Assembly: GCF_000568255.1 (NCBI RefSeq)
Contig: NZ_KK037166.1
Span: 3,257,305 to 3,307,881 of the forward strand
Source: Kutzneria sp. 744
GTDB taxonomy: Bacteria; Actinomycetota; Actinomycetes; Mycobacteriales; Pseudonocardiaceae
Direction: 5' to 3'
DNA: 50,577 bases
Shown: positions 1-50,577 of the stretch, in pieces
How the letters are laid out: every line of letters starts with the position of its first letter
Numbering within the stretch: the first letter of the stretch is position 1
Program-made: the position numbers and the translations under genes
The notes under the pieces: model-generated
What the model was told of the DNA's origin: nothing
What the model saw: only the letters and a program-made list of their open reading frames with translations
Database searches by the model: none

Positions 1-1293
1 CGCAACTTCACCGTCCGCGGCGGCACGCGGCAGACCGACCTGGACGGGCAGACCCAGGTCGGCCGGTTCTCCGGCGGCGAGTACATGAACGCCGGTCCGG
101 CCCGGATCGCGCAGTGGATGGTGACCCTGGACTACTGCCGTGAGCTGGGCATCCCGATCGAGGTGTTCACCAACACCAACGCCAGCGCGCTGATCTACCA
201 CGAGGGCATGGGCGCGCCGGTCCGCTACCGCACGGCCAAGGCCGATGTGTACGGCTACGTCAGCGAACTACTGGCCAAGGCCACCGACCAGGGCGCGTTG
301 GACAGCTCCCTGACCGGTGACGACAAGCAGCGGCTGCTGGCGTTTCTCGAAGGCTGGGGCGACATCGGGGCGCAGCACAGGTACACGGGGTCGAAGCGCC
401 GCGGCTATTCGGTCGATCCGGGGGCTTTCGACCAGGCCGGCACTCCGCTCCCCGGGCCGCCGTCGCTGTCGGACGTCCTGGCCAGCGGCGTCGGCCGGCA
501 TTTCTCGTTCGAGTTCGAGTACGAGCAGGCCATGCTGATGTTCCAACCGGTCGGCGGCATGGACCGGATCCCGGCGGCGCTGGTGCGGGCGATCGGGCCG
601 GGCCGGGTGCGCACCGGGTGCGCCGTCACGGGAATCACCAACGGTGACAACGGGGTTTCCGTCACGTACACGCGCGGCGGCCGGGAGCAGCGTATCGACG
701 CCGACTACTGCATTGCCGCGATGCCGCCGCACATCGCCGCCCGCATCCCGCACAACCTGGGCGCCGATGTGCGGCACGCGCTGACCACCTTCGACGTCCA
801 CCCGGTCGGCAAGATGGGCCTGGAGTACCGGAGCCGCTGGTGGGAGACCGATCACCGGATCTACGGCGGCATCACCGAGACGGACCTGGACCTGGATCAC
901 GTCTGGTATCCCTCGCACGGCTACCACGGTCGCCGGGGCACCCTGATCGGCTACTACAACACCGATGCGCATGCCGTGGCGTACGGGCAGCTGACGCCGG
1001 CGCAGCGGGAGGCCCGGGCGGTGGCGCAGGGCGTGCGGATCCACGGCGACAAGTACCGGACCGAGCTGGCCAGCTCGTTCTCCGTTGCCTGGCACCGGAC
1101 TCCGCACATCGAGGGCGGCTGGGCGCTGCCCACCACCGACAACATCCCGGCGTACGTCCTGCTCAACCAGCCGCAGGGCCGGGTGTACTTCGCCGGCGAC
1201 TGGCTGACCTTCCTGGTGACCTGGCAGGCCGGCGCGTTCGACTCGGCCCGGCGGGTGGTGACCGAGCTGCACTCCCGCGTGCTGAAATCCTGA
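1..1293 (+). CDS. Flavin-dependent amine oxidase / L-amino-acid oxidase (C-terminal part, 5' truncated by window)
   Basis: The frame is open from base 1, so the N-terminal FAD-binding Rossmann segment lies outside the window; about 430 residues are visible. The segment GGEYMNAGPARI near residue 26 is the substrate/FAD-contact region usual in actinomycete L-amino-acid oxidases and tryptophan 2-monooxygenase-like enzymes. The C-terminal GRVYFAGDWLTF followed by WQAGAFDSARR is the second FAD-binding motif of the flavin monoamine oxidase family. Such enzymes deaminate an amine or amino acid, giving an imine/keto acid and peroxide. The substrate cannot be told from sequence. The gene ends about 50 bp before the T-box leader and belongs to a separate transcription unit. 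A second member of the same superfamily lies at 5810-7444. Confidence 0.85.
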   Translation, partial: RNFTVRGGTRQTDLDGQTQVGRFSGGEYMNAGPARIAQWMVTLDYCRELGIPIEVFTNTNASALIYHEGMGAPVRYRTAKADVYGYVSELLAKATDQGALDSSLTGDDKQRLLAFLEGWGDIGAQHRYTGSKRRGYSVDPGAFDQAGTPLPGPPSLSDVLASGVGRHFSFEFEYEQAMLMFQPVGGMDRIPAALVRAIGPGRVRTGCAVTGITNGDNGVSVTYTRGGREQRIDADYCIAAMPPHIAARIPHNLGADVRHALTTFDVHPVGKMGLEYRSRWWETDHRIYGGITETDLDLDHVWYPSHGYHGRRGTLIGYYNTDAHAVAYGQLTPAQREARAVAQGVRIHGDKYRTELASSFSVAWHRTPHIEGGWALPTTDNIPAYVLLNQPQGRVYFAGDWLTFLVTWQAGAFDSARRVVTELHSRVLKS

Positions 1294-1340
1294 GGCGTGC
1301 TACCGGCTTCATCGGATACGCTGTGCCGCAACACGGTGAC

Positions 1341-1591
1341 GGAGACAAGTAGCCGGGGACCAACACGGGTCTTCAGAGAGCCGCCGGTAGCTGCGAAGGC
1401 GGTCCCGCGTCCCCCGGCGAAGACACTCCCGAGTGCGGGAGCAGTGATATCGAAGGGTCGGGCCCCGCCGGCCGGCCCGCGTGATCGGGCCAGAACGAGG
1501 TCCCCGTCCGCGGGGGCGAAAGTGCGGTGGCACCGCGAGTTTCCCTTCTCGCCCGCACTCCCAAGGGGTCGACTCGACCACTGGAGTGGCG
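1341..1591 (+). ncRNA. T-box riboswitch, Asp-specific, probably translational
   Basis: Stem I runs 1341-1429. Its base GGAG (1341-1344) pairs with CTCC (1426-1429). The 5' side of the specifier loop carries the AGTA box (1348-1351). An upper helix (1352-1360 with 1409-1418) leads to AGAGAG (1375-1380) and an apical CCGCC/GGCGG stem (1381-1385, 1398-1402). The 3' side of the specifier loop reads GAA-GAC-A (1419-1425), so the specifier codon is GAC (Asp). Stem III is 1502-1515. The T-box GGTGGCACCGCG (1526-1537) sits in an anti-sequestrator: AGTGCGG (1521-1527) pairs with CCGCACT (1553-1559), GCGAG (1535-1539) with CTCGC (1548-1552), and TGGCACC is left as the 7-nt bulge. TGGC fits a tRNA ending GCCA. 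The alternative helix CACTCC (1556-1561) with GGAGTG (1583-1588) covers the Shine-Dalgarno. There is no U-tract. Confidence 0.9.
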
Positions 1592-2854
1592 ATGATCGCC
1601 CGTGTCCTGTCCGCGGAACTGGCCGCCCGCATCGGTGAACGCGTGCGCGTCGCCGGCTGGGTGCACCGCGGCCGTGAGCTGAAATCCGTGACCTTCGTGA
1701 TCGTGCGCGACCGGTCCGGGCTGACCCAGGTGGTCACCTCCGGGCCCGCGCCCGCCGAGGAGACCGTCGTCGAGGTGACCGGTCTGGTCACCGCCAACCC
1801 CAAGGCCCCCGGCGGTTGTGAGCTGACCGAGCCGGTGCTCACCGTGCTCGGCGAAGCCGTCGCGCCGCCGCCGTTCGACCTCTACCGGCCGACCGTCGCC
1901 GCCACCCTGCCGACCATTTTGGACCATGCCCCGGTGGCGCTGCGGCATCCGTTGCTGCGGGCCCAGTTCGAGATCGCCGCCGCCTCCGTCGCCGGCTTCC
2001 GCCAGGCCCTGGACGGCATCGGCTGCACGGAGATCCACACGCCCAAGATCGTCGGCTCCGCCACCGAGTCCGGGGCCAACGTCTTCGGCATCGACTACTT
2101 CGGGCGCAAGGCCTTCCTGGCCCAGTCGCCGCAGTTCTTCAAGCAGGCCATGGTCGGCGTGTTCGAGCGCGTGTACGAGGTCGGGCCGGTGTTCCGGGCC
2201 GAGCCCCACGACACCGCCCGTCACCTGGCCCAGTACACCAGCCTCGACGCCGAGATCGGGTTCATCTCCGACCATCGCGACGTCATGGCGGTGCTGCGCG
2301 AAGCCATCGCCGGCATGCTGGCCGGCGCCGCTTCGCGGGCCGAGGCGGTCGAGCTGCTCGGGGCCGAGTTGCCCGAGGTGCCGGCCGAGATCCCGTCCAT
2401 TCACTTCGCCGAGGCCCAGAAGCTGTTGGGCGGCAAGGACGAGGTCGACCTCGCCCCGGCCGACGAGCGGTGGCTGTCCGAGTGGGCCCGGCGCGAGCAC
2501 CGGTCGGAGTTCTTGTTCGTCACCGGCTATCCCATGGCCAAGCGTCCCTTCTACACCCACCCCGAACCCGGCAACCCTCTGTACAGCAACAGTTTCGACC
2601 TGCTGTTCCGTGGCTTGGAGCTCGTCACCGGCGGTCAGCGCCTGCACCGTCACGCCGACTACCTGGCTGCGTTGGCGCAGCGCGGCGAATCGCCCGAGGC
2701 GTACGAGGGCTACCTGGAGGTGTTCGCGCACGGCATGCCGCCGCACGGTGGCTTCGCCATCGGGCTGGAACGGTGGACCGCTCGGTTGCTGGGGGTGGCG
2801 AACATCCGGCAGACGACCCTGTTCCCGCGAGACCTGCACCGGCTGACGCCGTAG
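1592..2854 (+). CDS. aspS: Archaeal-type aspartyl-tRNA synthetase, probably non-discriminating
   Basis: This 420-residue class II synthetase has an N-terminal OB-fold (about 1-100) and a catalytic core with motif 2 FRAE at 201-204 and motif 3 GFAIGLERW near the C-terminus, followed by FPRDLHRLTP. The short length, with no bacterial GAD insertion, marks the archaeal/eukaryotic type, so it may be a second AspRS besides a housekeeping one (not in view). His25 (GWVH) and Pro73 (PKAPGG) align with the positions I recall as Trp26/Lys85 in the discriminating archaeal enzyme and His/Pro in enzymes that also charge tRNA-Asn. The ATG at 1592 is chosen because GGAG (1583-1586) lies 5 nt upstream and is the site masked by the T-box leader. 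A 12-bp hairpin terminator follows. Confidence 0.9.
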   Translation: MIARVLSAELAARIGERVRVAGWVHRGRELKSVTFVIVRDRSGLTQVVTSGPAPAEETVVEVTGLVTANPKAPGGCELTEPVLTVLGEAVAPPPFDLYRPTVAATLPTILDHAPVALRHPLLRAQFEIAAASVAGFRQALDGIGCTEIHTPKIVGSATESGANVFGIDYFGRKAFLAQSPQFFKQAMVGVFERVYEVGPVFRAEPHDTARHLAQYTSLDAEIGFISDHRDVMAVLREAIAGMLAGAASRAEAVELLGAELPEVPAEIPSIHFAEAQKLLGGKDEVDLAPADERWLSEWARREHRSEFLFVTGYPMAKRPFYTHPEPGNPLYSNSFDLLFRGLELVTGGQRLHRHADYLAALAQRGESPEAYEGYLEVFAHGMPPHGGFAIGLERWTARLLGVANIRQTTLFPRDLHRLTP

Positions 2855-2886
2855 ACGGTCTTCTCCCCACCTCAATGTATAGCCGA

Positions 2887-2913
2887 CCCGGGGCCTTGCG
2901 GCAAGGCCCCGGG
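2887..2913 (+). terminator. Hairpin terminator after aspS
   Basis: The arms CCCGGGGCCTTG and CAAGGCCCCGGG form a perfect 12-bp stem with a CGG loop, 33 bp after the aspS stop. There is no clear U-tract, as is common for actinomycete terminators. Confidence 0.75.
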
Positions 2914-2969
2914 TATGGTTCATCATTGCCCGCCGTACGGCTTTCACCAGCGGAAATGGGGGCAACCAC

Positions 2970-4100
2970 ATGCGTGTGGTGCTGATGACATACGGCTCGC
3001 GCGGCGACGTGGAGCCGGTGGTGGCGCTCGCCGCCACCCTGCGGGACCTGGGGGCCGAGGCGCTGGTGTGCGCCCCGCCCGACGAGGAGTTCGTGACGCT
3101 CATGGCCCGCGCCGGCGTGCCTCACGTGCCGCTCGGGCCTTCCGTGCGGGAACTGATGTCCGTGGCCAAGCCCGATCCCTTCGCCCTGGCCCGGGGCCTC
3201 GTCGACGCCCGCTTCGACATCCTGGCCCGGGTCGCCGAAGGCAGCGACGCCATCGTCGCCGCCGGTCTGATGCCGGCCGGCGCCCGCACCGTGGCCGAGC
3301 AGTTGGGCATCCGCTACGTCTTCGCGAGCTACCAGTTGTACGGGCTGCAGAAGGCCGCGTGGCAGCAAGATGTGGAGCGCATCAACGCCTTCTACCGTGA
3401 GCCGCTGAATTCTCATCTGACCGCCCTCGGGCTGCCTCTGGTCGACAACGTTCGCGATCATGTTTTTACCGACCGGCCCTGGTTGGCCGCGGATCCCGTG
3501 CTCTGCCCGTGGGAAGGTGTGACGGAGCTCGATGTCGTGCAGACGGGCGCGTGGATCCTGCCTGATGATCGGCCTCTTTCGGCGGAGTTGGAGGAGTTTC
3601 TTCAGGGCGGTGAGCCGCCGGTGTATGTGGGGTTTGGCAGCATGCATCTGCATGCCGCGCCGGAGCTTGGGCGGTTGGCCGTCGACGTCCTGCGGGCGCA
3701 AGGGCGTCGGGTGCTGTTGGCCCGAGGATGGGCGGAACTCGGCTCGCTGGATGATGCCGGGGATTGTTTCGTGACGGGGGATGTGAATCAGCAGGCCCTG
3801 TTTCCGCGGGTCGCCGCTGTGGTTCACCACGGGGGCGCTGGTACCACCACTGCGGCGAGTCGGGCGGGGGTGCCGCAGGTTGTGGTGCCGCAGATCGGAG
3901 ATCAGCCCCAGTTTGCCGCTCGGGTGGCGGAGTTGGGCATTGGGGTCGGCCACGACGGGTCTACGCCTACGTATGAGTCGTTGGCGGAGGCGGTGGGGGT
4001 GGCGCTGGAACCGGGGGTTGCGGTGCGGGCGAAGGAGATTGCTGGGCGGGTTCGTACGGATGGGACGGTGGTGGCGGCGAAGATGCTGCTTGAGCGGTGA
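2970..4100 (+). CDS. GT1-family (UGT/MGT-like) glycosyltransferase
   Basis: This 376-residue GT-B enzyme resembles the macrolide, glycopeptide and sterol glycosyltransferases. The N-terminal MTYGSRGDVEPVVALA is the acceptor-domain opening typical of the family. The C-terminal nucleotide-sugar site is VHHGGAGTTTAASRAGVPQVVVPQ (around residues 288-311), followed by DQPQFAARV. It should transfer a sugar from an NDP-sugar to a small lipophilic acceptor in the cytoplasm. Neither can be specified, and no deoxysugar genes are near. A purine-rich GGGGG site lies 7 nt before the ATG. The last 300 bp are markedly G-rich on the coding strand and run into two G-tract clusters after the stop. It is transcribed alone, after the aspS terminator. 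Confidence 0.85.
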   Translation: MRVVLMTYGSRGDVEPVVALAATLRDLGAEALVCAPPDEEFVTLMARAGVPHVPLGPSVRELMSVAKPDPFALARGLVDARFDILARVAEGSDAIVAAGLMPAGARTVAEQLGIRYVFASYQLYGLQKAAWQQDVERINAFYREPLNSHLTALGLPLVDNVRDHVFTDRPWLAADPVLCPWEGVTELDVVQTGAWILPDDRPLSAELEEFLQGGEPPVYVGFGSMHLHAAPELGRLAVDVLRAQGRRVLLARGWAELGSLDDAGDCFVTGDVNQQALFPRVAAVVHHGGAGTTTAASRAGVPQVVVPQIGDQPQFAARVAELGIGVGHDGSTPTYESLAEAVGVALEPGVAVRAKEIAGRVRTDGTVVAAKMLLER

Positions 4101-4102
4101 GT

Positions 4103-4159
4103 GGGAAGGGTGGGTGAGGGTGAGTCGTTGATCTGGGCGGCGGGCGGGAGCTGGGGGGG
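4103..4159 (+). other. Two consecutive G-quadruplex-type motifs
   Basis: GGGAAGGGTGGGTGAGGG (4103-4120) starts 3 bp after the glycosyltransferase stop. A second run of four G-tracts occupies 4135-4159 (GGG, GGG, GGG, then seven G). Both fit the G3+N1-7 quadruplex pattern on the coding strand and so also in the mRNA. The folding is a prediction only. Confidence 0.5.
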
Positions 4160-4385
4160 AGCGGTGGTGCGTCGGGTGTCCGCACCGCGCGGTTGCCGGC
4201 CTCTGCCTGCAAATTCATCCTCTTTTCGGTATGCGGTTCTGGAGTGAAGGGGCGCGAGGTGAGGGGTGGGCGGGGTGCGTTGCGCGGCAACGGTTGGGTG
4301 GGGGCGTGCGTTTACAGAAGGCTTGGGACGGGTCGGAGAGTGGGGGACTGATTCCGTGAAGGAAGCGTCGTAGGGGGCGTGGGGT

Positions 4386-4401
4386 TGGAAAGCGCTTTCC
4401 A
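4386..4401. promoter_or_regulatory. 16-bp perfect palindrome, LacI-family-type operator
   Basis: TGGAAAGCGCTTTCCA is a perfect palindrome with a central CpG, the layout of LacI/GalR-family operators (compare CcpA cre and CebR boxes). It lies 84 bp before the DUF222/HNH start in an otherwise gene-free 384-bp intergenic stretch (4101-4484). A short CACGATCGTG palindrome and the -10-like TATAGG follow it. A LacI-family gene is present at 21856-22866, but a link between the two is unproven. Confidence 0.5.
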
Positions 4402-4484
4402 GTGAAGGAAATGAAGGCCGTCACGATCGTGTATAGGTTGGTGTGTAACGGAAGTCGATCACATAACGGGAGTAAGATGTTGGT

Positions 4485-5630
4485 ATGTCAGCGAATCCCG
4501 AATTCCCTGCCGACACCGAAGGGTGGCAGCACGGCGAACTGGAGCTGTGGCAAGCCGGCGAAGAAGCCGAAACCCTGTATCGGGCGCTCTACATCCAGCA
4601 GCTGGAGCGGGTGTGGGAAGTCTGGGACCGATCAGTGAAGTCGAAAGAGGACCGGACCTCGATCGTGTCGACAATGGTGATCCGCTGGCGGCTCACGATC
4701 AGGGAAGCGCGTGAGCGGCTTCGGTACGCGGAACTGTTCCACAGCGAGGCGATCCGCGAAGCAGGCCGCGCTGGAGAGTTGGACCGGCAGCACTTGAAGA
4801 TCATCCACGAGACGTTGCGGATAGCGCCGGCGGCCGAGCGGGACAGGGTTGAAGCATCACTGTTGGAGAACGTCCAGTTCGACGAGGGCGAGTTCAAGAA
4901 CATCGCGCAACGGATCCTGTTCCACCTCGACCAGGACGGCAAAGCCCCGGACGACCGCGAACTGCGGACACCGAAGCGGGAGTTCCGCTTCGAACGCAAG
5001 CTGGACGGCAGCATGGTGTTCTGGGGCAGACTCGACCAGGAGTACGGGGCGAAGATCGCGGCAATGCTCAGCGCGCTGGCCAAGCCCACCTCCGGCACAG
5101 ACCCCCGCACCACCGCCGAACGGCAAGGCGACGCGTTCGCGGAGATCATCGAGCTCGCCTCCCGCAGTGAAGGCCTGCCCGAGCAGGGCGGCGAGCGCCC
5201 ACACCTGACACTGTCGATGTCCTTCAAGGACTTCATGGACAACACGGGTGTGGCGAAGGTCGAAGGCGGGGGCGTGATGAGCGCGGCGGAGGCCCGGCGG
5301 ATCGCCTGTGACAGCACGGTGATGCGCCTGGTGCTCGGAGCTGGCAAAGAGATCCTGAATGTGGGCCGCCAGCAACGTACAGCCCCGAGGGGGATCCGCA
5401 AGGCGCTGATCGAGCGGGACGGCGCTTGCGCGTTCCCCGGCTGCGCGACGGAACCGGCGCGGTGTCACGCCCACCACGTGGTCGAGTGGGCGAACGGAGG
5501 ACCCACCAGCCTCGACAACATGGTCCTCCTCTGCGGGGCGCATCACCGATTGATCCACCACAGTCGGTGGACGGTGAAGATGGTGGACCAGCGGCCGGTG
5601 TTCTCAGACGGGCTAGGGGAAACGGGGTGA
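4485..5630 (+). CDS. DUF222 / HNH endonuclease domain protein (13E12-repeat type)
   Basis: The 381-residue protein has the DUF222 region through roughly residues 20-290, followed by a C-terminal HNH fold with CAFPGC, CHAHHVVEWANGG and NMVLLCGAHHRLIH (about 325-365). The two Cys pairs and the His residues fit a zinc-stabilised beta-beta-alpha-metal nuclease site. The family is heavily multiplied in mycobacteria and relatives; its biological role is unsettled, and mobile-element or DNA-processing roles have been proposed. Nothing adjacent looks mobile. The nearest Shine-Dalgarno-like GGGAG (4468-4472) lies unusually far from the ATG at 4485, so translation may be weak or the start may differ. 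Confidence 0.85.
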   Translation: MSANPEFPADTEGWQHGELELWQAGEEAETLYRALYIQQLERVWEVWDRSVKSKEDRTSIVSTMVIRWRLTIREARERLRYAELFHSEAIREAGRAGELDRQHLKIIHETLRIAPAAERDRVEASLLENVQFDEGEFKNIAQRILFHLDQDGKAPDDRELRTPKREFRFERKLDGSMVFWGRLDQEYGAKIAAMLSALAKPTSGTDPRTTAERQGDAFAEIIELASRSEGLPEQGGERPHLTLSMSFKDFMDNTGVAKVEGGGVMSAAEARRIACDSTVMRLVLGAGKEILNVGRQQRTAPRGIRKALIERDGACAFPGCATEPARCHAHHVVEWANGGPTSLDNMVLLCGAHHRLIHHSRWTVKMVDQRPVFSDGLGETG

Positions 5631-5707
5631 AGGGCCGCGCCCTGGCCCGCTCCGGCATGTCGGCGCGGGCAGGTCACGGCTGTGTGCGCGGCGGCGGTGG
5701 ATCGGCG

Positions 5708-5736
5708 AGTTCGGGCGATCGGGGCCGGGCCGAACT
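5708..5736. terminator. Possible bidirectional terminator hairpin
   Basis: AGTTCGG (5708-5714) and CCGAACT (5730-5736) form a 7-bp stem between two convergent genes (the HNH gene and the amine oxidase). The assignment rests only on position and symmetry. Confidence 0.4.
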
Positions 5737-5809
5737 GGAGGTGCCGGCGGTCGCGCGAGGGGGTGGCCACGCATCGACGGGGCGGGCGGGAAATCGAGGC
5801 GAACGCTGG

Positions 5810-7444
5810 CTAGAGCAAGGACAAGAGCTCGGCGGCGGCGCGGGCGCCGGACTCGGCGCCGCCGTTCATGTAGCCCTGAGAGTCGACGGAAGTGTGCTCG
5901 CCGGCCAGGTGGATGAGGCCCTGACGAGTGGCCTCGTAGCCGGCGAAGCGGTGGCAGTAGTCGACGGGATAACAACTGTAGGCGCCATGGCTGAGAGGGT
6001 TGCGGTGCCACGCGGCCAAGGTGGCCTGGCCGGTGTAGGCGTCGGCGAGGGGAGGGACGACGGGGGCGAGCTGGGACAGCTTCTGGCGGACGGAAGAGCG
6101 CACGTACGGGGAGAAAGCGTTGGAGAAAGGGGATGAAGGCTGGAAAGACAGAGCGCCGCTGCCGCCGCCGTACTGGACGGCGATGCCCGAAGGGCCGGGC
6201 TGACCGGTGGTGGCGTCCCACACCTGCTGGTAACCGGTGTCGGAAAAGCTGATGCCGTTGGCGACACCCGGCCAAGGGCCGTGGCCGAGCCAAGGGCGGG
6301 AGGAGAACCGCATGTGCAGCTTGGTGCAGAAACCCATCTGTAGCTGGGAAACCGCGCCCCTCATACGAGGGTCGAAGCCGGCGCGGCTGAGGTCGAGCCG
6401 CTGCAACACGCCGAGGGGCACGGTCAGAACGGTGTGATCGGCCCGCACGGCGCCGGTGTCGAAATGCAGAGTCTGGGAGCCATCACTGTTGCGTACCAAG
6501 GCTTCGAGGCGGTGACCGTGCTGGACCGTGCCGGCGGGTAAAGCGCGGGCGATGGCCTCGGGGAGAGTCTGGTTGCCGGCGGTGATGTGAAAGCGCTCGT
6601 CGGAAGCACCCCAGATCTCGGGCTCGGAGAGATCCGACTGGTCGATCATCATGTACGCCAGGTTGACGGCGGTCTGCTCGGAGGTGTCGCGGCCGTACTC
6701 GACCACGTAGGCGTCGTCCAGGAAACGGGCGATCCACGTCGAATAGCCGCCGGGCACGCGGGTGGAAATCCACTCCTGCACGGACATGCGGCTCAACGCG
6801 ACACCGAAAGGCGTCGACGAGTCCCAGGTCGGGGCGTCCGCGCCGGCACGGTCGATGTCGGCCCGAAGAGCCTTGTACACGGGCTGGAACTCGGCGACGA
6901 ACTCGGCATGCGAACGGTAACGGCCCTCGTAGTACAGAACATCGTTGCTGCCGACGGGCTCTGCGGCGCGGATATCGGTGAGGCCGATGGAGAAACGCTT
7001 GCACAGGGCGCGGATCACGGAGTGGTCGGTGTCGATCAACTCGCCGCCGTACTCGGTGACCTGCCCGCCGCCCCAATAGTCACGCTCGGAGAACATCCGG
7101 CCGCCGACACGGTCGCTCGCCTCGTAGACGGTGCAGCGCACGCCGGCATCGGCCAAGGCGAGGGCGGTGTTCAAGCCGGCGATGCCGGCGCCGATGACAG
7201 CAATCCGCGCCTCGGTACCGCCCAGCGGCACGGCGGCCGCCCTCGGTGCACGTAAGACGCTGGCCGCGCCGAGCACGGCGGCGGAGGCACCGAAGATCCG
7301 GAGCGCGTCACGACGGCTCAACGTGCCGGCTGCCCGGGCCAGCCGCGCCTCACGGAACTCCAGGACCGGCATGCCCAGCCGTGCGGCGGCGGCATGGTCG
7401 GTCGCGACTCGACGCAGGAACCGGAACATCTCCGTACGCGGCAT
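5810..7444 (-). CDS. Tat-exported flavin monoamine oxidase / L-amino-acid oxidase
   Basis: About 544 residues. A twin-arginine signal (LSRRDALRIFG then an Ala-rich stretch ending APRAAA) precedes the dinucleotide site RIAVIGAGIAGLNTALALADAG and the VGGRM FAD motif. The C-terminal HLAGEHTSVDSQGYMNGGAESGARAA is the second FAD-binding block, so the enzyme is full length. It should act outside the membrane, folded with FAD before export, oxidising an amine or amino acid with release of peroxide. About 35 residues precede the RR motif, an unusually long n-region. I chose ATG 7444 because a TTGACA box (7475-7480) and a weak TTTGCT lie at promoter spacing directly upstream, suggesting a leaderless transcript. 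A start at the later ATG of MFRFLRRV is possible. Confidence 0.85.
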   Translation of the reverse strand: MPRTEMFRFLRRVATDHAAAARLGMPVLEFREARLARAAGTLSRRDALRIFGASAAVLGAASVLRAPRAAAVPLGGTEARIAVIGAGIAGLNTALALADAGVRCTVYEASDRVGGRMFSERDYWGGGQVTEYGGELIDTDHSVIRALCKRFSIGLTDIRAAEPVGSNDVLYYEGRYRSHAEFVAEFQPVYKALRADIDRAGADAPTWDSSTPFGVALSRMSVQEWISTRVPGGYSTWIARFLDDAYVVEYGRDTSEQTAVNLAYMMIDQSDLSEPEIWGASDERFHITAGNQTLPEAIARALPAGTVQHGHRLEALVRNSDGSQTLHFDTGAVRADHTVLTVPLGVLQRLDLSRAGFDPRMRGAVSQLQMGFCTKLHMRFSSRPWLGHGPWPGVANGISFSDTGYQQVWDATTGQPGPSGIAVQYGGGSGALSFQPSSPFSNAFSPYVRSSVRQKLSQLAPVVPPLADAYTGQATLAAWHRNPLSHGAYSCYPVDYCHRFAGYEATRQGLIHLAGEHTSVDSQGYMNGGAESGARAAAELLSLL

Positions 7445-7450
7445 GCCGGG

Positions 7451-7480
7451 AGCAAACACCAACCGAATCAGTACTGTCAA
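7451..7480 (-). promoter_or_regulatory. Possible leaderless promoter for the Tat amine oxidase
   Basis: Read on the minus strand, TTGACA (7480-7475), an 18-bp spacer and TTTGCT (7456-7451) place the -10 box 6 bp before the ATG at 7444. The -35 is perfect; the -10 is weak. Confidence 0.35.
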
Positions 7481-7498
7481 CGCCTCAAGGCAACGAAA

Positions 7499-8739
7499 TC
7501 AGTTGCCAAGGATGGCCAGAAACGCGCGAGTCGCAGGAGACAGGGCCACCCCGGAGGGTGTGGCGGCGTGCACGGCGCGGGTCGGGACCTCGTCGGGATG
7601 CAGCCGCACCAGGCAGATGTCCGAACGCACGGACTCGGCGGCAATGGACGGGATGAGCGTGATGCCCACGCCCGCCGCCACAAAGCCCTGCTTGGCCATC
7701 CAGTCCCGGGCCACGAAACCGATCCGCGGCCGGAACCCCCGAGCCAGACACGAACTGATCAAGGTCTCCTCCGGCCGGTCGCTGCCGGCGAGAACTTATC
7801 ACTCTAAAGGGATGTCCCCTTTCATTTGTGTTTGATTATCGCGCTCGCGTAGGGGCCCAAATTTGTGCTCGCTAGGGCTAAAGTGAATGATGAGCGCATA
7901 CCCAGTTAAGACGTAATATCCGTCACTCCGCGTGTCGGCGAGTTCTTAATGCCCGGGCTTTCGGTCACTCATTTGATGCTCTAGAGATTAGGCAAACAGA
8001 GGACCGGAATTCGTAGCACAAAGCATGGTAGCGGTTCCACATTGTTAATGCAGTCGGTAGTTTCCGCGTCATATCTGGACACCGATATGCCGAATCTAAG
8101 CAGGTTCCCCGCGATTTAGCCTTCTTGGTGCCGTTCGAGAGCCACCTACCCGACTAACGTATAGGTACAGCGTGGATGAATGGATCATTGGTGTCAGCCG
8201 AGATCTAACACAGTACCAAATTTCGACAGTTGCTCGGCTTGAAATAGACGAACTCTAGAGCTATGCCCTAACACGTCGCCGGACAGCACGGCCACGTCCA
8301 GCTCGCCGGCCCGCAGCTGCCGGGCCAGCCCCGGGGTGTAGGCCCGGTCAGCGTCACCGTGACCGCCGGATGGGCGGCCCGGAAGGCGGCGATGGCCTTG
8401 GGCACCAGGGAGGCGTCGGCGGTGGCGAAAGCGCCGACGCGCAGCCGGCCCGTCGCCAACTCGCGGAGGTCGGCCAGCTCCCGACGGGCCGCCTCCAACC
8501 GGTCCAGCACCGCCTCGGCGTGCAGGAGCAGCCGCCGGCCCGGCTCGGTCGGGCGGACACCACGCGGCAGCCGGGCGAACAGCGGCGTGCCGGTTTTTTT
8601 TCTCCAGCGCGGAGATCTGATGGGAGATCGCCGACTGCGTGTAGCCGAGCCGGCTGCCGGCCGCCGTGAACGAACCAAGCCGGGCGACCTCGACGAAGAT
8701 CCGCAGCAAACCGCTCGACAACTCATGCGTGTCCGGCAT
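7499..8739 (-). pseudogene. LysR-family regulator, broken in this sequence (two frameshifts plus a non-coding block)
   Basis: The N-terminus (LLRIFVEVARLGSFTAAGSR, then a helix ending ISALEKK) is a normal LysR winged helix-turn-helix. At a run of eight T (8594-8601) the frame shifts by one base; the continuation TGTPLFARLPRGVRPTEPG is in another frame. Near 8341-8345 the frame shifts back to YTPGLARQLRAGELDVAVLSGD. The protein then stops making sense at about 8272, and the C-terminal effector domain reappears only at about 7790-7499 (RPEETLISSCLARGFRPRIGF through PATRAFLAILGN). About 45-50 expected residues are missing between the parts. The gene is divergent from the dehydrogenase at 8798, its most likely target. 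Assembly error at contig ends explains all three defects better than genuine decay. Confidence 0.75.
7791..8272. other. Anomalous ~480-bp block, probable assembly-gap filler
   Basis: GC falls abruptly to about 49% (hand count over 7801-8270) against about 70% on both sides. Stops occur in every frame, and there is no codon bias, terminal repeat, target duplication or recognisable protein. Its ends coincide exactly with the points where the LysR gene loses homology. I find no biological feature in it. Confidence 0.7.
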
Positions 8740-8797
8740 GCCATCCATGCTAGACATTCGCTGGTGGCATCGCTGCGAGAACCCTAGCGTCGATGCC

Positions 8798-9589
8798 ATG
8801 GAAAAGATCGCGTTTCTCGGGCTGGGCTCGATGGGCCTGCCGATGGCCCGCCGCCTGCTGGCCGCCGGCTACGAGCTGACGGTGTGGAACCGGACCGCCG
8901 CGAAGGCGGAGTTGCTTGCGTCAGAGGGTGCCAAGGTCGCCATCACACCGGCCGAAGCCGCGTGGGACGCCGACGTGATCGTCACGATGCTGGCCGACCC
9001 GGAAGCGGTGCACGCGGTCGTCGGCGCAATGCTCCCGGCCCTGCGCCCGGGCAAGCGCCTGATCGACATGTCCTCCATCGGCCCGCAGTCCTTCGCGGAA
9101 CTCGCCGCCAAGCTCCCCGAGGGCGTCACCGCGATCGACGCCCCGGTGCTGGGCAGCGTCGACCGGGCCGCCGCCGGTCAGCTGATCCTGTTCGTCGGCG
9201 GCGATCCGACTCCGGTGCAGGGCATCCTGGAGCAGTTCGGCCGCATCACCCGCTGCGGCGGCCCGGGCGCCGGCTCGGCACTGAAGATCGTCGTCATCAC
9301 GGCGGTGATCGTCGGCGTCACGGAGATCGCCGAGGCGATGAAACTCGCCGCCACCTATGGCCTTTCCGAGGATCTGGTCACGACCGCCCTGACCAACAGC
9401 CCGCTGGGCGGGGTCGCGGCGCGGGCCTTCGCCGAGGGCGTGCACTACCCGATTCGCTTGGCGGCCAAGGATGTCGCGCTGGCGACGGCGTCGGCCGACC
9501 TGCCGCTCGCCCGCACCGTGCACGGGCAGCTGGCCTGGCTGGCCGACACCGAGCAGGACCTGGGCAAGGTGGTCGACCAGCTGCGCTGA
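8798..9589 (+). CDS. NAD(P)-dependent beta-hydroxyacid dehydrogenase-like oxidoreductase
   Basis: This 263-residue protein belongs to the 3-hydroxyisobutyrate dehydrogenase / 6-phosphogluconate dehydrogenase superfamily. The Rossmann motif KIAFLGLGSMGLPMARRLL is at the N-terminus and the all-alpha domain follows PGAGSALKIVV (about residue 167). The catalytic-lysine position is kept (LKIV), but the Asn usually four residues later is Ile (KIVVI), so the substrate or chemistry may depart from the standard hydroxyacid reaction. Length is slightly short (usual 285-300). ATG 8798 is chosen because the Rossmann fold starts immediately. There is no strong ribosome site, so the mRNA may be leaderless. 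It is divergent from the broken LysR gene and followed by a GC-rich hairpin. Confidence 0.85.
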   Translation: MEKIAFLGLGSMGLPMARRLLAAGYELTVWNRTAAKAELLASEGAKVAITPAEAAWDADVIVTMLADPEAVHAVVGAMLPALRPGKRLIDMSSIGPQSFAELAAKLPEGVTAIDAPVLGSVDRAAAGQLILFVGGDPTPVQGILEQFGRITRCGGPGAGSALKIVVITAVIVGVTEIAEAMKLAATYGLSEDLVTTALTNSPLGGVAARAFAEGVHYPIRLAAKDVALATASADLPLARTVHGQLAWLADTEQDLGKVVDQLR

Positions 9590-9625
9590 ACCTGATCGGC
9601 CCTCGTCGCGTTGAGACGAACGGGC

Positions 9626-9649
9626 GCGGCGCGAACCCGGGCGCGCCGC
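9626..9649 (+). terminator. GC-rich hairpin between the dehydrogenase and LuxR genes
   Basis: GCGGCGCG (9626-9633) pairs with CGCGCCGC (9642-9649) around an 8-nt loop, 37 bp after the dehydrogenase stop. It probably separates the two transcription units. Confidence 0.55.
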
Positions 9650-9684
9650 CGTGTACCGTGCCCGCGACGAGTGCAGGGGTGCCC

Positions 9685-10470
9685 GTGGCGGAATTGGCTT
9701 CGCGCGACTACGAACGCATGCTCGACCTGGCGGTTGCGGTGATGGACAGCCGCAACGTCGACCAGACGTGGTCGCTCGTGGCCGACGAATTGATCCGATC
9801 ATTGCACGGCACCACGTGTGTGCTGTCCCGCAGCCACCGCTTCGTCAGCCGCGTCATCGTGCTGGACGAGGTCGAGGTGTGGACGCCGTGGTTCCGCGGC
9901 GTGCTGCCGCCGGAAGCCGAGGAGCGGGGCCGGATGCCGCTGCACCCGCTGGTGCGGCACTACGCCGAGACCGGCGACGGCGAGCCCCGGACCGTCAGCG
10001 ACCTGCTGGACGACCGGACGTGGCGGTCGACGGAGACGTTCGGCTCGCTGCGCGGAACCTCCGGCGCGACAAGGCATATCGCCCTGCCGCTGCACGACAT
10101 GTCCGGCGCCAACCGGGGCTTTGTGCTCGGCCGGTCCGGGATGGACTTCACCGACCGGGAACGGGCCTTCGTGCGGCGGCTGCAACCGTTGCTACGCAGG
10201 GTGGACGGCCATGTGCGGCAGCTGAAGCTGTGGCAGGACAAGGCAATCGACGGCATGGACCGAGCCGCCGAGGTGAAGCTGACCAGTCGCGAGATCACCG
10301 TGCTGTCGCTGCTGGCCTCCGGGCTCACCGCCGGCGGCATCGCCAGCCGCCTCGGCGCGTCGCCGCGGACCGTCCACAAGCACCTGGAGAACATCTACCG
10401 CAAGCTCGGCACGTCCGACCGGCTCACCACCGTGCTGAGGGCCCAGCGGTTCGGAATCCTGCCGTCATAG
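9685..10470 (+). CDS. LuxR-family transcriptional regulator
   Basis: A 261-residue protein. The C-terminal helix-turn-helix (KLTSREITVLSLLASGLTA, then ASRLGASPRTVHKHLENIYRKLGT, about 197-245) is a typical GerE/LuxR DNA-binding domain. The N-terminal 190 residues look like a GAF-type sensory region but carry no motif I can assign to a ligand, and no receiver aspartate pocket is evident. GTG 9685 is chosen because AGGGG lies 5 nt upstream; earlier in-frame GTG codons lack such a site. It is convergent with the isomerase gene and overlaps its end by 6 bp. Its target is unknown. Confidence 0.85.
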   Translation: MAELASRDYERMLDLAVAVMDSRNVDQTWSLVADELIRSLHGTTCVLSRSHRFVSRVIVLDEVEVWTPWFRGVLPPEAEERGRMPLHPLVRHYAETGDGEPRTVSDLLDDRTWRSTETFGSLRGTSGATRHIALPLHDMSGANRGFVLGRSGMDFTDRERAFVRRLQPLLRRVDGHVRQLKLWQDKAIDGMDRAAEVKLTSREITVLSLLASGLTAGGIASRLGASPRTVHKHLENIYRKLGTSDRLTTVLRAQRFGILPS

Positions 10471-11256
10471 CAGGGAAACGCCGCTCTCGGCCGCGATGAG
10501 ACGCAGCGACGCCACGCTGTCCCGCGTGGCCTGCACGGTGCCGCCGACCGGCGCCGAGTAGTGCGTCTCGATCGACAGGTACTCGTCGTAGCCGGCGTCG
10601 GCCAGGCCGCGCAGCTGGCTCGGCCAGCCCACGATGCCCGCGCCCGGCTTCACCCAGCCCTGGTCGTGCGCGTAGTCCTTGACGTGCACGTGGGCCACCG
10701 CCTCGGCCACCTTGCCGCAGTTCACCGTGTCCGGCTCCGTGCGGCGGAAGCGGGCCTCGTTGGCCGGGTCCCAGACCACGCCCAGCAGGCCCGGCGCCAT
10801 CTTGCCCAGCAGCTCGTCGGCCTCGGCCACCGTGGCCACCATGCAGGCCTCGTCGATCTCCAGCAGCAGTGTGAAGCCCGCCGCCCGCACCTGGTTGGAC
10901 GCCGCCGACAGCACGTCGGCCAACCACGGCAGGTACCAGTCGCGGTCGTCCACCCGCAGCCCCGAGAACACCCGGATCGCCGTCGCCCCGACCAGGTCCG
11001 CGATCTCCATGCCGCGGTCCAGGTGCTCCCAGATCGCCTTCGTCGCCTTCAGGAACGGCGTGTCCACCACCGGGCAGGCGAAGCCGCCCGCCGCCAGCGC
11101 GTCCCGGAACTCCCGCAGCCGGGACTGCTCGTGGTGCACCACGTTGCGGCCGCCGACGCTGCGCAGCTCGACCGCGGACAGCCCGAGCGCCTCGCACTCG
11201 CGCAGCGCCGTGTCCAGGTCGGGCGCGATCTCGTCGGTGATGACGGACAGCCGCAT
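10465..11256 (-). CDS. Sugar phosphate isomerase/epimerase-like TIM-barrel protein
   Basis: At 263 residues this has the usual size for the xylose-isomerase-like TIM barrel (AP endonuclease 2 superfamily). Visible metal-ligand candidates are the Glu of LLLEIDEACM, the Asp of GVVWDPANEA, the His of AHVHVKDYA and the Glu of YLSIETHYS, spaced as in IolE/hydroxypyruvate-isomerase-like members. These enzymes isomerise or epimerise small sugars or polyols in the cytoplasm; the substrate is not predictable. It starts at ATG 11256, about 135 bp after the GNAT operon on the same strand, and could be co-transcribed. The 3' end overlaps the convergent LuxR gene by 6 bp. Confidence 0.8.
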   Translation of the reverse strand: MRLSVITDEIAPDLDTALRECEALGLSAVELRSVGGRNVVHHEQSRLREFRDALAAGGFACPVVDTPFLKATKAIWEHLDRGMEIADLVGATAIRVFSGLRVDDRDWYLPWLADVLSAASNQVRAAGFTLLLEIDEACMVATVAEADELLGKMAPGLLGVVWDPANEARFRRTEPDTVNCGKVAEAVAHVHVKDYAHDQGWVKPGAGIVGWPSQLRGLADAGYDEYLSIETHYSAPVGGTVQATRDSVASLRLIAAESGVSLL

Positions 11257-11391
11257 GCTGCTTCCACTCCACTGTCGGCAGGGTCCCCCGTGGAGTACCA
11301 GCTACAGCCGGTCGGCGCAACGGCTACCCCCCGTCACAGCCCCGGCAGCCGGGTCAGACGCGACAATCGGTCGAAAATCCGAGACGATCGG

Positions 11392-12390
11392 TCACAGTGG
11401 TTGCAGCCCGGCAAGCTCCCGGCTCACCACCCCGAAACGCCGAACCGTCGCGAATCCCAGCCGGTGGTTGACGTCCGCCATGTGCGTGTTGGCCACGCCG
11501 GTGGACGTCCACACCTGCTTCAGGTCGTCCCTGCCGGCGGTGAACCAGCGCAGCATGTCGGCCTTCATCGCCAGCCCCAGCCCGCGCCCGCGGTGCGCGC
11601 CGAGCACGACCGTGTCGCCCTGCATCAGCCGCCGCCGATCCGACGGTCGGGCCTCCAGCTCCGTCAGGCCGGCGACCTCGCCCCGCGCGTCGACCGCGAC
11701 GACCGTCCGGTGTTCGATGCCGTGCTCGTGGTGGTCGGCCTCGATCCGGCGCACCCGTTCCACCGTCCAGTCCGGCGCCGTCAACGCGGATTCGCCGGTC
11801 GGCGCGTCGCCGATGGCCCGGCGGGCGGCGGCGAAGGCCTCGACCAGATCATCCGGCGCATGTCCGGTCCACCGCACGAGCCGATATCCCTCGGGCACGT
11901 CGACCTCCCACCGTGCACGGTCGACCCCGCCCAACTCCATGATCTGCAGCATCGTGCTGTGCACCAACCGAAACCCGTGCCGCCGGATCCACTTGCCGCT
12001 GTCCCCGTCGAGGTTGACGTTCCAGCCCTCGACCACGGTGCGGCCACGCTCGCCGAGCAGCGGAGCCACGAACTTCAGCAGTTCCGTGCCGATGCCCTGC
12101 CGCCGCAACTCCGGATGGACGGCGATATCCAGCGCGGCGAGGTGGTCATTGCCGTCGACCGGCAGGCTGACATGGACCCGACCGACCAGCCGGCCGTCCC
12201 GGTACGCGGTCCAGAGCAGCAGCTCGCCGAGCTGAACCTGCGGCGCACGCAGGCCGGAGATCGTCGCCGCCCTGGTCGGCGCCGGGAGCTCCGGGAAGTC
12301 GCTCCGGTAGGCGGCCAGCCTCATCTCGTGGTAGTCGTCCCACTCCGCTTCGCCGGCCCCGGCCACGTCGAACAACCGCACATCGAGCAT
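11392..12390 (-). CDS. Tandem-domain GNAT N-acetyltransferase
   Basis: The 332-residue protein has two GNAT folds. The first (about 1-165) has the acetyl-CoA loop VHPELRRQGIGTELL. The second (about 170-332) has AHRGRGLGLAMKADMLRW and ends NTHMADVNHRLGFATVRRFGVV. The architecture resembles mycothiol-synthase-like double GNATs, but the acceptor is unknown. ATG 12390 is supported by GGGGAGA 5 nt upstream. It is the last of three acetyltransferase genes in one minus-strand operon and is a close paralogue of the broken gene directly upstream. That similarity lets one estimate that about 51 residues are missing from the broken copy. Confidence 0.85.
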   Translation of the reverse strand: MLDVRLFDVAGAGEAEWDDYHEMRLAAYRSDFPELPAPTRAATISGLRAPQVQLGELLLWTAYRDGRLVGRVHVSLPVDGNDHLAALDIAVHPELRRQGIGTELLKFVAPLLGERGRTVVEGWNVNLDGDSGKWIRRHGFRLVHSTMLQIMELGGVDRARWEVDVPEGYRLVRWTGHAPDDLVEAFAAARRAIGDAPTGESALTAPDWTVERVRRIEADHHEHGIEHRTVVAVDARGEVAGLTELEARPSDRRRLMQGDTVVLGAHRGRGLGLAMKADMLRWFTAGRDDLKQVWTSTGVANTHMADVNHRLGFATVRRFGVVSRELAGLQPL

Positions 12391-12407
12391 CAGATCTCCC
12401 CCAGGAG

Positions 12408-13389
12408 TCACAGGCCTGCCAGGTCCCGGTTCACCACGCTGTACCGACGGACCGTCGCGAAGCCCAGGCGGTGGTTGACGTCGGCCATGTACTGGTTGGC
12501 GGTCGCGGTGGAGGTCCACACCCGCCGCAGCGAGGGGTTGTCGGCGGTGATCCAGCGGAGCATGGCGGCCTTCATGGCCTGGCCGAGGCCGTGGCCGCGG
12601 TGGACACTAGGCGTATTACTGTGGGAATCTAGAAGCATCCCTGTGGGCTAACTGACTAAATAGTCCACACGGAACTTAAGACTTTTAGTATGCCCGGGTT
12701 TGCAGGTCGTTGATCAGCGGGCATTGCCAAATGCTCAGGGGGCGCGGTACCGGCCGGACGCGGTCGACGGTCCAGGTCGGGGTGCGCCAGGCGGAGCCGC
12801 CGGGCGGGGCGTCGCCGATGGCGTGGCGGGCCCGGGCGTAGGACTCGACGAGGTGCTCGGGGGCCTGCCCGATCCAGCGCACGAGGCGATAGCCGAGCGG
12901 CGTGGGGACGTCCCAGATGTCCGGGTCGACCTCGGCGAACTCCAACAGTTGGAAAACAGAGGTGGTGGCGGTGCGGAAACCGAGCGCGGTGGCGAAGCGG
13001 TCGCCCGGGGAGTTGGACTCGACCCGAGACACCTCGACGGTCACGCGGCCGCGGTCACGCAATGCCGCGGCGGCGGTGTGCAGCAACAGGGTGCCGATGC
13101 CGTGCCGGCGCAGTTCGGGGTGCACGACCAGCCGGACCATGCCCAGGTGCTCGTTGCCGTCCACGGGCAGCTGAGCGGCCAGGGCGCCGACCAGCCGGCC
13201 GTCGACGCGGGCGGTCCAGGCCACGCTCTCGCCGAGGTCGACGTCGGGGTTGCGCAGCCGGATCAGCACGGCCTCGCGGGTCGGCGGCGCGACGTTGGGG
13301 TAGTCCACCTTGCTCACGGCGAGGTGCAGCTCGTGGTGCTCGTCGACGTCGGCGGTCAGCGGGTCGACGAGCCGGATCTCCGGCGTCAC
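12408..13389 (-). pseudogene. Second tandem-domain GNAT acetyltransferase, interrupted in this sequence
   Basis: The 5' part reads from GTG 13389 (TPEIRLVDPLTADVDEHHEL) through VVHPELRRHGIGTLLL to TWTVDRVR at about 12745. The 3' part resumes at about 12606 with VHRGHGLGQAMKAAMLRWITA and ends DLAGL at 12410. By alignment with the downstream paralogue, about 51 codons between the two acetyl-CoA motifs are absent, replaced by about 130 bp of non-coding sequence with stops. The GTG start overlaps the stop of the preceding GNAT gene (GTGA), showing translational coupling in a three-gene operon. I think the gene is intact in the organism and broken only by an assembly gap. Confidence 0.75.
12607..12736. 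other. Anomalous ~130-bp block, probable assembly-gap filler
   Basis: GC is about 49% by hand count inside a gene of about 70% GC. Homology to the paralogous GNAT stops at one edge and resumes at the other. No repeat, ORF or motif is recognisable. Confidence 0.65.
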
Positions 13390-13910
13390 GGTTCGATGAT
13401 CCACGTGTCGAGCCGCAGCGACCGCCCTTTTGACTGAACCTCGACCGGATCGGCGTCGCTGAGCCGCGCCCCGAGCGCCCGGGCCACGGCCACGCTGGCG
13501 GTGTTCTCCGCCTCGATCTCCAGCAGCACGTGCGGCAGCCCCACGGCCCGCAGCGCGAACTCGGTGATCACCTGGGCCGACCGCACGGCCAGTCCCTGCC
13601 GGCGGTGCCGCTTGCCGACGACGTAGCCCACCATGCACAGCGCGGGCCGCAGGAACACCATGCCCAGCGGCACATCCTCGCCCGCACGGGTGATGGCCAG
13701 GTGCAACCGGTTCTCCTCGGCCCTGGTCCGGCGCATGACCGCCAGGTAGTCCCGCGCGGCGGCCAGGTCGAACGGCGAGGCGATGGGCGTGCGCAGCGCC
13801 ACATCGGGGTCGTCGAACAGGTCCACCATCACCGGCAGGTCGGCGTCGGTGAAATCCCGCAGCAGCAGCCCGTTCCCGGTGATGGCCAACGGCGAGGCGA
13901 ACGGGTTCAT
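13386..13910 (-). CDS. Single-domain GNAT acetyltransferase (RimJ/RimL-like)
   Basis: A 174-residue GNAT of the ribosomal-protein/amino-acid acetyltransferase type: it opens LLLRDFTDADLPVMVDLFDDPDV, has the acetyl-CoA loop GKRHRRQGLAVRSAQVITEFAL, and closes with HVLLEIEAENTASVAVARALGA. It starts at ATG 13910 and its TGA overlaps the GTG of the next GNAT gene, so it heads the acetyltransferase operon. The start is about 60 bp from the divergent CocE-type hydrolase, so the two share a compact promoter region. The substrate is unknown. Confidence 0.85.
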   Translation of the reverse strand: MNPFASPLAITGNGLLLRDFTDADLPVMVDLFDDPDVALRTPIASPFDLAAARDYLAVMRRTRAEENRLHLAITRAGEDVPLGMVFLRPALCMVGYVVGKRHRRQGLAVRSAQVITEFALRAVGLPHVLLEIEAENTASVAVARALGARLSDADPVEVQSKGRSLRLDTWIIEP

Positions 13911-13973
13911 GGCCCAACAATGCCAGACATACCGGTTCGACATCGGGCGGACGATGCTGCACGATCCTTGCCC

Positions 13974-15521
13974 ATGCGCTTCATCGTGGACACCGATGTG
14001 CCGGTCGTGACCAGGGACGGCACCGCGCTGGCCACGAACGTCTGGCGGCCCGCCGACGAGCGGCCGGCGCCGGTCCTGCTGCTGCGCACCCCGTACGGCA
14101 AGGACGACATCGCCAGTTACGGCGGCAACCGCCCGAACCTGTTCGCCCTGTTGGAAGCCGGTTACGCGGTGGTCGTCCAGTGCTGCCGCGGCACCGCGCG
14201 GTCCGGCGGTGTGCACGTGCCGCACGAGAACGAGGCCGCCGACAGCGCGGACACCCTGGCCTGGCTGCGCGAACAGCCTTGGTGCGACGGCAACATCGGC
14301 GGCTTCGGGGCGTCCTACCAGGGCGCGGTGCAGTGGCAGTCGGCGGAGTTGTTGCAGGCCATCGCTCCGATCTTCGCCACGGCCGACTTCTACCGGGCCC
14401 CGTGGTACTCCCCCGGCGGCGCGATGTCCCTGCACACCGTGCTGACGTGGATCACCGCCAACGCCGCCGGCGAAGCTCTCAAAACCGGTGCGGTGCAGGA
14501 CCTTCCGGAGATCATGCGGCAGCAGTTCGACACCCTGCCGACCCGGGACCACCCCGTGCTGGCCAAGCACTTCCCTTGGCTGGACACGGTTTTCGCGCAC
14601 CCCGAGCACGACGGCTACTGGCAGCGGCTGGCCCCGGCGGCCAAGGCCCCGGCGCTGAGCATCGGCGGCTGGTACGACGTCTTCGTCGACGAAACCGTGC
14701 GCTCGCACAACGAACGCCTGATCATCGGGCCTTGGACCCACCTCAGCACCGACTACCGCGGCGCCAACCTGACCGACGCGCACCTGCGCTTCTTCGACCA
14801 GTGGCTGCGCGGCAAGCCGGACGACTCGGCGCCGGTGCGGATCTTCGTGATGGGCATCGACCAGTGGCGCGACGAGCAGGCGTGGCCGCTGCCCGACACC
14901 CGGCGCATGGACTACTTCCTCGGCGAGGGAACACTTTCCGCGTCGCCGATGAGGACCGGCGCCACCACGTACCGGTACGACCCGCTCGACCCCACGCCCA
15001 CGATCGGCGGCAACACCCTTGCCGCCGATGCCGGCCCGCGCGACCAGCGGCCGGTCGAGGCGCGCCAGGATGTGCTGTGCTTCACCGGCCCGCCACTGGG
15101 TGATCCGCTGGAGGTCACCGGTCACGTCTCGCTGACCCTTTTCGTGTCCAGTTCGGCCGTGGACACGGACTTCATGGGCAAGCTGGTGGACGTGCACCCC
15201 GACGGCACGGCGATCAACCTGTGCGAGGGCATGCTGCGCGCCCGCTACCGCAACTCCCTGTCCGCGCCGGAACTGCTGACGCCGCAACGGGTCTACGAGC
15301 TGACGCTGGACCTTTCCGTGACGTCCACCGTGTTCCTGCCCGGCCACCGCATCCGGCTGGAGGTGTCCAGCAGCAACTTCCCGCGCTACGACCGCAATCC
15401 CAACACGGGAGGCGTGGTCGCGGCGGCGGGCCCGGGCGATGTGGTGGTCGCCGAGAACACCGTGCACTTCGGGCCCGCCCGCCCCAGCCGGCTGTCACTG
15501 CCGGTGATCAGCGCCAGGTGA
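13974..15521 (+). CDS. CocE/NonD-family alpha/beta hydrolase (X-Pro dipeptidyl-peptidase-like)
   Basis: At 515 residues it has the two-part structure of the CocE/X-Pro family. The hydrolase domain has oxyanion/lid motifs RTPYGKDD and QCCRGTARSGG, the nucleophile elbow GFGASYQGAVQW (usually G-x-S-Y-x-G), the Asp candidate in GGWYDVFVDET and the His in LIIGPWTH. A C-terminal jelly-roll follows from about residue 320 (YFLGEGTLS onward, ending RIRLEVSSSNFPRYDRN). These enzymes hydrolyse esters or amides such as cocaine-like esters, beta-lactam esters or X-Pro peptides. No signal peptide is seen, so it is likely cytoplasmic. Its 3' end overlaps the convergent nitroreductase gene by 14 bp. Confidence 0.88.
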   Translation: MRFIVDTDVPVVTRDGTALATNVWRPADERPAPVLLLRTPYGKDDIASYGGNRPNLFALLEAGYAVVVQCCRGTARSGGVHVPHENEAADSADTLAWLREQPWCDGNIGGFGASYQGAVQWQSAELLQAIAPIFATADFYRAPWYSPGGAMSLHTVLTWITANAAGEALKTGAVQDLPEIMRQQFDTLPTRDHPVLAKHFPWLDTVFAHPEHDGYWQRLAPAAKAPALSIGGWYDVFVDETVRSHNERLIIGPWTHLSTDYRGANLTDAHLRFFDQWLRGKPDDSAPVRIFVMGIDQWRDEQAWPLPDTRRMDYFLGEGTLSASPMRTGATTYRYDPLDPTPTIGGNTLAADAGPRDQRPVEARQDVLCFTGPPLGDPLEVTGHVSLTLFVSSSAVDTDFMGKLVDVHPDGTAINLCEGMLRARYRNSLSAPELLTPQRVYELTLDLSVTSTVFLPGHRIRLEVSSSNFPRYDRNPNTGGVVAAAGPGDVVVAENTVHFGPARPSRLSLPVISAR

Positions 15522-16098
15522 CCAGGTCGTCCAACGGGATCTGCTTGGGCCGGTTGGCCAGGCTGCTGGGGACGGCGCGGGAGTTGTCGTCGGAGTAGCC
15601 CAGCGTCAGGAAACCGGCCAGGCCCACGTCCTTCGGCAGGCCGATGAGCTCGTCGAGGCCGTCGGCGTGCGGCCCGAAGAAGCCGGTGGCCAGGCCCTCG
15701 TTGGCCGCCGCAAGCTGGAGCAGCACCAGCAGGCTCCCGCTGTCGAACCACCAGAACGGCACCGGCCACTCGCCCTCCTCGCCCTCGCCGGTGACCTTGT
15801 CGGGCTGCCGGTAGCGCTCGTGGTAGGACTCCTCGCGGATGCCGATCGCGATGAGCACCGGGGCCACCGAGATCCACGGCTTCATGCCGCCGTCGAGGTA
15901 GGTCTGCTCGGTCAGGTCGGCGACCTTGCGGCGGAGCTCCGGGTCGGTGATGACGATCAGCCGGTGCCCCTGGCTGAAGCCGGCGCTGGGCGCGCGGTGC
16001 ACCACCTTCACGATCCGGCGCAGCACGTCCTCCGGCACCGGGTCGGGGCGGTAGCTGCGCACCATTCGGCGGGCGCGGAGCACTTCGGCGAAGTCCAC
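15508..16098 (-). CDS. Nitroreductase-family FMN oxidoreductase
   Basis: The 196-residue protein starts MDFAEVLRARRMVRSYRPDPVPEDVLRRIV, the FMN-binding opening of the nitroreductase family (R-R-x-x-R-x-F/Y). LLVLLQLAAANEGLATGFFG is the central helix, and LTLGYSD near the C-terminus matches the usual I-x-x-G-Y. It would reduce nitro-aromatics, quinones or related acceptors with NAD(P)H; some members act in F420 or secondary metabolism. The GTG start at 16098 has GAGGAG upstream. It follows the methyltransferase gene by 68 bp on the same strand and may belong to the MFS-methyltransferase unit. Confidence 0.85.
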   Translation of the reverse strand: MDFAEVLRARRMVRSYRPDPVPEDVLRRIVKVVHRAPSAGFSQGHRLIVITDPELRRKVADLTEQTYLDGGMKPWISVAPVLIAIGIREESYHERYRQPDKVTGEGEEGEWPVPFWWFDSGSLLVLLQLAAANEGLATGFFGPHADGLDELIGLPKDVGLAGFLTLGYSDDNSRAVPSSLANRPKQIPLDDLVTWR

Positions 16099-16166
16099 GG
16101 CGTCTCCTCACGTTCGGGCCCTCCAGCATGCCAGGACCGCCGTCACCCGCGAGGGGTTTTATTCGG

Positions 16167-16901
16167 TCACGAACCATTCCCTTGATCCGACCGGGCCGTC
16201 ACCAGCACCGAATGCTTGTGGATGCGCACGGTGCCGCGACCGGCGACTTCGTTGTGCAGCACGGACAACTCCTCGCCGGTGAGGTCACGGTCCACGCAGC
16301 TGGCCAGGTAGGCGACCACCGGCTCGGGTGTGGCCACGACCAGCTCGTCCTCGTAGCGGATCAGGTCGATGTCCCCGAAGTCACGGCTCAGCAAGGCGAT
16401 CGCGTTCTCGGCACGGAACGAGAGGTCCACGGCCAGCGGGAAGGACATCGGCAGGCCGACCTTCTCGGCGATCTCCCACAGCTCGGCCATGTGCCCGCCG
16501 CCGTTGGTGGTCGCGACCAGCCACCCGCCGGGTCGCAGCACCCGGTTCAGCTCGGCGATGGCCTTCGGCGGCTCGTCCACGTGATAGAGCATGTGGGACG
16601 CGATCGCGCCGTCGAAGGCGCCGGCGGCGAAGGGAAGGGCGTCGGCGCTGCACCGGGCCGGCGCGAATCCCTTGTCCCGCAAGGTGGTGCACATGGCGGC
16701 GGAGAGATCCGTCGGCACCAGGGCGATGTCCGGCTTCGACGGCCACAGCGCTCCGGTGCCGGCGCCGACCTCCAACACGCGTTGGCCTTGGCGCGACGGC
16801 AATCGCTCGCGGACCCAGTCCTGCCACGGCTGCGGATTCGTGCCGTAGCCGTGCAGGGCGATGCGGGCGGCGAGCTTGTCGACGGTCCGGTACTGGATCA
16901 C
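16167..16901 (-). CDS. SAM-dependent class I methyltransferase
   Basis: A 244-residue protein with the SAM-binding motif I RVLEVGAGTGAL, the acidic motif II at ALVPTDLS, the post-motif CSADALPFAAGAFDGAIASHMLYHV and motif III NRVLRPGGWLVATT, as in UbiE/Methyltransf_11 enzymes. The acceptor is unknown. The GTG start lies 4 nt after the MFS gene stop, so translation is probably coupled. An MFS exporter paired with a small-molecule methyltransferase suggests modification and export of a compound, or resistance; this is inference. Confidence 0.87.
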   Translation of the reverse strand: MIQYRTVDKLAARIALHGYGTNPQPWQDWVRERLPSRQGQRVLEVGAGTGALWPSKPDIALVPTDLSAAMCTTLRDKGFAPARCSADALPFAAGAFDGAIASHMLYHVDEPPKAIAELNRVLRPGGWLVATTNGGGHMAELWEIAEKVGLPMSFPLAVDLSFRAENAIALLSRDFGDIDLIRYEDELVVATPEPVVAYLASCVDRDLTGEELSVLHNEVAGRGTVRIHKHSVLVTARSDQGNGS

Positions 16902-16905
16902 ACCT

Positions 16906-18111
16906 TCACGATGCCACGGCCAGCCGTCGACCGGCCCAGACCAGGATCACCAGCTGCACGACGCTGAACAGCACCAGCACCAGGAGGCTGGGCAGGGCGG
17001 TGAGCGCGACGCCGACGACCAGCACCGGCAGCGCGAGGCCCAGGTAGAAGGCGAGGAACACGCCGGCCAGGGTCTCGCCCCGCAGCTCGGGGGCGGCGAC
17101 GGCGCCGACCTTGGCCAGGGCGACCCGGAAGCCGAGGCCCATGCCCGCGCCGCCGACGACGGTGCCGGTGCAGAACAGCAGCTCGCTGCCGGTGAGCACG
17201 CTGGTCGGGATGGCCACCAGCGACAGCACCAGGCCGCCGAGGCCGATGAACAGCTGGCGGCGCAGCGGCTGGCCGGCGAACAGCAGCTGCGAGCCGGCGG
17301 CGGCCGCGAAGACCGACATCGCGACCAGGCCGCCGACCAGCAGTGACGGCTCCCGGAAGGTCCCGCGCAGCAGCGTCGGCGCGAGCGCCCCGACCAGGCC
17401 GCTGAACATGTTGACGGCGAAGGCGACCGCGGCGGCGGCCCAGAACACCGGCTTGGCGTGGTGCGGCACCGACACCCGCTGCGGGCGGTAGCGAGGGCGG
17501 TCTTCGTTGCTTGAGACGGTCTCAGGCACGTACTTGATCACGCCGGCGGCGAGCGCGAACAACGCCAGGAAGATCACGTACGGCGTGGTCAGCGGCGCTG
17601 TGACGTAGCTGGCCAGCAGCCCGCTGACCACCGGCCCGATGCCGAGGCCGGCCATGTTGACCATGGACGAGAACAGCCCGGCGTCCCGGCCGGGATGGGT
17701 GACGGCCCGCAGTTCGGCCAGGTGGGCCGTGGCGGTGGCGGTCAGCGCGCCGATGCCGACGCCGCCGACGAACCGGGCGACGACCAGCCCCGGCACGTCC
17801 GGCCAGGCCAGGAACACTGCCGCCGAGACCGCCTCGGCCAGCACGGCGGCCAGCGCCATGCGGCGGCGGCCGAGCCAGTCGCTGACGTGCCCGATCAGGT
17901 ACATGCTGGCCACGACGCCGAGCGCGTAGGCGGCGAACACGACCGTGATGACGACGGTCGGGAAGCCATCGCGCTGCTGGTAGAGGGGGTAGAGCGGGGT
18001 CGGCACGGTGGAGAAGGCCAGGGCCAGCAGGAAGGCGGCGGCCACCACCCAGAAGCCGGTGCCGTGGCCCAACCGCGGCGCGGGGCGCGCGACCATCAGC
18101 GTGGAACTCAT
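16906..18111 (-). CDS. MFS transporter (drug/metabolite exporter type)
   Basis: The 401-residue membrane protein has about 12 hydrophobic segments. The loop 2-3 signature reads GHVSDWLGRRRMALAAVL, the standard MFS G-x-x-x-D-x-x-G-R-R motif, and the mid-protein loop is charged (YVPETVSSNEDRPRYRPQ). The proton-coupled direction of transport cannot be read but is most often efflux for this type. I chose the ATG at 18111 because MSSTLMV begins the conserved region; an upstream ATG would add 12 residues. It is divergent from the LysR gene at 18195 across 83 bp that contain a candidate LysR site. Confidence 0.88.
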   Translation of the reverse strand: MSSTLMVARPAPRLGHGTGFWVVAAAFLLALAFSTVPTPLYPLYQQRDGFPTVVITVVFAAYALGVVASMYLIGHVSDWLGRRRMALAAVLAEAVSAAVFLAWPDVPGLVVARFVGGVGIGALTATATAHLAELRAVTHPGRDAGLFSSMVNMAGLGIGPVVSGLLASYVTAPLTTPYVIFLALFALAAGVIKYVPETVSSNEDRPRYRPQRVSVPHHAKPVFWAAAAVAFAVNMFSGLVGALAPTLLRGTFREPSLLVGGLVAMSVFAAAAGSQLLFAGQPLRRQLFIGLGGLVLSLVAIPTSVLTGSELLFCTGTVVGGAGMGLGFRVALAKVGAVAAPELRGETLAGVFLAFYLGLALPVLVVGVALTALPSLLVLVLFSVVQLVILVWAGRRLAVAS

Positions 18112-18166
18112 GGTCCCAGCGTGCGCCGCGTCGAGCATCGAGTCCAACGAAAGATGCTGGTGACAG

Positions 18167-18186
18167 TTATCGGCGTGGTGCGATAA
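18167..18186. promoter_or_regulatory. Candidate LysR operator between MFS and LysR genes
   Basis: TTATCG-N8-CGATAA is a perfect 6-bp inverted repeat of T-N11-A type, 8 bp upstream of the LysR GTG and 55 bp from the MFS start, the usual site for autoregulation plus divergent control. Confidence 0.5.
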
Positions 18187-18194
18187 TCGGGCAC

Positions 18195-19097
18195 GTGGAC
18201 ACGCGTCAGCTGGAGTACTTCGTCGCGGTGGCCGAGGAGCTGAGCTTCACGCGGGCCGCCCGGCGGCTGCAGGCGGTGCAGTCGACCGTGTCGGCCGGCA
18301 TCAAGTCGTTGGAGTCGGACCTGCGCACCACCTTGTTCGACCGGTCGACCCGCTCGGTCGCGCTCACGCCGTCCGGGGCGGCGTTCCTGCCCGAGGCGAA
18401 GGCCGCGCTGGCCCAGTTGGACCGGGCCAAGGCGGTCGTGCAGGAGGCCGGGGCGGGCCTGCGGGGCAGCCTGCGCATCGGCACGATGATGAGCGTCGGC
18501 CCGCTGGACCTGCCCGGCCTGCTGGGCGCGTTCCACCGCCGGTATCCGCTGGTCGACCTGCACCTGACCATGTCGACCACCGGCTCGACCGGCCTGGCCG
18601 AGGACGTCCGGGCCGGCCGGCTAGACGCCGCGCTGGTGGGGCTGCCGCCGTCCGACCTGGCCGGGCTCCGGGCGCGCGAGCTCAACCGTCACTCCTACGT
18701 CGCGCTCATGCCGGCCGAACACCGGCTGGCCGCGCGGTCCACGGTGACGATCACCGACCTCACCGGCGAGGATTTTGTCGACACGCCACGGGGTTTCGGC
18801 AACCGGATCGCCATCGAACGCGCCTTCGACGCCGCCGGCAGGCCCCGACGGGTGGTGGCCGAGGTATCCGACCTGCGGCTGGTGCCGGACTACGTGCGAG
18901 CCGGGCTGGGCATCGCGGTGGTGCCGGACCTGGAGATCGTGCGCGGGCCCGGGCTGGTGCAGATCCCGCTGGCCGGCACGTCGGTGGAATGGCTGGTGAC
19001 GCTGGTGTGGCTGGCCGACCACAAGCCCAGCCGGGCGCTGACGACGCTGCTGGGGCTGGTCGAGGACATGTTGACGGCCGGCGGCGGCGGCGAATAG
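18195..19097 (+). CDS. LysR-family transcriptional regulator
   Basis: The 300-residue protein has a complete N-terminal winged helix-turn-helix (LEYFVAVAEELSFTRAARRLQAVQSTVSAGIKSLESDL) and a type 2 periplasmic-binding effector domain (RGSLRIGTM onward, ending PSRALTTLLGLVEDML). It starts at GTG 18195. It is transcribed divergently from the MFS exporter and sits only 8 bp before the iorA-like gene, so it probably controls either the oxidoreductase operon it heads, or the exporter, or both. The inducer is unknown. Confidence 0.9.
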   Translation: MDTRQLEYFVAVAEELSFTRAARRLQAVQSTVSAGIKSLESDLRTTLFDRSTRSVALTPSGAAFLPEAKAALAQLDRAKAVVQEAGAGLRGSLRIGTMMSVGPLDLPGLLGAFHRRYPLVDLHLTMSTTGSTGLAEDVRAGRLDAALVGLPPSDLAGLRARELNRHSYVALMPAEHRLAARSTVTITDLTGEDFVDTPRGFGNRIAIERAFDAAGRPRRVVAEVSDLRLVPDYVRAGLGIAVVPDLEIVRGPGLVQIPLAGTSVEWLVTLVWLADHKPSRALTTLLGLVEDMLTAGGGGE

Positions 19098-19105
19098 CGT
19101 TCGCA

Positions 19106-19573
19106 CGAGTGAGCGACGAGACGTTCCGGCTGCTGGTCAACGGGGCCGAGGTGACGGTCGAGGCCGACCGCGACACGCCGTTGCTGTATGCGTTACGCAA
19201 CCAGCTGGGTCTGAAGGGCACGCGGTTCGGCTGCGGGCTCGGGCTGTGCGGGTCGTGCAACGTGCTCGTCGACGGGCGGGTCGTGCACTCGTGCGACACT
19301 CCACTGTGGTCGGTCGACGGCAAGGCAGTCCGGACCGTGGAAGGACTCGGCGACTCGCCGCTGCAACGGGCGATGATCGACGAGCAGGCGGCGCAGTGCG
19401 GGTACTGCGTGTCCGGTGTCGTGATGACCGCGACCGCCCTGCTGGCCCGGAATTCCTGCCCCTCGGAGTGCGAGGTCCGCGAAGCCCTTGACGGCAATCT
19501 GTGCCGGTGCGGGGCCCACAACCGGATGGTGCGCGCGGTCCTGCAGGCGTCCCAGATCGAGGCGGCGCAGTGA
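19106..19573 (+). CDS. (2Fe-2S)-binding small subunit of a molybdenum hydroxylase (IorA-like)
   Basis: At 155 residues it matches the small subunits of isoquinoline/nicotinate/aldehyde oxidoreductases. The N-terminal plant-type cluster uses Cys42, Cys47, Cys50 and Cys62 (GCGLGLCGSC and VHSC). The C-terminal helical cluster uses Cys97, Cys100, Cys132 and Cys134 (QCGYCVSG and NLCRCG). All eight ligands are present. It passes electrons from the molybdenum cofactor subunit to an acceptor. The GTG start follows the LysR stop by 8 bp, and its stop overlaps the GTG of the large subunit. Confidence 0.93.
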   Translation, partial: RVSDETFRLLVNGAEVTVEADRDTPLLYALRNQLGLKGTRFGCGLGLCGSCNVLVDGRVVHSCDTPLWSVDGKAVRTVEGLGDSPLQRAMIDEQAAQCGYCVSGVVMTATALLARNSCPSECEVREALDGNLCRCGAHNRMVRAVLQASQIEAAQ

Positions 19574-21624
19574 TCCCGCGCAACCTCGCCGCGAATCCCC
19601 GCCTGTCGCACTGGGTTTCCGTGCGCCCCGACGGCACCGTCGACGTCCGTTGCGGGAAAGTCGAGCTGGGACAGGGCATTCTGACCGCTTTGGCGCAGAT
19701 CGCCGCCGATGAGCTGGATGTCGCCTACGACCGGATCCGCATGGTGCCGGCCACCACCGACTCCAGCCCCGACGAGGGCCTGACCGCCGGCAGCCGGTCG
19801 ATCGAGGACTCCGGCGCCGCCCTGCGACAGGTGGGCGCGGAGGTCCGGGCCGTCTTCCTCGCCGCGGCGGCCAAGGTGCTCGACAGTTCCGAGCTGTCCG
19901 TTGTGGACGGTCTGATCAACGACACGGTCAGCTACTGGGACCTGCTCGACGACGTCGACCTCGACGTCGAGGCGACCGGTGCGGTCGAACCGAAACCCGT
20001 TGCCGAGCGCAAGGTCATGGGCACCAGCCCGGGCCGGTTGGACATTCCCGACAAGGTGTACGGCCGGGCTCGCTTCATCCACGACCTGTCGTTGCCGGGC
20101 ATGCTCTACGGCCGCGCCGTCCGGCCGCCCTCCCGTGGCGCGACCCTGGTGTCCTTGGACACCAGCAAAGCCGCCGAGTTGGACGGCGTCGTCGAGATCG
20201 TCCGTGACGGTGATTTCCTCGGCGTGATCGCCGATCGCGAGGAGACCGCCGTGCGCGCCGCCGGGTTGCTGCGCTGCGAGTGGGCCGAGCGGGACAGCCT
20301 GCCGGACGTCGACGCCATGCCGGAATTCCTGATGTCCCGCCGCACCGAGGACGTCACCATCGTCGACGAGTCCACTTCGGACGATGCCGTCACCACGGTT
20401 GCCGCCACCTATTCCCGGCCGTATCTGTCCCATGCCTCGATGGCGCCCTCGTGCGGCGTCGCCCGCTGGGACGGGGACAAGCTGGAACTATGGACGCACA
20501 GCCAAGGCCTTCACCCGCTGCGCCTGGACATCTGCCGGTCGCTCGGCGTCGCCATCGACCAGGTCACCCTGCACCATGTCGAGGGCGCCGGCGCCTACGG
20601 CCACAACGGGGCCGACGACGCCGCGTTCGATGCCGTGCTGTTGGCCCGGGCCGTCAACGGGCGGCCGGTGCAGGTCGTCTGGTCCCGGGCCGACGAGCTC
20701 GGCTGGGCCCCTTTCGGCGCGGCGATGGCCGTGCACATCGAGGCTGATCTCGATGCCGTCGGTGAGGTTGTCGCCTGGCGGCACGACCTCTACAGCAACG
20801 GCCATGTCTCGCGCCCCGGCTTCTTCGCCGCGCCGGCCCTGCTCGGCAGCCAGCTGCGGACCGGCACTCCCCCGCCGGTGTCCATGGATCCCCCGTTCGC
20901 CAACGGCGGCGGCTCCGAGCGCAATTCCGTTCCCCTGTACACCTTTCCCGGTCAGCGGATCACCAAGCACCGGCTGCTGGAGATGCCGCTGCGCACCTCG
21001 TCGCTGCGGGCCCTCGGGGCTTACGCCAACGTCTTCGCCATCGAGTCCTTTGTGGACGAACTGGCCTTCCGTGCCGGCGTCGACCCCGTGCGGTACCGGC
21101 TACGGCACCTGTCCGACGAGCGGGCCCGGGCCGTCATCACCGCTGCCGCCGACGCCGCCGGCTGGTCCCGCCGCGGCGAGGGCTGGGGCTTCGCCTTCGC
21201 CCGCTACAGCCACCATGGCGCCTACTGCGCCGTCGTCGCCGAGGTCGAGGCCGAGACCTCCGTTCGCGTCAAGCGCCTCACTCTCGCCGTCGACGCCGGG
21301 GCCGTCGTCAGCCCCGACGGCCTTCGCAACCAGGTCGAGGGCGGGGCGATCCAGAGCACCAGCTGGACCGTCAAGGAGCAGGTCCGCTTCGACCGCTCCC
21401 GCGTCACCAGCACCGACTGGGAGTCCTACCCCATCCTGCGGTTCTCCGAGGTGCCCGAGGTCGAGGTGGTGATCGTCGACCGCCCTGACCGGCCCAGCCT
21501 CGGTGCCGGCGAGACCGCCCAGGGCCCCACCGCCGCCGCCATCGCCAACGCCCTCCACTCCGCCCTGGACGTCCGCGTCCGCGACCTCCCCCTGACCCCC
21601 GCCGCCATCATCGCCGCCCTCTAA
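19570..21624 (+). CDS. Molybdopterin-binding large subunit of a molybdenum hydroxylase (IorB-like)
   Basis: This 684-residue protein is of the xanthine-oxidase superfamily, two-subunit branch (isoquinoline 1-oxidoreductase beta type). It has the GKVELGQGILTALAQIAADELDV opening, the hammerhead domain around DIPDKVYGRARFIHDLSLPGMLYG, and GAGETAQGPTAAAIANAL at the C-terminus with the catalytic Glu of GAGE. No Tat signal is seen, unlike many IorB proteins, and the length is at the low end. It should hydroxylate an N-heterocycle or aldehyde at the Mo centre using water. No FAD subunit is adjacent, and no cofactor-insertion gene (XdhC/CoxF) is present. The last codons and stop lie inside a 19-bp inverted repeat. 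Confidence 0.9.
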   Translation: MIPRNLAANPRLSHWVSVRPDGTVDVRCGKVELGQGILTALAQIAADELDVAYDRIRMVPATTDSSPDEGLTAGSRSIEDSGAALRQVGAEVRAVFLAAAAKVLDSSELSVVDGLINDTVSYWDLLDDVDLDVEATGAVEPKPVAERKVMGTSPGRLDIPDKVYGRARFIHDLSLPGMLYGRAVRPPSRGATLVSLDTSKAAELDGVVEIVRDGDFLGVIADREETAVRAAGLLRCEWAERDSLPDVDAMPEFLMSRRTEDVTIVDESTSDDAVTTVAATYSRPYLSHASMAPSCGVARWDGDKLELWTHSQGLHPLRLDICRSLGVAIDQVTLHHVEGAGAYGHNGADDAAFDAVLLARAVNGRPVQVVWSRADELGWAPFGAAMAVHIEADLDAVGEVVAWRHDLYSNGHVSRPGFFAAPALLGSQLRTGTPPPVSMDPPFANGGGSERNSVPLYTFPGQRITKHRLLEMPLRTSSLRALGAYANVFAIESFVDELAFRAGVDPVRYRLRHLSDERARAVITAAADAAGWSRRGEGWGFAFARYSHHGAYCAVVAEVEAETSVRVKRLTLAVDAGAVVSPDGLRNQVEGGAIQSTSWTVKEQVRFDRSRVTSTDWESYPILRFSEVPEVEVVIVDRPDRPSLGAGETAQGPTAAAIANALHSALDVRVRDLPLTPAAIIAAL

Positions 21625-21880
21625 CCCCCGCGAGTCACGCTCTCCGACACACCGAAACACGGTTTCGGGCAGAGGGGAGCGGGCGCGCCGCGCCGACAGG
21701 ACCTTGGAGCGGCGTGCCACATGGGGAGAACCCCCGGCGAGTCCCGCTCACTGTCACACCCAGTTCCGGTTTCCGGCAGAACCGAGTGCCGGGGCTGCTC
21801 GAAACCGACATTTACCCTGCCTGAAAGCGTGACTCGCGGGGGTTGAACCGGTGACTCAGGTGTCTGAGAGCGGGACTCGC
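21623..21880. repeat. Cluster of four GCGAGTCxCGCTC repeats forming a MITE-like inverted structure
   Basis: AACCCCCGCGAGTCACGCT (21623-21641) recurs perfectly inverted at 21826-21844. Inside and beside this pair, the core GCGAGTC(A/C)CGCTC appears forward at 21630-21642 and 21737-21749, and inverted at 21825-21837 (one mismatch) and 21868-21880. The two forward copies continue with related text (GACACACC, then GGTTTC, then GGCAGA). The outer copies overlap the iorB stop and the last LacI codons. There is no ORF inside. It could act as a bidirectional terminator or be a non-autonomous repeat. Confidence 0.6.
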
Positions 21881-22866
21881 GCTACGGAGTTGCGTTCGAT
21901 CAGTTCGACGGGGAGGACTAGGCGTTTGGGTGGGGAAGAGGGGGTGGCGATGCGCTCCAGGAGGAGGCGGGCGGCCTCGTAGCCGATGTCGTAGTGGGGG
22001 ATGCGGACGGTGGTGAGGGCGGGGCGCTGCTTGTCGACGAAGGGCATGTCGTTGAAGCCGGTGACCGAGACATCCTCGGGACAGCGCAGGCCGAGCTCGG
22101 CCAGCGCCCCGTAGCAGCCGAGGGCGATCATGTCGTTGCCGGCGACGATGGCGGTGGCGGAGGTGGCGGCCAGCAGCTTGTGCGTGGCGTCGAAGCCGGC
22201 CTGCTCGCTGTAGGCGTCGCACACCTCGACGCCGGCAGGGGCAAGGCCACGGGTGGCGAGGCCGTCGAGGAAGGCCCGGCGTCGCTCGACGCCGGTGGAG
22301 GTGTCCTGGGGCCCGGCCAGGTGGGCGATCCGGGTGTGGCCTCGCGCGATCAGGAGGTTCACCAGCGCGTGCACGCCCGCGCTGCTGTCGGCGACGACGG
22401 AGGGGACGTCGCCGGCGTCGGTGCGGCGATTGACCAGCACCACGGACACGTCGGGCCCCAGCGGCACACTGTCCCGCTTGCTGGTGGCGAGGATGAACCC
22501 AGCCAGTTGCTGCCCGCGCATGGTGGCCAGCAGGTCCCGCTCCCGCGCGGCGTCGCCGTCGGTGTTGCCGAGCAGCGCCAGGTAGCCGGCCTCCCGCAGC
22601 GCGTCCTCGACGCCCCGCACGATCGGCGGGAACACGGGATTGCGCAGGTCGGGGATGACCACGCCGACCACCGACGACGTGCGGGTCCGCAGGCTGCGCG
22701 CGGCCGAGTTGGGCGAGTAGCCCAGGGCGCGGGCGGCCTCCACGATCCGGGCCGCCGTCCGTGGGCTCACCTTGTCCCGGGTCTGCGGGTTCAGCGCACG
22801 GCTCGCGGTCGCCGCGTGCACGCGGGCCATTTCGGCGACGTCCTTGATGGTCGCGGGCTTGTCCAT
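21856..22866 (-). CDS. LacI/GalR-family transcriptional regulator
   Basis: The 336-residue repressor has an N-terminal HTH (ATIKDVAEMARVHAATASRALN) with hinge helix NSAARSLRTRTSSVVGVV, then a periplasmic-binding-protein-like sensor domain (VIPDLRNPVFPPIVRGVEDALREAGY through TTVRIPHYDIGYEAARLLLERI). The ligand is probably a sugar or small carbon compound but cannot be named. No Shine-Dalgarno precedes the ATG: three tandem 17-18-bp repeats abut it, and CAATAT lies 9 bp upstream, so the message may be leaderless. It sits 76 bp downstream of the dehydrogenase gene on the same strand. Confidence 0.9.
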   Translation of the reverse strand: MDKPATIKDVAEMARVHAATASRALNPQTRDKVSPRTAARIVEAARALGYSPNSAARSLRTRTSSVVGVVIPDLRNPVFPPIVRGVEDALREAGYLALLGNTDGDAARERDLLATMRGQQLAGFILATSKRDSVPLGPDVSVVLVNRRTDAGDVPSVVADSSAGVHALVNLLIARGHTRIAHLAGPQDTSTGVERRRAFLDGLATRGLAPAGVEVCDAYSEQAGFDATHKLLAATSATAIVAGNDMIALGCYGALAELGLRCPEDVSVTGFNDMPFVDKQRPALTTVRIPHYDIGYEAARLLLERIATPSSPPKRLVLPVELIERNSVARVPLSDT

Positions 22867-22919
22867 CGCGTCAGCATATTGACCGCGCCAGCATCTTGAA
22901 CCGCGCCAGCATCTTGAAC
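22867..22919. repeat. Three tandem 17-18-bp repeats directly upstream of the LacI start
   Basis: CGCGTCAGCATATTGAC (22867-22883) is followed by two identical units CGCGCCAGCATCTTGAAC (22884-22901 and 22902-22919). The array touches the LacI start codon, where a ribosome site would be expected. Autoregulatory operators or a promoter duplication are the likely readings. Confidence 0.65.
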
Positions 22920-22942
22920 GGAACTGTGGGCACGCCGCGAAC

Positions 22943-23866
22943 TCACTCGTCCGGAGTCAACCCATCATCCACTGACACGTTCTCCGGTTCGAGCGCAAGA
23001 CCGGCCCGGCGGGCCTGCTCCAGTAGTAGCGTGGCGAAGTCCTGCTCGGTGTGGCCGGCGCCGATGGCCGAGGCGATCAGCTGGGCGGTGGCCGAGGCGA
23101 TGGGCATCGGGGCCTCCAGGCTGCGCGCGGCGGCCAGGCCCAGATCGAAGTCCTTGCGCAGCAAGGGCATCGTGAACGTCGGCGTGAAGTCGAGGTTGAC
23201 CAGCGCGGGAGACTTGTACCGGGTGAACGCCGAGCCCAGCACCGAGTCGTTGAGGAACTCGAGGAACGCCGCCCGGCTGACGCCGCCCTTCTCGGCCAGC
23301 ACGGTGATCTCCGACAGCGACTGGACGACAACACCGAGGAACACATTGTGAGCGATCTTCACCAGCCGGGCGACCTCGTCCTCGCCGACGTAGGTCACGC
23401 CCCGGCCGAGCGCGCGCAGCACCGGCTCGACCTCGTCGAACACCGCTCGCGGCCCCGACACGGCGAGGGTCAGTTGACCCGCCGCCACGACCTTGGGGTT
23501 GCCGCTGACCGGCGCGGCCAACAGCTCCGAGCCCCGCTTGCGGGCGGCCACCCGGACGGCGGCCGACGCTTCCTCGGACACGGTGGACGAGTCGATCACC
23601 ACGCGCGGCGCGACGTCGGGATCGGTGAACAGGCCGTGGTCGCCGGAGGTCACCTGCTCCAGGTCGGCCGAGGCGGCGACCATGGTGAAGACGACGTCCC
23701 GACCGGCCAGGTCGACCGGCCGGTCGACCACCGTGACGCCGAGCGCCTCGGCCTTGGCCCTGGTCCGGTTGTAGACGGCGACGTCGTAGCCGGCGGCGCT
23801 GAGCCGCTTGACCATGGCGGCGCCCATCCGCCCCGCGCCGATCCAGCCGATGCTCGGTCGAGCCAT
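22943..23866 (-). CDS. NAD(P)-dependent beta-hydroxyacid dehydrogenase (HIBADH/GarR-like)
   Basis: The 307-residue enzyme has the Rossmann motif SIGWIGAGRMGAAMVKRLSAAGY, the substrate-region IDSSTVSEEASAAV, APVSGNPKVVAAGQLTL and the catalytic block ARLVKIAHNVFLG, in which both the Lys and the Asn four residues later are kept. It therefore looks like a fully equipped 3-hydroxyisobutyrate or tartronate semialdehyde reductase type. ATG 23866 is supported by GGGAG 6-10 nt upstream. It shares orientation with LacI downstream, suggesting regulation by that repressor. Compare the paralogue at 8798, which lacks the Asn. Confidence 0.88.
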   Translation of the reverse strand: MARPSIGWIGAGRMGAAMVKRLSAAGYDVAVYNRTRAKAEALGVTVVDRPVDLAGRDVVFTMVAASADLEQVTSGDHGLFTDPDVAPRVVIDSSTVSEEASAAVRVAARKRGSELLAAPVSGNPKVVAAGQLTLAVSGPRAVFDEVEPVLRALGRGVTYVGEDEVARLVKIAHNVFLGVVVQSLSEITVLAEKGGVSRAAFLEFLNDSVLGSAFTRYKSPALVNLDFTPTFTMPLLRKDFDLGLAAARSLEAPMPIASATAQLIASAIGAGHTEQDFATLLLEQARRAGLALEPENVSVDDGLTPDE

Positions 23867-23953
23867 GACACTCCCTGAGGCCACCTGCAAACGTTCGCAT
23901 TGAACGATGCCCAAGGAGGGGTCGGGCGTCAACCATTGTACCCCCGCCGACTA

Positions 23954-23966
23954 TTGCACTATGCAA
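23954..23966. promoter_or_regulatory. Candidate MarR operator TTGCA-CTA-TGCAA
   Basis: A perfect 5-bp inverted repeat with a 3-bp spacer, matching the usual MarR-family site shape, lies 32 bp before the monooxygenase start. A MarR gene is the next gene in the operon. A TTGTAC box (23936-23941) just upstream could be the -35. Confidence 0.55.
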
Positions 23967-23998
23967 GACTCAGGGAAGACAAAAAGGACGGAGGGCCG

Positions 23999-25093
23999 AT
24001 GCGGGTGCTCGTGTGCGGCGCCGGTGTGGCCGGGCTGACCACGGCGTGGTGGCTGGGCCGACACGGGTGGGACGTGCTGCTCGTCGACCGTGACGAACAG
24101 CCCCGCGACGCCGCGCACCTGCTGGACGTCGGCGGCGCCGGCTACGACGTGCTCGACCGCATGGGCCTGCTGCCCGCCTTGGGCTCGCTGCGCCGCAACA
24201 TCCCGGCCATCGTCTACGTCGACCAGGACGGCAGCACGCTGGCCACCGTGAGCTACCTGGCCACCGCCACCATGCTGCACGGCCGGCTGCTGACGATCAT
24301 GCGGGGCGACCTGGAGACGGCGCTGACCGCCGCGCTGCCGCCACGGGTGCAGGTCCGGCGCGGCGTCGAGATCGTCTCCGTCGAGGACAGCGACGGGCCC
24401 GTTCGGGTGACGTTGTCCGACGGCGGAGTGCTGGCCGTCGACGCGCTCATCGGCGCCGACGGACAGCACTCCGCCGTACGGCGGATGGTGTTCGGGCCGG
24501 ACCGCCTGTACGTGCGGCCGCTCGGCCAGCAGTGTTCGACGTACCTTTTCCGCGACGACGACCTCGCTCAGCACCTCGGCCCGGATCTGAAGGTGCTCAG
24601 CCTCGCCGACCGACAGGCCGGGTTCAGCCGCACCGCCGACGGCCGGATCGCCGCGTTCCTCGTGCACCGGGGCGACCGCTCGCCGGCCGATCCCGTCGCC
24701 GAGGTGCGCGCCCGCTGCACGGGCATGGGGTGGATCGTCGACCAGGCGTTGGAGCAGTGCCCGCCTTCGCTGCGCCACGTGCCGGTGTCCCAGGTCGAAC
24801 TGGCCACTTGGCATGTGGGACGCACCGTGCTGGTCGGCGACGCCGCCTCGGCGGTGTCCGCGCTGGCCGGCCACGGGGCGTCGCTGGCCCTGCTCGGCGC
24901 CTTTCGCCTGGCCGATTCCCTGGCGCGGTCCACCGATATCGGCACGGCCATGGCCTCGTACCAGCTCGGCCTGCTGCCGGCCGTACGCCAGGTGCAGCGG
25001 GCCGGGCGGCGGGCGACGGGCTGGGTCGCGCCGACGACACGCTGGCAGATCGCGATCCGGGACGCGGTGCCCGCACTGTCCGGCGGGGCCTGA
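23999..25093 (+). CDS. FAD-dependent monooxygenase (PHBH/TetX class A type)
   Basis: A 364-residue flavoprotein with the N-terminal dinucleotide fold VLVCGAGVAGLTTAWWLGRHGWDVLLVDRD, the DG-type motif ALIGADGQHSAVRRMVFG and the GD motif VLVGDAASAVSALAGHGASLALLGAF. It should hydroxylate an aromatic or polyketide-like substrate or inactivate a drug using NAD(P)H and oxygen. ATG 23999 has GGAGGG 4-9 nt upstream. The MarR gene follows by 14 bp, so regulator and enzyme form an operon with a MarR-like palindrome in the promoter, the classic layout for an inducible detoxification gene. Confidence 0.87.
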   Translation: MRVLVCGAGVAGLTTAWWLGRHGWDVLLVDRDEQPRDAAHLLDVGGAGYDVLDRMGLLPALGSLRRNIPAIVYVDQDGSTLATVSYLATATMLHGRLLTIMRGDLETALTAALPPRVQVRRGVEIVSVEDSDGPVRVTLSDGGVLAVDALIGADGQHSAVRRMVFGPDRLYVRPLGQQCSTYLFRDDDLAQHLGPDLKVLSLADRQAGFSRTADGRIAAFLVHRGDRSPADPVAEVRARCTGMGWIVDQALEQCPPSLRHVPVSQVELATWHVGRTVLVGDAASAVSALAGHGASLALLGAFRLADSLARSTDIGTAMASYQLGLLPAVRQVQRAGRRATGWVAPTTRWQIAIRDAVPALSGGA

Positions 25094-25107
25094 GGCACAC
25101 TGGTGTC

Positions 25108-25599
25108 ATGCCGCGCACACCGGGCGAACTCGCCGAGTCCACCGACGTCGATGCCGTCACCGATGCGGTGCTGACGGCATCGAGGCTGTTGGTCGCCGTG
25201 TCCGCCCGGTCCATCGCCGCCGTGGACGAGGCGATCACCCTGGCCCAGTTCCGGCTGCTGGTCATCCTGAACTCGGTCGGGGCCACCAAGCACGCCGCGC
25301 TGGCCGACCAGCTCGGCGTCAACCCGTCCACCGCCAGCCGCATGGTCGACCGCCTGGTCGCCGCCGGCATGGTCGTGCGGGAGACCAACCCGGCCTCACG
25401 CCGCGAGATCGTCATCGAGCTGACCGCCGAGGGCCGCCGGGTGGTGCGCCAGGTGACGGCGCGGCGCCGCAAGGAGATCGCCCGCATCGTCGCCCGCATG
25501 CCCGAGTCCACCCGGGTCGGCCTGGTCGACGCCCTCTCCGCCTTCGCCGAGGCCGGCGGCGAGCCCGCGGTCACCACCCCCGACGCCGCCTGGTCCTGA
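25108..25599 (+). CDS. MarR-family transcriptional regulator
   Basis: A 163-residue winged-helix protein: the recognition region is TKHAALADQLGVNPSTASRMVDRLVAAGMVVRETNPASRREIVIELTAEGRRVV, with helical dimerisation ends. It lies 14 bp after the monooxygenase and is likely its repressor, acting on the palindrome at 23954-23966. The ligand is unknown. The stop codon falls inside a 29-bp direct repeat (25595-25623). Confidence 0.9.
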   Translation: MPRTPGELAESTDVDAVTDAVLTASRLLVAVSARSIAAVDEAITLAQFRLLVILNSVGATKHAALADQLGVNPSTASRMVDRLVAAGMVVRETNPASRREIVIELTAEGRRVVRQVTARRRKEIARIVARMPESTRVGLVDALSAFAEAGGEPAVTTPDAAWS

Positions 25600-25750
25600 C
25601 CGGGCTCATGCAGGGAAGGACGCCTTTCCTGCCATTGAGTTATTCACAGGCGAAGGAGTCCCGGGCGAGAACATAGTCGGTTATATCACCCGGTAAAGCG
25701 GCTTATCTATCTGGGGCAGGCCCTGACCGGGCTCATGCAGGGAAGGACGC
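25595..25750. repeat. 29-bp direct repeat flanking an anomalous block (probable contig-end duplication)
   Basis: The same 29 bases, beginning CCTGACCGGGCTCATGCAGG, occur at 25595-25623 and 25722-25750. The first copy contains the MarR stop codon; the second is the same gene end repeated. Between them 25627-25721 is about 53% GC with no feature. Two overlapping contig ends separated by filled gap bases would give exactly this picture. Confidence 0.6.
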
Positions 25751-25790
25751 TTACCCGCGTTGAACGAGGGTAAGGCGTCCTTCCCTGCAT
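25735..25790. terminator. Long palindromic terminator element, imperfect copy
   Basis: This 56-bp near-palindrome (arms beginning ATGCAGGGAAGGACGC, loop around GTTGAAC) closely matches the perfect element at 46568-46624. The left arm has one base missing and one change. It lies between the convergent MarR and flavodoxin-like genes, so it can terminate both. A truncated third copy starts at 25608. Confidence 0.75.
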
Positions 25791-25804
25791 CACACCGAAA
25801 CCCG

Positions 25805-26506
25805 CTAGCGGTACTCCGGGTTCTGGAAGTCGAAGCGGGAGCCGGCGTCCCACTCGGAGCGCTGGTTGCCGTGGGCGGGAATGCCGCCGGCGTCCTTGAG
25901 CATCCGAGCCATGTGCATGAGGTTCCAGGTCATGAACGTGGTGTTGCGGTTGGTGAAATCGTTCTCGGGGCCGCCGGAGCCGGGGTCCAGATAGGACGGA
26001 CCGGGGCCGGCCTCGCCGATCCAGCCGGCGTCGGCCTGCGGCGGCACGGTGTAGCCGAGGTGCTGGAGGCTGTACAGCACGTTCATGGCGCAGTGCTTGA
26101 TGCCGTCCTCGTTGCCGGTGATCAGGCAGCCGCCGGCCCGGCCGTAGTAGGCGTACTGGCCGGCGTCGTTGAGCAGGTGGGAGCAGGCGTACAGGCGCTC
26201 GATGACCTTCTTCATCTCGGAGCTGTTGTCGCCCAGCCAGATCGGGCCGCAGAGCACGAGGATGTCGGCCGCCAGCACCTTCTCGTAGATCGCCGGCCAG
26301 GCGTCGGTGGCCCAGCCGTGCTCGGTCATGTCGGGCCACACCCCGACGGCGATGTCGTGGTCGATGGCCCGCAACACCTCGACGGTGACGCCGTTGCGGG
26401 CCATGATGCCGCTGCTGACGTCGATCAGCCCGTCGGTGTTGCTGAGCTCTGGGGACCGCTTGAGCGTGCAGTTGACGAACAGCGCGCGAAGGTCGTCGAA
26501 GGCCAT
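25805..26506 (-). CDS. Flavodoxin-like NAD(P)H-dependent oxidoreductase
   Basis: This 233-residue protein belongs to the NADPH-dependent FMN reductase/flavodoxin fold. It opens with RALFVNCTLKRSPELSNTDGL (FMN phosphate loop) and has ADILVLCGPIWLGDNSSEMKKVIERLY and GGCLITGNEDGIKHCAMNVLYSLQHLG, typical of this family. It would reduce quinones or FMN. It is the last gene on the minus strand after the ABC exporter genes (59-bp gap) and could be part of that unit or separate. Confidence 0.82.
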   Translation of the reverse strand: MAFDDLRALFVNCTLKRSPELSNTDGLIDVSSGIMARNGVTVEVLRAIDHDIAVGVWPDMTEHGWATDAWPAIYEKVLAADILVLCGPIWLGDNSSEMKKVIERLYACSHLLNDAGQYAYYGRAGGCLITGNEDGIKHCAMNVLYSLQHLGYTVPPQADAGWIGEAGPGPSYLDPGSGGPENDFTNRNTTFMTWNLMHMARMLKDAGGIPAHGNQRSEWDAGSRFDFQNPEYR

Positions 26507-26565
26507 GCCGACAGTCCAGCACGGGAACCCGGGATCCCGCACGGTCCGGTAATAACCCCCTAATG

Positions 26566-27774
26566 TCACGGCGCGGCGAGCGCCTGGGTGGGTGTGAGCC
26601 GGGCGGCCCGGACCGACGGGTAGATGCCGGCCAGCACCCCGATGAGCACGGCCCCGGCCAGCCCGCCGCCGAGCGCGGCGAAGGGAATGATCACCGGCCA
26701 GCCCTGGTATCCGGTGTACGCCAACGTGGCGACCACGCCGATCACCGTGCCGGCCAGCCCGCCGAGTCCGGACAACACGGCGGCCTCGGTGAGGAACTGC
26801 CCACGGATCTGGCCACGGGTGGCGCCGAGCGCCCGGCGCAGGCCGATCTCCCGCCGCCGCTCCAGCACGGAGATCACCATGGTGTTGGCCACGCCGACGC
26901 CGCCGACCAACAGGGCGACACCGGCCAAACCCAGGAACAGACCGGAGAAGGTGGTCTTCGTGTCCTGCTTGGCCGCCAATGCGTCGGACGGCCGCGACAC
27001 CTGGACCAGACCGGGAGTCTGCGGGTACAGGGTGGGCGCGAGCACGGCCCGCACGTCCTGGATGGCATCCTCGTCGGCCTTCACGTAGACCACGGTCGGA
27101 TGGCCGTCGAAGCCCAGAACCTGTTTCGCCGCACCCCATCCCACCAGCACGGCCCGTTCGAGGTCGGGATTGAGCGGCATGGGGTCGAGGATGCCGATCA
27201 CCGTGAACCACTGTGTCCCGATGAACACCTGCGGCGGCTGCTGGTTGGGCACCAGGTCGGTGAAGCCGAGTCGGGACGCGGCAACGGATCCCAGCACGAC
27301 GGTCGGGAAGTTGGAAGAGGCGTCGTCGAGGAACTTGCCGGCGTGCAGGGAACCGTGGACCGCTCCCAGAAGATCGGTGCTGCTGGCCAACACCGACAGC
27401 CCCGAGTCGGCGTTGGGGTCGATACGGTCGTTGCGGTGCACGGTCTTGTGGGCGTTGGCCACCTGCGCGGCGGCGGTGACGGGGCCGATCCGCTTGACCA
27501 TGCCCATCGCGTCCTCGGGCAGCAGCACGGGATCGCCCTGCGTCTGCTGGGGCTCGGCCCGCAATACGTTGGTGCCCAAGGCGGTCAGCTGATCGAGCAG
27601 GGACTGCTGACTGGAGGCCGGGATGCTGGTGACGATCACCATGGTCGCGATGCCGATGGAGATTCCCAGCGCCGACAGGACGGTTCGCATCTTGCGGCTG
27701 CCGACGCCCAGCAGCCCGAGCCGCAGCACATCGCCGAAGGACAGGCGAACCGGCTGGGTGTTGAGAACGGTCAC
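26566..27774 (-). CDS. ABC transporter permease (MacB/FtsX type)
   Basis: The 402-residue protein has an N-terminal transmembrane helix ([16 protein letters not shown]), a large extracytoplasmic domain (about 55-270) and three C-terminal helices with the FtsX motif around [38 protein letters not shown], ending [16 protein letters not shown]. This is the MacB fold without a fused ATPase. The GTG start overlaps the ATPase gene stop (GTGA). With the ATPase and adaptor it should form an exporter or mechanotransmission system for peptides, lipids or antibiotics. Confidence 0.9.
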
Positions 27775-28463
27775 GTCAGCTTCCCACTGTAGGAGAGGGT
27801 GTTGTCGGCCACCAGCCGCCCGTCCCGCATCTCGATCCGCCGGGGCAGGCCGGCCGCGATGTCACGGTCGTGCGTGATCACCGCGATCGTGGTGCCGTCG
27901 TTGTTCAAGCGCCGCAACAACTCCAGCACAGCCTGCCCGTTGGCGGTGTCCAGGGCGCCGGTCGGCTCATCAGCCAGCACCAGCGCGGGATTGTTGACCA
28001 CGGCACGAGCGATGGCCACCCGCTGGCGTTCACCACCGGACAGCTGCTGCGGCTGGTGGTCGACACGGTGCGACAACCCGACCCGGTCCAACGCCTCCAG
28101 GGCGAGGGCCCGCCGCTGCCGCCGGGGAACGCCGGCATACAACAGGCCGGTGGCGACGTTCTGCGCGGCGGTCAGGCCGTCGGTGAGATGGAACTGCTGG
28201 AACACAAAGCCCAACCACCGGCCCCGCAGGGCGGACAGCCGCCGGTCGGACAGCGTCGTCACGTCCAGGCCGCCGAGGAACACCGAGCCTTCGGACGGGA
28301 GGTCGAGGGTGCCGATGATGTTGAGCATGGTCGATTTGCCCGAGCCCGAAGGTCCCACGATGGCAACGAGTTCGCCGGTCTCGATCTCCAGCGACACCGA
28401 GTCCAGCGCGGTCACACCGGGGTAGCGCTTGCTGACGCCCCGCAGCTCCAGCACCGGAGTCAC
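27771..28463 (-). CDS. ABC transporter ATP-binding protein (MacB/LolD type)
   Basis: The 230-residue ATPase has Walker [10 protein letters not shown], the Q-loop FVFQQFHL, signature [19 protein letters not shown], Walker [13 protein letters not shown] and switch His in VITHDRD. All catalytic elements are intact. Start and stop both overlap neighbouring genes by 4 bp, so adaptor, ATPase and permease are made together from one transcript. Confidence 0.93.
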
Positions 28464-29527
28464 GACGTGGTCACCACTTTCAGCCCCTCGCTCAGGCCGG
28501 CGCCGCTGATCTCCACCATGCCCTGCGCGAACATCCCGGTCTGCACGGCGTGGTACTTGCCGTCACCGGTCTGCACGGCGTAGCCGCCCTCTCGCAGCGC
28601 CACGAGCGCCCCGACCGGAACGGCCAACACTCCCTTGTGGACCTCCGTCGCCACCTGAACCTGTACGGAGGCCGCGTCCAGGTCGGCCACAGTGGACGGA
28701 TCGTCCGGCGTGATCGTCACGGTCAGCTTCGGCGGCCCGGACGTCTGATCCTTGCCGCCACCGTCCACGGTGGTGCCGACGGCCGTCACCTTGGCCGACA
28801 CGGGCTTGGTGTCCGGACGGATGATCGTCACCGCCGCGCCGTTCTTGATCTGCCCGACCTCGGTGGCCTCCACCGGCATGGTGACGACCTTCTGCGTCGA
28901 CGTGACCGACAACAGATCACCGGCCACCGGATCCCCCAGTTGCGCGGTCACGGCGTTCACCCGCATTGGGCCCTTCAACACCACGACCTGCCCAACATCG
29001 AGCGTCCCGGTGTCGTCAAGACCGACGCTCTTCTCCCACTTCTTCAAGGCAGCCGCGATAGCCGGCGTGAAAGACGGATCCTTGGCCGGCACCGAACCGA
29101 CGCCGTAGCCCAGGGCCTTGAGGTTCGCCGCCACCACGGCGACATCGGCGCCCTTCAACGTCGGACCGTCGAGCTTGCGGAACAACGGCGTGTCACCGAA
29201 GAACACCGGCACCGGCTTGTCGTTGACCCAGTACAACGCCTTGCCCTGCCCCACGATGTCGCCGACCGCAGGCAACTTGGTCACCAGCCCCGTCCCCGCG
29301 CCCTTGACGGTCATCGGCGCCCCGTAGCCGAGCGTGCCGCCGAACGACTGCCCGTTGGACAGGTCCATCCGCTTCACCGCGACGGTCTGGGCCGACGGCG
29401 GCGCGGCCGTGGTCGTGGCCGACGAGCCGTGCCGGGCATCGATCACAGCCACGCCCAGCACCGTGCCGACCACCACGGCCAGCACGGCGATCCCGATCAC
29501 CGCCCGCCGGCGGGTGTCCGCAGTCAT
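28460..29527 (-). CDS. HlyD/MacA-like membrane fusion protein with peptidoglycan-binding-like segment
   Basis: The 355-residue protein has one N-terminal transmembrane anchor ([21 protein letters not shown]). The body has lipoyl/barrel-like halves ([22 protein letters not shown] and [20 protein letters not shown]) around a PG-binding_1-like stretch ([40 protein letters not shown]), an arrangement common in Gram-positive efflux adaptors. It acts on the outer face of the membrane with the MacB-like pair encoded downstream. It is the first gene of the exporter operon, divergent from the response regulator across 78 bp. Confidence 0.87.
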
Positions 29528-29605
29528 GCCGTCACCATCACGGACGGTTATGAGGAACTTGTCAGGATCCGGTGGCCCGCGCGTGGCCGACCTATCATCG
29601 GTGCC

Positions 29606-30298
29606 ATGTGCGCCCACATCGTGCTGGCCGAGGACGACGAGAAGCAGGCGGAGCTGGTCCGCCGCTATCTCGAGCGTGAGCGGCACACGGTTGTCGTGGT
29701 CGGCGACGGCCGGGCGGCCATCGACACGGTCCGGGCCAACCGGCCGGACCTGCTGGTGCTCGACGTGATGATGCCCAAAGTGGACGGTCTGGACGTGATC
29801 CGGGTGCTGCGGGCCGAATGCGACGTGCTGGTGCTGATGCTGACCGCCCGCTCGACCGAGGACGATCTGCTGCTGGGCCTGGACCTGGGCGCCGACGACT
29901 ACATGACCAAGCCGTTCAGCCCCCGCGAGCTCGTCGCCCGCGTGCGGACCCTGCTCCGGCGGGTCCAGCGCACGCCGGAGCCGGACGACCTGCTGCGCGT
30001 CGGCACGCTCACCGTCGATCCCGGACGGCACGTGGTGACCAGCGACGGCCACCGCATCGAGTGCACGCCCGGTGAGTTCCGGCTGCTGGAAACCCTGGCC
30101 GGGCAACCGGATCGGGTGTTCACCCGGCAGCAGCTGCTGGCCCGGCTGCACGGCTTCGACCGCTACATCACCGATCGCACCATCGACGTGCACGTGATGA
30201 ACCTGCGCAAGAAGATCGAGCCCGATCCGCGCCGCCCGGTCCGCCTCGTCACGGTGTACGGCGTCGGCTACAAGCTCACCGGCGAGGAGAGGCCCTAG
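29606..30298 (+). CDS. OmpR-family response regulator
   Basis: A 230-residue protein. The receiver domain has acidic residues in LAEDDE, the phospho-acceptor Asp53 in LLVLDVMMPK and Lys102 in DDYMTKPFSP. The C-terminal winged helix (RIECTPGEFRLLETLAGQPDRVFTRQQLLARL through TIDVHVMNLRKKIE and VYGVGYKL) is complete. Its stop overlaps the start of the kinase gene by one base. Divergent placement implies that it controls the adaptor-ATPase-permease operon. Confidence 0.93.
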   Translation: MCAHIVLAEDDEKQAELVRRYLERERHTVVVVGDGRAAIDTVRANRPDLLVLDVMMPKVDGLDVIRVLRAECDVLVLMLTARSTEDDLLLGLDLGADDYMTKPFSPRELVARVRTLLRRVQRTPEPDDLLRVGTLTVDPGRHVVTSDGHRIECTPGEFRLLETLAGQPDRVFTRQQLLARLHGFDRYITDRTIDVHVMNLRKKIEPDPRRPVRLVTVYGVGYKLTGEERP

Positions 30299-32025
30299 TG
30301 CTCGCCCGACTTCTGGCAGTGTCCATTGTGGTCGCTGCCTGCTCCATCGCGGCCACGGCCTGGCTGGCCATCCAGACCACCAGCGTGGCCATCCAGCAGG
30401 AGCAGGGCCAGGCCATCAGCTCCGGCAACCGCATCTACGAGGACCTCGTCGCCTACGCGGCCCGGCACCCGAGCTGGGACGGCGTCCGCACGGAGGTGTC
30501 GGTGCTGGCGCAGGAGACCGGCCGCCGGATCGTGCTCACCGACCAGAATCGCCGGATCATCGTCGACTCCGAGCCCGGCGGCCATCCCCTGCCCGTCAGC
30601 GCGTCGGCCGGCGTCGACGCCCTTTCGGTCGACCAGAGCTTCGCGCCGGACCGGATCTCCCCGTCGGCGATCGGGCCGTACGCGCTGAGCCAGGACGACA
30701 TCGCGTTCCTGAGCGGGCTGGCGCAGCGGGCGCTGGACTGCGTGCGGAACCGGGGCGCCGTCGGCACGATCACCGAGCTGCCCAGCGGCCGCCCGCGGAT
30801 CCAGAGCCCCGACGCGGCCAACTGCGCGAAGACCCTCAACCAGCCCGTGAAGTCCGAGCAGGCCGCCCTGGAGCAGCTGGACGGCCTGGTCAACGAGTGC
30901 CTGTCCCGCCAGCACCTGCCCCCGGTCGCGGTGGACCTGGACTTCTCGTGGCAGGTCCAGGCCGCGCAGGCCGCCCCGAGCGGGGTCGCGCCCGAGCGCG
31001 ACGACCAGCGGGTCCAGGACTGCGTCACCACCGGCCGGCACGAGCAGCTGACCCCGTTCGTCGCGCCGGCCGCCCTGTTGTTCGTGACCAGCCCCGGCGG
31101 CTCGGTCACGCCCAGCACCTTCGACCTGTCCGCCGGCAACAAGGTCCGCATCGGTCTGGCGGCCGGCGGCGTCCTGGCTGTCACGATCCTGATCACCGTG
31201 CTGGCCGGCCGCCGCTTCACCCGGCCGCTGCGGGCCCTGACCGCCGCCGCCCAGCGCATGCGTGACGGCGACGTCAGCGCGTCGGTCCGGATCAGGCGGC
31301 GGGACGAGATCGGCCGCCTGGCCGGGGCCTTCAACGACATGGCGGCCAGCCGCGCCCAGGTCGAGCGCCTGCGCACCGACCTGATCAGCGACATCGCCCA
31401 CGAGCTGCGCACCCCGCTGAGCAACATCCGGGGCTGGCTGGAGGCGACCCAGGACGGCGTCAGCGAGCCCGACGAGGCCCTGATCGCGTCCCTGTTGGAG
31501 GAAGCCGTGCTGCTCCAACACATCATCGACGACCTCCAGGACCTGGCTCAGGCCGACGCCGGCACGCTGCGCCTGCACCGCGAGCCGGTGTCGCTGACCG
31601 AGCTGACCGCCCAGGTCTGCGCCGCCCACCGCGCCCGCGCCGACGCCGCCGGCATCGAGCTGCGGGGCGACGGCGACGGCGAGATCAGCGCCGATCCGGT
31701 CCGGCTGCGGCAGGTCGTGGACAACCTGGTGACCAACGCGATCCGGCACACCGGGCCGGGCGGGGTGGTCCGGATCGAGGCCCGCCGCGAAAGCAAGCAC
31801 GCCTTCGTAGCCGTCAGCGACACCGGATCCGGAATCGCTGGCGAGGATCTCCCCCACGTGTTCGACCGCTTCTGGCGGGCCGAGAAGTCCCGCAGCCGCC
31901 AGACCGGCGGCAGCGGGCTCGGGCTGTCCATCGTCAAGAAGCTGGTCGAGGCCCACGGCGGCACGGTCGGCGTGGACAGCGTCCTGGGCGAGGGCTCTCG
32001 GTTCTGGGTCAGGGTGCCGGGATAA
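30298..32025 (+). CDS. Sensor histidine kinase with four-cysteine extracytoplasmic domain
   Basis: A 575-residue kinase. TM1 spans about 6-27 and TM2 about 284-304, leaving a large outer domain of about 255 residues with four cysteines (148, 176, 201, 242) able to form two disulfides. A HAMP region follows (RRFTRPLRALTAAAQRM), then the dimerisation helix with His368 in SDIAHELRTPLSNIRGW, the N-box VDNLVTNAIRHTG, and G boxes VSDTGSGIAGEDL and GGSGLGLSIVKKLVEAHGG. It should detect an envelope signal, plausibly the compound exported by the neighbouring ABC system, and phosphorylate the regulator upstream. Confidence 0.92.
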   Translation: MLARLLAVSIVVAACSIAATAWLAIQTTSVAIQQEQGQAISSGNRIYEDLVAYAARHPSWDGVRTEVSVLAQETGRRIVLTDQNRRIIVDSEPGGHPLPVSASAGVDALSVDQSFAPDRISPSAIGPYALSQDDIAFLSGLAQRALDCVRNRGAVGTITELPSGRPRIQSPDAANCAKTLNQPVKSEQAALEQLDGLVNECLSRQHLPPVAVDLDFSWQVQAAQAAPSGVAPERDDQRVQDCVTTGRHEQLTPFVAPAALLFVTSPGGSVTPSTFDLSAGNKVRIGLAAGGVLAVTILITVLAGRRFTRPLRALTAAAQRMRDGDVSASVRIRRRDEIGRLAGAFNDMAASRAQVERLRTDLISDIAHELRTPLSNIRGWLEATQDGVSEPDEALIASLLEEAVLLQHIIDDLQDLAQADAGTLRLHREPVSLTELTAQVCAAHRARADAAGIELRGDGDGEISADPVRLRQVVDNLVTNAIRHTGPGGVVRIEARRESKHAFVAVSDTGSGIAGEDLPHVFDRFWRAEKSRSRQTGGSGLGLSIVKKLVEAHGGTVGVDSVLGEGSRFWVRVPG

Positions 32026-32239
32026 CGACGGGGCGACCACGCTGACGACGGCCAGTTCCTGTCATACCCGGCTCGTAGAATCAACCCGGCACTGTCAGCG
32101 CATTCCCGCAGGTCCAGGCCTCGCTGACCGGGCCGCGCACCGCTCACCACGATCCTCGTCCGCCGCGGTCAGCGCGCGATCAGTCAACGGTCAGCGCCGG
32201 ACGCGACGGTATGACCACACACCGAACGAGGAGGCAGAA
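32026..32239. other. Intergenic region before the second FAD monooxygenase
   Basis: No gene is seen. GGTCAGCGC occurs twice (about 32166-32200) close to the start of the monooxygenase, a possible regulator half-site pair. The ribosome site GAGGAGG lies immediately before ATG 32240. Confidence 0.4.
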
Positions 32240-33411
32240 ATGACGAAGATCCTGGTTTCCGGAGCGAGCATCGCCGGCCCGACCACCGCCTACTGGCTGC
32301 ACCGCCACGGCTTCGAGGTCACCGTGGTCGAGCAGGCCCCGACCCTGCGGGCCGGCGGCTCGGCCGTCGACTTCCGCGGCGAGCAGCTGGAGATCCTGCG
32401 CAAGATGGGCGTGCTGCCGCAGATCGAGGCTCTCAGCACCCAGATGGGAGACGTGACCATCGTCGATCGCGACGGCCGCTTCGAGGCCAAGGTGCCGGCC
32501 GCGGTGATGAGCGGCGAGGTCGAGATCCCCCGGGGCGACCTGAGCCGGGTGTTGTACGAACACACCAAGGACAAGGTGGAGTACGTCTTCGGCGACAAGA
32601 TCACCTCGTTGACCGAGCACGCCGGCGGCGTCGACGTCACCTTCCAGAAGGGCGCCCCGCGCACGTTCGACCTGGTCGTCGGCGCGGACGGCTCGCACTC
32701 CGGCGTGCGGTCGCTGGCCTTCGGCCCCGAGCAGGACTTCGCCACCGACCTCGGCTACTACGTCGCCTACTTCACCGTGCCCAACCACCTGGGCCTCGAC
32801 CACGACGGCCAGATGTACTCCGAGCCCAACCTCGGCGTCATGGTCACCAGCCACCTCGACCAGGACACCATGGGCGTGGCCATGTACTTCGCCTCCGAGC
32901 CGCTGACCTACGACCGGCACGACGTCGAGCAGCAGAAGCGCATCCTGATCGACAGGTTCCGGGACGCCGGCTGGGAGGTCCCGACCATCCTCGACGGGCT
33001 GGCCAGGACCGACACGCTGTTCTTCGACTCGCTCACCCAGATCCGGCTTGACAAGTGGTCCAAGGGCCGTGTCGTGCTCGTCGGCGACGCGGCGTGGGCC
33101 GGCGGCCCGGGCAGCGGCGGCACCGGCCTCGGCATGATCGGCGGCTACGTGCTGGCCGGCGAGCTGGCCACGAAGTCCAGCTACAGCGCGGCTTTCGAGG
33201 CGTTCGAGGAGGTCATCCGGCCGACCGCGAAGATGGGCCAGAACCAGGCCAAGCAGTCCGGCGGCTTCTTCGCGCCGGGCAGCGACCGCAGCATCCGCAA
33301 CCGCAAGTACGTCTACCGCGTGCTCAACACCAAGCCCATGACCGGTCTGCTGACCTGGCTGGTCAACCGCTCCGCCGACTCGCTCCAGCTGCCGGACTAC
33401 ACTCGGGCGGC

Positions 33412-33415
<4 letters not shown>
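32240..33415 (+). CDS. FAD-dependent monooxygenase (PHBH-like, drug-modifying type)
   Basis: A 391-residue class A flavoprotein: dinucleotide fold [32 protein letters not shown] motif [18 protein letters not shown], and GD motif [32 protein letters not shown]. The close match to the TetX/rifampicin-monooxygenase-like group suggests oxidation of an aromatic drug or metabolite, but the substrate is not determined. GAGGAGG precedes the ATG. The stop overlaps the GTG start of recQ, so the two genes are translated together, an unexpected pairing for a DNA helicase. Confidence 0.88.
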
Positions 33416-35229
<1,814 letters not shown>

Positions 35230-35633
35230 CGGCTGCGAACGATGGCTGTCAACCAGAACAAGCCACCTTTCCCTTTACCCATGTTGATCTTTGCCCGAAC
35301 ACCGCCGAAGGAGTGAACCGGCGGAGCGGTGGAGTGCAGTTCTTGCCGGAATGCGATAGCGCGACCCAACCCGGAGCGACCGTTCGGCGCAAGGTGCTGT
35401 ACGTTCATCGCAGTAGCCAGCGAATGCCCTGATGGGCGTCCGGAGGCCCATTGGGCGGCGTTCGCGGATCTGCTAAGTTTCTCGGCCGCGGGAAGATCAA
35501 CAGCAAGCGTGCGATCGTCCCGCGCCCGCGAGTCGAAGGCTTATGCACCAGGTAGGAACAGCTGTCGTAGAACCGGACCAGTCGAAGCCGACAGAGACCA
35601 CCTGCACGTCCACGGGGTCGGTCATGGAGCGCC
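35230..35633. other. 404-bp intergenic region upstream of the conservon
   Basis: No coding region is convincing. GC is lower than in the genes. A short TGGGC/GCCCA hairpin lies near 35432-35449. GGAG sits 5 bp before the conservon GTG start. It presumably holds the conservon promoter, which I cannot place. Confidence 0.4.
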
Positions 35634-38087
35634 GTGAAGAACAAGAGTGATTCCAGCAAAGACGACAAGTCGATCCGGTCACGACTTGTCGGCGCGGTAT
35701 TGATCCCCAGCATCACGCTGATCGTGCTATGGACGGCCGGCGCGGCCTACCTGGTGTTCGACGCATTCTACGTGAAAGCCGTCGTCTCCAGCGTGCGCGA
35801 CATCTCCATTCCCGCCGTGACGGGCCTGGTCTCGGCCGAGAAAGAGCGCCAGCTCGGCATGGCCTATCTGGGCAAACCGGCCACCGGCACGGCCGAGCTG
35901 CACAACCAACAGCAGCAGACCGACCAGTCCTTCGCGGCGATGCGGACGGCATCCGAGGCCGTGCTCGCGAGCGCGCCGGTCGAGGTCGTGCAGAGCGCGC
36001 AGAAGCTCTACGCGAGCATCGACCAGCTACCCAAGATCCGTGCACAGATCGACACGAAGAGTATCGACAAGGCTGAGGTCTATACCTTTTACAACACGCT
36101 CCTGGACAACGCGTCGAGCCTGTTCGACACCCAGGGCCGCATTCTTCCGGTGGTGACCGTCGCGCTGGACGGCGCGACCACCACCGAGGTCTTCCGGGCC
36201 ACCGACCAGATGTCCCGCGGTGCGGCCCTGGTCGCGGCCGGCTTCGCGACCAACTCGCTGACCCCCGAGGACTTCCGGGCCTTCACCAACCTGGTCGGCA
36301 CCTACCACTCCGAGCTGGACAAGTCGGTGCCGTTCCTGCGGCCCGACATCCGCGGCAAGTTCCAGGCCCTGTTCGACGGCGACGCCTACAAGCAGCTGGT
36401 GGCGGCCGAGAACGCCCTGATCGAGCACGGCGTGTGGACAAAGGGCGCGACCGGCGTGCCGATCGGCGAGGCCAGCTGGAACACGCTGTCCACCCAGGTC
36501 CTCGACCAGCTCACCGAGCTGACCATCTCCAACGCCAACGAGGTCTCCACCCAGGCCATCGACGACGCCAACCAGCAGCTGACGCTGGTGGTCATCGGCT
36601 CCATCGTCGCCCTGATCGCGGCCATCGGCGCCATCGTGGCCGCGGTCCGGGTGTCCCGGACCCTGGTCGACCGGACCCTGGTCACCCGCCTGGCCCGGCT
36701 GCGGGAGGAGGCGCTGCAGCTGGCCCAGCACCGGCTGCCCGACATCGTGCGGCGGCTGCGCGAGGGCCAGACCGTGAACGTGCGGGCCGAGCTGCCCGAC
36801 CTGGACTACGGCCGGGACGAGATCGGCCAGGTGGCCGACGCGTTCAACGCCGCCCAGTACACCGCCGTCACCGCGGCCGTCACCGAGGCACAGGCCCGCG
36901 ACGGTGTGCACAACGTGTTCCTCAGCATCGCCCACCGCAACCAAGGGCTGGTCCACCGCCAGCTGAAGATCCTGGACACCATGGAACGTGGCGAGGAGAA
37001 CCCGCAGCAGCTGGAGCGGCTCTTCCAGCTCGACCACCTGGCCACCCGGGCCCGGCGCAACGCGGAGAACCTGATCATCCTGGGCGGCGAGCTGCCCGGC
37101 CGGCGCTGGCGCAAGCCGGTCAAGCTGGTCGACGTGCTGCGGGCCGCCGTGTCGGAGACCGAGCTGTACCACCGGGTCCAGGTCGAGCGCGGCCCGGACG
37201 TGTCGGTCGTCGGCTCGGCCGTCGCCGACACCATCCACCTGATCGCCGAGCTGGTCGACAACGCCACCTCGTTCTCCCCGCCACGCTCCCAGGTGCTGGT
37301 CAGCAGCACCCTGGTGGCGCGCGGCGCCGTGGTCGAGGTCGAGGACCAGGGCCTGGGCATGAGCGAGGAGGACCGGGACCGGGCCAACCGGATGATGGCC
37401 GAGTCCCCCGAGTTCGACGCCATGGCGCTCAAGAGCGACTCCCGCCTCGGCCTGTTCGTGATCGCGCGGCTGGCCAACCGGCTGGAGATCAACGTGGAGT
37501 TCCGGGTCTCGCCCTACGGCGGCACCCGGGCCATCGTGCTGCTGCCCTCGTCCGTGCTGGCCAGCGGCGGACCTGTCGACCGCGGCCCGGAGACGGTGCA
37601 GCTCACCCACCAGCAGCAGGTGGCCGCCGCCGAGTCCGGGGTGGCCGCCGTCGAGTCGGACAGCTCCGAACTCGACGAGTTCTGGGCACTGAGCCGTTCG
37701 CGTCTTGCGGACAAGGTTCAGACCACCGAGAGTCTTCACGGTGCACTGGACCCCATCCCGCCCGGCGCCGACATCGCCGAGCGACTCACGCCCAGCGGCG
37801 GCTCCTACTCGCTGCCGGTCCCGACCGGCGTGACCCGCTGGCCCGAAGCGGAGGACGTGGACGAGGCCCCGCCGCCCGTCGTGCCCACGATCCGACCGGT
37901 GCTGCCCCAGCGGCAGCCCCAGAACAGCCTGGCGCCGCAGCTGCGCGGCGATCTCGACGACGAGCCCGAGCTGGAGATGGACGACGACATCCGGTCGCCG
38001 GAGGAGATCCGGCACACCATGTCGGCGTACCAGGCGGGTTCGCTGAAAGGCCGTCAAGCGGGCGAGTACCCGGACTCTCGAGCGTAG
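35634..38087 (+). CDS. cvnA: Conservon sensor kinase-like protein CvnA (NIT-HAMP-HATPase)
   Basis: The 817-residue protein has TM1 (about 21-44, LVGAVLIPSITLIVLWTAGAAYLVF), a nitrate/nitrite-sensing-type outer helical domain (about 45-310), TM2 (about 316-340), HAMP, a coiled helix region containing FLSIAHRNQGLVHRQLKILD, and a HATPase domain with N-box LIAELVDNATSFSPP and G-box VVEVEDQGLGMSEEDRDR. The C-terminal 200 residues are Pro- and acid-rich and probably unstructured. Conservon kinases of this type work with a roadblock protein, a DUF742 protein and a small GTPase, as encoded in order downstream. The GTG start has GGAG 5 bp upstream. Confidence 0.92.
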   Translation: MKNKSDSSKDDKSIRSRLVGAVLIPSITLIVLWTAGAAYLVFDAFYVKAVVSSVRDISIPAVTGLVSAEKERQLGMAYLGKPATGTAELHNQQQQTDQSFAAMRTASEAVLASAPVEVVQSAQKLYASIDQLPKIRAQIDTKSIDKAEVYTFYNTLLDNASSLFDTQGRILPVVTVALDGATTTEVFRATDQMSRGAALVAAGFATNSLTPEDFRAFTNLVGTYHSELDKSVPFLRPDIRGKFQALFDGDAYKQLVAAENALIEHGVWTKGATGVPIGEASWNTLSTQVLDQLTELTISNANEVSTQAIDDANQQLTLVVIGSIVALIAAIGAIVAAVRVSRTLVDRTLVTRLARLREEALQLAQHRLPDIVRRLREGQTVNVRAELPDLDYGRDEIGQVADAFNAAQYTAVTAAVTEAQARDGVHNVFLSIAHRNQGLVHRQLKILDTMERGEENPQQLERLFQLDHLATRARRNAENLIILGGELPGRRWRKPVKLVDVLRAAVSETELYHRVQVERGPDVSVVGSAVADTIHLIAELVDNATSFSPPRSQVLVSSTLVARGAVVEVEDQGLGMSEEDRDRANRMMAESPEFDAMALKSDSRLGLFVIARLANRLEINVEFRVSPYGGTRAIVLLPSSVLASGGPVDRGPETVQLTHQQQVAAAESGVAAVESDSSELDEFWALSRSRLADKVQTTESLHGALDPIPPGADIAERLTPSGGSYSLPVPTGVTRWPEAEDVDEAPPPVVPTIRPVLPQRQPQNSLAPQLRGDLDDEPELEMDDDIRSPEEIRHTMSAYQAGSLKGRQAGEYPDSRA

Positions 38088-38108
38088 GAACAGGGAAGTC
38101 AGGACCTG

Positions 38109-38543
38109 ATGAACGACAAGGCGCATTCGGAAACGGATCTGAACTGGCTGCTGGACAACCTGGTCGAGCGGGTGGTGGACGCCAGGCACGCCGTCGTGCT
38201 CTCGGCCGACGGCCTGCTCATCGGCAAGTCCGACGGGCTGTCCAGGGACGACTCCGACCAGCTGTCCGCGATGGCCTCGGCCTTCCAGAGTCTGGCCAGA
38301 GGCGCCGGCCGGCACTTCGGGGGCGGCCAGGTCCGCCAGACCATCGTCGAGATGGAGCACGCCTTCCTCTTCGTGACCGCGGCCGGCCGGGGCGCGTGCC
38401 TCGCCGTGCTGGCGGTGGAGAGCGCCGATGTCGGGCTGATCGCGTACGAGATGAACCTGCTGGTCAAGCAGGTCGGCGTGTACCTCAGCTCGGCGCCGCG
38501 CAATCCCGAGGCGGCGACGGCTGACAGTGGGCAGAGGGCGTAG
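38109..38543 (+). CDS. cvnB: Conservon roadblock/LC7 protein CvnB
   Basis: A 144-residue roadblock/LC7 (MglB-like) protein: LNWLLDNLVERVVDARHAVVLSADGLLIGKSDGL followed by the alpha-beta core QVRQTIVEMEHAFLFVTAAGRGACLAVLA. Such proteins act as activators or scaffolds for the partner GTPase. It starts 21 bp after cvnA, and the next gene starts 2 bp after its stop, so the four genes are one operon. Confidence 0.93.
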   Translation: MNDKAHSETDLNWLLDNLVERVVDARHAVVLSADGLLIGKSDGLSRDDSDQLSAMASAFQSLARGAGRHFGGGQVRQTIVEMEHAFLFVTAAGRGACLAVLAVESADVGLIAYEMNLLVKQVGVYLSSAPRNPEAATADSGQRA

Positions 38544-38545
38544 CG

Positions 38546-38917
38546 ATGGCCGACAACGACGCCGAGTGGTTCGACGAGGCAGCGGGCCCGCTGGTCCGCC
38601 CGTACGCGATGACGGGCGGCCGGACGCGGCCGGGAGCATCGTGGCTGGACGTGGCCACGCAGGTGGTGACCGTGCCGTCCACCGTCGAGCGGGTGGGCAT
38701 CGGCCCCGAGCAGCACGCGATCCTGGAGATGTGCCACCGGGCACTGTCGGTGGCCGAGATCGCCCACTACGTCAACGTCCCCCTGGTCGTGGTCAAGGTG
38801 CTGATCAGCGACCTGATCGACCGGGGTGACGTTGTTGTCCGTCCTCCCGCCCAGGCGCTGCGCGCGCCGGGCCGGGAACTACTTCAGGCGGTTCTCGATG
38901 GTGTCCGTGCACTCTAA
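38546..38917 (+). CDS. cvnC: Conservon DUF742 protein CvnC
   Basis: At 123 residues this is a typical DUF742 protein: GPLVRPYAMTGGRTRPG at the N-terminus and a winged-helix-like core (GPEQHAILEMCHRALSVAEIAHYVNVPLVVVKVLISDLIDRGDV). In conservons it bridges the kinase-like and GTPase components; a DNA-binding role has been suggested from the fold. Its end overlaps the cvnD start by 20 bp. Confidence 0.93.
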   Translation: MADNDAEWFDEAAGPLVRPYAMTGGRTRPGASWLDVATQVVTVPSTVERVGIGPEQHAILEMCHRALSVAEIAHYVNVPLVVVKVLISDLIDRGDVVVRPPAQALRAPGRELLQAVLDGVRAL

Positions 38918-39491
38918 CCAGTCATCGACTGTGGTCCCCGAGTCGGTGAAGATCCTGGTGGCCGGTGGCTTCGGCGTCGGCAAGACCACCCTGGTGGCGT
39001 CGGTCAGCGAGATCCCGCCGCTGAGCACCGAGGAGCTGCTGACCGAGGCCAGCACCGGGGTGGACGACCTCGCCGGCATCGAGGGCAAGACCACCACCAC
39101 CGTGGCCCTGGACTTCGGCCGCATCACCATCAGCCCCCGGCTGGTGCTCTACCTGTTCGGCACGCCCGGCCAGGACCGCTTCTGGTTCATGTGGGACGAG
39201 CTGGCCCGCGGCGCCATCGGGGCCATCGTGCTGATCGACACCCGCCGCCTGGACACCAGCTTCGCCGCCATCGACTTCTTCGAACGCCGCGAGGTGCCGT
39301 TCATCGTGGCCGTGAACAACTTCGACGGCTCCCACCACTACGAGCCCGACGAGATCCGCTCCGCCCTGGCCATCAAGGAGGGCGTGCCGATCGTCAACGC
39401 CGACGCCCGGCAGCGCGACTCCAGCAAGCTGGCCCTGATCAAGCTGATCGAGCACGCCATGACCAAGATCCCCGAGGGCGCGCCCGCGTAG
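38898..39491 (+). CDS. cvnD: Conservon small GTPase CvnD
   Basis: The 197-residue MglA-related GTPase has P-loop GGFGVGKTTL, switch/G3 FGTPGQDRFWFMWDEL and NNFDGSHHY in place of the usual NKxD. The internal ATG 38898 is chosen because it begins the conserved MVSVHSNQSS segment. With CvnA-C it forms the membrane-associated heteromeric switch known from Streptomyces, where conservons affect development and antibiotic production. No CvnE cytochrome P450 follows, so this is the short form of conservon. Confidence 0.92.
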   Translation: MVSVHSNQSSTVVPESVKILVAGGFGVGKTTLVASVSEIPPLSTEELLTEASTGVDDLAGIEGKTTTTVALDFGRITISPRLVLYLFGTPGQDRFWFMWDELARGAIGAIVLIDTRRLDTSFAAIDFFERREVPFIVAVNNFDGSHHYEPDEIRSALAIKEGVPIVNADARQRDSSKLALIKLIEHAMTKIPEGAPA

Positions 39492-39734
39492 TCGGGGGAT
39501 GTGGTGACGGGGGCGGGCCGCCACCAAGTCCGCCCTCACACCGCTGTGTGCGAGCAGATCCGCCTTCACATCCCACACGGCGTGTTGCGCCGGCGGGCTG
39601 ACTCCAGTCCCCACCCGCGCACCGCTCTGCCCACGGCGTGCCCCAGCCCATGCCGAAGGTCCGCCCCGCCCCTTGGCGGTGGTCGCGTTGGAGACTCCGC
39701 CCACCCGTCTCCTCCGCCGGATCTCCATCCACCG

Positions 39735-42700
39735 CTACACCGGGTCGGGATGCAGCTGCCCCACCCCCAACAGCCCCGCCACGAACTCCGCTATCCGTGC
39801 CACCGACGGGTAGGTCCACAGCAGCGTGGCCGGCAGGCTGACGGGCAGCTTCTTCTGGAGCTTGCCGCGGATGGTGATGCTCATGACCGAGTCGATGCCC
39901 ATCTCGGTGAGCGGGCGGCGGGCGTCCATCTCGGCGACGGGCAGGCGCAGCTCGTTGGCGACGACCGTCAGGACCAGGTCGGACAGGCGGTCGAGGGTGA
40001 GCTCGTCCATCTGCTCGGCCGGCTCGGCCGAGGGCTCGTCGGTGGCGAGGTCGCCGAAGACCGGCAGCCGTCGCTCCCCTGCGGCCATGGCGGTCAAGGG
40101 TAGGACCGCCAGATAGGGGGAACTGAACCGTTCGGCCCATTCCCAGCACTGGAAAGCGTCCACAGTGGACAGGTCGGTGGTGCCCTGGGCGGCCATGACG
40201 GCGGCGAGGGCCTCGACGGCGTCGGCGGCCATGCCCCGACCACGCCAGGCGGTCCAGGCCAGGCTCTGGGTGTTGTCGCCACGGTGGGCGGCCAGCACGT
40301 CGAGCACGCTGTTGGCCGAGGCGTAGCTGATCTGCCCGGGCACCTGGAAGACCTGCCCGCACGAGGAGAACAGCACCAGGAAGTCCAGGGAGCCGGGCGG
40401 GAACAGCTCGTGCAGCACGAGCGCGCCGGAGACCTTGGGCCGCAACACCTTGCTCAGGCTGCTGCGGTCGACCTGGGAGATCAGCTGGTCGTGCAGGACG
40501 CCGGCGGCGTGCACGACGCCGCGGATCGGCGGCAACTCCAGGGAGTCCAACACCTTGGCCGTCTTGGCCGCGTCGGCGATGTCCAGCGCCACGGGATGGA
40601 CTGTCACGCCGAGGGATTCCAGAGCGCCGATGGCGTCCAGTCGCCGTCGGACGATCGGATCCGTGACGTGGGGCCAGTCCCGGCGGGGCGGCAGCGGGGT
40701 GCGGCCGGCCAGCACGAGCCGGCGGGCGCCGCGGCCGACCAGCCAGGCGGCGACCTCCAGGCCGAGATCGCCGAGCCCGCCGGTGACGAGATACGTGGCG
40801 TCGGCCCGGAGTTCGACGGGGGTTCGGTCGGGCGCCCGGTCGACCGCGGCCAAGCGAGCGACCTCGACCTCACCGGCGTCGAGCGACAGGATGTCGTCGC
40901 GCGGGGCCGCGCGCAGCAGCCCCAGCAGGCCCTCGATGCCGTTGGTCAGATCGATGGTGCCGCCCCAGAACTCGGGATGCTCGTTGGCGGTGACGCGGCC
41001 AGCGCCCCACAGCGGCGCATGCGCGACCGCCGAGGCCTCAACGGCGTCGCGCACGCCACGGGTCAGGCACCACAGCCGAGGCTCGACCGCCGCACCCAAA
41101 CCGTTGAGCCGCTGGACGGTTCGCGTGTAGCGCCACGCAGTGGTGGCGACCGCGTCGTCCAACGAGTCGCCCGGAAGCGCCGGCGCGAACAGCACGACGC
41201 TCTGCACGTCGAAGTCGCCACGAAGGCCGGTCAGCTCCTCGGGTTCCCGCACGTGCACGCAGCGCAGGCCGCCGACGACGAACTGGGAAGAGATCTCGCG
41301 AACGAACTCGTTGTCGTCACTGATGATCACGGCCAGGCGAGGGTCGGCCATGCGGTGCGTCGGCTCCGGATCGGGCAGCGGCCGCCAGGCGAGCTCGTGC
41401 ACCAACCGCCGAGGGTCCGTCACGCCGCCGTCGACGGAATCCAGCAACCCGAAGCGAACTCCGTGCACGACCGCCACCGGCGCGCCGTCGGCGTCGGCCA
41501 CCCAGACGTCGACGGAGTCGAGCGGCGAGTCCGGGTTGGTCCGCGCCGACACCTGGATCTCGTTGGGCGGCAAGGCATCGGCCACCGACAGCAGCTCGAT
41601 GTGCGCCGGCATTCGTTGCACGGCACGGTCCGGCAGCACCAACGGCGTCAGCGTGACCGCCGCGTCGAGGGCATGGGCCCACGACAGCGGCCCGTCGCCC
41701 ATGGTCATGCGCGCGAACATCTCGCCGTCACCGCTGCGCAGTTCCGTGGCCTGCCAGTCGAAACCGAGGCCATCGGCGCCCATCTCCGCCATCAGCTCCG
41801 GCACGGCCGTGCCGTCCATCACGGTCGCGCACCGCTCCCGCGACGCCCCGAAGTCCGGGAAGTCGTTACCCTCCAATGGGCTGTGCGAGGCGACGGCCGT
41901 GGTGTGGGTGAGCCAGCTGTCGTCGTCCTCACCGTGCGGACGGCTGGCCAGGGTCAGCACGCCGCCCTGCCGGATCACCTGCACGTCCCGACTCGGCTCC
42001 ACCGCCAGCGGAACCCGCAGGTTCACGTCCGTGAGCCCGGTGAGCTCACCGGTGGCCAGGAAGCTGTTGAGCAGCACCGCCGCCGGCACGATCTCCACGC
42101 CGTGCACGGGATGCTCGCCCGGGTACGGCCGGCTGTCTTCGTCCAAAGTGGTCTGCCACATCCGCGTCGGGCTGCCGCCGCCGATGGTGACCATGGCGCC
42201 CAACAGGGTGTGGCTGTCGGGATCGTGGCCGGCGTCGGCCGAGCGGGCCTTGCCGGTGTGCCAGTACGGCCGGTGCTGCCAGGCGTTCGTCGGCAGGTCG
42301 ACCAGGGCCAGGTCAGGGTGGACCCGGCTCCAGTCGACGGACACGCCCCGGCAGTGCAGCGCCGCCAGGGCGGTCAGGAACTGCTTCGGCTCAGGTTCGT
42401 TGCGCCGCAACGTGCCGATGATGGCGCCCTCGCCGGCCAGCATCTCGCCGACGGAGTGCACGACCAGCGGGTGCGGGGAGACTTCGAGGAACAGCCGGTG
42501 CCCGTCCTCGATCGCCGCCTCCACGGCCGCGGTGAACCGGCACATCTCGTACATGTTGACCGCCCAGAACCGGGCGTCCCTCGACGTCTCGGCCCGCGGG
42601 TCGGGAAGCGTCGTGTTGTAGGCCGGCAGGGTCTGCGGCCGGGCCTCGATGTCGGACAGCGCGGCGATCACGTCGTCGCCCAACGGCTTCAGGTGGTGGC

Positions 42701-44876
42701 TGTGGTAGGCGACGGGCGTGTTGATGCGGAACGCCTTGGTCCCCTCGGCCTCGCACTCCGCGATCAGGGCGACGACCGAGTCGATGTCCCCGGAGACCAC
42801 TGTGGACGTCGGCGAGGAGGTGATGGCCGCGGCCAGGTCCCCGCGGCCGGCGAGCCGCGTGACGACCGTGTCGAAGTCCAGGTACACCAACGCCATCGCG
42901 CCCTGCCCCTCGACGCGGCGCATGATCATCGCCCGCCGGCACACGCTGCGGGCGGCGTCGGAGAGTGTGAGCGCTCCCGATACGACGGCGGCGGCGTACT
43001 CGCCGAGCGACTGGCCGAGGACCGCGGCCGGGACCACGCCGTAGGAACGCCACAGCGCGGCCAGGGCCACCTGCATGGCGAACGTCGCCGCCTGCATGTG
43101 GTCGACGTGCTCCTGATCGTCGCTGACGAGCAGGGCGTGCGCCCCGACGCCCAACTCCTCGAAGAAGATCGGGTCCAGCTCGTCGATCACGGCGGCGAAA
43201 ACCGGTTCGGCGGCGACGAGTTCTCGGCCCATACCGACCCAGTGCCCGCCGTAGCCGGAGAACACCCACACCGGCGCGGGATTCTCCATGGTCTCGGCCG
43301 AAACCAGGCCCGGCGCGGGGTCGCCGGCGGCCAGGGCCCGCAGTCCGGAAAGGACGGTGTCACGGTCGCCCACGACGGCGGCGCGGCTGGACAGGTGGGC
43401 TCGCCGCCGGGCCAGCGTGGCGGCGACGGCGGAGAAGTCCTTGTCGGGGTTGGACTCCAGCCAGCCGGCCAGGTTCGCCGCGTTGGAGCGTAAGGCCGCC
43501 TCGGTGCGGGCCGACAACGGCAGGGCGGTCTCGAAGACGCCGTCCCGGACCGGAACCGCGATCTCCGGGGCCTGTTCGACGACGATGTGTGAGATGGCGC
43601 CGCCGTAGCCGTAGCAGGACACACCGGCCCGGCGCAGGCCGTTGTGCGGCCACGGGGTCGGCTCGGTGACCAGCCGGAGTCCGTTGTCCTCCCAGGGAAT
43701 CTCCGGGTTGGGCGTTGTGACGCCAACGCTGGGCGGGATCTCGCCGTGGTGCACGGCCAGCACGGTCTTGATCAGGCCGGCGATGCCGGAGGCCGCCTCC
43801 AGGTGCCCGATGTTCGGCTTCACGGAGCCGATCAGGCACGGCTGCCCCGCCGGCCGTCCACGCCCGACCACATCGGCCAGCGCGGCGGCCTCGATCGGGT
43901 CGCCGACCGGCGTGCCGGTGCCGTGGGCCTCCACGTAGTCGACGGCCTCGGGCAGGATGCCGGCGAGCTCGTAGGCGTCGGACAGCATGGCCGACTGGCG
44001 GTCGGTGCTGGGGACCATGATCGCCTGAGTGCGGCCCTCGTGCCGGGAGACGCTGGCCCTGATCACCGCGAGCACCCGGTCGCCGGCCGCGAGGGCGTCG
44101 TCGAGGCGCTTGAGCACCACCGCGCCCGCGCCCTCGCCGCGCCCGTAGCCGTTGGCGTCGGCCGAGAACGACTTGGAGCGCCCGTCCGGGGAGGTCGCGC
44201 CCATCTCGTCCAGCGCGACGAAGCCGTGCGGGGTCGGCAGCACGCTGACGCCGCCCACAATCGCCGCCGAGATGCGGCCGGCGGCCAGCCGCTCACAGGC
44301 GAGATCCACGGCCGTCAGCGAGGAGGCGCAGGCCGTGTCGACCGCGAGGCTCTCGCCGAACAGGTTGAGGAAGTACGACACGCGGTTGGCCACCGCGTAG
44401 TAGGTGCTGCCCATGCCGGCCCACGGCTCGACATCGGTCATGTCCTCCAGCGTGCGGCGGCCGTATTCGGCGAACGTCACGCCGGCATAGACACCGGTGT
44501 TGGTTCCGCCGAGCGAAAGCGGGTCGATACCCGCGTGTTCGAGGGCCTCCCACACCACTTCCAGAAACAGCCGCTGCTGCGGATCGGTCACCTCGGCCTC
44601 ACGCGGAGAAATGCCGAAGAAATTGGCGTCGAACCCGTCGAGGTCGTTGAGGTAGGCGGCACGCGTCGACGCCTTGCGTAAGGCGGACGCCAATTGCGGG
44701 TTGCCCTCGACATACGGCTGGAGACGTTTCGCCGGCATAGCGGAGACGGCATTGCCGCCGCCCATGACGAACGACCAGAAATCCGCGACCGAGTGCAGAT
44801 CGGGAGCGAATCTGCACCCGAGTCCGACGACGGCCACCGGAATGAACTCATGCCGCGGCTGACGGGTCGCGCCCAC
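39735..44876 (-). CDS. Iterative type I polyketide synthase, KS-AT-DH-KR-ACP (6-methylsalicylate-synthase class)
   Basis: About 1713 residues in one module. KS: Cys183 (VDTACASS), His318 (EAHGTGT), His358 (KPNIGHLEAAS). AT: Ser623 (GQSLGEYAAA) with AYHSHH near 724-728, a malonyl-type AT. DH or thioester-hydrolase-type domain: HxxxGxxxxP at 922-931. KR: TYLVTGGLGDLG at 1361-1372, Ser1504/Ser1505 and Tyr1518. ACP: Ser1663 in MGIDSVMS. There is no enoylreductase and no thioesterase. Length and order match bacterial partially reducing aromatic PKSs such as ChlB1, MdpB, NcsB and AziB. Product size is not readable. GTG 44876 is chosen because AGGAGG lies 5 nt upstream. No transferase or tailoring gene is adjacent. 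Confidence 0.93.
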   Translation of the reverse strand: MGATRQPRHEFIPVAVVGLGCRFAPDLHSVADFWSFVMGGGNAVSAMPAKRLQPYVEGNPQLASALRKASTRAAYLNDLDGFDANFFGISPREAEVTDPQQRLFLEVVWEALEHAGIDPLSLGGTNTGVYAGVTFAEYGRRTLEDMTDVEPWAGMGSTYYAVANRVSYFLNLFGESLAVDTACASSLTAVDLACERLAAGRISAAIVGGVSVLPTPHGFVALDEMGATSPDGRSKSFSADANGYGRGEGAGAVVLKRLDDALAAGDRVLAVIRASVSRHEGRTQAIMVPSTDRQSAMLSDAYELAGILPEAVDYVEAHGTGTPVGDPIEAAALADVVGRGRPAGQPCLIGSVKPNIGHLEAASGIAGLIKTVLAVHHGEIPPSVGVTTPNPEIPWEDNGLRLVTEPTPWPHNGLRRAGVSCYGYGGAISHIVVEQAPEIAVPVRDGVFETALPLSARTEAALRSNAANLAGWLESNPDKDFSAVAATLARRRAHLSSRAAVVGDRDTVLSGLRALAAGDPAPGLVSAETMENPAPVWVFSGYGGHWVGMGRELVAAEPVFAAVIDELDPIFFEELGVGAHALLVSDDQEHVDHMQAATFAMQVALAALWRSYGVVPAAVLGQSLGEYAAAVVSGALTLSDAARSVCRRAMIMRRVEGQGAMALVYLDFDTVVTRLAGRGDLAAAITSSPTSTVVSGDIDSVVALIAECEAEGTKAFRINTPVAYHSHHLKPLGDDVIAALSDIEARPQTLPAYNTTLPDPRAETSRDARFWAVNMYEMCRFTAAVEAAIEDGHRLFLEVSPHPLVVHSVGEMLAGEGAIIGTLRRNEPEPKQFLTALAALHCRGVSVDWSRVHPDLALVDLPTNAWQHRPYWHTGKARSADAGHDPDSHTLLGAMVTIGGGSPTRMWQTTLDEDSRPYPGEHPVHGVEIVPAAVLLNSFLATGELTGLTDVNLRVPLAVEPSRDVQVIRQGGVLTLASRPHGEDDDSWLTHTTAVASHSPLEGNDFPDFGASRERCATVMDGTAVPELMAEMGADGLGFDWQATELRSGDGEMFARMTMGDGPLSWAHALDAAVTLTPLVLPDRAVQRMPAHIELLSVADALPPNEIQVSARTNPDSPLDSVDVWVADADGAPVAVVHGVRFGLLDSVDGGVTDPRRLVHELAWRPLPDPEPTHRMADPRLAVIISDDNEFVREISSQFVVGGLRCVHVREPEELTGLRGDFDVQSVVLFAPALPGDSLDDAVATTAWRYTRTVQRLNGLGAAVEPRLWCLTRGVRDAVEASAVAHAPLWGAGRVTANEHPEFWGGTIDLTNGIEGLLGLLRAAPRDDILSLDAGEVEVARLAAVDRAPDRTPVELRADATYLVTGGLGDLGLEVAAWLVGRGARRLVLAGRTPLPPRRDWPHVTDPIVRRRLDAIGALESLGVTVHPVALDIADAAKTAKVLDSLELPPIRGVVHAAGVLHDQLISQVDRSSLSKVLRPKVSGALVLHELFPPGSLDFLVLFSSCGQVFQVPGQISYASANSVLDVLAAHRGDNTQSLAWTAWRGRGMAADAVEALAAVMAAQGTTDLSTVDAFQCWEWAERFSSPYLAVLPLTAMAAGERRLPVFGDLATDEPSAEPAEQMDELTLDRLSDLVLTVVANELRLPVAEMDARRPLTEMGIDSVMSITIRGKLQKKLPVSLPATLLWTYPSVARIAEFVAGLLGVGQLHPDPV

Positions 44877-45117
44877 CGGCACCTCCTGCTCGAGCCCCAC
44901 TTCGATGTCAAACGACGCGCGAAAACAAGCCTCCCGTGCGAACCACGGTGGCCTCGTGACGAAGTAGACCGGCGACCAGCACCGACCACGGCAGACCGTC
45001 TACAGTGGTCGGTCACACGTGCGCTCAGACGCTATATGACGACGCCGACGGCCCCATACCGCCCACCCGGTGATTCAGCATTCAACCGCGATGACGCAGC
45101 GCTGTCGCCCAATGAAA

Positions 45118-45131
45118 TGACAACGTTGTCA
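45118..45131. promoter_or_regulatory. 14-bp perfect palindrome upstream of the PKS
   Basis: TGACAACGTTGTCA is a perfect palindrome, 242 bp upstream of the PKS start, of the type bound by TetR-family repressors. No TetR gene is in the window. Confidence 0.5.
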
Positions 45132-45307
45132 GCCCGGAACGGGCGACCGGTGCGAACCTATTTTCGATCGGTGCGTGCACAGGTCTCGCGTCGAACTCGT
45201 CGAAGCCGTCGCCAACGCGGCCCCTCTCTCCCGGCTGTGGCGTATCGGACATCGGAAGACATTACCCGGACGACAAGACCGAGTGAAACGAGTGACGATA
45301 ACGCCAC

Positions 45308-45325
45308 ATCACCGCTTCGGCGGTG
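45308..45325. terminator. UUCG-tetraloop hairpin
   Basis: TCACCGC-TTCG-GCGGTGA forms a perfect 7-bp stem with a very stable tetraloop. It lies about 300 bp downstream of the RluA-type gene (read on the minus strand), so it may end that transcript before the PKS promoter. Confidence 0.5.
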
Positions 45326-45630
45326 ACGCACGGGACCTGCGATGATCACCGAGCGCCACCGGGACAGGCGGGTGACCAGCGGCGACCGCCGAGGGTGGCC
45401 GGGATGCGGCCCGCTGTGCGGGCGGCCTCGGGGCTCCTGCCGCGGCGGCGGGGTGGCCATGGATCCGTCCCGGGCACACCGGGGGCCGGGAGGGCGCCGC
45501 CACGCTCCCATCGGGTTCCGACCACACGGAACGCCGGCGTCCCGAAAGGCCGGAATACCGGACGCGCGTTATGCAGGCCACCGAATACCGACACGCGCCG
45601 GTATCGTTGAATGGGCAATCGAATCGACGG

Positions 45631-46539
45631 TCAGGACCAGGCCGACAGGCGCAGCCGGCTCTCGAAGCGACGGTGCTCTCCGGACAGCGGATCCCGGAAC
45701 TCCAGCGTCTTGGCCAGCAGCTGGAGTGGATTCGTGAAGTCGTCCAACGGTTTCTCGGTGAGCACCGGGTAGAAGTCGTCGTTCAGGATCGGAACACCGA
45801 GCCCGGCCATGTGCAGGCGGAGCTGGTGAGTGCGGCCGGTGCGCGGGGAAAGCCGGTACCGACCGAGGCCGCCGCGTTGCTCGACAAGGTCCACAACGGT
45901 CTCCGCATTGGACTCGCCGGGCACCTCCTGAGCGACGATAACGCCCTTCTCCTTGACAATCCGACTGTGGACGGTCGTCGGCAGGACCACATCGGGGTCG
46001 TAGCCGGCGATCGCCTCGTATTCCTTGTGCACCAACCGATCCCGGAACAACGTCTGGTACCGGCCGCGAACCTGAGGTGTGATCACGAACATCACCAGGC
46101 CGGCCGTGACCCGGTCCAAACGGTGTGCCGGCACCAGGTCCGGCAGATCCAGCTCCCGCCGCAGCCGCACCAGCGCCGTCTCGGCGATGTGCTGTCCACG
46201 GGGGATCGTGGCCAGGAAGTGGGGTTTGTCCACCACGAGCAGATCCTCGTCGCGGTGCACGATGCCGATCTCGAACGGCACCGGCGTCTCCACCGGCAGG
46301 TCCCGGTGGAACCAGATCACCCCGTCCGGCACGAACGGCGCGTCCGGGCCCAGCGGTCCGTCGAGGTCGACGATCCGGCGCTCCCGCAGCATCTCGTCGA
46401 TGCGCTCGGGATCCACCCGCGGCAGCCGGAACACCAGGTGCTCACGCAAGGTCCGCCACGGCCCCTCGGCCGGCATCCGCATGCGCACCGGGTCGAGGCC
46501 GAGGCGCTGGGGCAGCGGGGGCTTGGCGCGACGTCTCAT
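45631..46539 (-). CDS. RluA-family pseudouridine synthase
   Basis: The 302-residue protein has the catalytic motif VPAHRLDRVTAGLVMFV with the conserved Asp, the entry VHRDEDLLVVDKPHFLATIP and the RluA C-terminal RLSPRTGRTHQLRLHMAGLGVPILNDDFYP. It isomerises uridine in rRNA or tRNA; the target position is not inferable. The opening RRRAKPPLPQRLGLDPVRMRMP is typical of the actinobacterial subgroup. I chose the ATG at 46539; an upstream GTG (46551) would add four residues. The palindromic element 46568-46624 lies just upstream. Confidence 0.9.
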   Translation of the reverse strand: MRRRAKPPLPQRLGLDPVRMRMPAEGPWRTLREHLVFRLPRVDPERIDEMLRERRIVDLDGPLGPDAPFVPDGVIWFHRDLPVETPVPFEIGIVHRDEDLLVVDKPHFLATIPRGQHIAETALVRLRRELDLPDLVPAHRLDRVTAGLVMFVITPQVRGRYQTLFRDRLVHKEYEAIAGYDPDVVLPTTVHSRIVKEKGVIVAQEVPGESNAETVVDLVEQRGGLGRYRLSPRTGRTHQLRLHMAGLGVPILNDDFYPVLTEKPLDDFTNPLQLLAKTLEFRDPLSGEHRRFESRLRLSAWS

Positions 46540-46567
46540 CTCGCCACTCACCCTACGTCACCCCGTT

Positions 46568-46624
46568 ATGCAGGGAAGGACGCCTTACCCTCGTTGAACG
46601 AGGGTAAGGCGTCCTTCCCTGCAT
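46568..46624. terminator. 57-bp perfect palindromic terminator element
   Basis: Two 28-nt arms, beginning ATGCAGGGAAGGACGCCTTA, are perfectly complementary around a single G. It lies 30 bp after the stop of the RICIN/beta-helix gene. Near-identical copies at 25735-25790 and (truncated) from 25608 show it is a repeated genomic element used at gene ends. Confidence 0.8.
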
Positions 46625-46654
46625 CGGCTCCGGTGGTTCAGCGAACCGCGATCA

Positions 46655-48856
46655 TCACGGGTAGCTGACGATGTTCACCGGGCTGGTGTTGGTCGGGGTC
46701 TGCGCACCGGTGTCGTTGATGACGTGGGTGATGGACCCCTTGTTGCCCAGCGACAGGTCAAGGATGTTGTGGAACTTGACGTTGCCGTTCTGCGGCGCCT
46801 CGAACGAGTGGTAGTTGACCACGCTCGGGTTGGTGTTGAAGAAGGCGTACACGCCCATCCCCCAGGCCTCGTGGCTGGTGACGTTGGCGCCCACCTTGTA
46901 CGAAGCCCAGCCCTGGGTCGAGCCGTTCATGTACGCGCTCTGGTTGGGCACGTCGTAGGGCATCTCGCTCTGGTAGAAGATCGTCTTGCCGCCGTTGCCG
47001 TTCCAGATCACCTGGTACTGCTGGTAGTGCTCGGCGAACAGGCCGTACGCGGTGACGTTGTTGCCGTTCACGACGAGGCCGTTGGCGCCGGTGTTGGTGT
47101 TCCAGCCCGAGGTCCCGTTGTTGTCGTCGTGGTCGGCCCGCCAGATCCAGGTGTCGTCGGTGATCACGTTGTTGCTGTTGACCACCAGCGACCGGGTGGC
47201 CTTGCCGACGGTGGCGCCGCCGAGGCGGAAGTGCACGTCGGACAGCACGGTCGGGTCGGCGGAGTGATCCGCCGACGCGCCGTTCGGGCCGACCTGCAGC
47301 AGCTGCTGCGAGTTGACCGTGCCGCCGTCCATCAGCAGGCCGGCGATCTTCACGCCGTTGACGTCGGCCACCTGGATGGCGGTGATGCCGTTGTCCGGCA
47401 CGAAGGTCGCGACGCCCAGGCCCAGCACCACGGTGTCCGGACGCGTCACGTTCAGCGTCTGGTTGAGGTGGTAGATGCCCGGCGTGACGATCAGGTTCTT
47501 GCCGGCCGCCAGGGCGGCGTTGATCGTCGAGGCGGTGTCGCCCTGCTTGACGATGTAGAAGCCGCTCATCGGCAGCGAGGTGCCGGCCGGGTTGCCTCCT
47601 GCCCACGAGGTGCCCGAGCTGTTGGTGCGCAGCGCCGGCACGAACACGCTGTAGTTGCCGCTGCCGTCGACGTACAGGTACGGCTTCTCGGCGATCACCG
47701 GGCTGGTGTTCAGCGTGGTGTACGGCGGGTTCGGGAACGTGTTGCCGGGCGCGCCCTGCACGCCGGAGAACACCATGTTCCAGTTCTGGCCGTTCCAGCT
47801 GCCGATCTGGTCGTTGCGCGACAGCCACTGCTGCTGCGAGCCGGAGATCACCTGGCCGGTGACCCGGGAGTCGGCCAGGAAGCCGCCGGAGGACCAGCCG
47901 TTGTCGTCCAGCTTCAGGTTGCCGTTGACCTGCACCCGGCGCAGCGGGTCGGCCTGGGACACGGCCCAGGTGTTGGTGCCGCCGGGCGGGTTGATGGTCA
48001 GGCCCTCGGCGTCACGCCAGAAGTTGCACGTGGCGTTGCCGCCCATCCAGTCGGCCTCGACGTGCACCTGGCCGTTGATGGTGACCTGGCCGGGGGTCAG
48101 GCCGAGGCCGGCGACCTCGGTGTAGAAGCCGACGTTGGCATCCACGTTGTAGGTGCCGGGCGTGAACAGCAGCGCGTAGCGGCCGGTGCCGAACTGGGCC
48201 GACTGCTGCTGGTTGAACACCGAGTTGAGCTTGTTCTGGATCGTCGACTGCGGCGTGGACGGCGTGAAGACCGACACGTTCGGGCCGAAGTCCGGGGTGC
48301 CGGGCGGGGGCGGCGGCGGAGGCGTGGTGCCGCCGCCGCTGAGCGAGAACGTCTGCGCGGCGGAGCCGTTGCAGGTGTACTGCTGCAGCTGCACGCTGTC
48401 GTTCACGGACGCGCCGGGCACGTCGAGGCACTTGCCACTGTTGCGGTTGATGAAGTGGTAGTTGCCGTTGCCCTCGTCGACCGGCTGCCACTGCTGGTTG
48501 GCGCCGCCGCCGTAGGTCCACAGGTGGACCACCGCCGAGTCGGCGGTCGACACGTCGGCGACGTCCCAGACCTGGGCGGTCGCGGTCGAGGCGCCGACCT
48601 GGTAGTAGCCGGAGTCGGTGGCGGTGAACGTCCACGACTGGGCTGCGGTGCCGTTGCAGGTGTACTGCTGCACGGCGGTGTCGTTGGCGGTGGCGGCGGA
48701 GCGCGCGTCGACGCACTTTCCGCTGCCCGCGTTGGTGACGGTGTAGGTGCCGGGAGACACCGCGGCACTGGCCGCGGGCACCATGCCGAAGGTCATGGCG
48801 GTCGCGGACAGGGTCACGACCGCCGCGGCGAGCGCGGTGGTACGCACAGGGGTCAC
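46655..48856 (-). CDS. Secreted RICIN-type lectin / parallel beta-helix protein
   Basis: A 733-residue secreted protein: Sec signal peptide (hydrophobic core to PAASA at about 31), a ricin-B/CBM13 domain (about 33-172, with the repeated KCVDARS.. QQYTCNGTAAQ.W and KCLDVPG.. QLQQYTCNGSAAQTF units), a Pro linker, then a beta-helix catalytic-like region with GRYALLFTPGTYNVDANVGFYTEVAGLG, repeated strands and many Asn/Gly ladders. The C-terminal part resembles actinomycete pectate-lyase-fold or GH55-like proteins; the exact activity is unclear. It probably binds and cleaves a plant or fungal polysaccharide. The GTG start has GGAGGG 6 bp upstream, a clear promoter precedes it, and the palindromic terminator follows. 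Confidence 0.85.
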   Translation of the reverse strand: MTPVRTTALAAAVVTLSATAMTFGMVPAASAAVSPGTYTVTNAGSGKCVDARSAATANDTAVQQYTCNGTAAQSWTFTATDSGYYQVGASTATAQVWDVADVSTADSAVVHLWTYGGGANQQWQPVDEGNGNYHFINRNSGKCLDVPGASVNDSVQLQQYTCNGSAAQTFSLSGGGTTPPPPPPPGTPDFGPNVSVFTPSTPQSTIQNKLNSVFNQQQSAQFGTGRYALLFTPGTYNVDANVGFYTEVAGLGLTPGQVTINGQVHVEADWMGGNATCNFWRDAEGLTINPPGGTNTWAVSQADPLRRVQVNGNLKLDDNGWSSGGFLADSRVTGQVISGSQQQWLSRNDQIGSWNGQNWNMVFSGVQGAPGNTFPNPPYTTLNTSPVIAEKPYLYVDGSGNYSVFVPALRTNSSGTSWAGGNPAGTSLPMSGFYIVKQGDTASTINAALAAGKNLIVTPGIYHLNQTLNVTRPDTVVLGLGVATFVPDNGITAIQVADVNGVKIAGLLMDGGTVNSQQLLQVGPNGASADHSADPTVLSDVHFRLGGATVGKATRSLVVNSNNVITDDTWIWRADHDDNNGTSGWNTNTGANGLVVNGNNVTAYGLFAEHYQQYQVIWNGNGGKTIFYQSEMPYDVPNQSAYMNGSTQGWASYKVGANVTSHEAWGMGVYAFFNTNPSVVNYHSFEAPQNGNVKFHNILDLSLGNKGSITHVINDTGAQTPTNTSPVNIVSYP

Positions 48857-48916
48857 AGGGCCCTCCTGCTTCGCTGGGAGAGGACAGGTCTGAGTTGGCG
48901 GCCCCGACGAGGCCGA

Positions 48917-48945
48917 ATGTTATGGGGGTCACAGAGGGGCGTCAA
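48917..48945 (-). promoter_or_regulatory. Sigma70-like promoter for the RICIN/beta-helix gene
   Basis: On the minus strand TTGACG (48945-48940), a 17-bp spacer and TAACAT (48922-48917) give a good consensus promoter, predicting a 5' leader of about 55 nt. Confidence 0.65.
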
Positions 48946-48998
48946 TACACGCCTTAAAATAAGACCAAGACGATCTCGTCGACGAGGATCATGCTCGC

Positions 48999-50390
48999 AT
49001 GGCGACAAGGCGTCCGATCAGCACCGGGACCGCCGTGGCCGGCCTGGCGGCGACGCTGGCCCTGGCCGCACTGGCGGTGCGGCTGCCGGCGTTCGCGCCG
49101 CTTCTGGCGGCCGTTGCCGGCTGGCTCGGCGTCGAGACCTGGCTGCGACACCGTGTCGGGACCGCCGGGTTCCGGCACAGTCTGCACGATCAACTCCTCC
49201 GGTCACGGGCGGGGTACGCGTCCTCACAGCGAGCGCGTTTGGCTCAACAGCCCGGAAGCGCGACGGCGCAGTTCGTGCTCGACCAACTGGACGCGAGCGA
49301 TGGGCCGATCCCCGCATTGTTGCCGTTCCGGCCCCATGCCGACCTCCGCAGCTACGCCGCGGACGAGCTCGCGGCGCAGCACAAACCCTTGCGCAAGCGG
49401 ACTTCGACCGGGTCGACGCTCGCGGCCGAGCTGTTGCGGGCCGGCCTGGTGTATCCGGTGCTCGCTCACGTTCCCGGCGTGAAACCCCGCTGGACAAGGG
49501 AAATCCTCGGGGCCATGGTCGCCTGCGCGCTGGCCGTGGCGGCGATGGCCTGGCTGGAACAAACCTGGAACATCAAGCCCGCCACGTATCACCGGACGAT
49601 CACCTTGAGCCTCGGTCTGGCTTTGGGCTGTCTGCTGCCGTTGGCCGAGGTCGTGCTGGCGACGTCGAGCGGCCGTCGCATCCGGATAGCGGCGGCCACC
49701 CTGACTCCCCTGGCCTTCATGCTGTGCTGGACGATCCGCAAGTCGTGGGACACGAGCTGGTGGCAGCACGGCTTCGGCGCCCGCGAATGGCTTGTCGTGT
49801 CAACGATTGCCGTCATATCGCTGGCCGTCGGCCTGGGCACGTCGTCGACGCGTGGCCGCAACCGCCTGTCGCCGCAGCGGATCACGCAGCTGGCGTGGCT
49901 GTCCGTCGCGTCGATCGCCGCCATCGGGCTCGGGCTGCTGACCCCCGTGTTGGCCGGCCCGCCGCCGGAGCCGCAGTTCCGCCACGTGTCGGCGTGCGCA
50001 CTGCTGCCCCGCGAGGCGCTGGCCCGGATCGCGCCGTTCATCGACGGGCCGCCCGGGGTCACCTTCAGCGAGGCGACCGTCAACGGCTGCGAGTGGTCCC
50101 AGACCCACGGGCCGCTGCCGATCCTGTTCATCGCGATCGACGCGTACGTCGGCGACGGTGACATCGAGACGTCGAAACGGGAGTTCGCGCTGTCCGTCGC
50201 CGCCGTCGGCGGCGCCGCGCGCACCGTCGACGGGCCGTGCGACCAGACCACCGAGGTGCGGGGCAGCCACGGCATCGAGATGGTGGTGCGCTGCGGCAAC
50301 CTGGTTCTGACGGTGTTCAGCCTGGATCCCGACCCGAAACTGGCGGCGCGACTCGCCGAGGAGGCCGCGCGCGTGGCAACCGCTGGTTGA
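48999..50390 (+). CDS. Polytopic membrane protein with C-terminal extracytoplasmic domain (DUF3558-like)
   Basis: A 463-residue protein of unknown function. Hydrophobic segments lie at about 10-45 (one or two helices), 170-187, 198-220, 226-245, 264-284 and 303-325. The soluble N-terminal loop (50-165) is charged. The C-terminal 135 residues (SACALLPREALARIAPFIDGPP, NGCEWSQ, VDGPCDQ, VVRCGN) contain four cysteines and the C...GCxW pattern seen in DUF3558-type actinomycete lipoproteins, here anchored by the helices instead. It is divergent from the RICIN gene and 28 bp upstream of the RecB-like nuclease gene. I do not recognise a function. Confidence 0.75.
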   Translation: MATRRPISTGTAVAGLAATLALAALAVRLPAFAPLLAAVAGWLGVETWLRHRVGTAGFRHSLHDQLLRSRAGYASSQRARLAQQPGSATAQFVLDQLDASDGPIPALLPFRPHADLRSYAADELAAQHKPLRKRTSTGSTLAAELLRAGLVYPVLAHVPGVKPRWTREILGAMVACALAVAAMAWLEQTWNIKPATYHRTITLSLGLALGCLLPLAEVVLATSSGRRIRIAAATLTPLAFMLCWTIRKSWDTSWWQHGFGAREWLVVSTIAVISLAVGLGTSSTRGRNRLSPQRITQLAWLSVASIAAIGLGLLTPVLAGPPPEPQFRHVSACALLPREALARIAPFIDGPPGVTFSEATVNGCEWSQTHGPLPILFIAIDAYVGDGDIETSKREFALSVAAVGGAARTVDGPCDQTTEVRGSHGIEMVVRCGNLVLTVFSLDPDPKLAARLAEEAARVATAG

Positions 50391-50418
50391 TCTCCCGCTG
50401 TGGAAGACTGTGCCGGCG

Positions 50419-50577
50419 ATGTTCACCCCAACGGACCTGGCCGACCTGCTTGAGTGCGAGCACCGGAGCGTGCTCGACCAGGCGCTGACCGCCGGGCTGC
50501 CCGGAGCTCCGCGGCCCGATCCCGGCGGCGACCAGCTGGCCGTCAAGCACGGGCAGGCGCACGAGCTGGCGGTTCTG
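50419..50577 (+). CDS. TM0106-family RecB-like putative nuclease (N-terminal fragment, runs off window)
   Basis: The first 53 codons are visible: MFTPTDLADLLECEHRSVLDQALTAG, then RPDPGGDQLAVKHGQAHELAVL. The CEHR segment and the later G-x-x-H-E motif are the start of the PD-(D/E)XK RecB-like family annotated as TM0106, whose full members often carry a C-terminal helicase. The family's role is not established; DNA repair or phage defence is plausible. The rest of the gene is outside the window. Confidence 0.65.
   Translation, partial: MFTPTDLADLLECEHRSVLDQALTAGLPGAPRPDPGGDQLAVKHGQAHELAVL

Follow-up and report, generated by a model that had tools for sequence, protein, structure and literature searches.

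The window, a stretch of 50,577 nucleotides from Kutzneria sp. 744, contains near its left end a T-box leader RNA (1327..1559) followed by an archaeal-type, non-discriminating-like aspartyl-tRNA synthetase gene (1592..2854; 420 aa; NF003483, nearest structure 1n9w), here termed AspRS2; all leader features described below and the gene itself are on the forward strand. A flavin amine oxidase gene (85-1293, forward strand) ends just before the leader and a second is located at 5810-7480 (reverse strand), a gene at 4485-5630 (forward strand) codes for a DUF222/HNH endonuclease-like protein, and 39735-44900 (reverse strand) encodes a polyketide synthase of one module, which comprises KS, AT, DH, KR and carrier domains. 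AspRS2 was also considered as the self-resistance gene of a biosynthetic cluster, but its neighbours gave no support for this role (15 of 33 predicted genes scanned, the nearest included) and the idea was rejected.

The leader matches the Rfam T-box model RF00230 over its full length (1327-1559 against model positions 1-219 of 219; 63.3 bits, E 1.7e-13; cmscan in E-value mode on the 501 bases 1200-1700), and a search of the 11.6-Mb genome gives two RF00230 matches, of which this one is the stronger (E 9.6e-13). The other is the leader of ileS (L002, genome coordinates 7719858-7720019), which is an ultrashort T-box. A gathering-threshold scan of the whole window listed no Rfam families, the 63.3 bits of the leader lying under the RF00230 cut-off of 93. 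The initial annotation, made from the sequence alone, had claimed a T-box here and proposed the covariance-model search as its check; the full-model match, though under the gathering score, bears this out, each of the landmarks it named can be read directly at its position, and the observation of a T-box at this site is confirmed. The start it gave, 1341, has to be corrected, as the match begins near 1327. The folding energy of 1335-1610 is not exceptional (z -0.12; 79 of 200 shuffles at least equal), and the evidence for a T-box comes from the model match and covariation rather than from energy. Together with the model match there are a specifier that agrees with the gene, a UGGN bulge and two mutually exclusive 3' folds, and membership of the Kutzneria leader among the T-boxes is close to certain.

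Stem I is of the long form (1341..1429), with a foot (GGAG 1341-1344 paired with CTCC 1426-1429), a specifier loop, middle helices, AGAGAG and a distal arm. The AGTA box of the specifier loop lies at 1348..1351, as placed by sequence and model alignment, AGAGAG is at 1375-1380, and the apical loop GGTAGCTGCGAA (1386..1397), of the double T-loop type, lines up with the model's own apical loop. The AGAGA bulge and the double T-loop sequence are class I features, predicted to bind the tRNA elbow, and by analogy the loop at 1386-1397 would make that contact here. On the 3' side the specifier strand GAAGACA (1419-1425) presents the specifier GAC (Asp; 1422..1424). Stem II and IIA/B follow (1430..1496; variable, placed from the model alignment and alignments of leaders), and then Stem III with its flanking purines GAGG ... 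GAA (1497..1520; model alignment). A congener's leader (L003:1460-1684) has lost Stem II and IIA/B and kept the remainder, and the AspRS2 frame at that locus extends beyond the usual end.

The full-length Stem I of the initial annotation is supported by an alignment of 45 long leaders (43 actinobacterial and two from Chloroflexota), in which 94.2% of cells are paired and 16 of 21 pairs include two-sided changes (87 cells). Each of five covariation measures was equalled in 0 of 500 shuffles, which leave the relatedness among leaders in place, and sliding the partners abolishes the signal. This alignment was reduced from 53 leaders to 47 by removal of six near-duplicates, and L047 and L146 were excluded from it, the wrong GAAGAC having been picked. 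The invariance of AGTA and GAAGAC in the aligned long set carries no weight, because the selection pattern required both.

The 64 actinobacterial AspRS2 T-boxes (37 from a family sample, 19 from a class sample and eight from named loci, with genomes G000 and G050 counted under the family) were located through Rfam or the AspRS2 gene before their specifiers were read by pattern; L068, which the pattern missed, and L152, where it hit a wrong site, were read by eye. The specifier reads GAC in all 64 and AAC in none; 53 have a long Stem I, and in the other 11 the GAC is in a short hairpin loop, a reading that is partly circular in that GAC itself served to locate the loop. The reading of GAC as an aspartate specifier thus extends over dozens of AspRS2 leaders. 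An exact pattern search of the genome finds one tRNA-Asp, with anticodon GTC and discriminator G73.

The anti-sequestrator (1521..1559) consists of helix A1 (1521-1527/1553-1559), the T-box bulge TGGCACC (1528-1534, direct reading) and helix A2 (1535-1539/1548-1552). Both helices show covariation: 99.3% of A1 cells and 94.0% of A2 cells are paired, and each helix has three pairs changed on both sides (46 leaders, 43 distinct). For the whole 3' structure three of five measures were equalled in 0 of 500 shuffles and one in 2 of 500; the measure of further pair types was 17 versus 16.1 in shuffles, 202 of 500 being as high. A first 3' alignment held 44 leaders, with L040 (no Shine-Dalgarno (SD) sequence found) and two Chloroflexota loci excluded, and the final set of 46 includes 36 of those 44 and 10 others, with the ultrashort L145, L152 and L156 excluded. 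The TGGC of the bulge is complementary to the G73 end of the genome's tRNA-Asp, as the initial annotation had proposed in matching the variable C to a G discriminator. Among the 46 leaders 38 have TGGC and eight have TGGT, which would place a U opposite G73, a wobble at best.

The sequestrator (1556..1588) pairs the anti-SD CACTCC (1556-1561) with the SD GGAGTG (1583-1588) around an inner hairpin (1567-1579). When the regions before the start codon were reassigned among 42 distinct leaders, with the score taking any match in the last 21 bases and relatedness among leaders again left in place, complementarity of anti-SD and SD was 411 for leaders with their own regions and 361 +/- 10 for re-dealt ones, with 0 of 500 as high. 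The best anti-SD match overlaps at least three bases of the SD-like core in 38 of 46 leaders and misses it in eight (L022, L028, L048, L052, L056, L066, L140, L143); scores are low, 6-7 only, in L144, L020, L060, L142 and L146. A1 and the sequestrator share 1556-1559 and are therefore mutually exclusive folds, both backed by comparison. The minimum free energy (MFE) fold of 1520-1597 is the OFF fold with A2 and the sequestrator (-31.8 kcal/mol), and forcing A1 and A2 gives -28.0, so that OFF is favoured by 3.8 kcal/mol in the absence of tRNA; with Stem III the values are -45.2 and -41.4. Minimal hand-drawn ON and OFF folds have energies of -23.8 and -23.2, and the predicted ON fold keeps part of 1568-1597 in hairpins. 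The CACTCC/GGAGTG helix that the initial annotation saw as burying the SD accordingly holds up, being leader-specific in its complementarity (0 of 500) and part of the MFE fold.

An additional long-range pairing joins the A2 loop CCCTT (1543-1547) to AAGGG (1563-1567). It is paired in 90.0% of cells with two-sided changes in 24 (46 leaders, 43 distinct), and variants include CCTTT/AAAGG in L056, CCCC/GGGG in L064-L066, AGCCC/GGGCT in L067, and CCCG/CGGG in L063, L068 and L154. At least four contiguous pairs are present in 45 of the 46 leaders; L143 has two. On re-dealing, own partners score 285 and re-dealt ones 271 +/- 6 with 9 of 500 as high, a weaker signal because a CCC/GGG core is common to nearly all leaders. 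In the OFF fold one partner belongs to the A2 loop and the other to the loop of the sequestrator, a single base away from the anti-SD/SD helix, on which the helix they form is probably stacked. With the ON fold formed, about 12 bp would need to be bridged by a linker of 3 bases, which we judge impossible, and we infer that the pairing is a pseudoknot of the OFF state that should exclude the ON state. The pseudoknotted OFF state is a reasoned proposal built on these predicted folds.

The foot of A2 is a G-C pair in all 46 AspRS2 leaders, versus G-U in 18 of 18 ileS-type leaders of the same family. The conserved G-U wobble expected of T-boxes at this position is thus absent from the window leader. 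The review of Zhang (PMC7583486) gives this conserved G-U pair as its main task the rejection of amino acids carried on the 3'-OH. A G-C foot unique to the actinobacterial aspartate branch was considered and rejected, as the Bacillota loci L072 and L084 appear to be G-C too when read by eye; because these two AspRS2 T-boxes read likewise, the foot is not taken as defining.

AspRS2 scores 527.9 bits against NF003483 (aspartate--tRNA(Asn) ligase; cut-off 353) and 335.5 against TIGR00458, under the cut-off of 368.4. The nearest solved structure is 1n9w/3kfu (406.9 bits), named a non-discriminating archaeal-type AspRS, followed by 1wyd (284.2 bits), 3nel (284) and 1b8a (279). His25 and Pro73 of AspRS2 are the same as in 1n9w, and 3nel and 1b8a, which we take to be discriminating enzymes, carry Trp and Lys; presumably these two positions separate non-discriminating from discriminating AspRS. 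The genome encodes three tRNA-synt_2 proteins: AspRS2, a bacterial AspRS (L012), and L013, which is taken for LysRS. The bacterial AspRS has no T-box, since the genome-wide RF00230 search gave only two matches. GatB is present, no AsnRS above cut-off is found in the genome, and a tRNA-Asn pattern gave 0 matches there, the pattern probably being too strict. With a bacterial AspRS, GatB and no AsnRS above cut-off, AspRS2 is therefore a spare enzyme, and Asn-tRNA is probably made through transamidation. The gene had initially been annotated as aspS, but it is a second, archaeal-type AspRS and not the housekeeping one, which is encoded elsewhere; this identity alters the biology and leaves the reading of the leader intact.

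Within the genus the leader precedes AspRS2 in five of seven genomes; in the remaining two a search at E <= 1e-90 finds no AspRS2. In the family sample RF00230 matches at E <= 0.001 occur in 128 of 297 genomes, and AspRS2 is present 44 times in 43 of the 297, with a T-box directly upstream of 36 of the 44 and none found by pattern upstream of the remaining eight. At least two of these eight (L177, L181) are the same enzyme type; at L182-L184 the AspRS2 gene is fragmentary and its start unsure, and the single T-box pattern match of L184 is inside apparent coding sequence. An additional T-box (L029 in genome G182) precedes an AspRS2 frame outside the 44-gene list. AspRS2 is found in 36 of the 394 genomes of the class sample, with a T-box in 21, none by pattern in 14, and one unclear (L169). 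The idea that a T-box always accompanies AspRS2 is therefore rejected, the T-box being absent in 8 of 44 cases in the family and in 14 or 15 of 36 in the class.

In all 21 genomes of the class sample with a T-box, AspRS2 is a second enzyme beside a bacterial AspRS. Across 52 genomes (the 36 of the class sample and 16 others) a bacterial AspRS is present in 38, and the 14 without one are exactly the 14 genomes of family f39 with a T-box-free AspRS2; one f39 genome (G464) has both AspRS enzymes and a T-box (L152). No AsnRS above cut-off was found in any of the 52, and weaker matches in 17 all fall at the AspRS2 gene itself. At the f39 loci L160, L162-L168 and L170-L175 the archaeal-type enzyme is the sole AspRS, again with no AsnRS above cut-off, and in f39 frames that reach the position KLGG replaces the Pro-containing motif. 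In the class sample the leader thus goes with AspRS redundancy, which supports a standby role for AspRS2. The eight leaderless genes of the family sample indicate that the leader is not indispensable and that redundancy does not require it.

Eleven of the actinobacterial leaders (L063, L064, L065, L067, L145, L151, L152, L154-L157) are candidate ultrashort forms with TGAC or CAGACA in a hairpin loop. Rfam misses all 11 loci at E <= 0.1, so that their identification depends on a T-box core, a hairpin with GAC and RNAalifold. When GAC-loop hairpins are ranked the expected one is first in seven of the 11 and second in two (L063, L151); in L145 and L154 it is outside the top two and was read by eye. 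RNAalifold on 10 aligned ultrashort leaders, using input stretches that started at the hairpin, predicts a short Stem I hairpin in which three of four pairs have two-sided changes, with TGAC invariant in the loop. The initial annotation had associated actinobacterial T-boxes with ileS, often with an ultrashort Stem I; the association needs widening, as these 11 AspRS2 leaders appear ultrashort as well.

A midpoint-rooted tree of 64 AspRS2 proteins places the T-box-bearing actinobacterial enzymes other than L020 and L158 in one clade of 41 (98/94), adjoining two Chloroflexota enzymes (joint support 100/100), with Bacillota enzymes that have AAC leaders nearest next. Ultrashort leaders are nested within long ones, and the well-supported branches force at least three changes. 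For example, L143, which is long, and L145, which is ultrashort with the hairpin GGAGCAGACACTCC, are sisters (100/99), and L068, also long, falls inside the other ultrashort group (96/92). Because L068 is nested among ultrashort leaders, multiple losses of the long Stem I and loss followed by regain both fit. L020 and L158, both long, are found before AspRS2 genes that belong to a different clade (100/99), which indicates an exchange between leader and gene; the L020 enzyme has neither the His nor the Pro residue.

These comparisons bear on three other readings of the leader. The same T-box could act on transcription, by termination or through Rho, rather than on translation, and on inspection by eye the Chloroflexota locus L098 carries a T-run terminator and L062 a long terminator-like hairpin, both ahead of the same kind of gene, which points to a transcriptional version there; actinobacterial terminators, moreover, may be without a T run. 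In the window leader, however, the SD itself forms the 3' side of the last hairpin, which stops 3 bases short of the ATG at 1592, no T run follows this hairpin and no terminator is seen by eye. This arrangement and the leader-specific match of anti-SD to SD make a transcriptional output unlikely. It is less probable still that the leader reads tRNA-Asn, or tRNA-Asp together with tRNA-Asn, although the AspRS2 leaders of Bacillota seem to read tRNA-Asn. The enzyme does carry the residues of a non-discriminating relative, no AsnRS is above cut-off, and AAC occupies the same place in the eight loci read among 11 AspRS2 loci of Bacillota that have a T-box core, but against this are the 64 actinobacterial GAC leaders with no AAC among them, and the position of L020 and L158 before AspRS2 of the other clade, with L020 without the two residues.

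A decayed leader, inherited as sequence and no longer functional as a switch, is at odds with the numerous compensatory changes across Stem I, A1 and A2 and with the leader-specific anti-SD/SD pairing. Absence of gene and leader from two of the seven genus genomes and the loss of Stem II in L003 would fit such decay, to which we assign a very small probability, marginally below that of tRNA-Asn recognition. The reading we prefer, a tRNA-Asp-specific T-box that acts on translation of the second AspRS, is on the sequence evidence highly probable, its tRNA-Asp specificity and its translational output each being very likely.

Comparison among leaders and genomes supports the helices, the specifier, the anti-SD/SD pairing and the genomic setting, and suggests how the switch would operate. 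GAC (1422-1424) in Stem I would read the anticodon GUC of tRNA-Asp while the apical loop, by analogy, would hold the tRNA elbow. The TGGC bulge would pair with the 3' GCCA end of uncharged tRNA only, stabilizing A1/A2 (1521-1559) and so engaging the anti-SD strand, such that GGAG (1583-1586) is freed; with charged tRNA or no tRNA, CACTCC would bind the SD and the gene would be closed. We infer from this architecture both tRNA binding and sensing of the charging state. AspRS2 would then be made when Asp-tRNA-Asp is scarce, as a standby for the bacterial AspRS, a role that we put forward as a reasoned proposal.

The leader appears to be a new variant, aspartate-specific and translational, within the known T-box class. 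We regard it as possible, at slightly below even chance, that these leaders form a separate aspartate branch with a pseudoknot-locked OFF state and G-U replaced by G-C, which would have undergone repeated loss of the elbow-binding Stem I as well as swaps between transcriptional and translational control and between distant AspRS2 genes. An aspartate-specific branch as such would allow a direct test of whether G-U is necessary for amino-acid sensing and of how a T-box moves from terminator to SD control, and its long and ultrashort forms, on one gene family and one tree, would test the need for an elbow-binding Stem I in translational T-boxes. It would also give the puzzling second actinobacterial AspRS a proposed role, that of a standby enzyme summoned by uncharged tRNA-Asp.

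Published accounts, in the sections cited here, centre on ileS. Seliverstov 2005 (PMC1262725) describes actinobacterial T-boxes on ileS, as does Wels 2008 (PMC2494555), which gives 32 T-boxes in 19 genomes then filed as Actinobacteria, 18 of the 32 being in Symbiobacterium, placed nearer Firmicutes. T-box classes III and IV are illustrated by ileS in a portion of PMC10482949, and the part of PMC10651847 cited here has an ileS T-box as its subject. Text from the TBDB paper (PMC7778990) has Actinobacteria scanned with a class II model, a passage of Zhang 2020 (PMC7583486) states that a small number of translational T-boxes possess a long Stem I, and an excerpt of PMC4206432 reports 15 further genera that have an additional AspRS, 10 of them lacking AsnRS, primarily Actinomycetales. 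Among the open-access matches listed no paper describes an aspartate T-box in actinobacteria, and a prior mention is possible. In actinobacteria proper the T-boxes named in these excerpts are those of ileS, to which an aspartate branch would be the second.

The actinobacterial ileS T-boxes (Nocardia farcinica, Mycobacterium), which are translational and have a short or ultrashort Stem I, share with the window leader an SD-sequestering output, the T-box bulge, Stem III and A1/A2, and the window leader differs from them in its GAC instead of ATC, its long Stem I with an apical loop, the G-C foot, and an A2 loop that pairs downstream. AGTA, AGAGA, the apical loop, a GAA-specifier strand and the T-box are held in common with the class I T-boxes of Firmicutes, which have a long Stem I and Stem II and are transcriptional, whereas the output here is SD sequestration and there is no terminator. 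The Bacillota AspRS2 T-boxes precede the same kind of gene, and their enzymes are the nearest T-box-bearing ones in the protein tree; their leaders have AAC in the eight loci read, out of 11 that show a T-box core, and terminator-like hairpins by eye, such that GAC and translation set the window leader apart. The Chloroflexota loci L062 and L098, from metagenome-assembled genomes, are alike in having GAAGAC and a long Stem I, with GAC as the specifier in both of the two AspRS2 T-boxes and enzymes 63% and 58% identical, and differ in a terminator recognized by eye, which is evident in L098 from the T run and represented in L062 by a long terminator-like hairpin.
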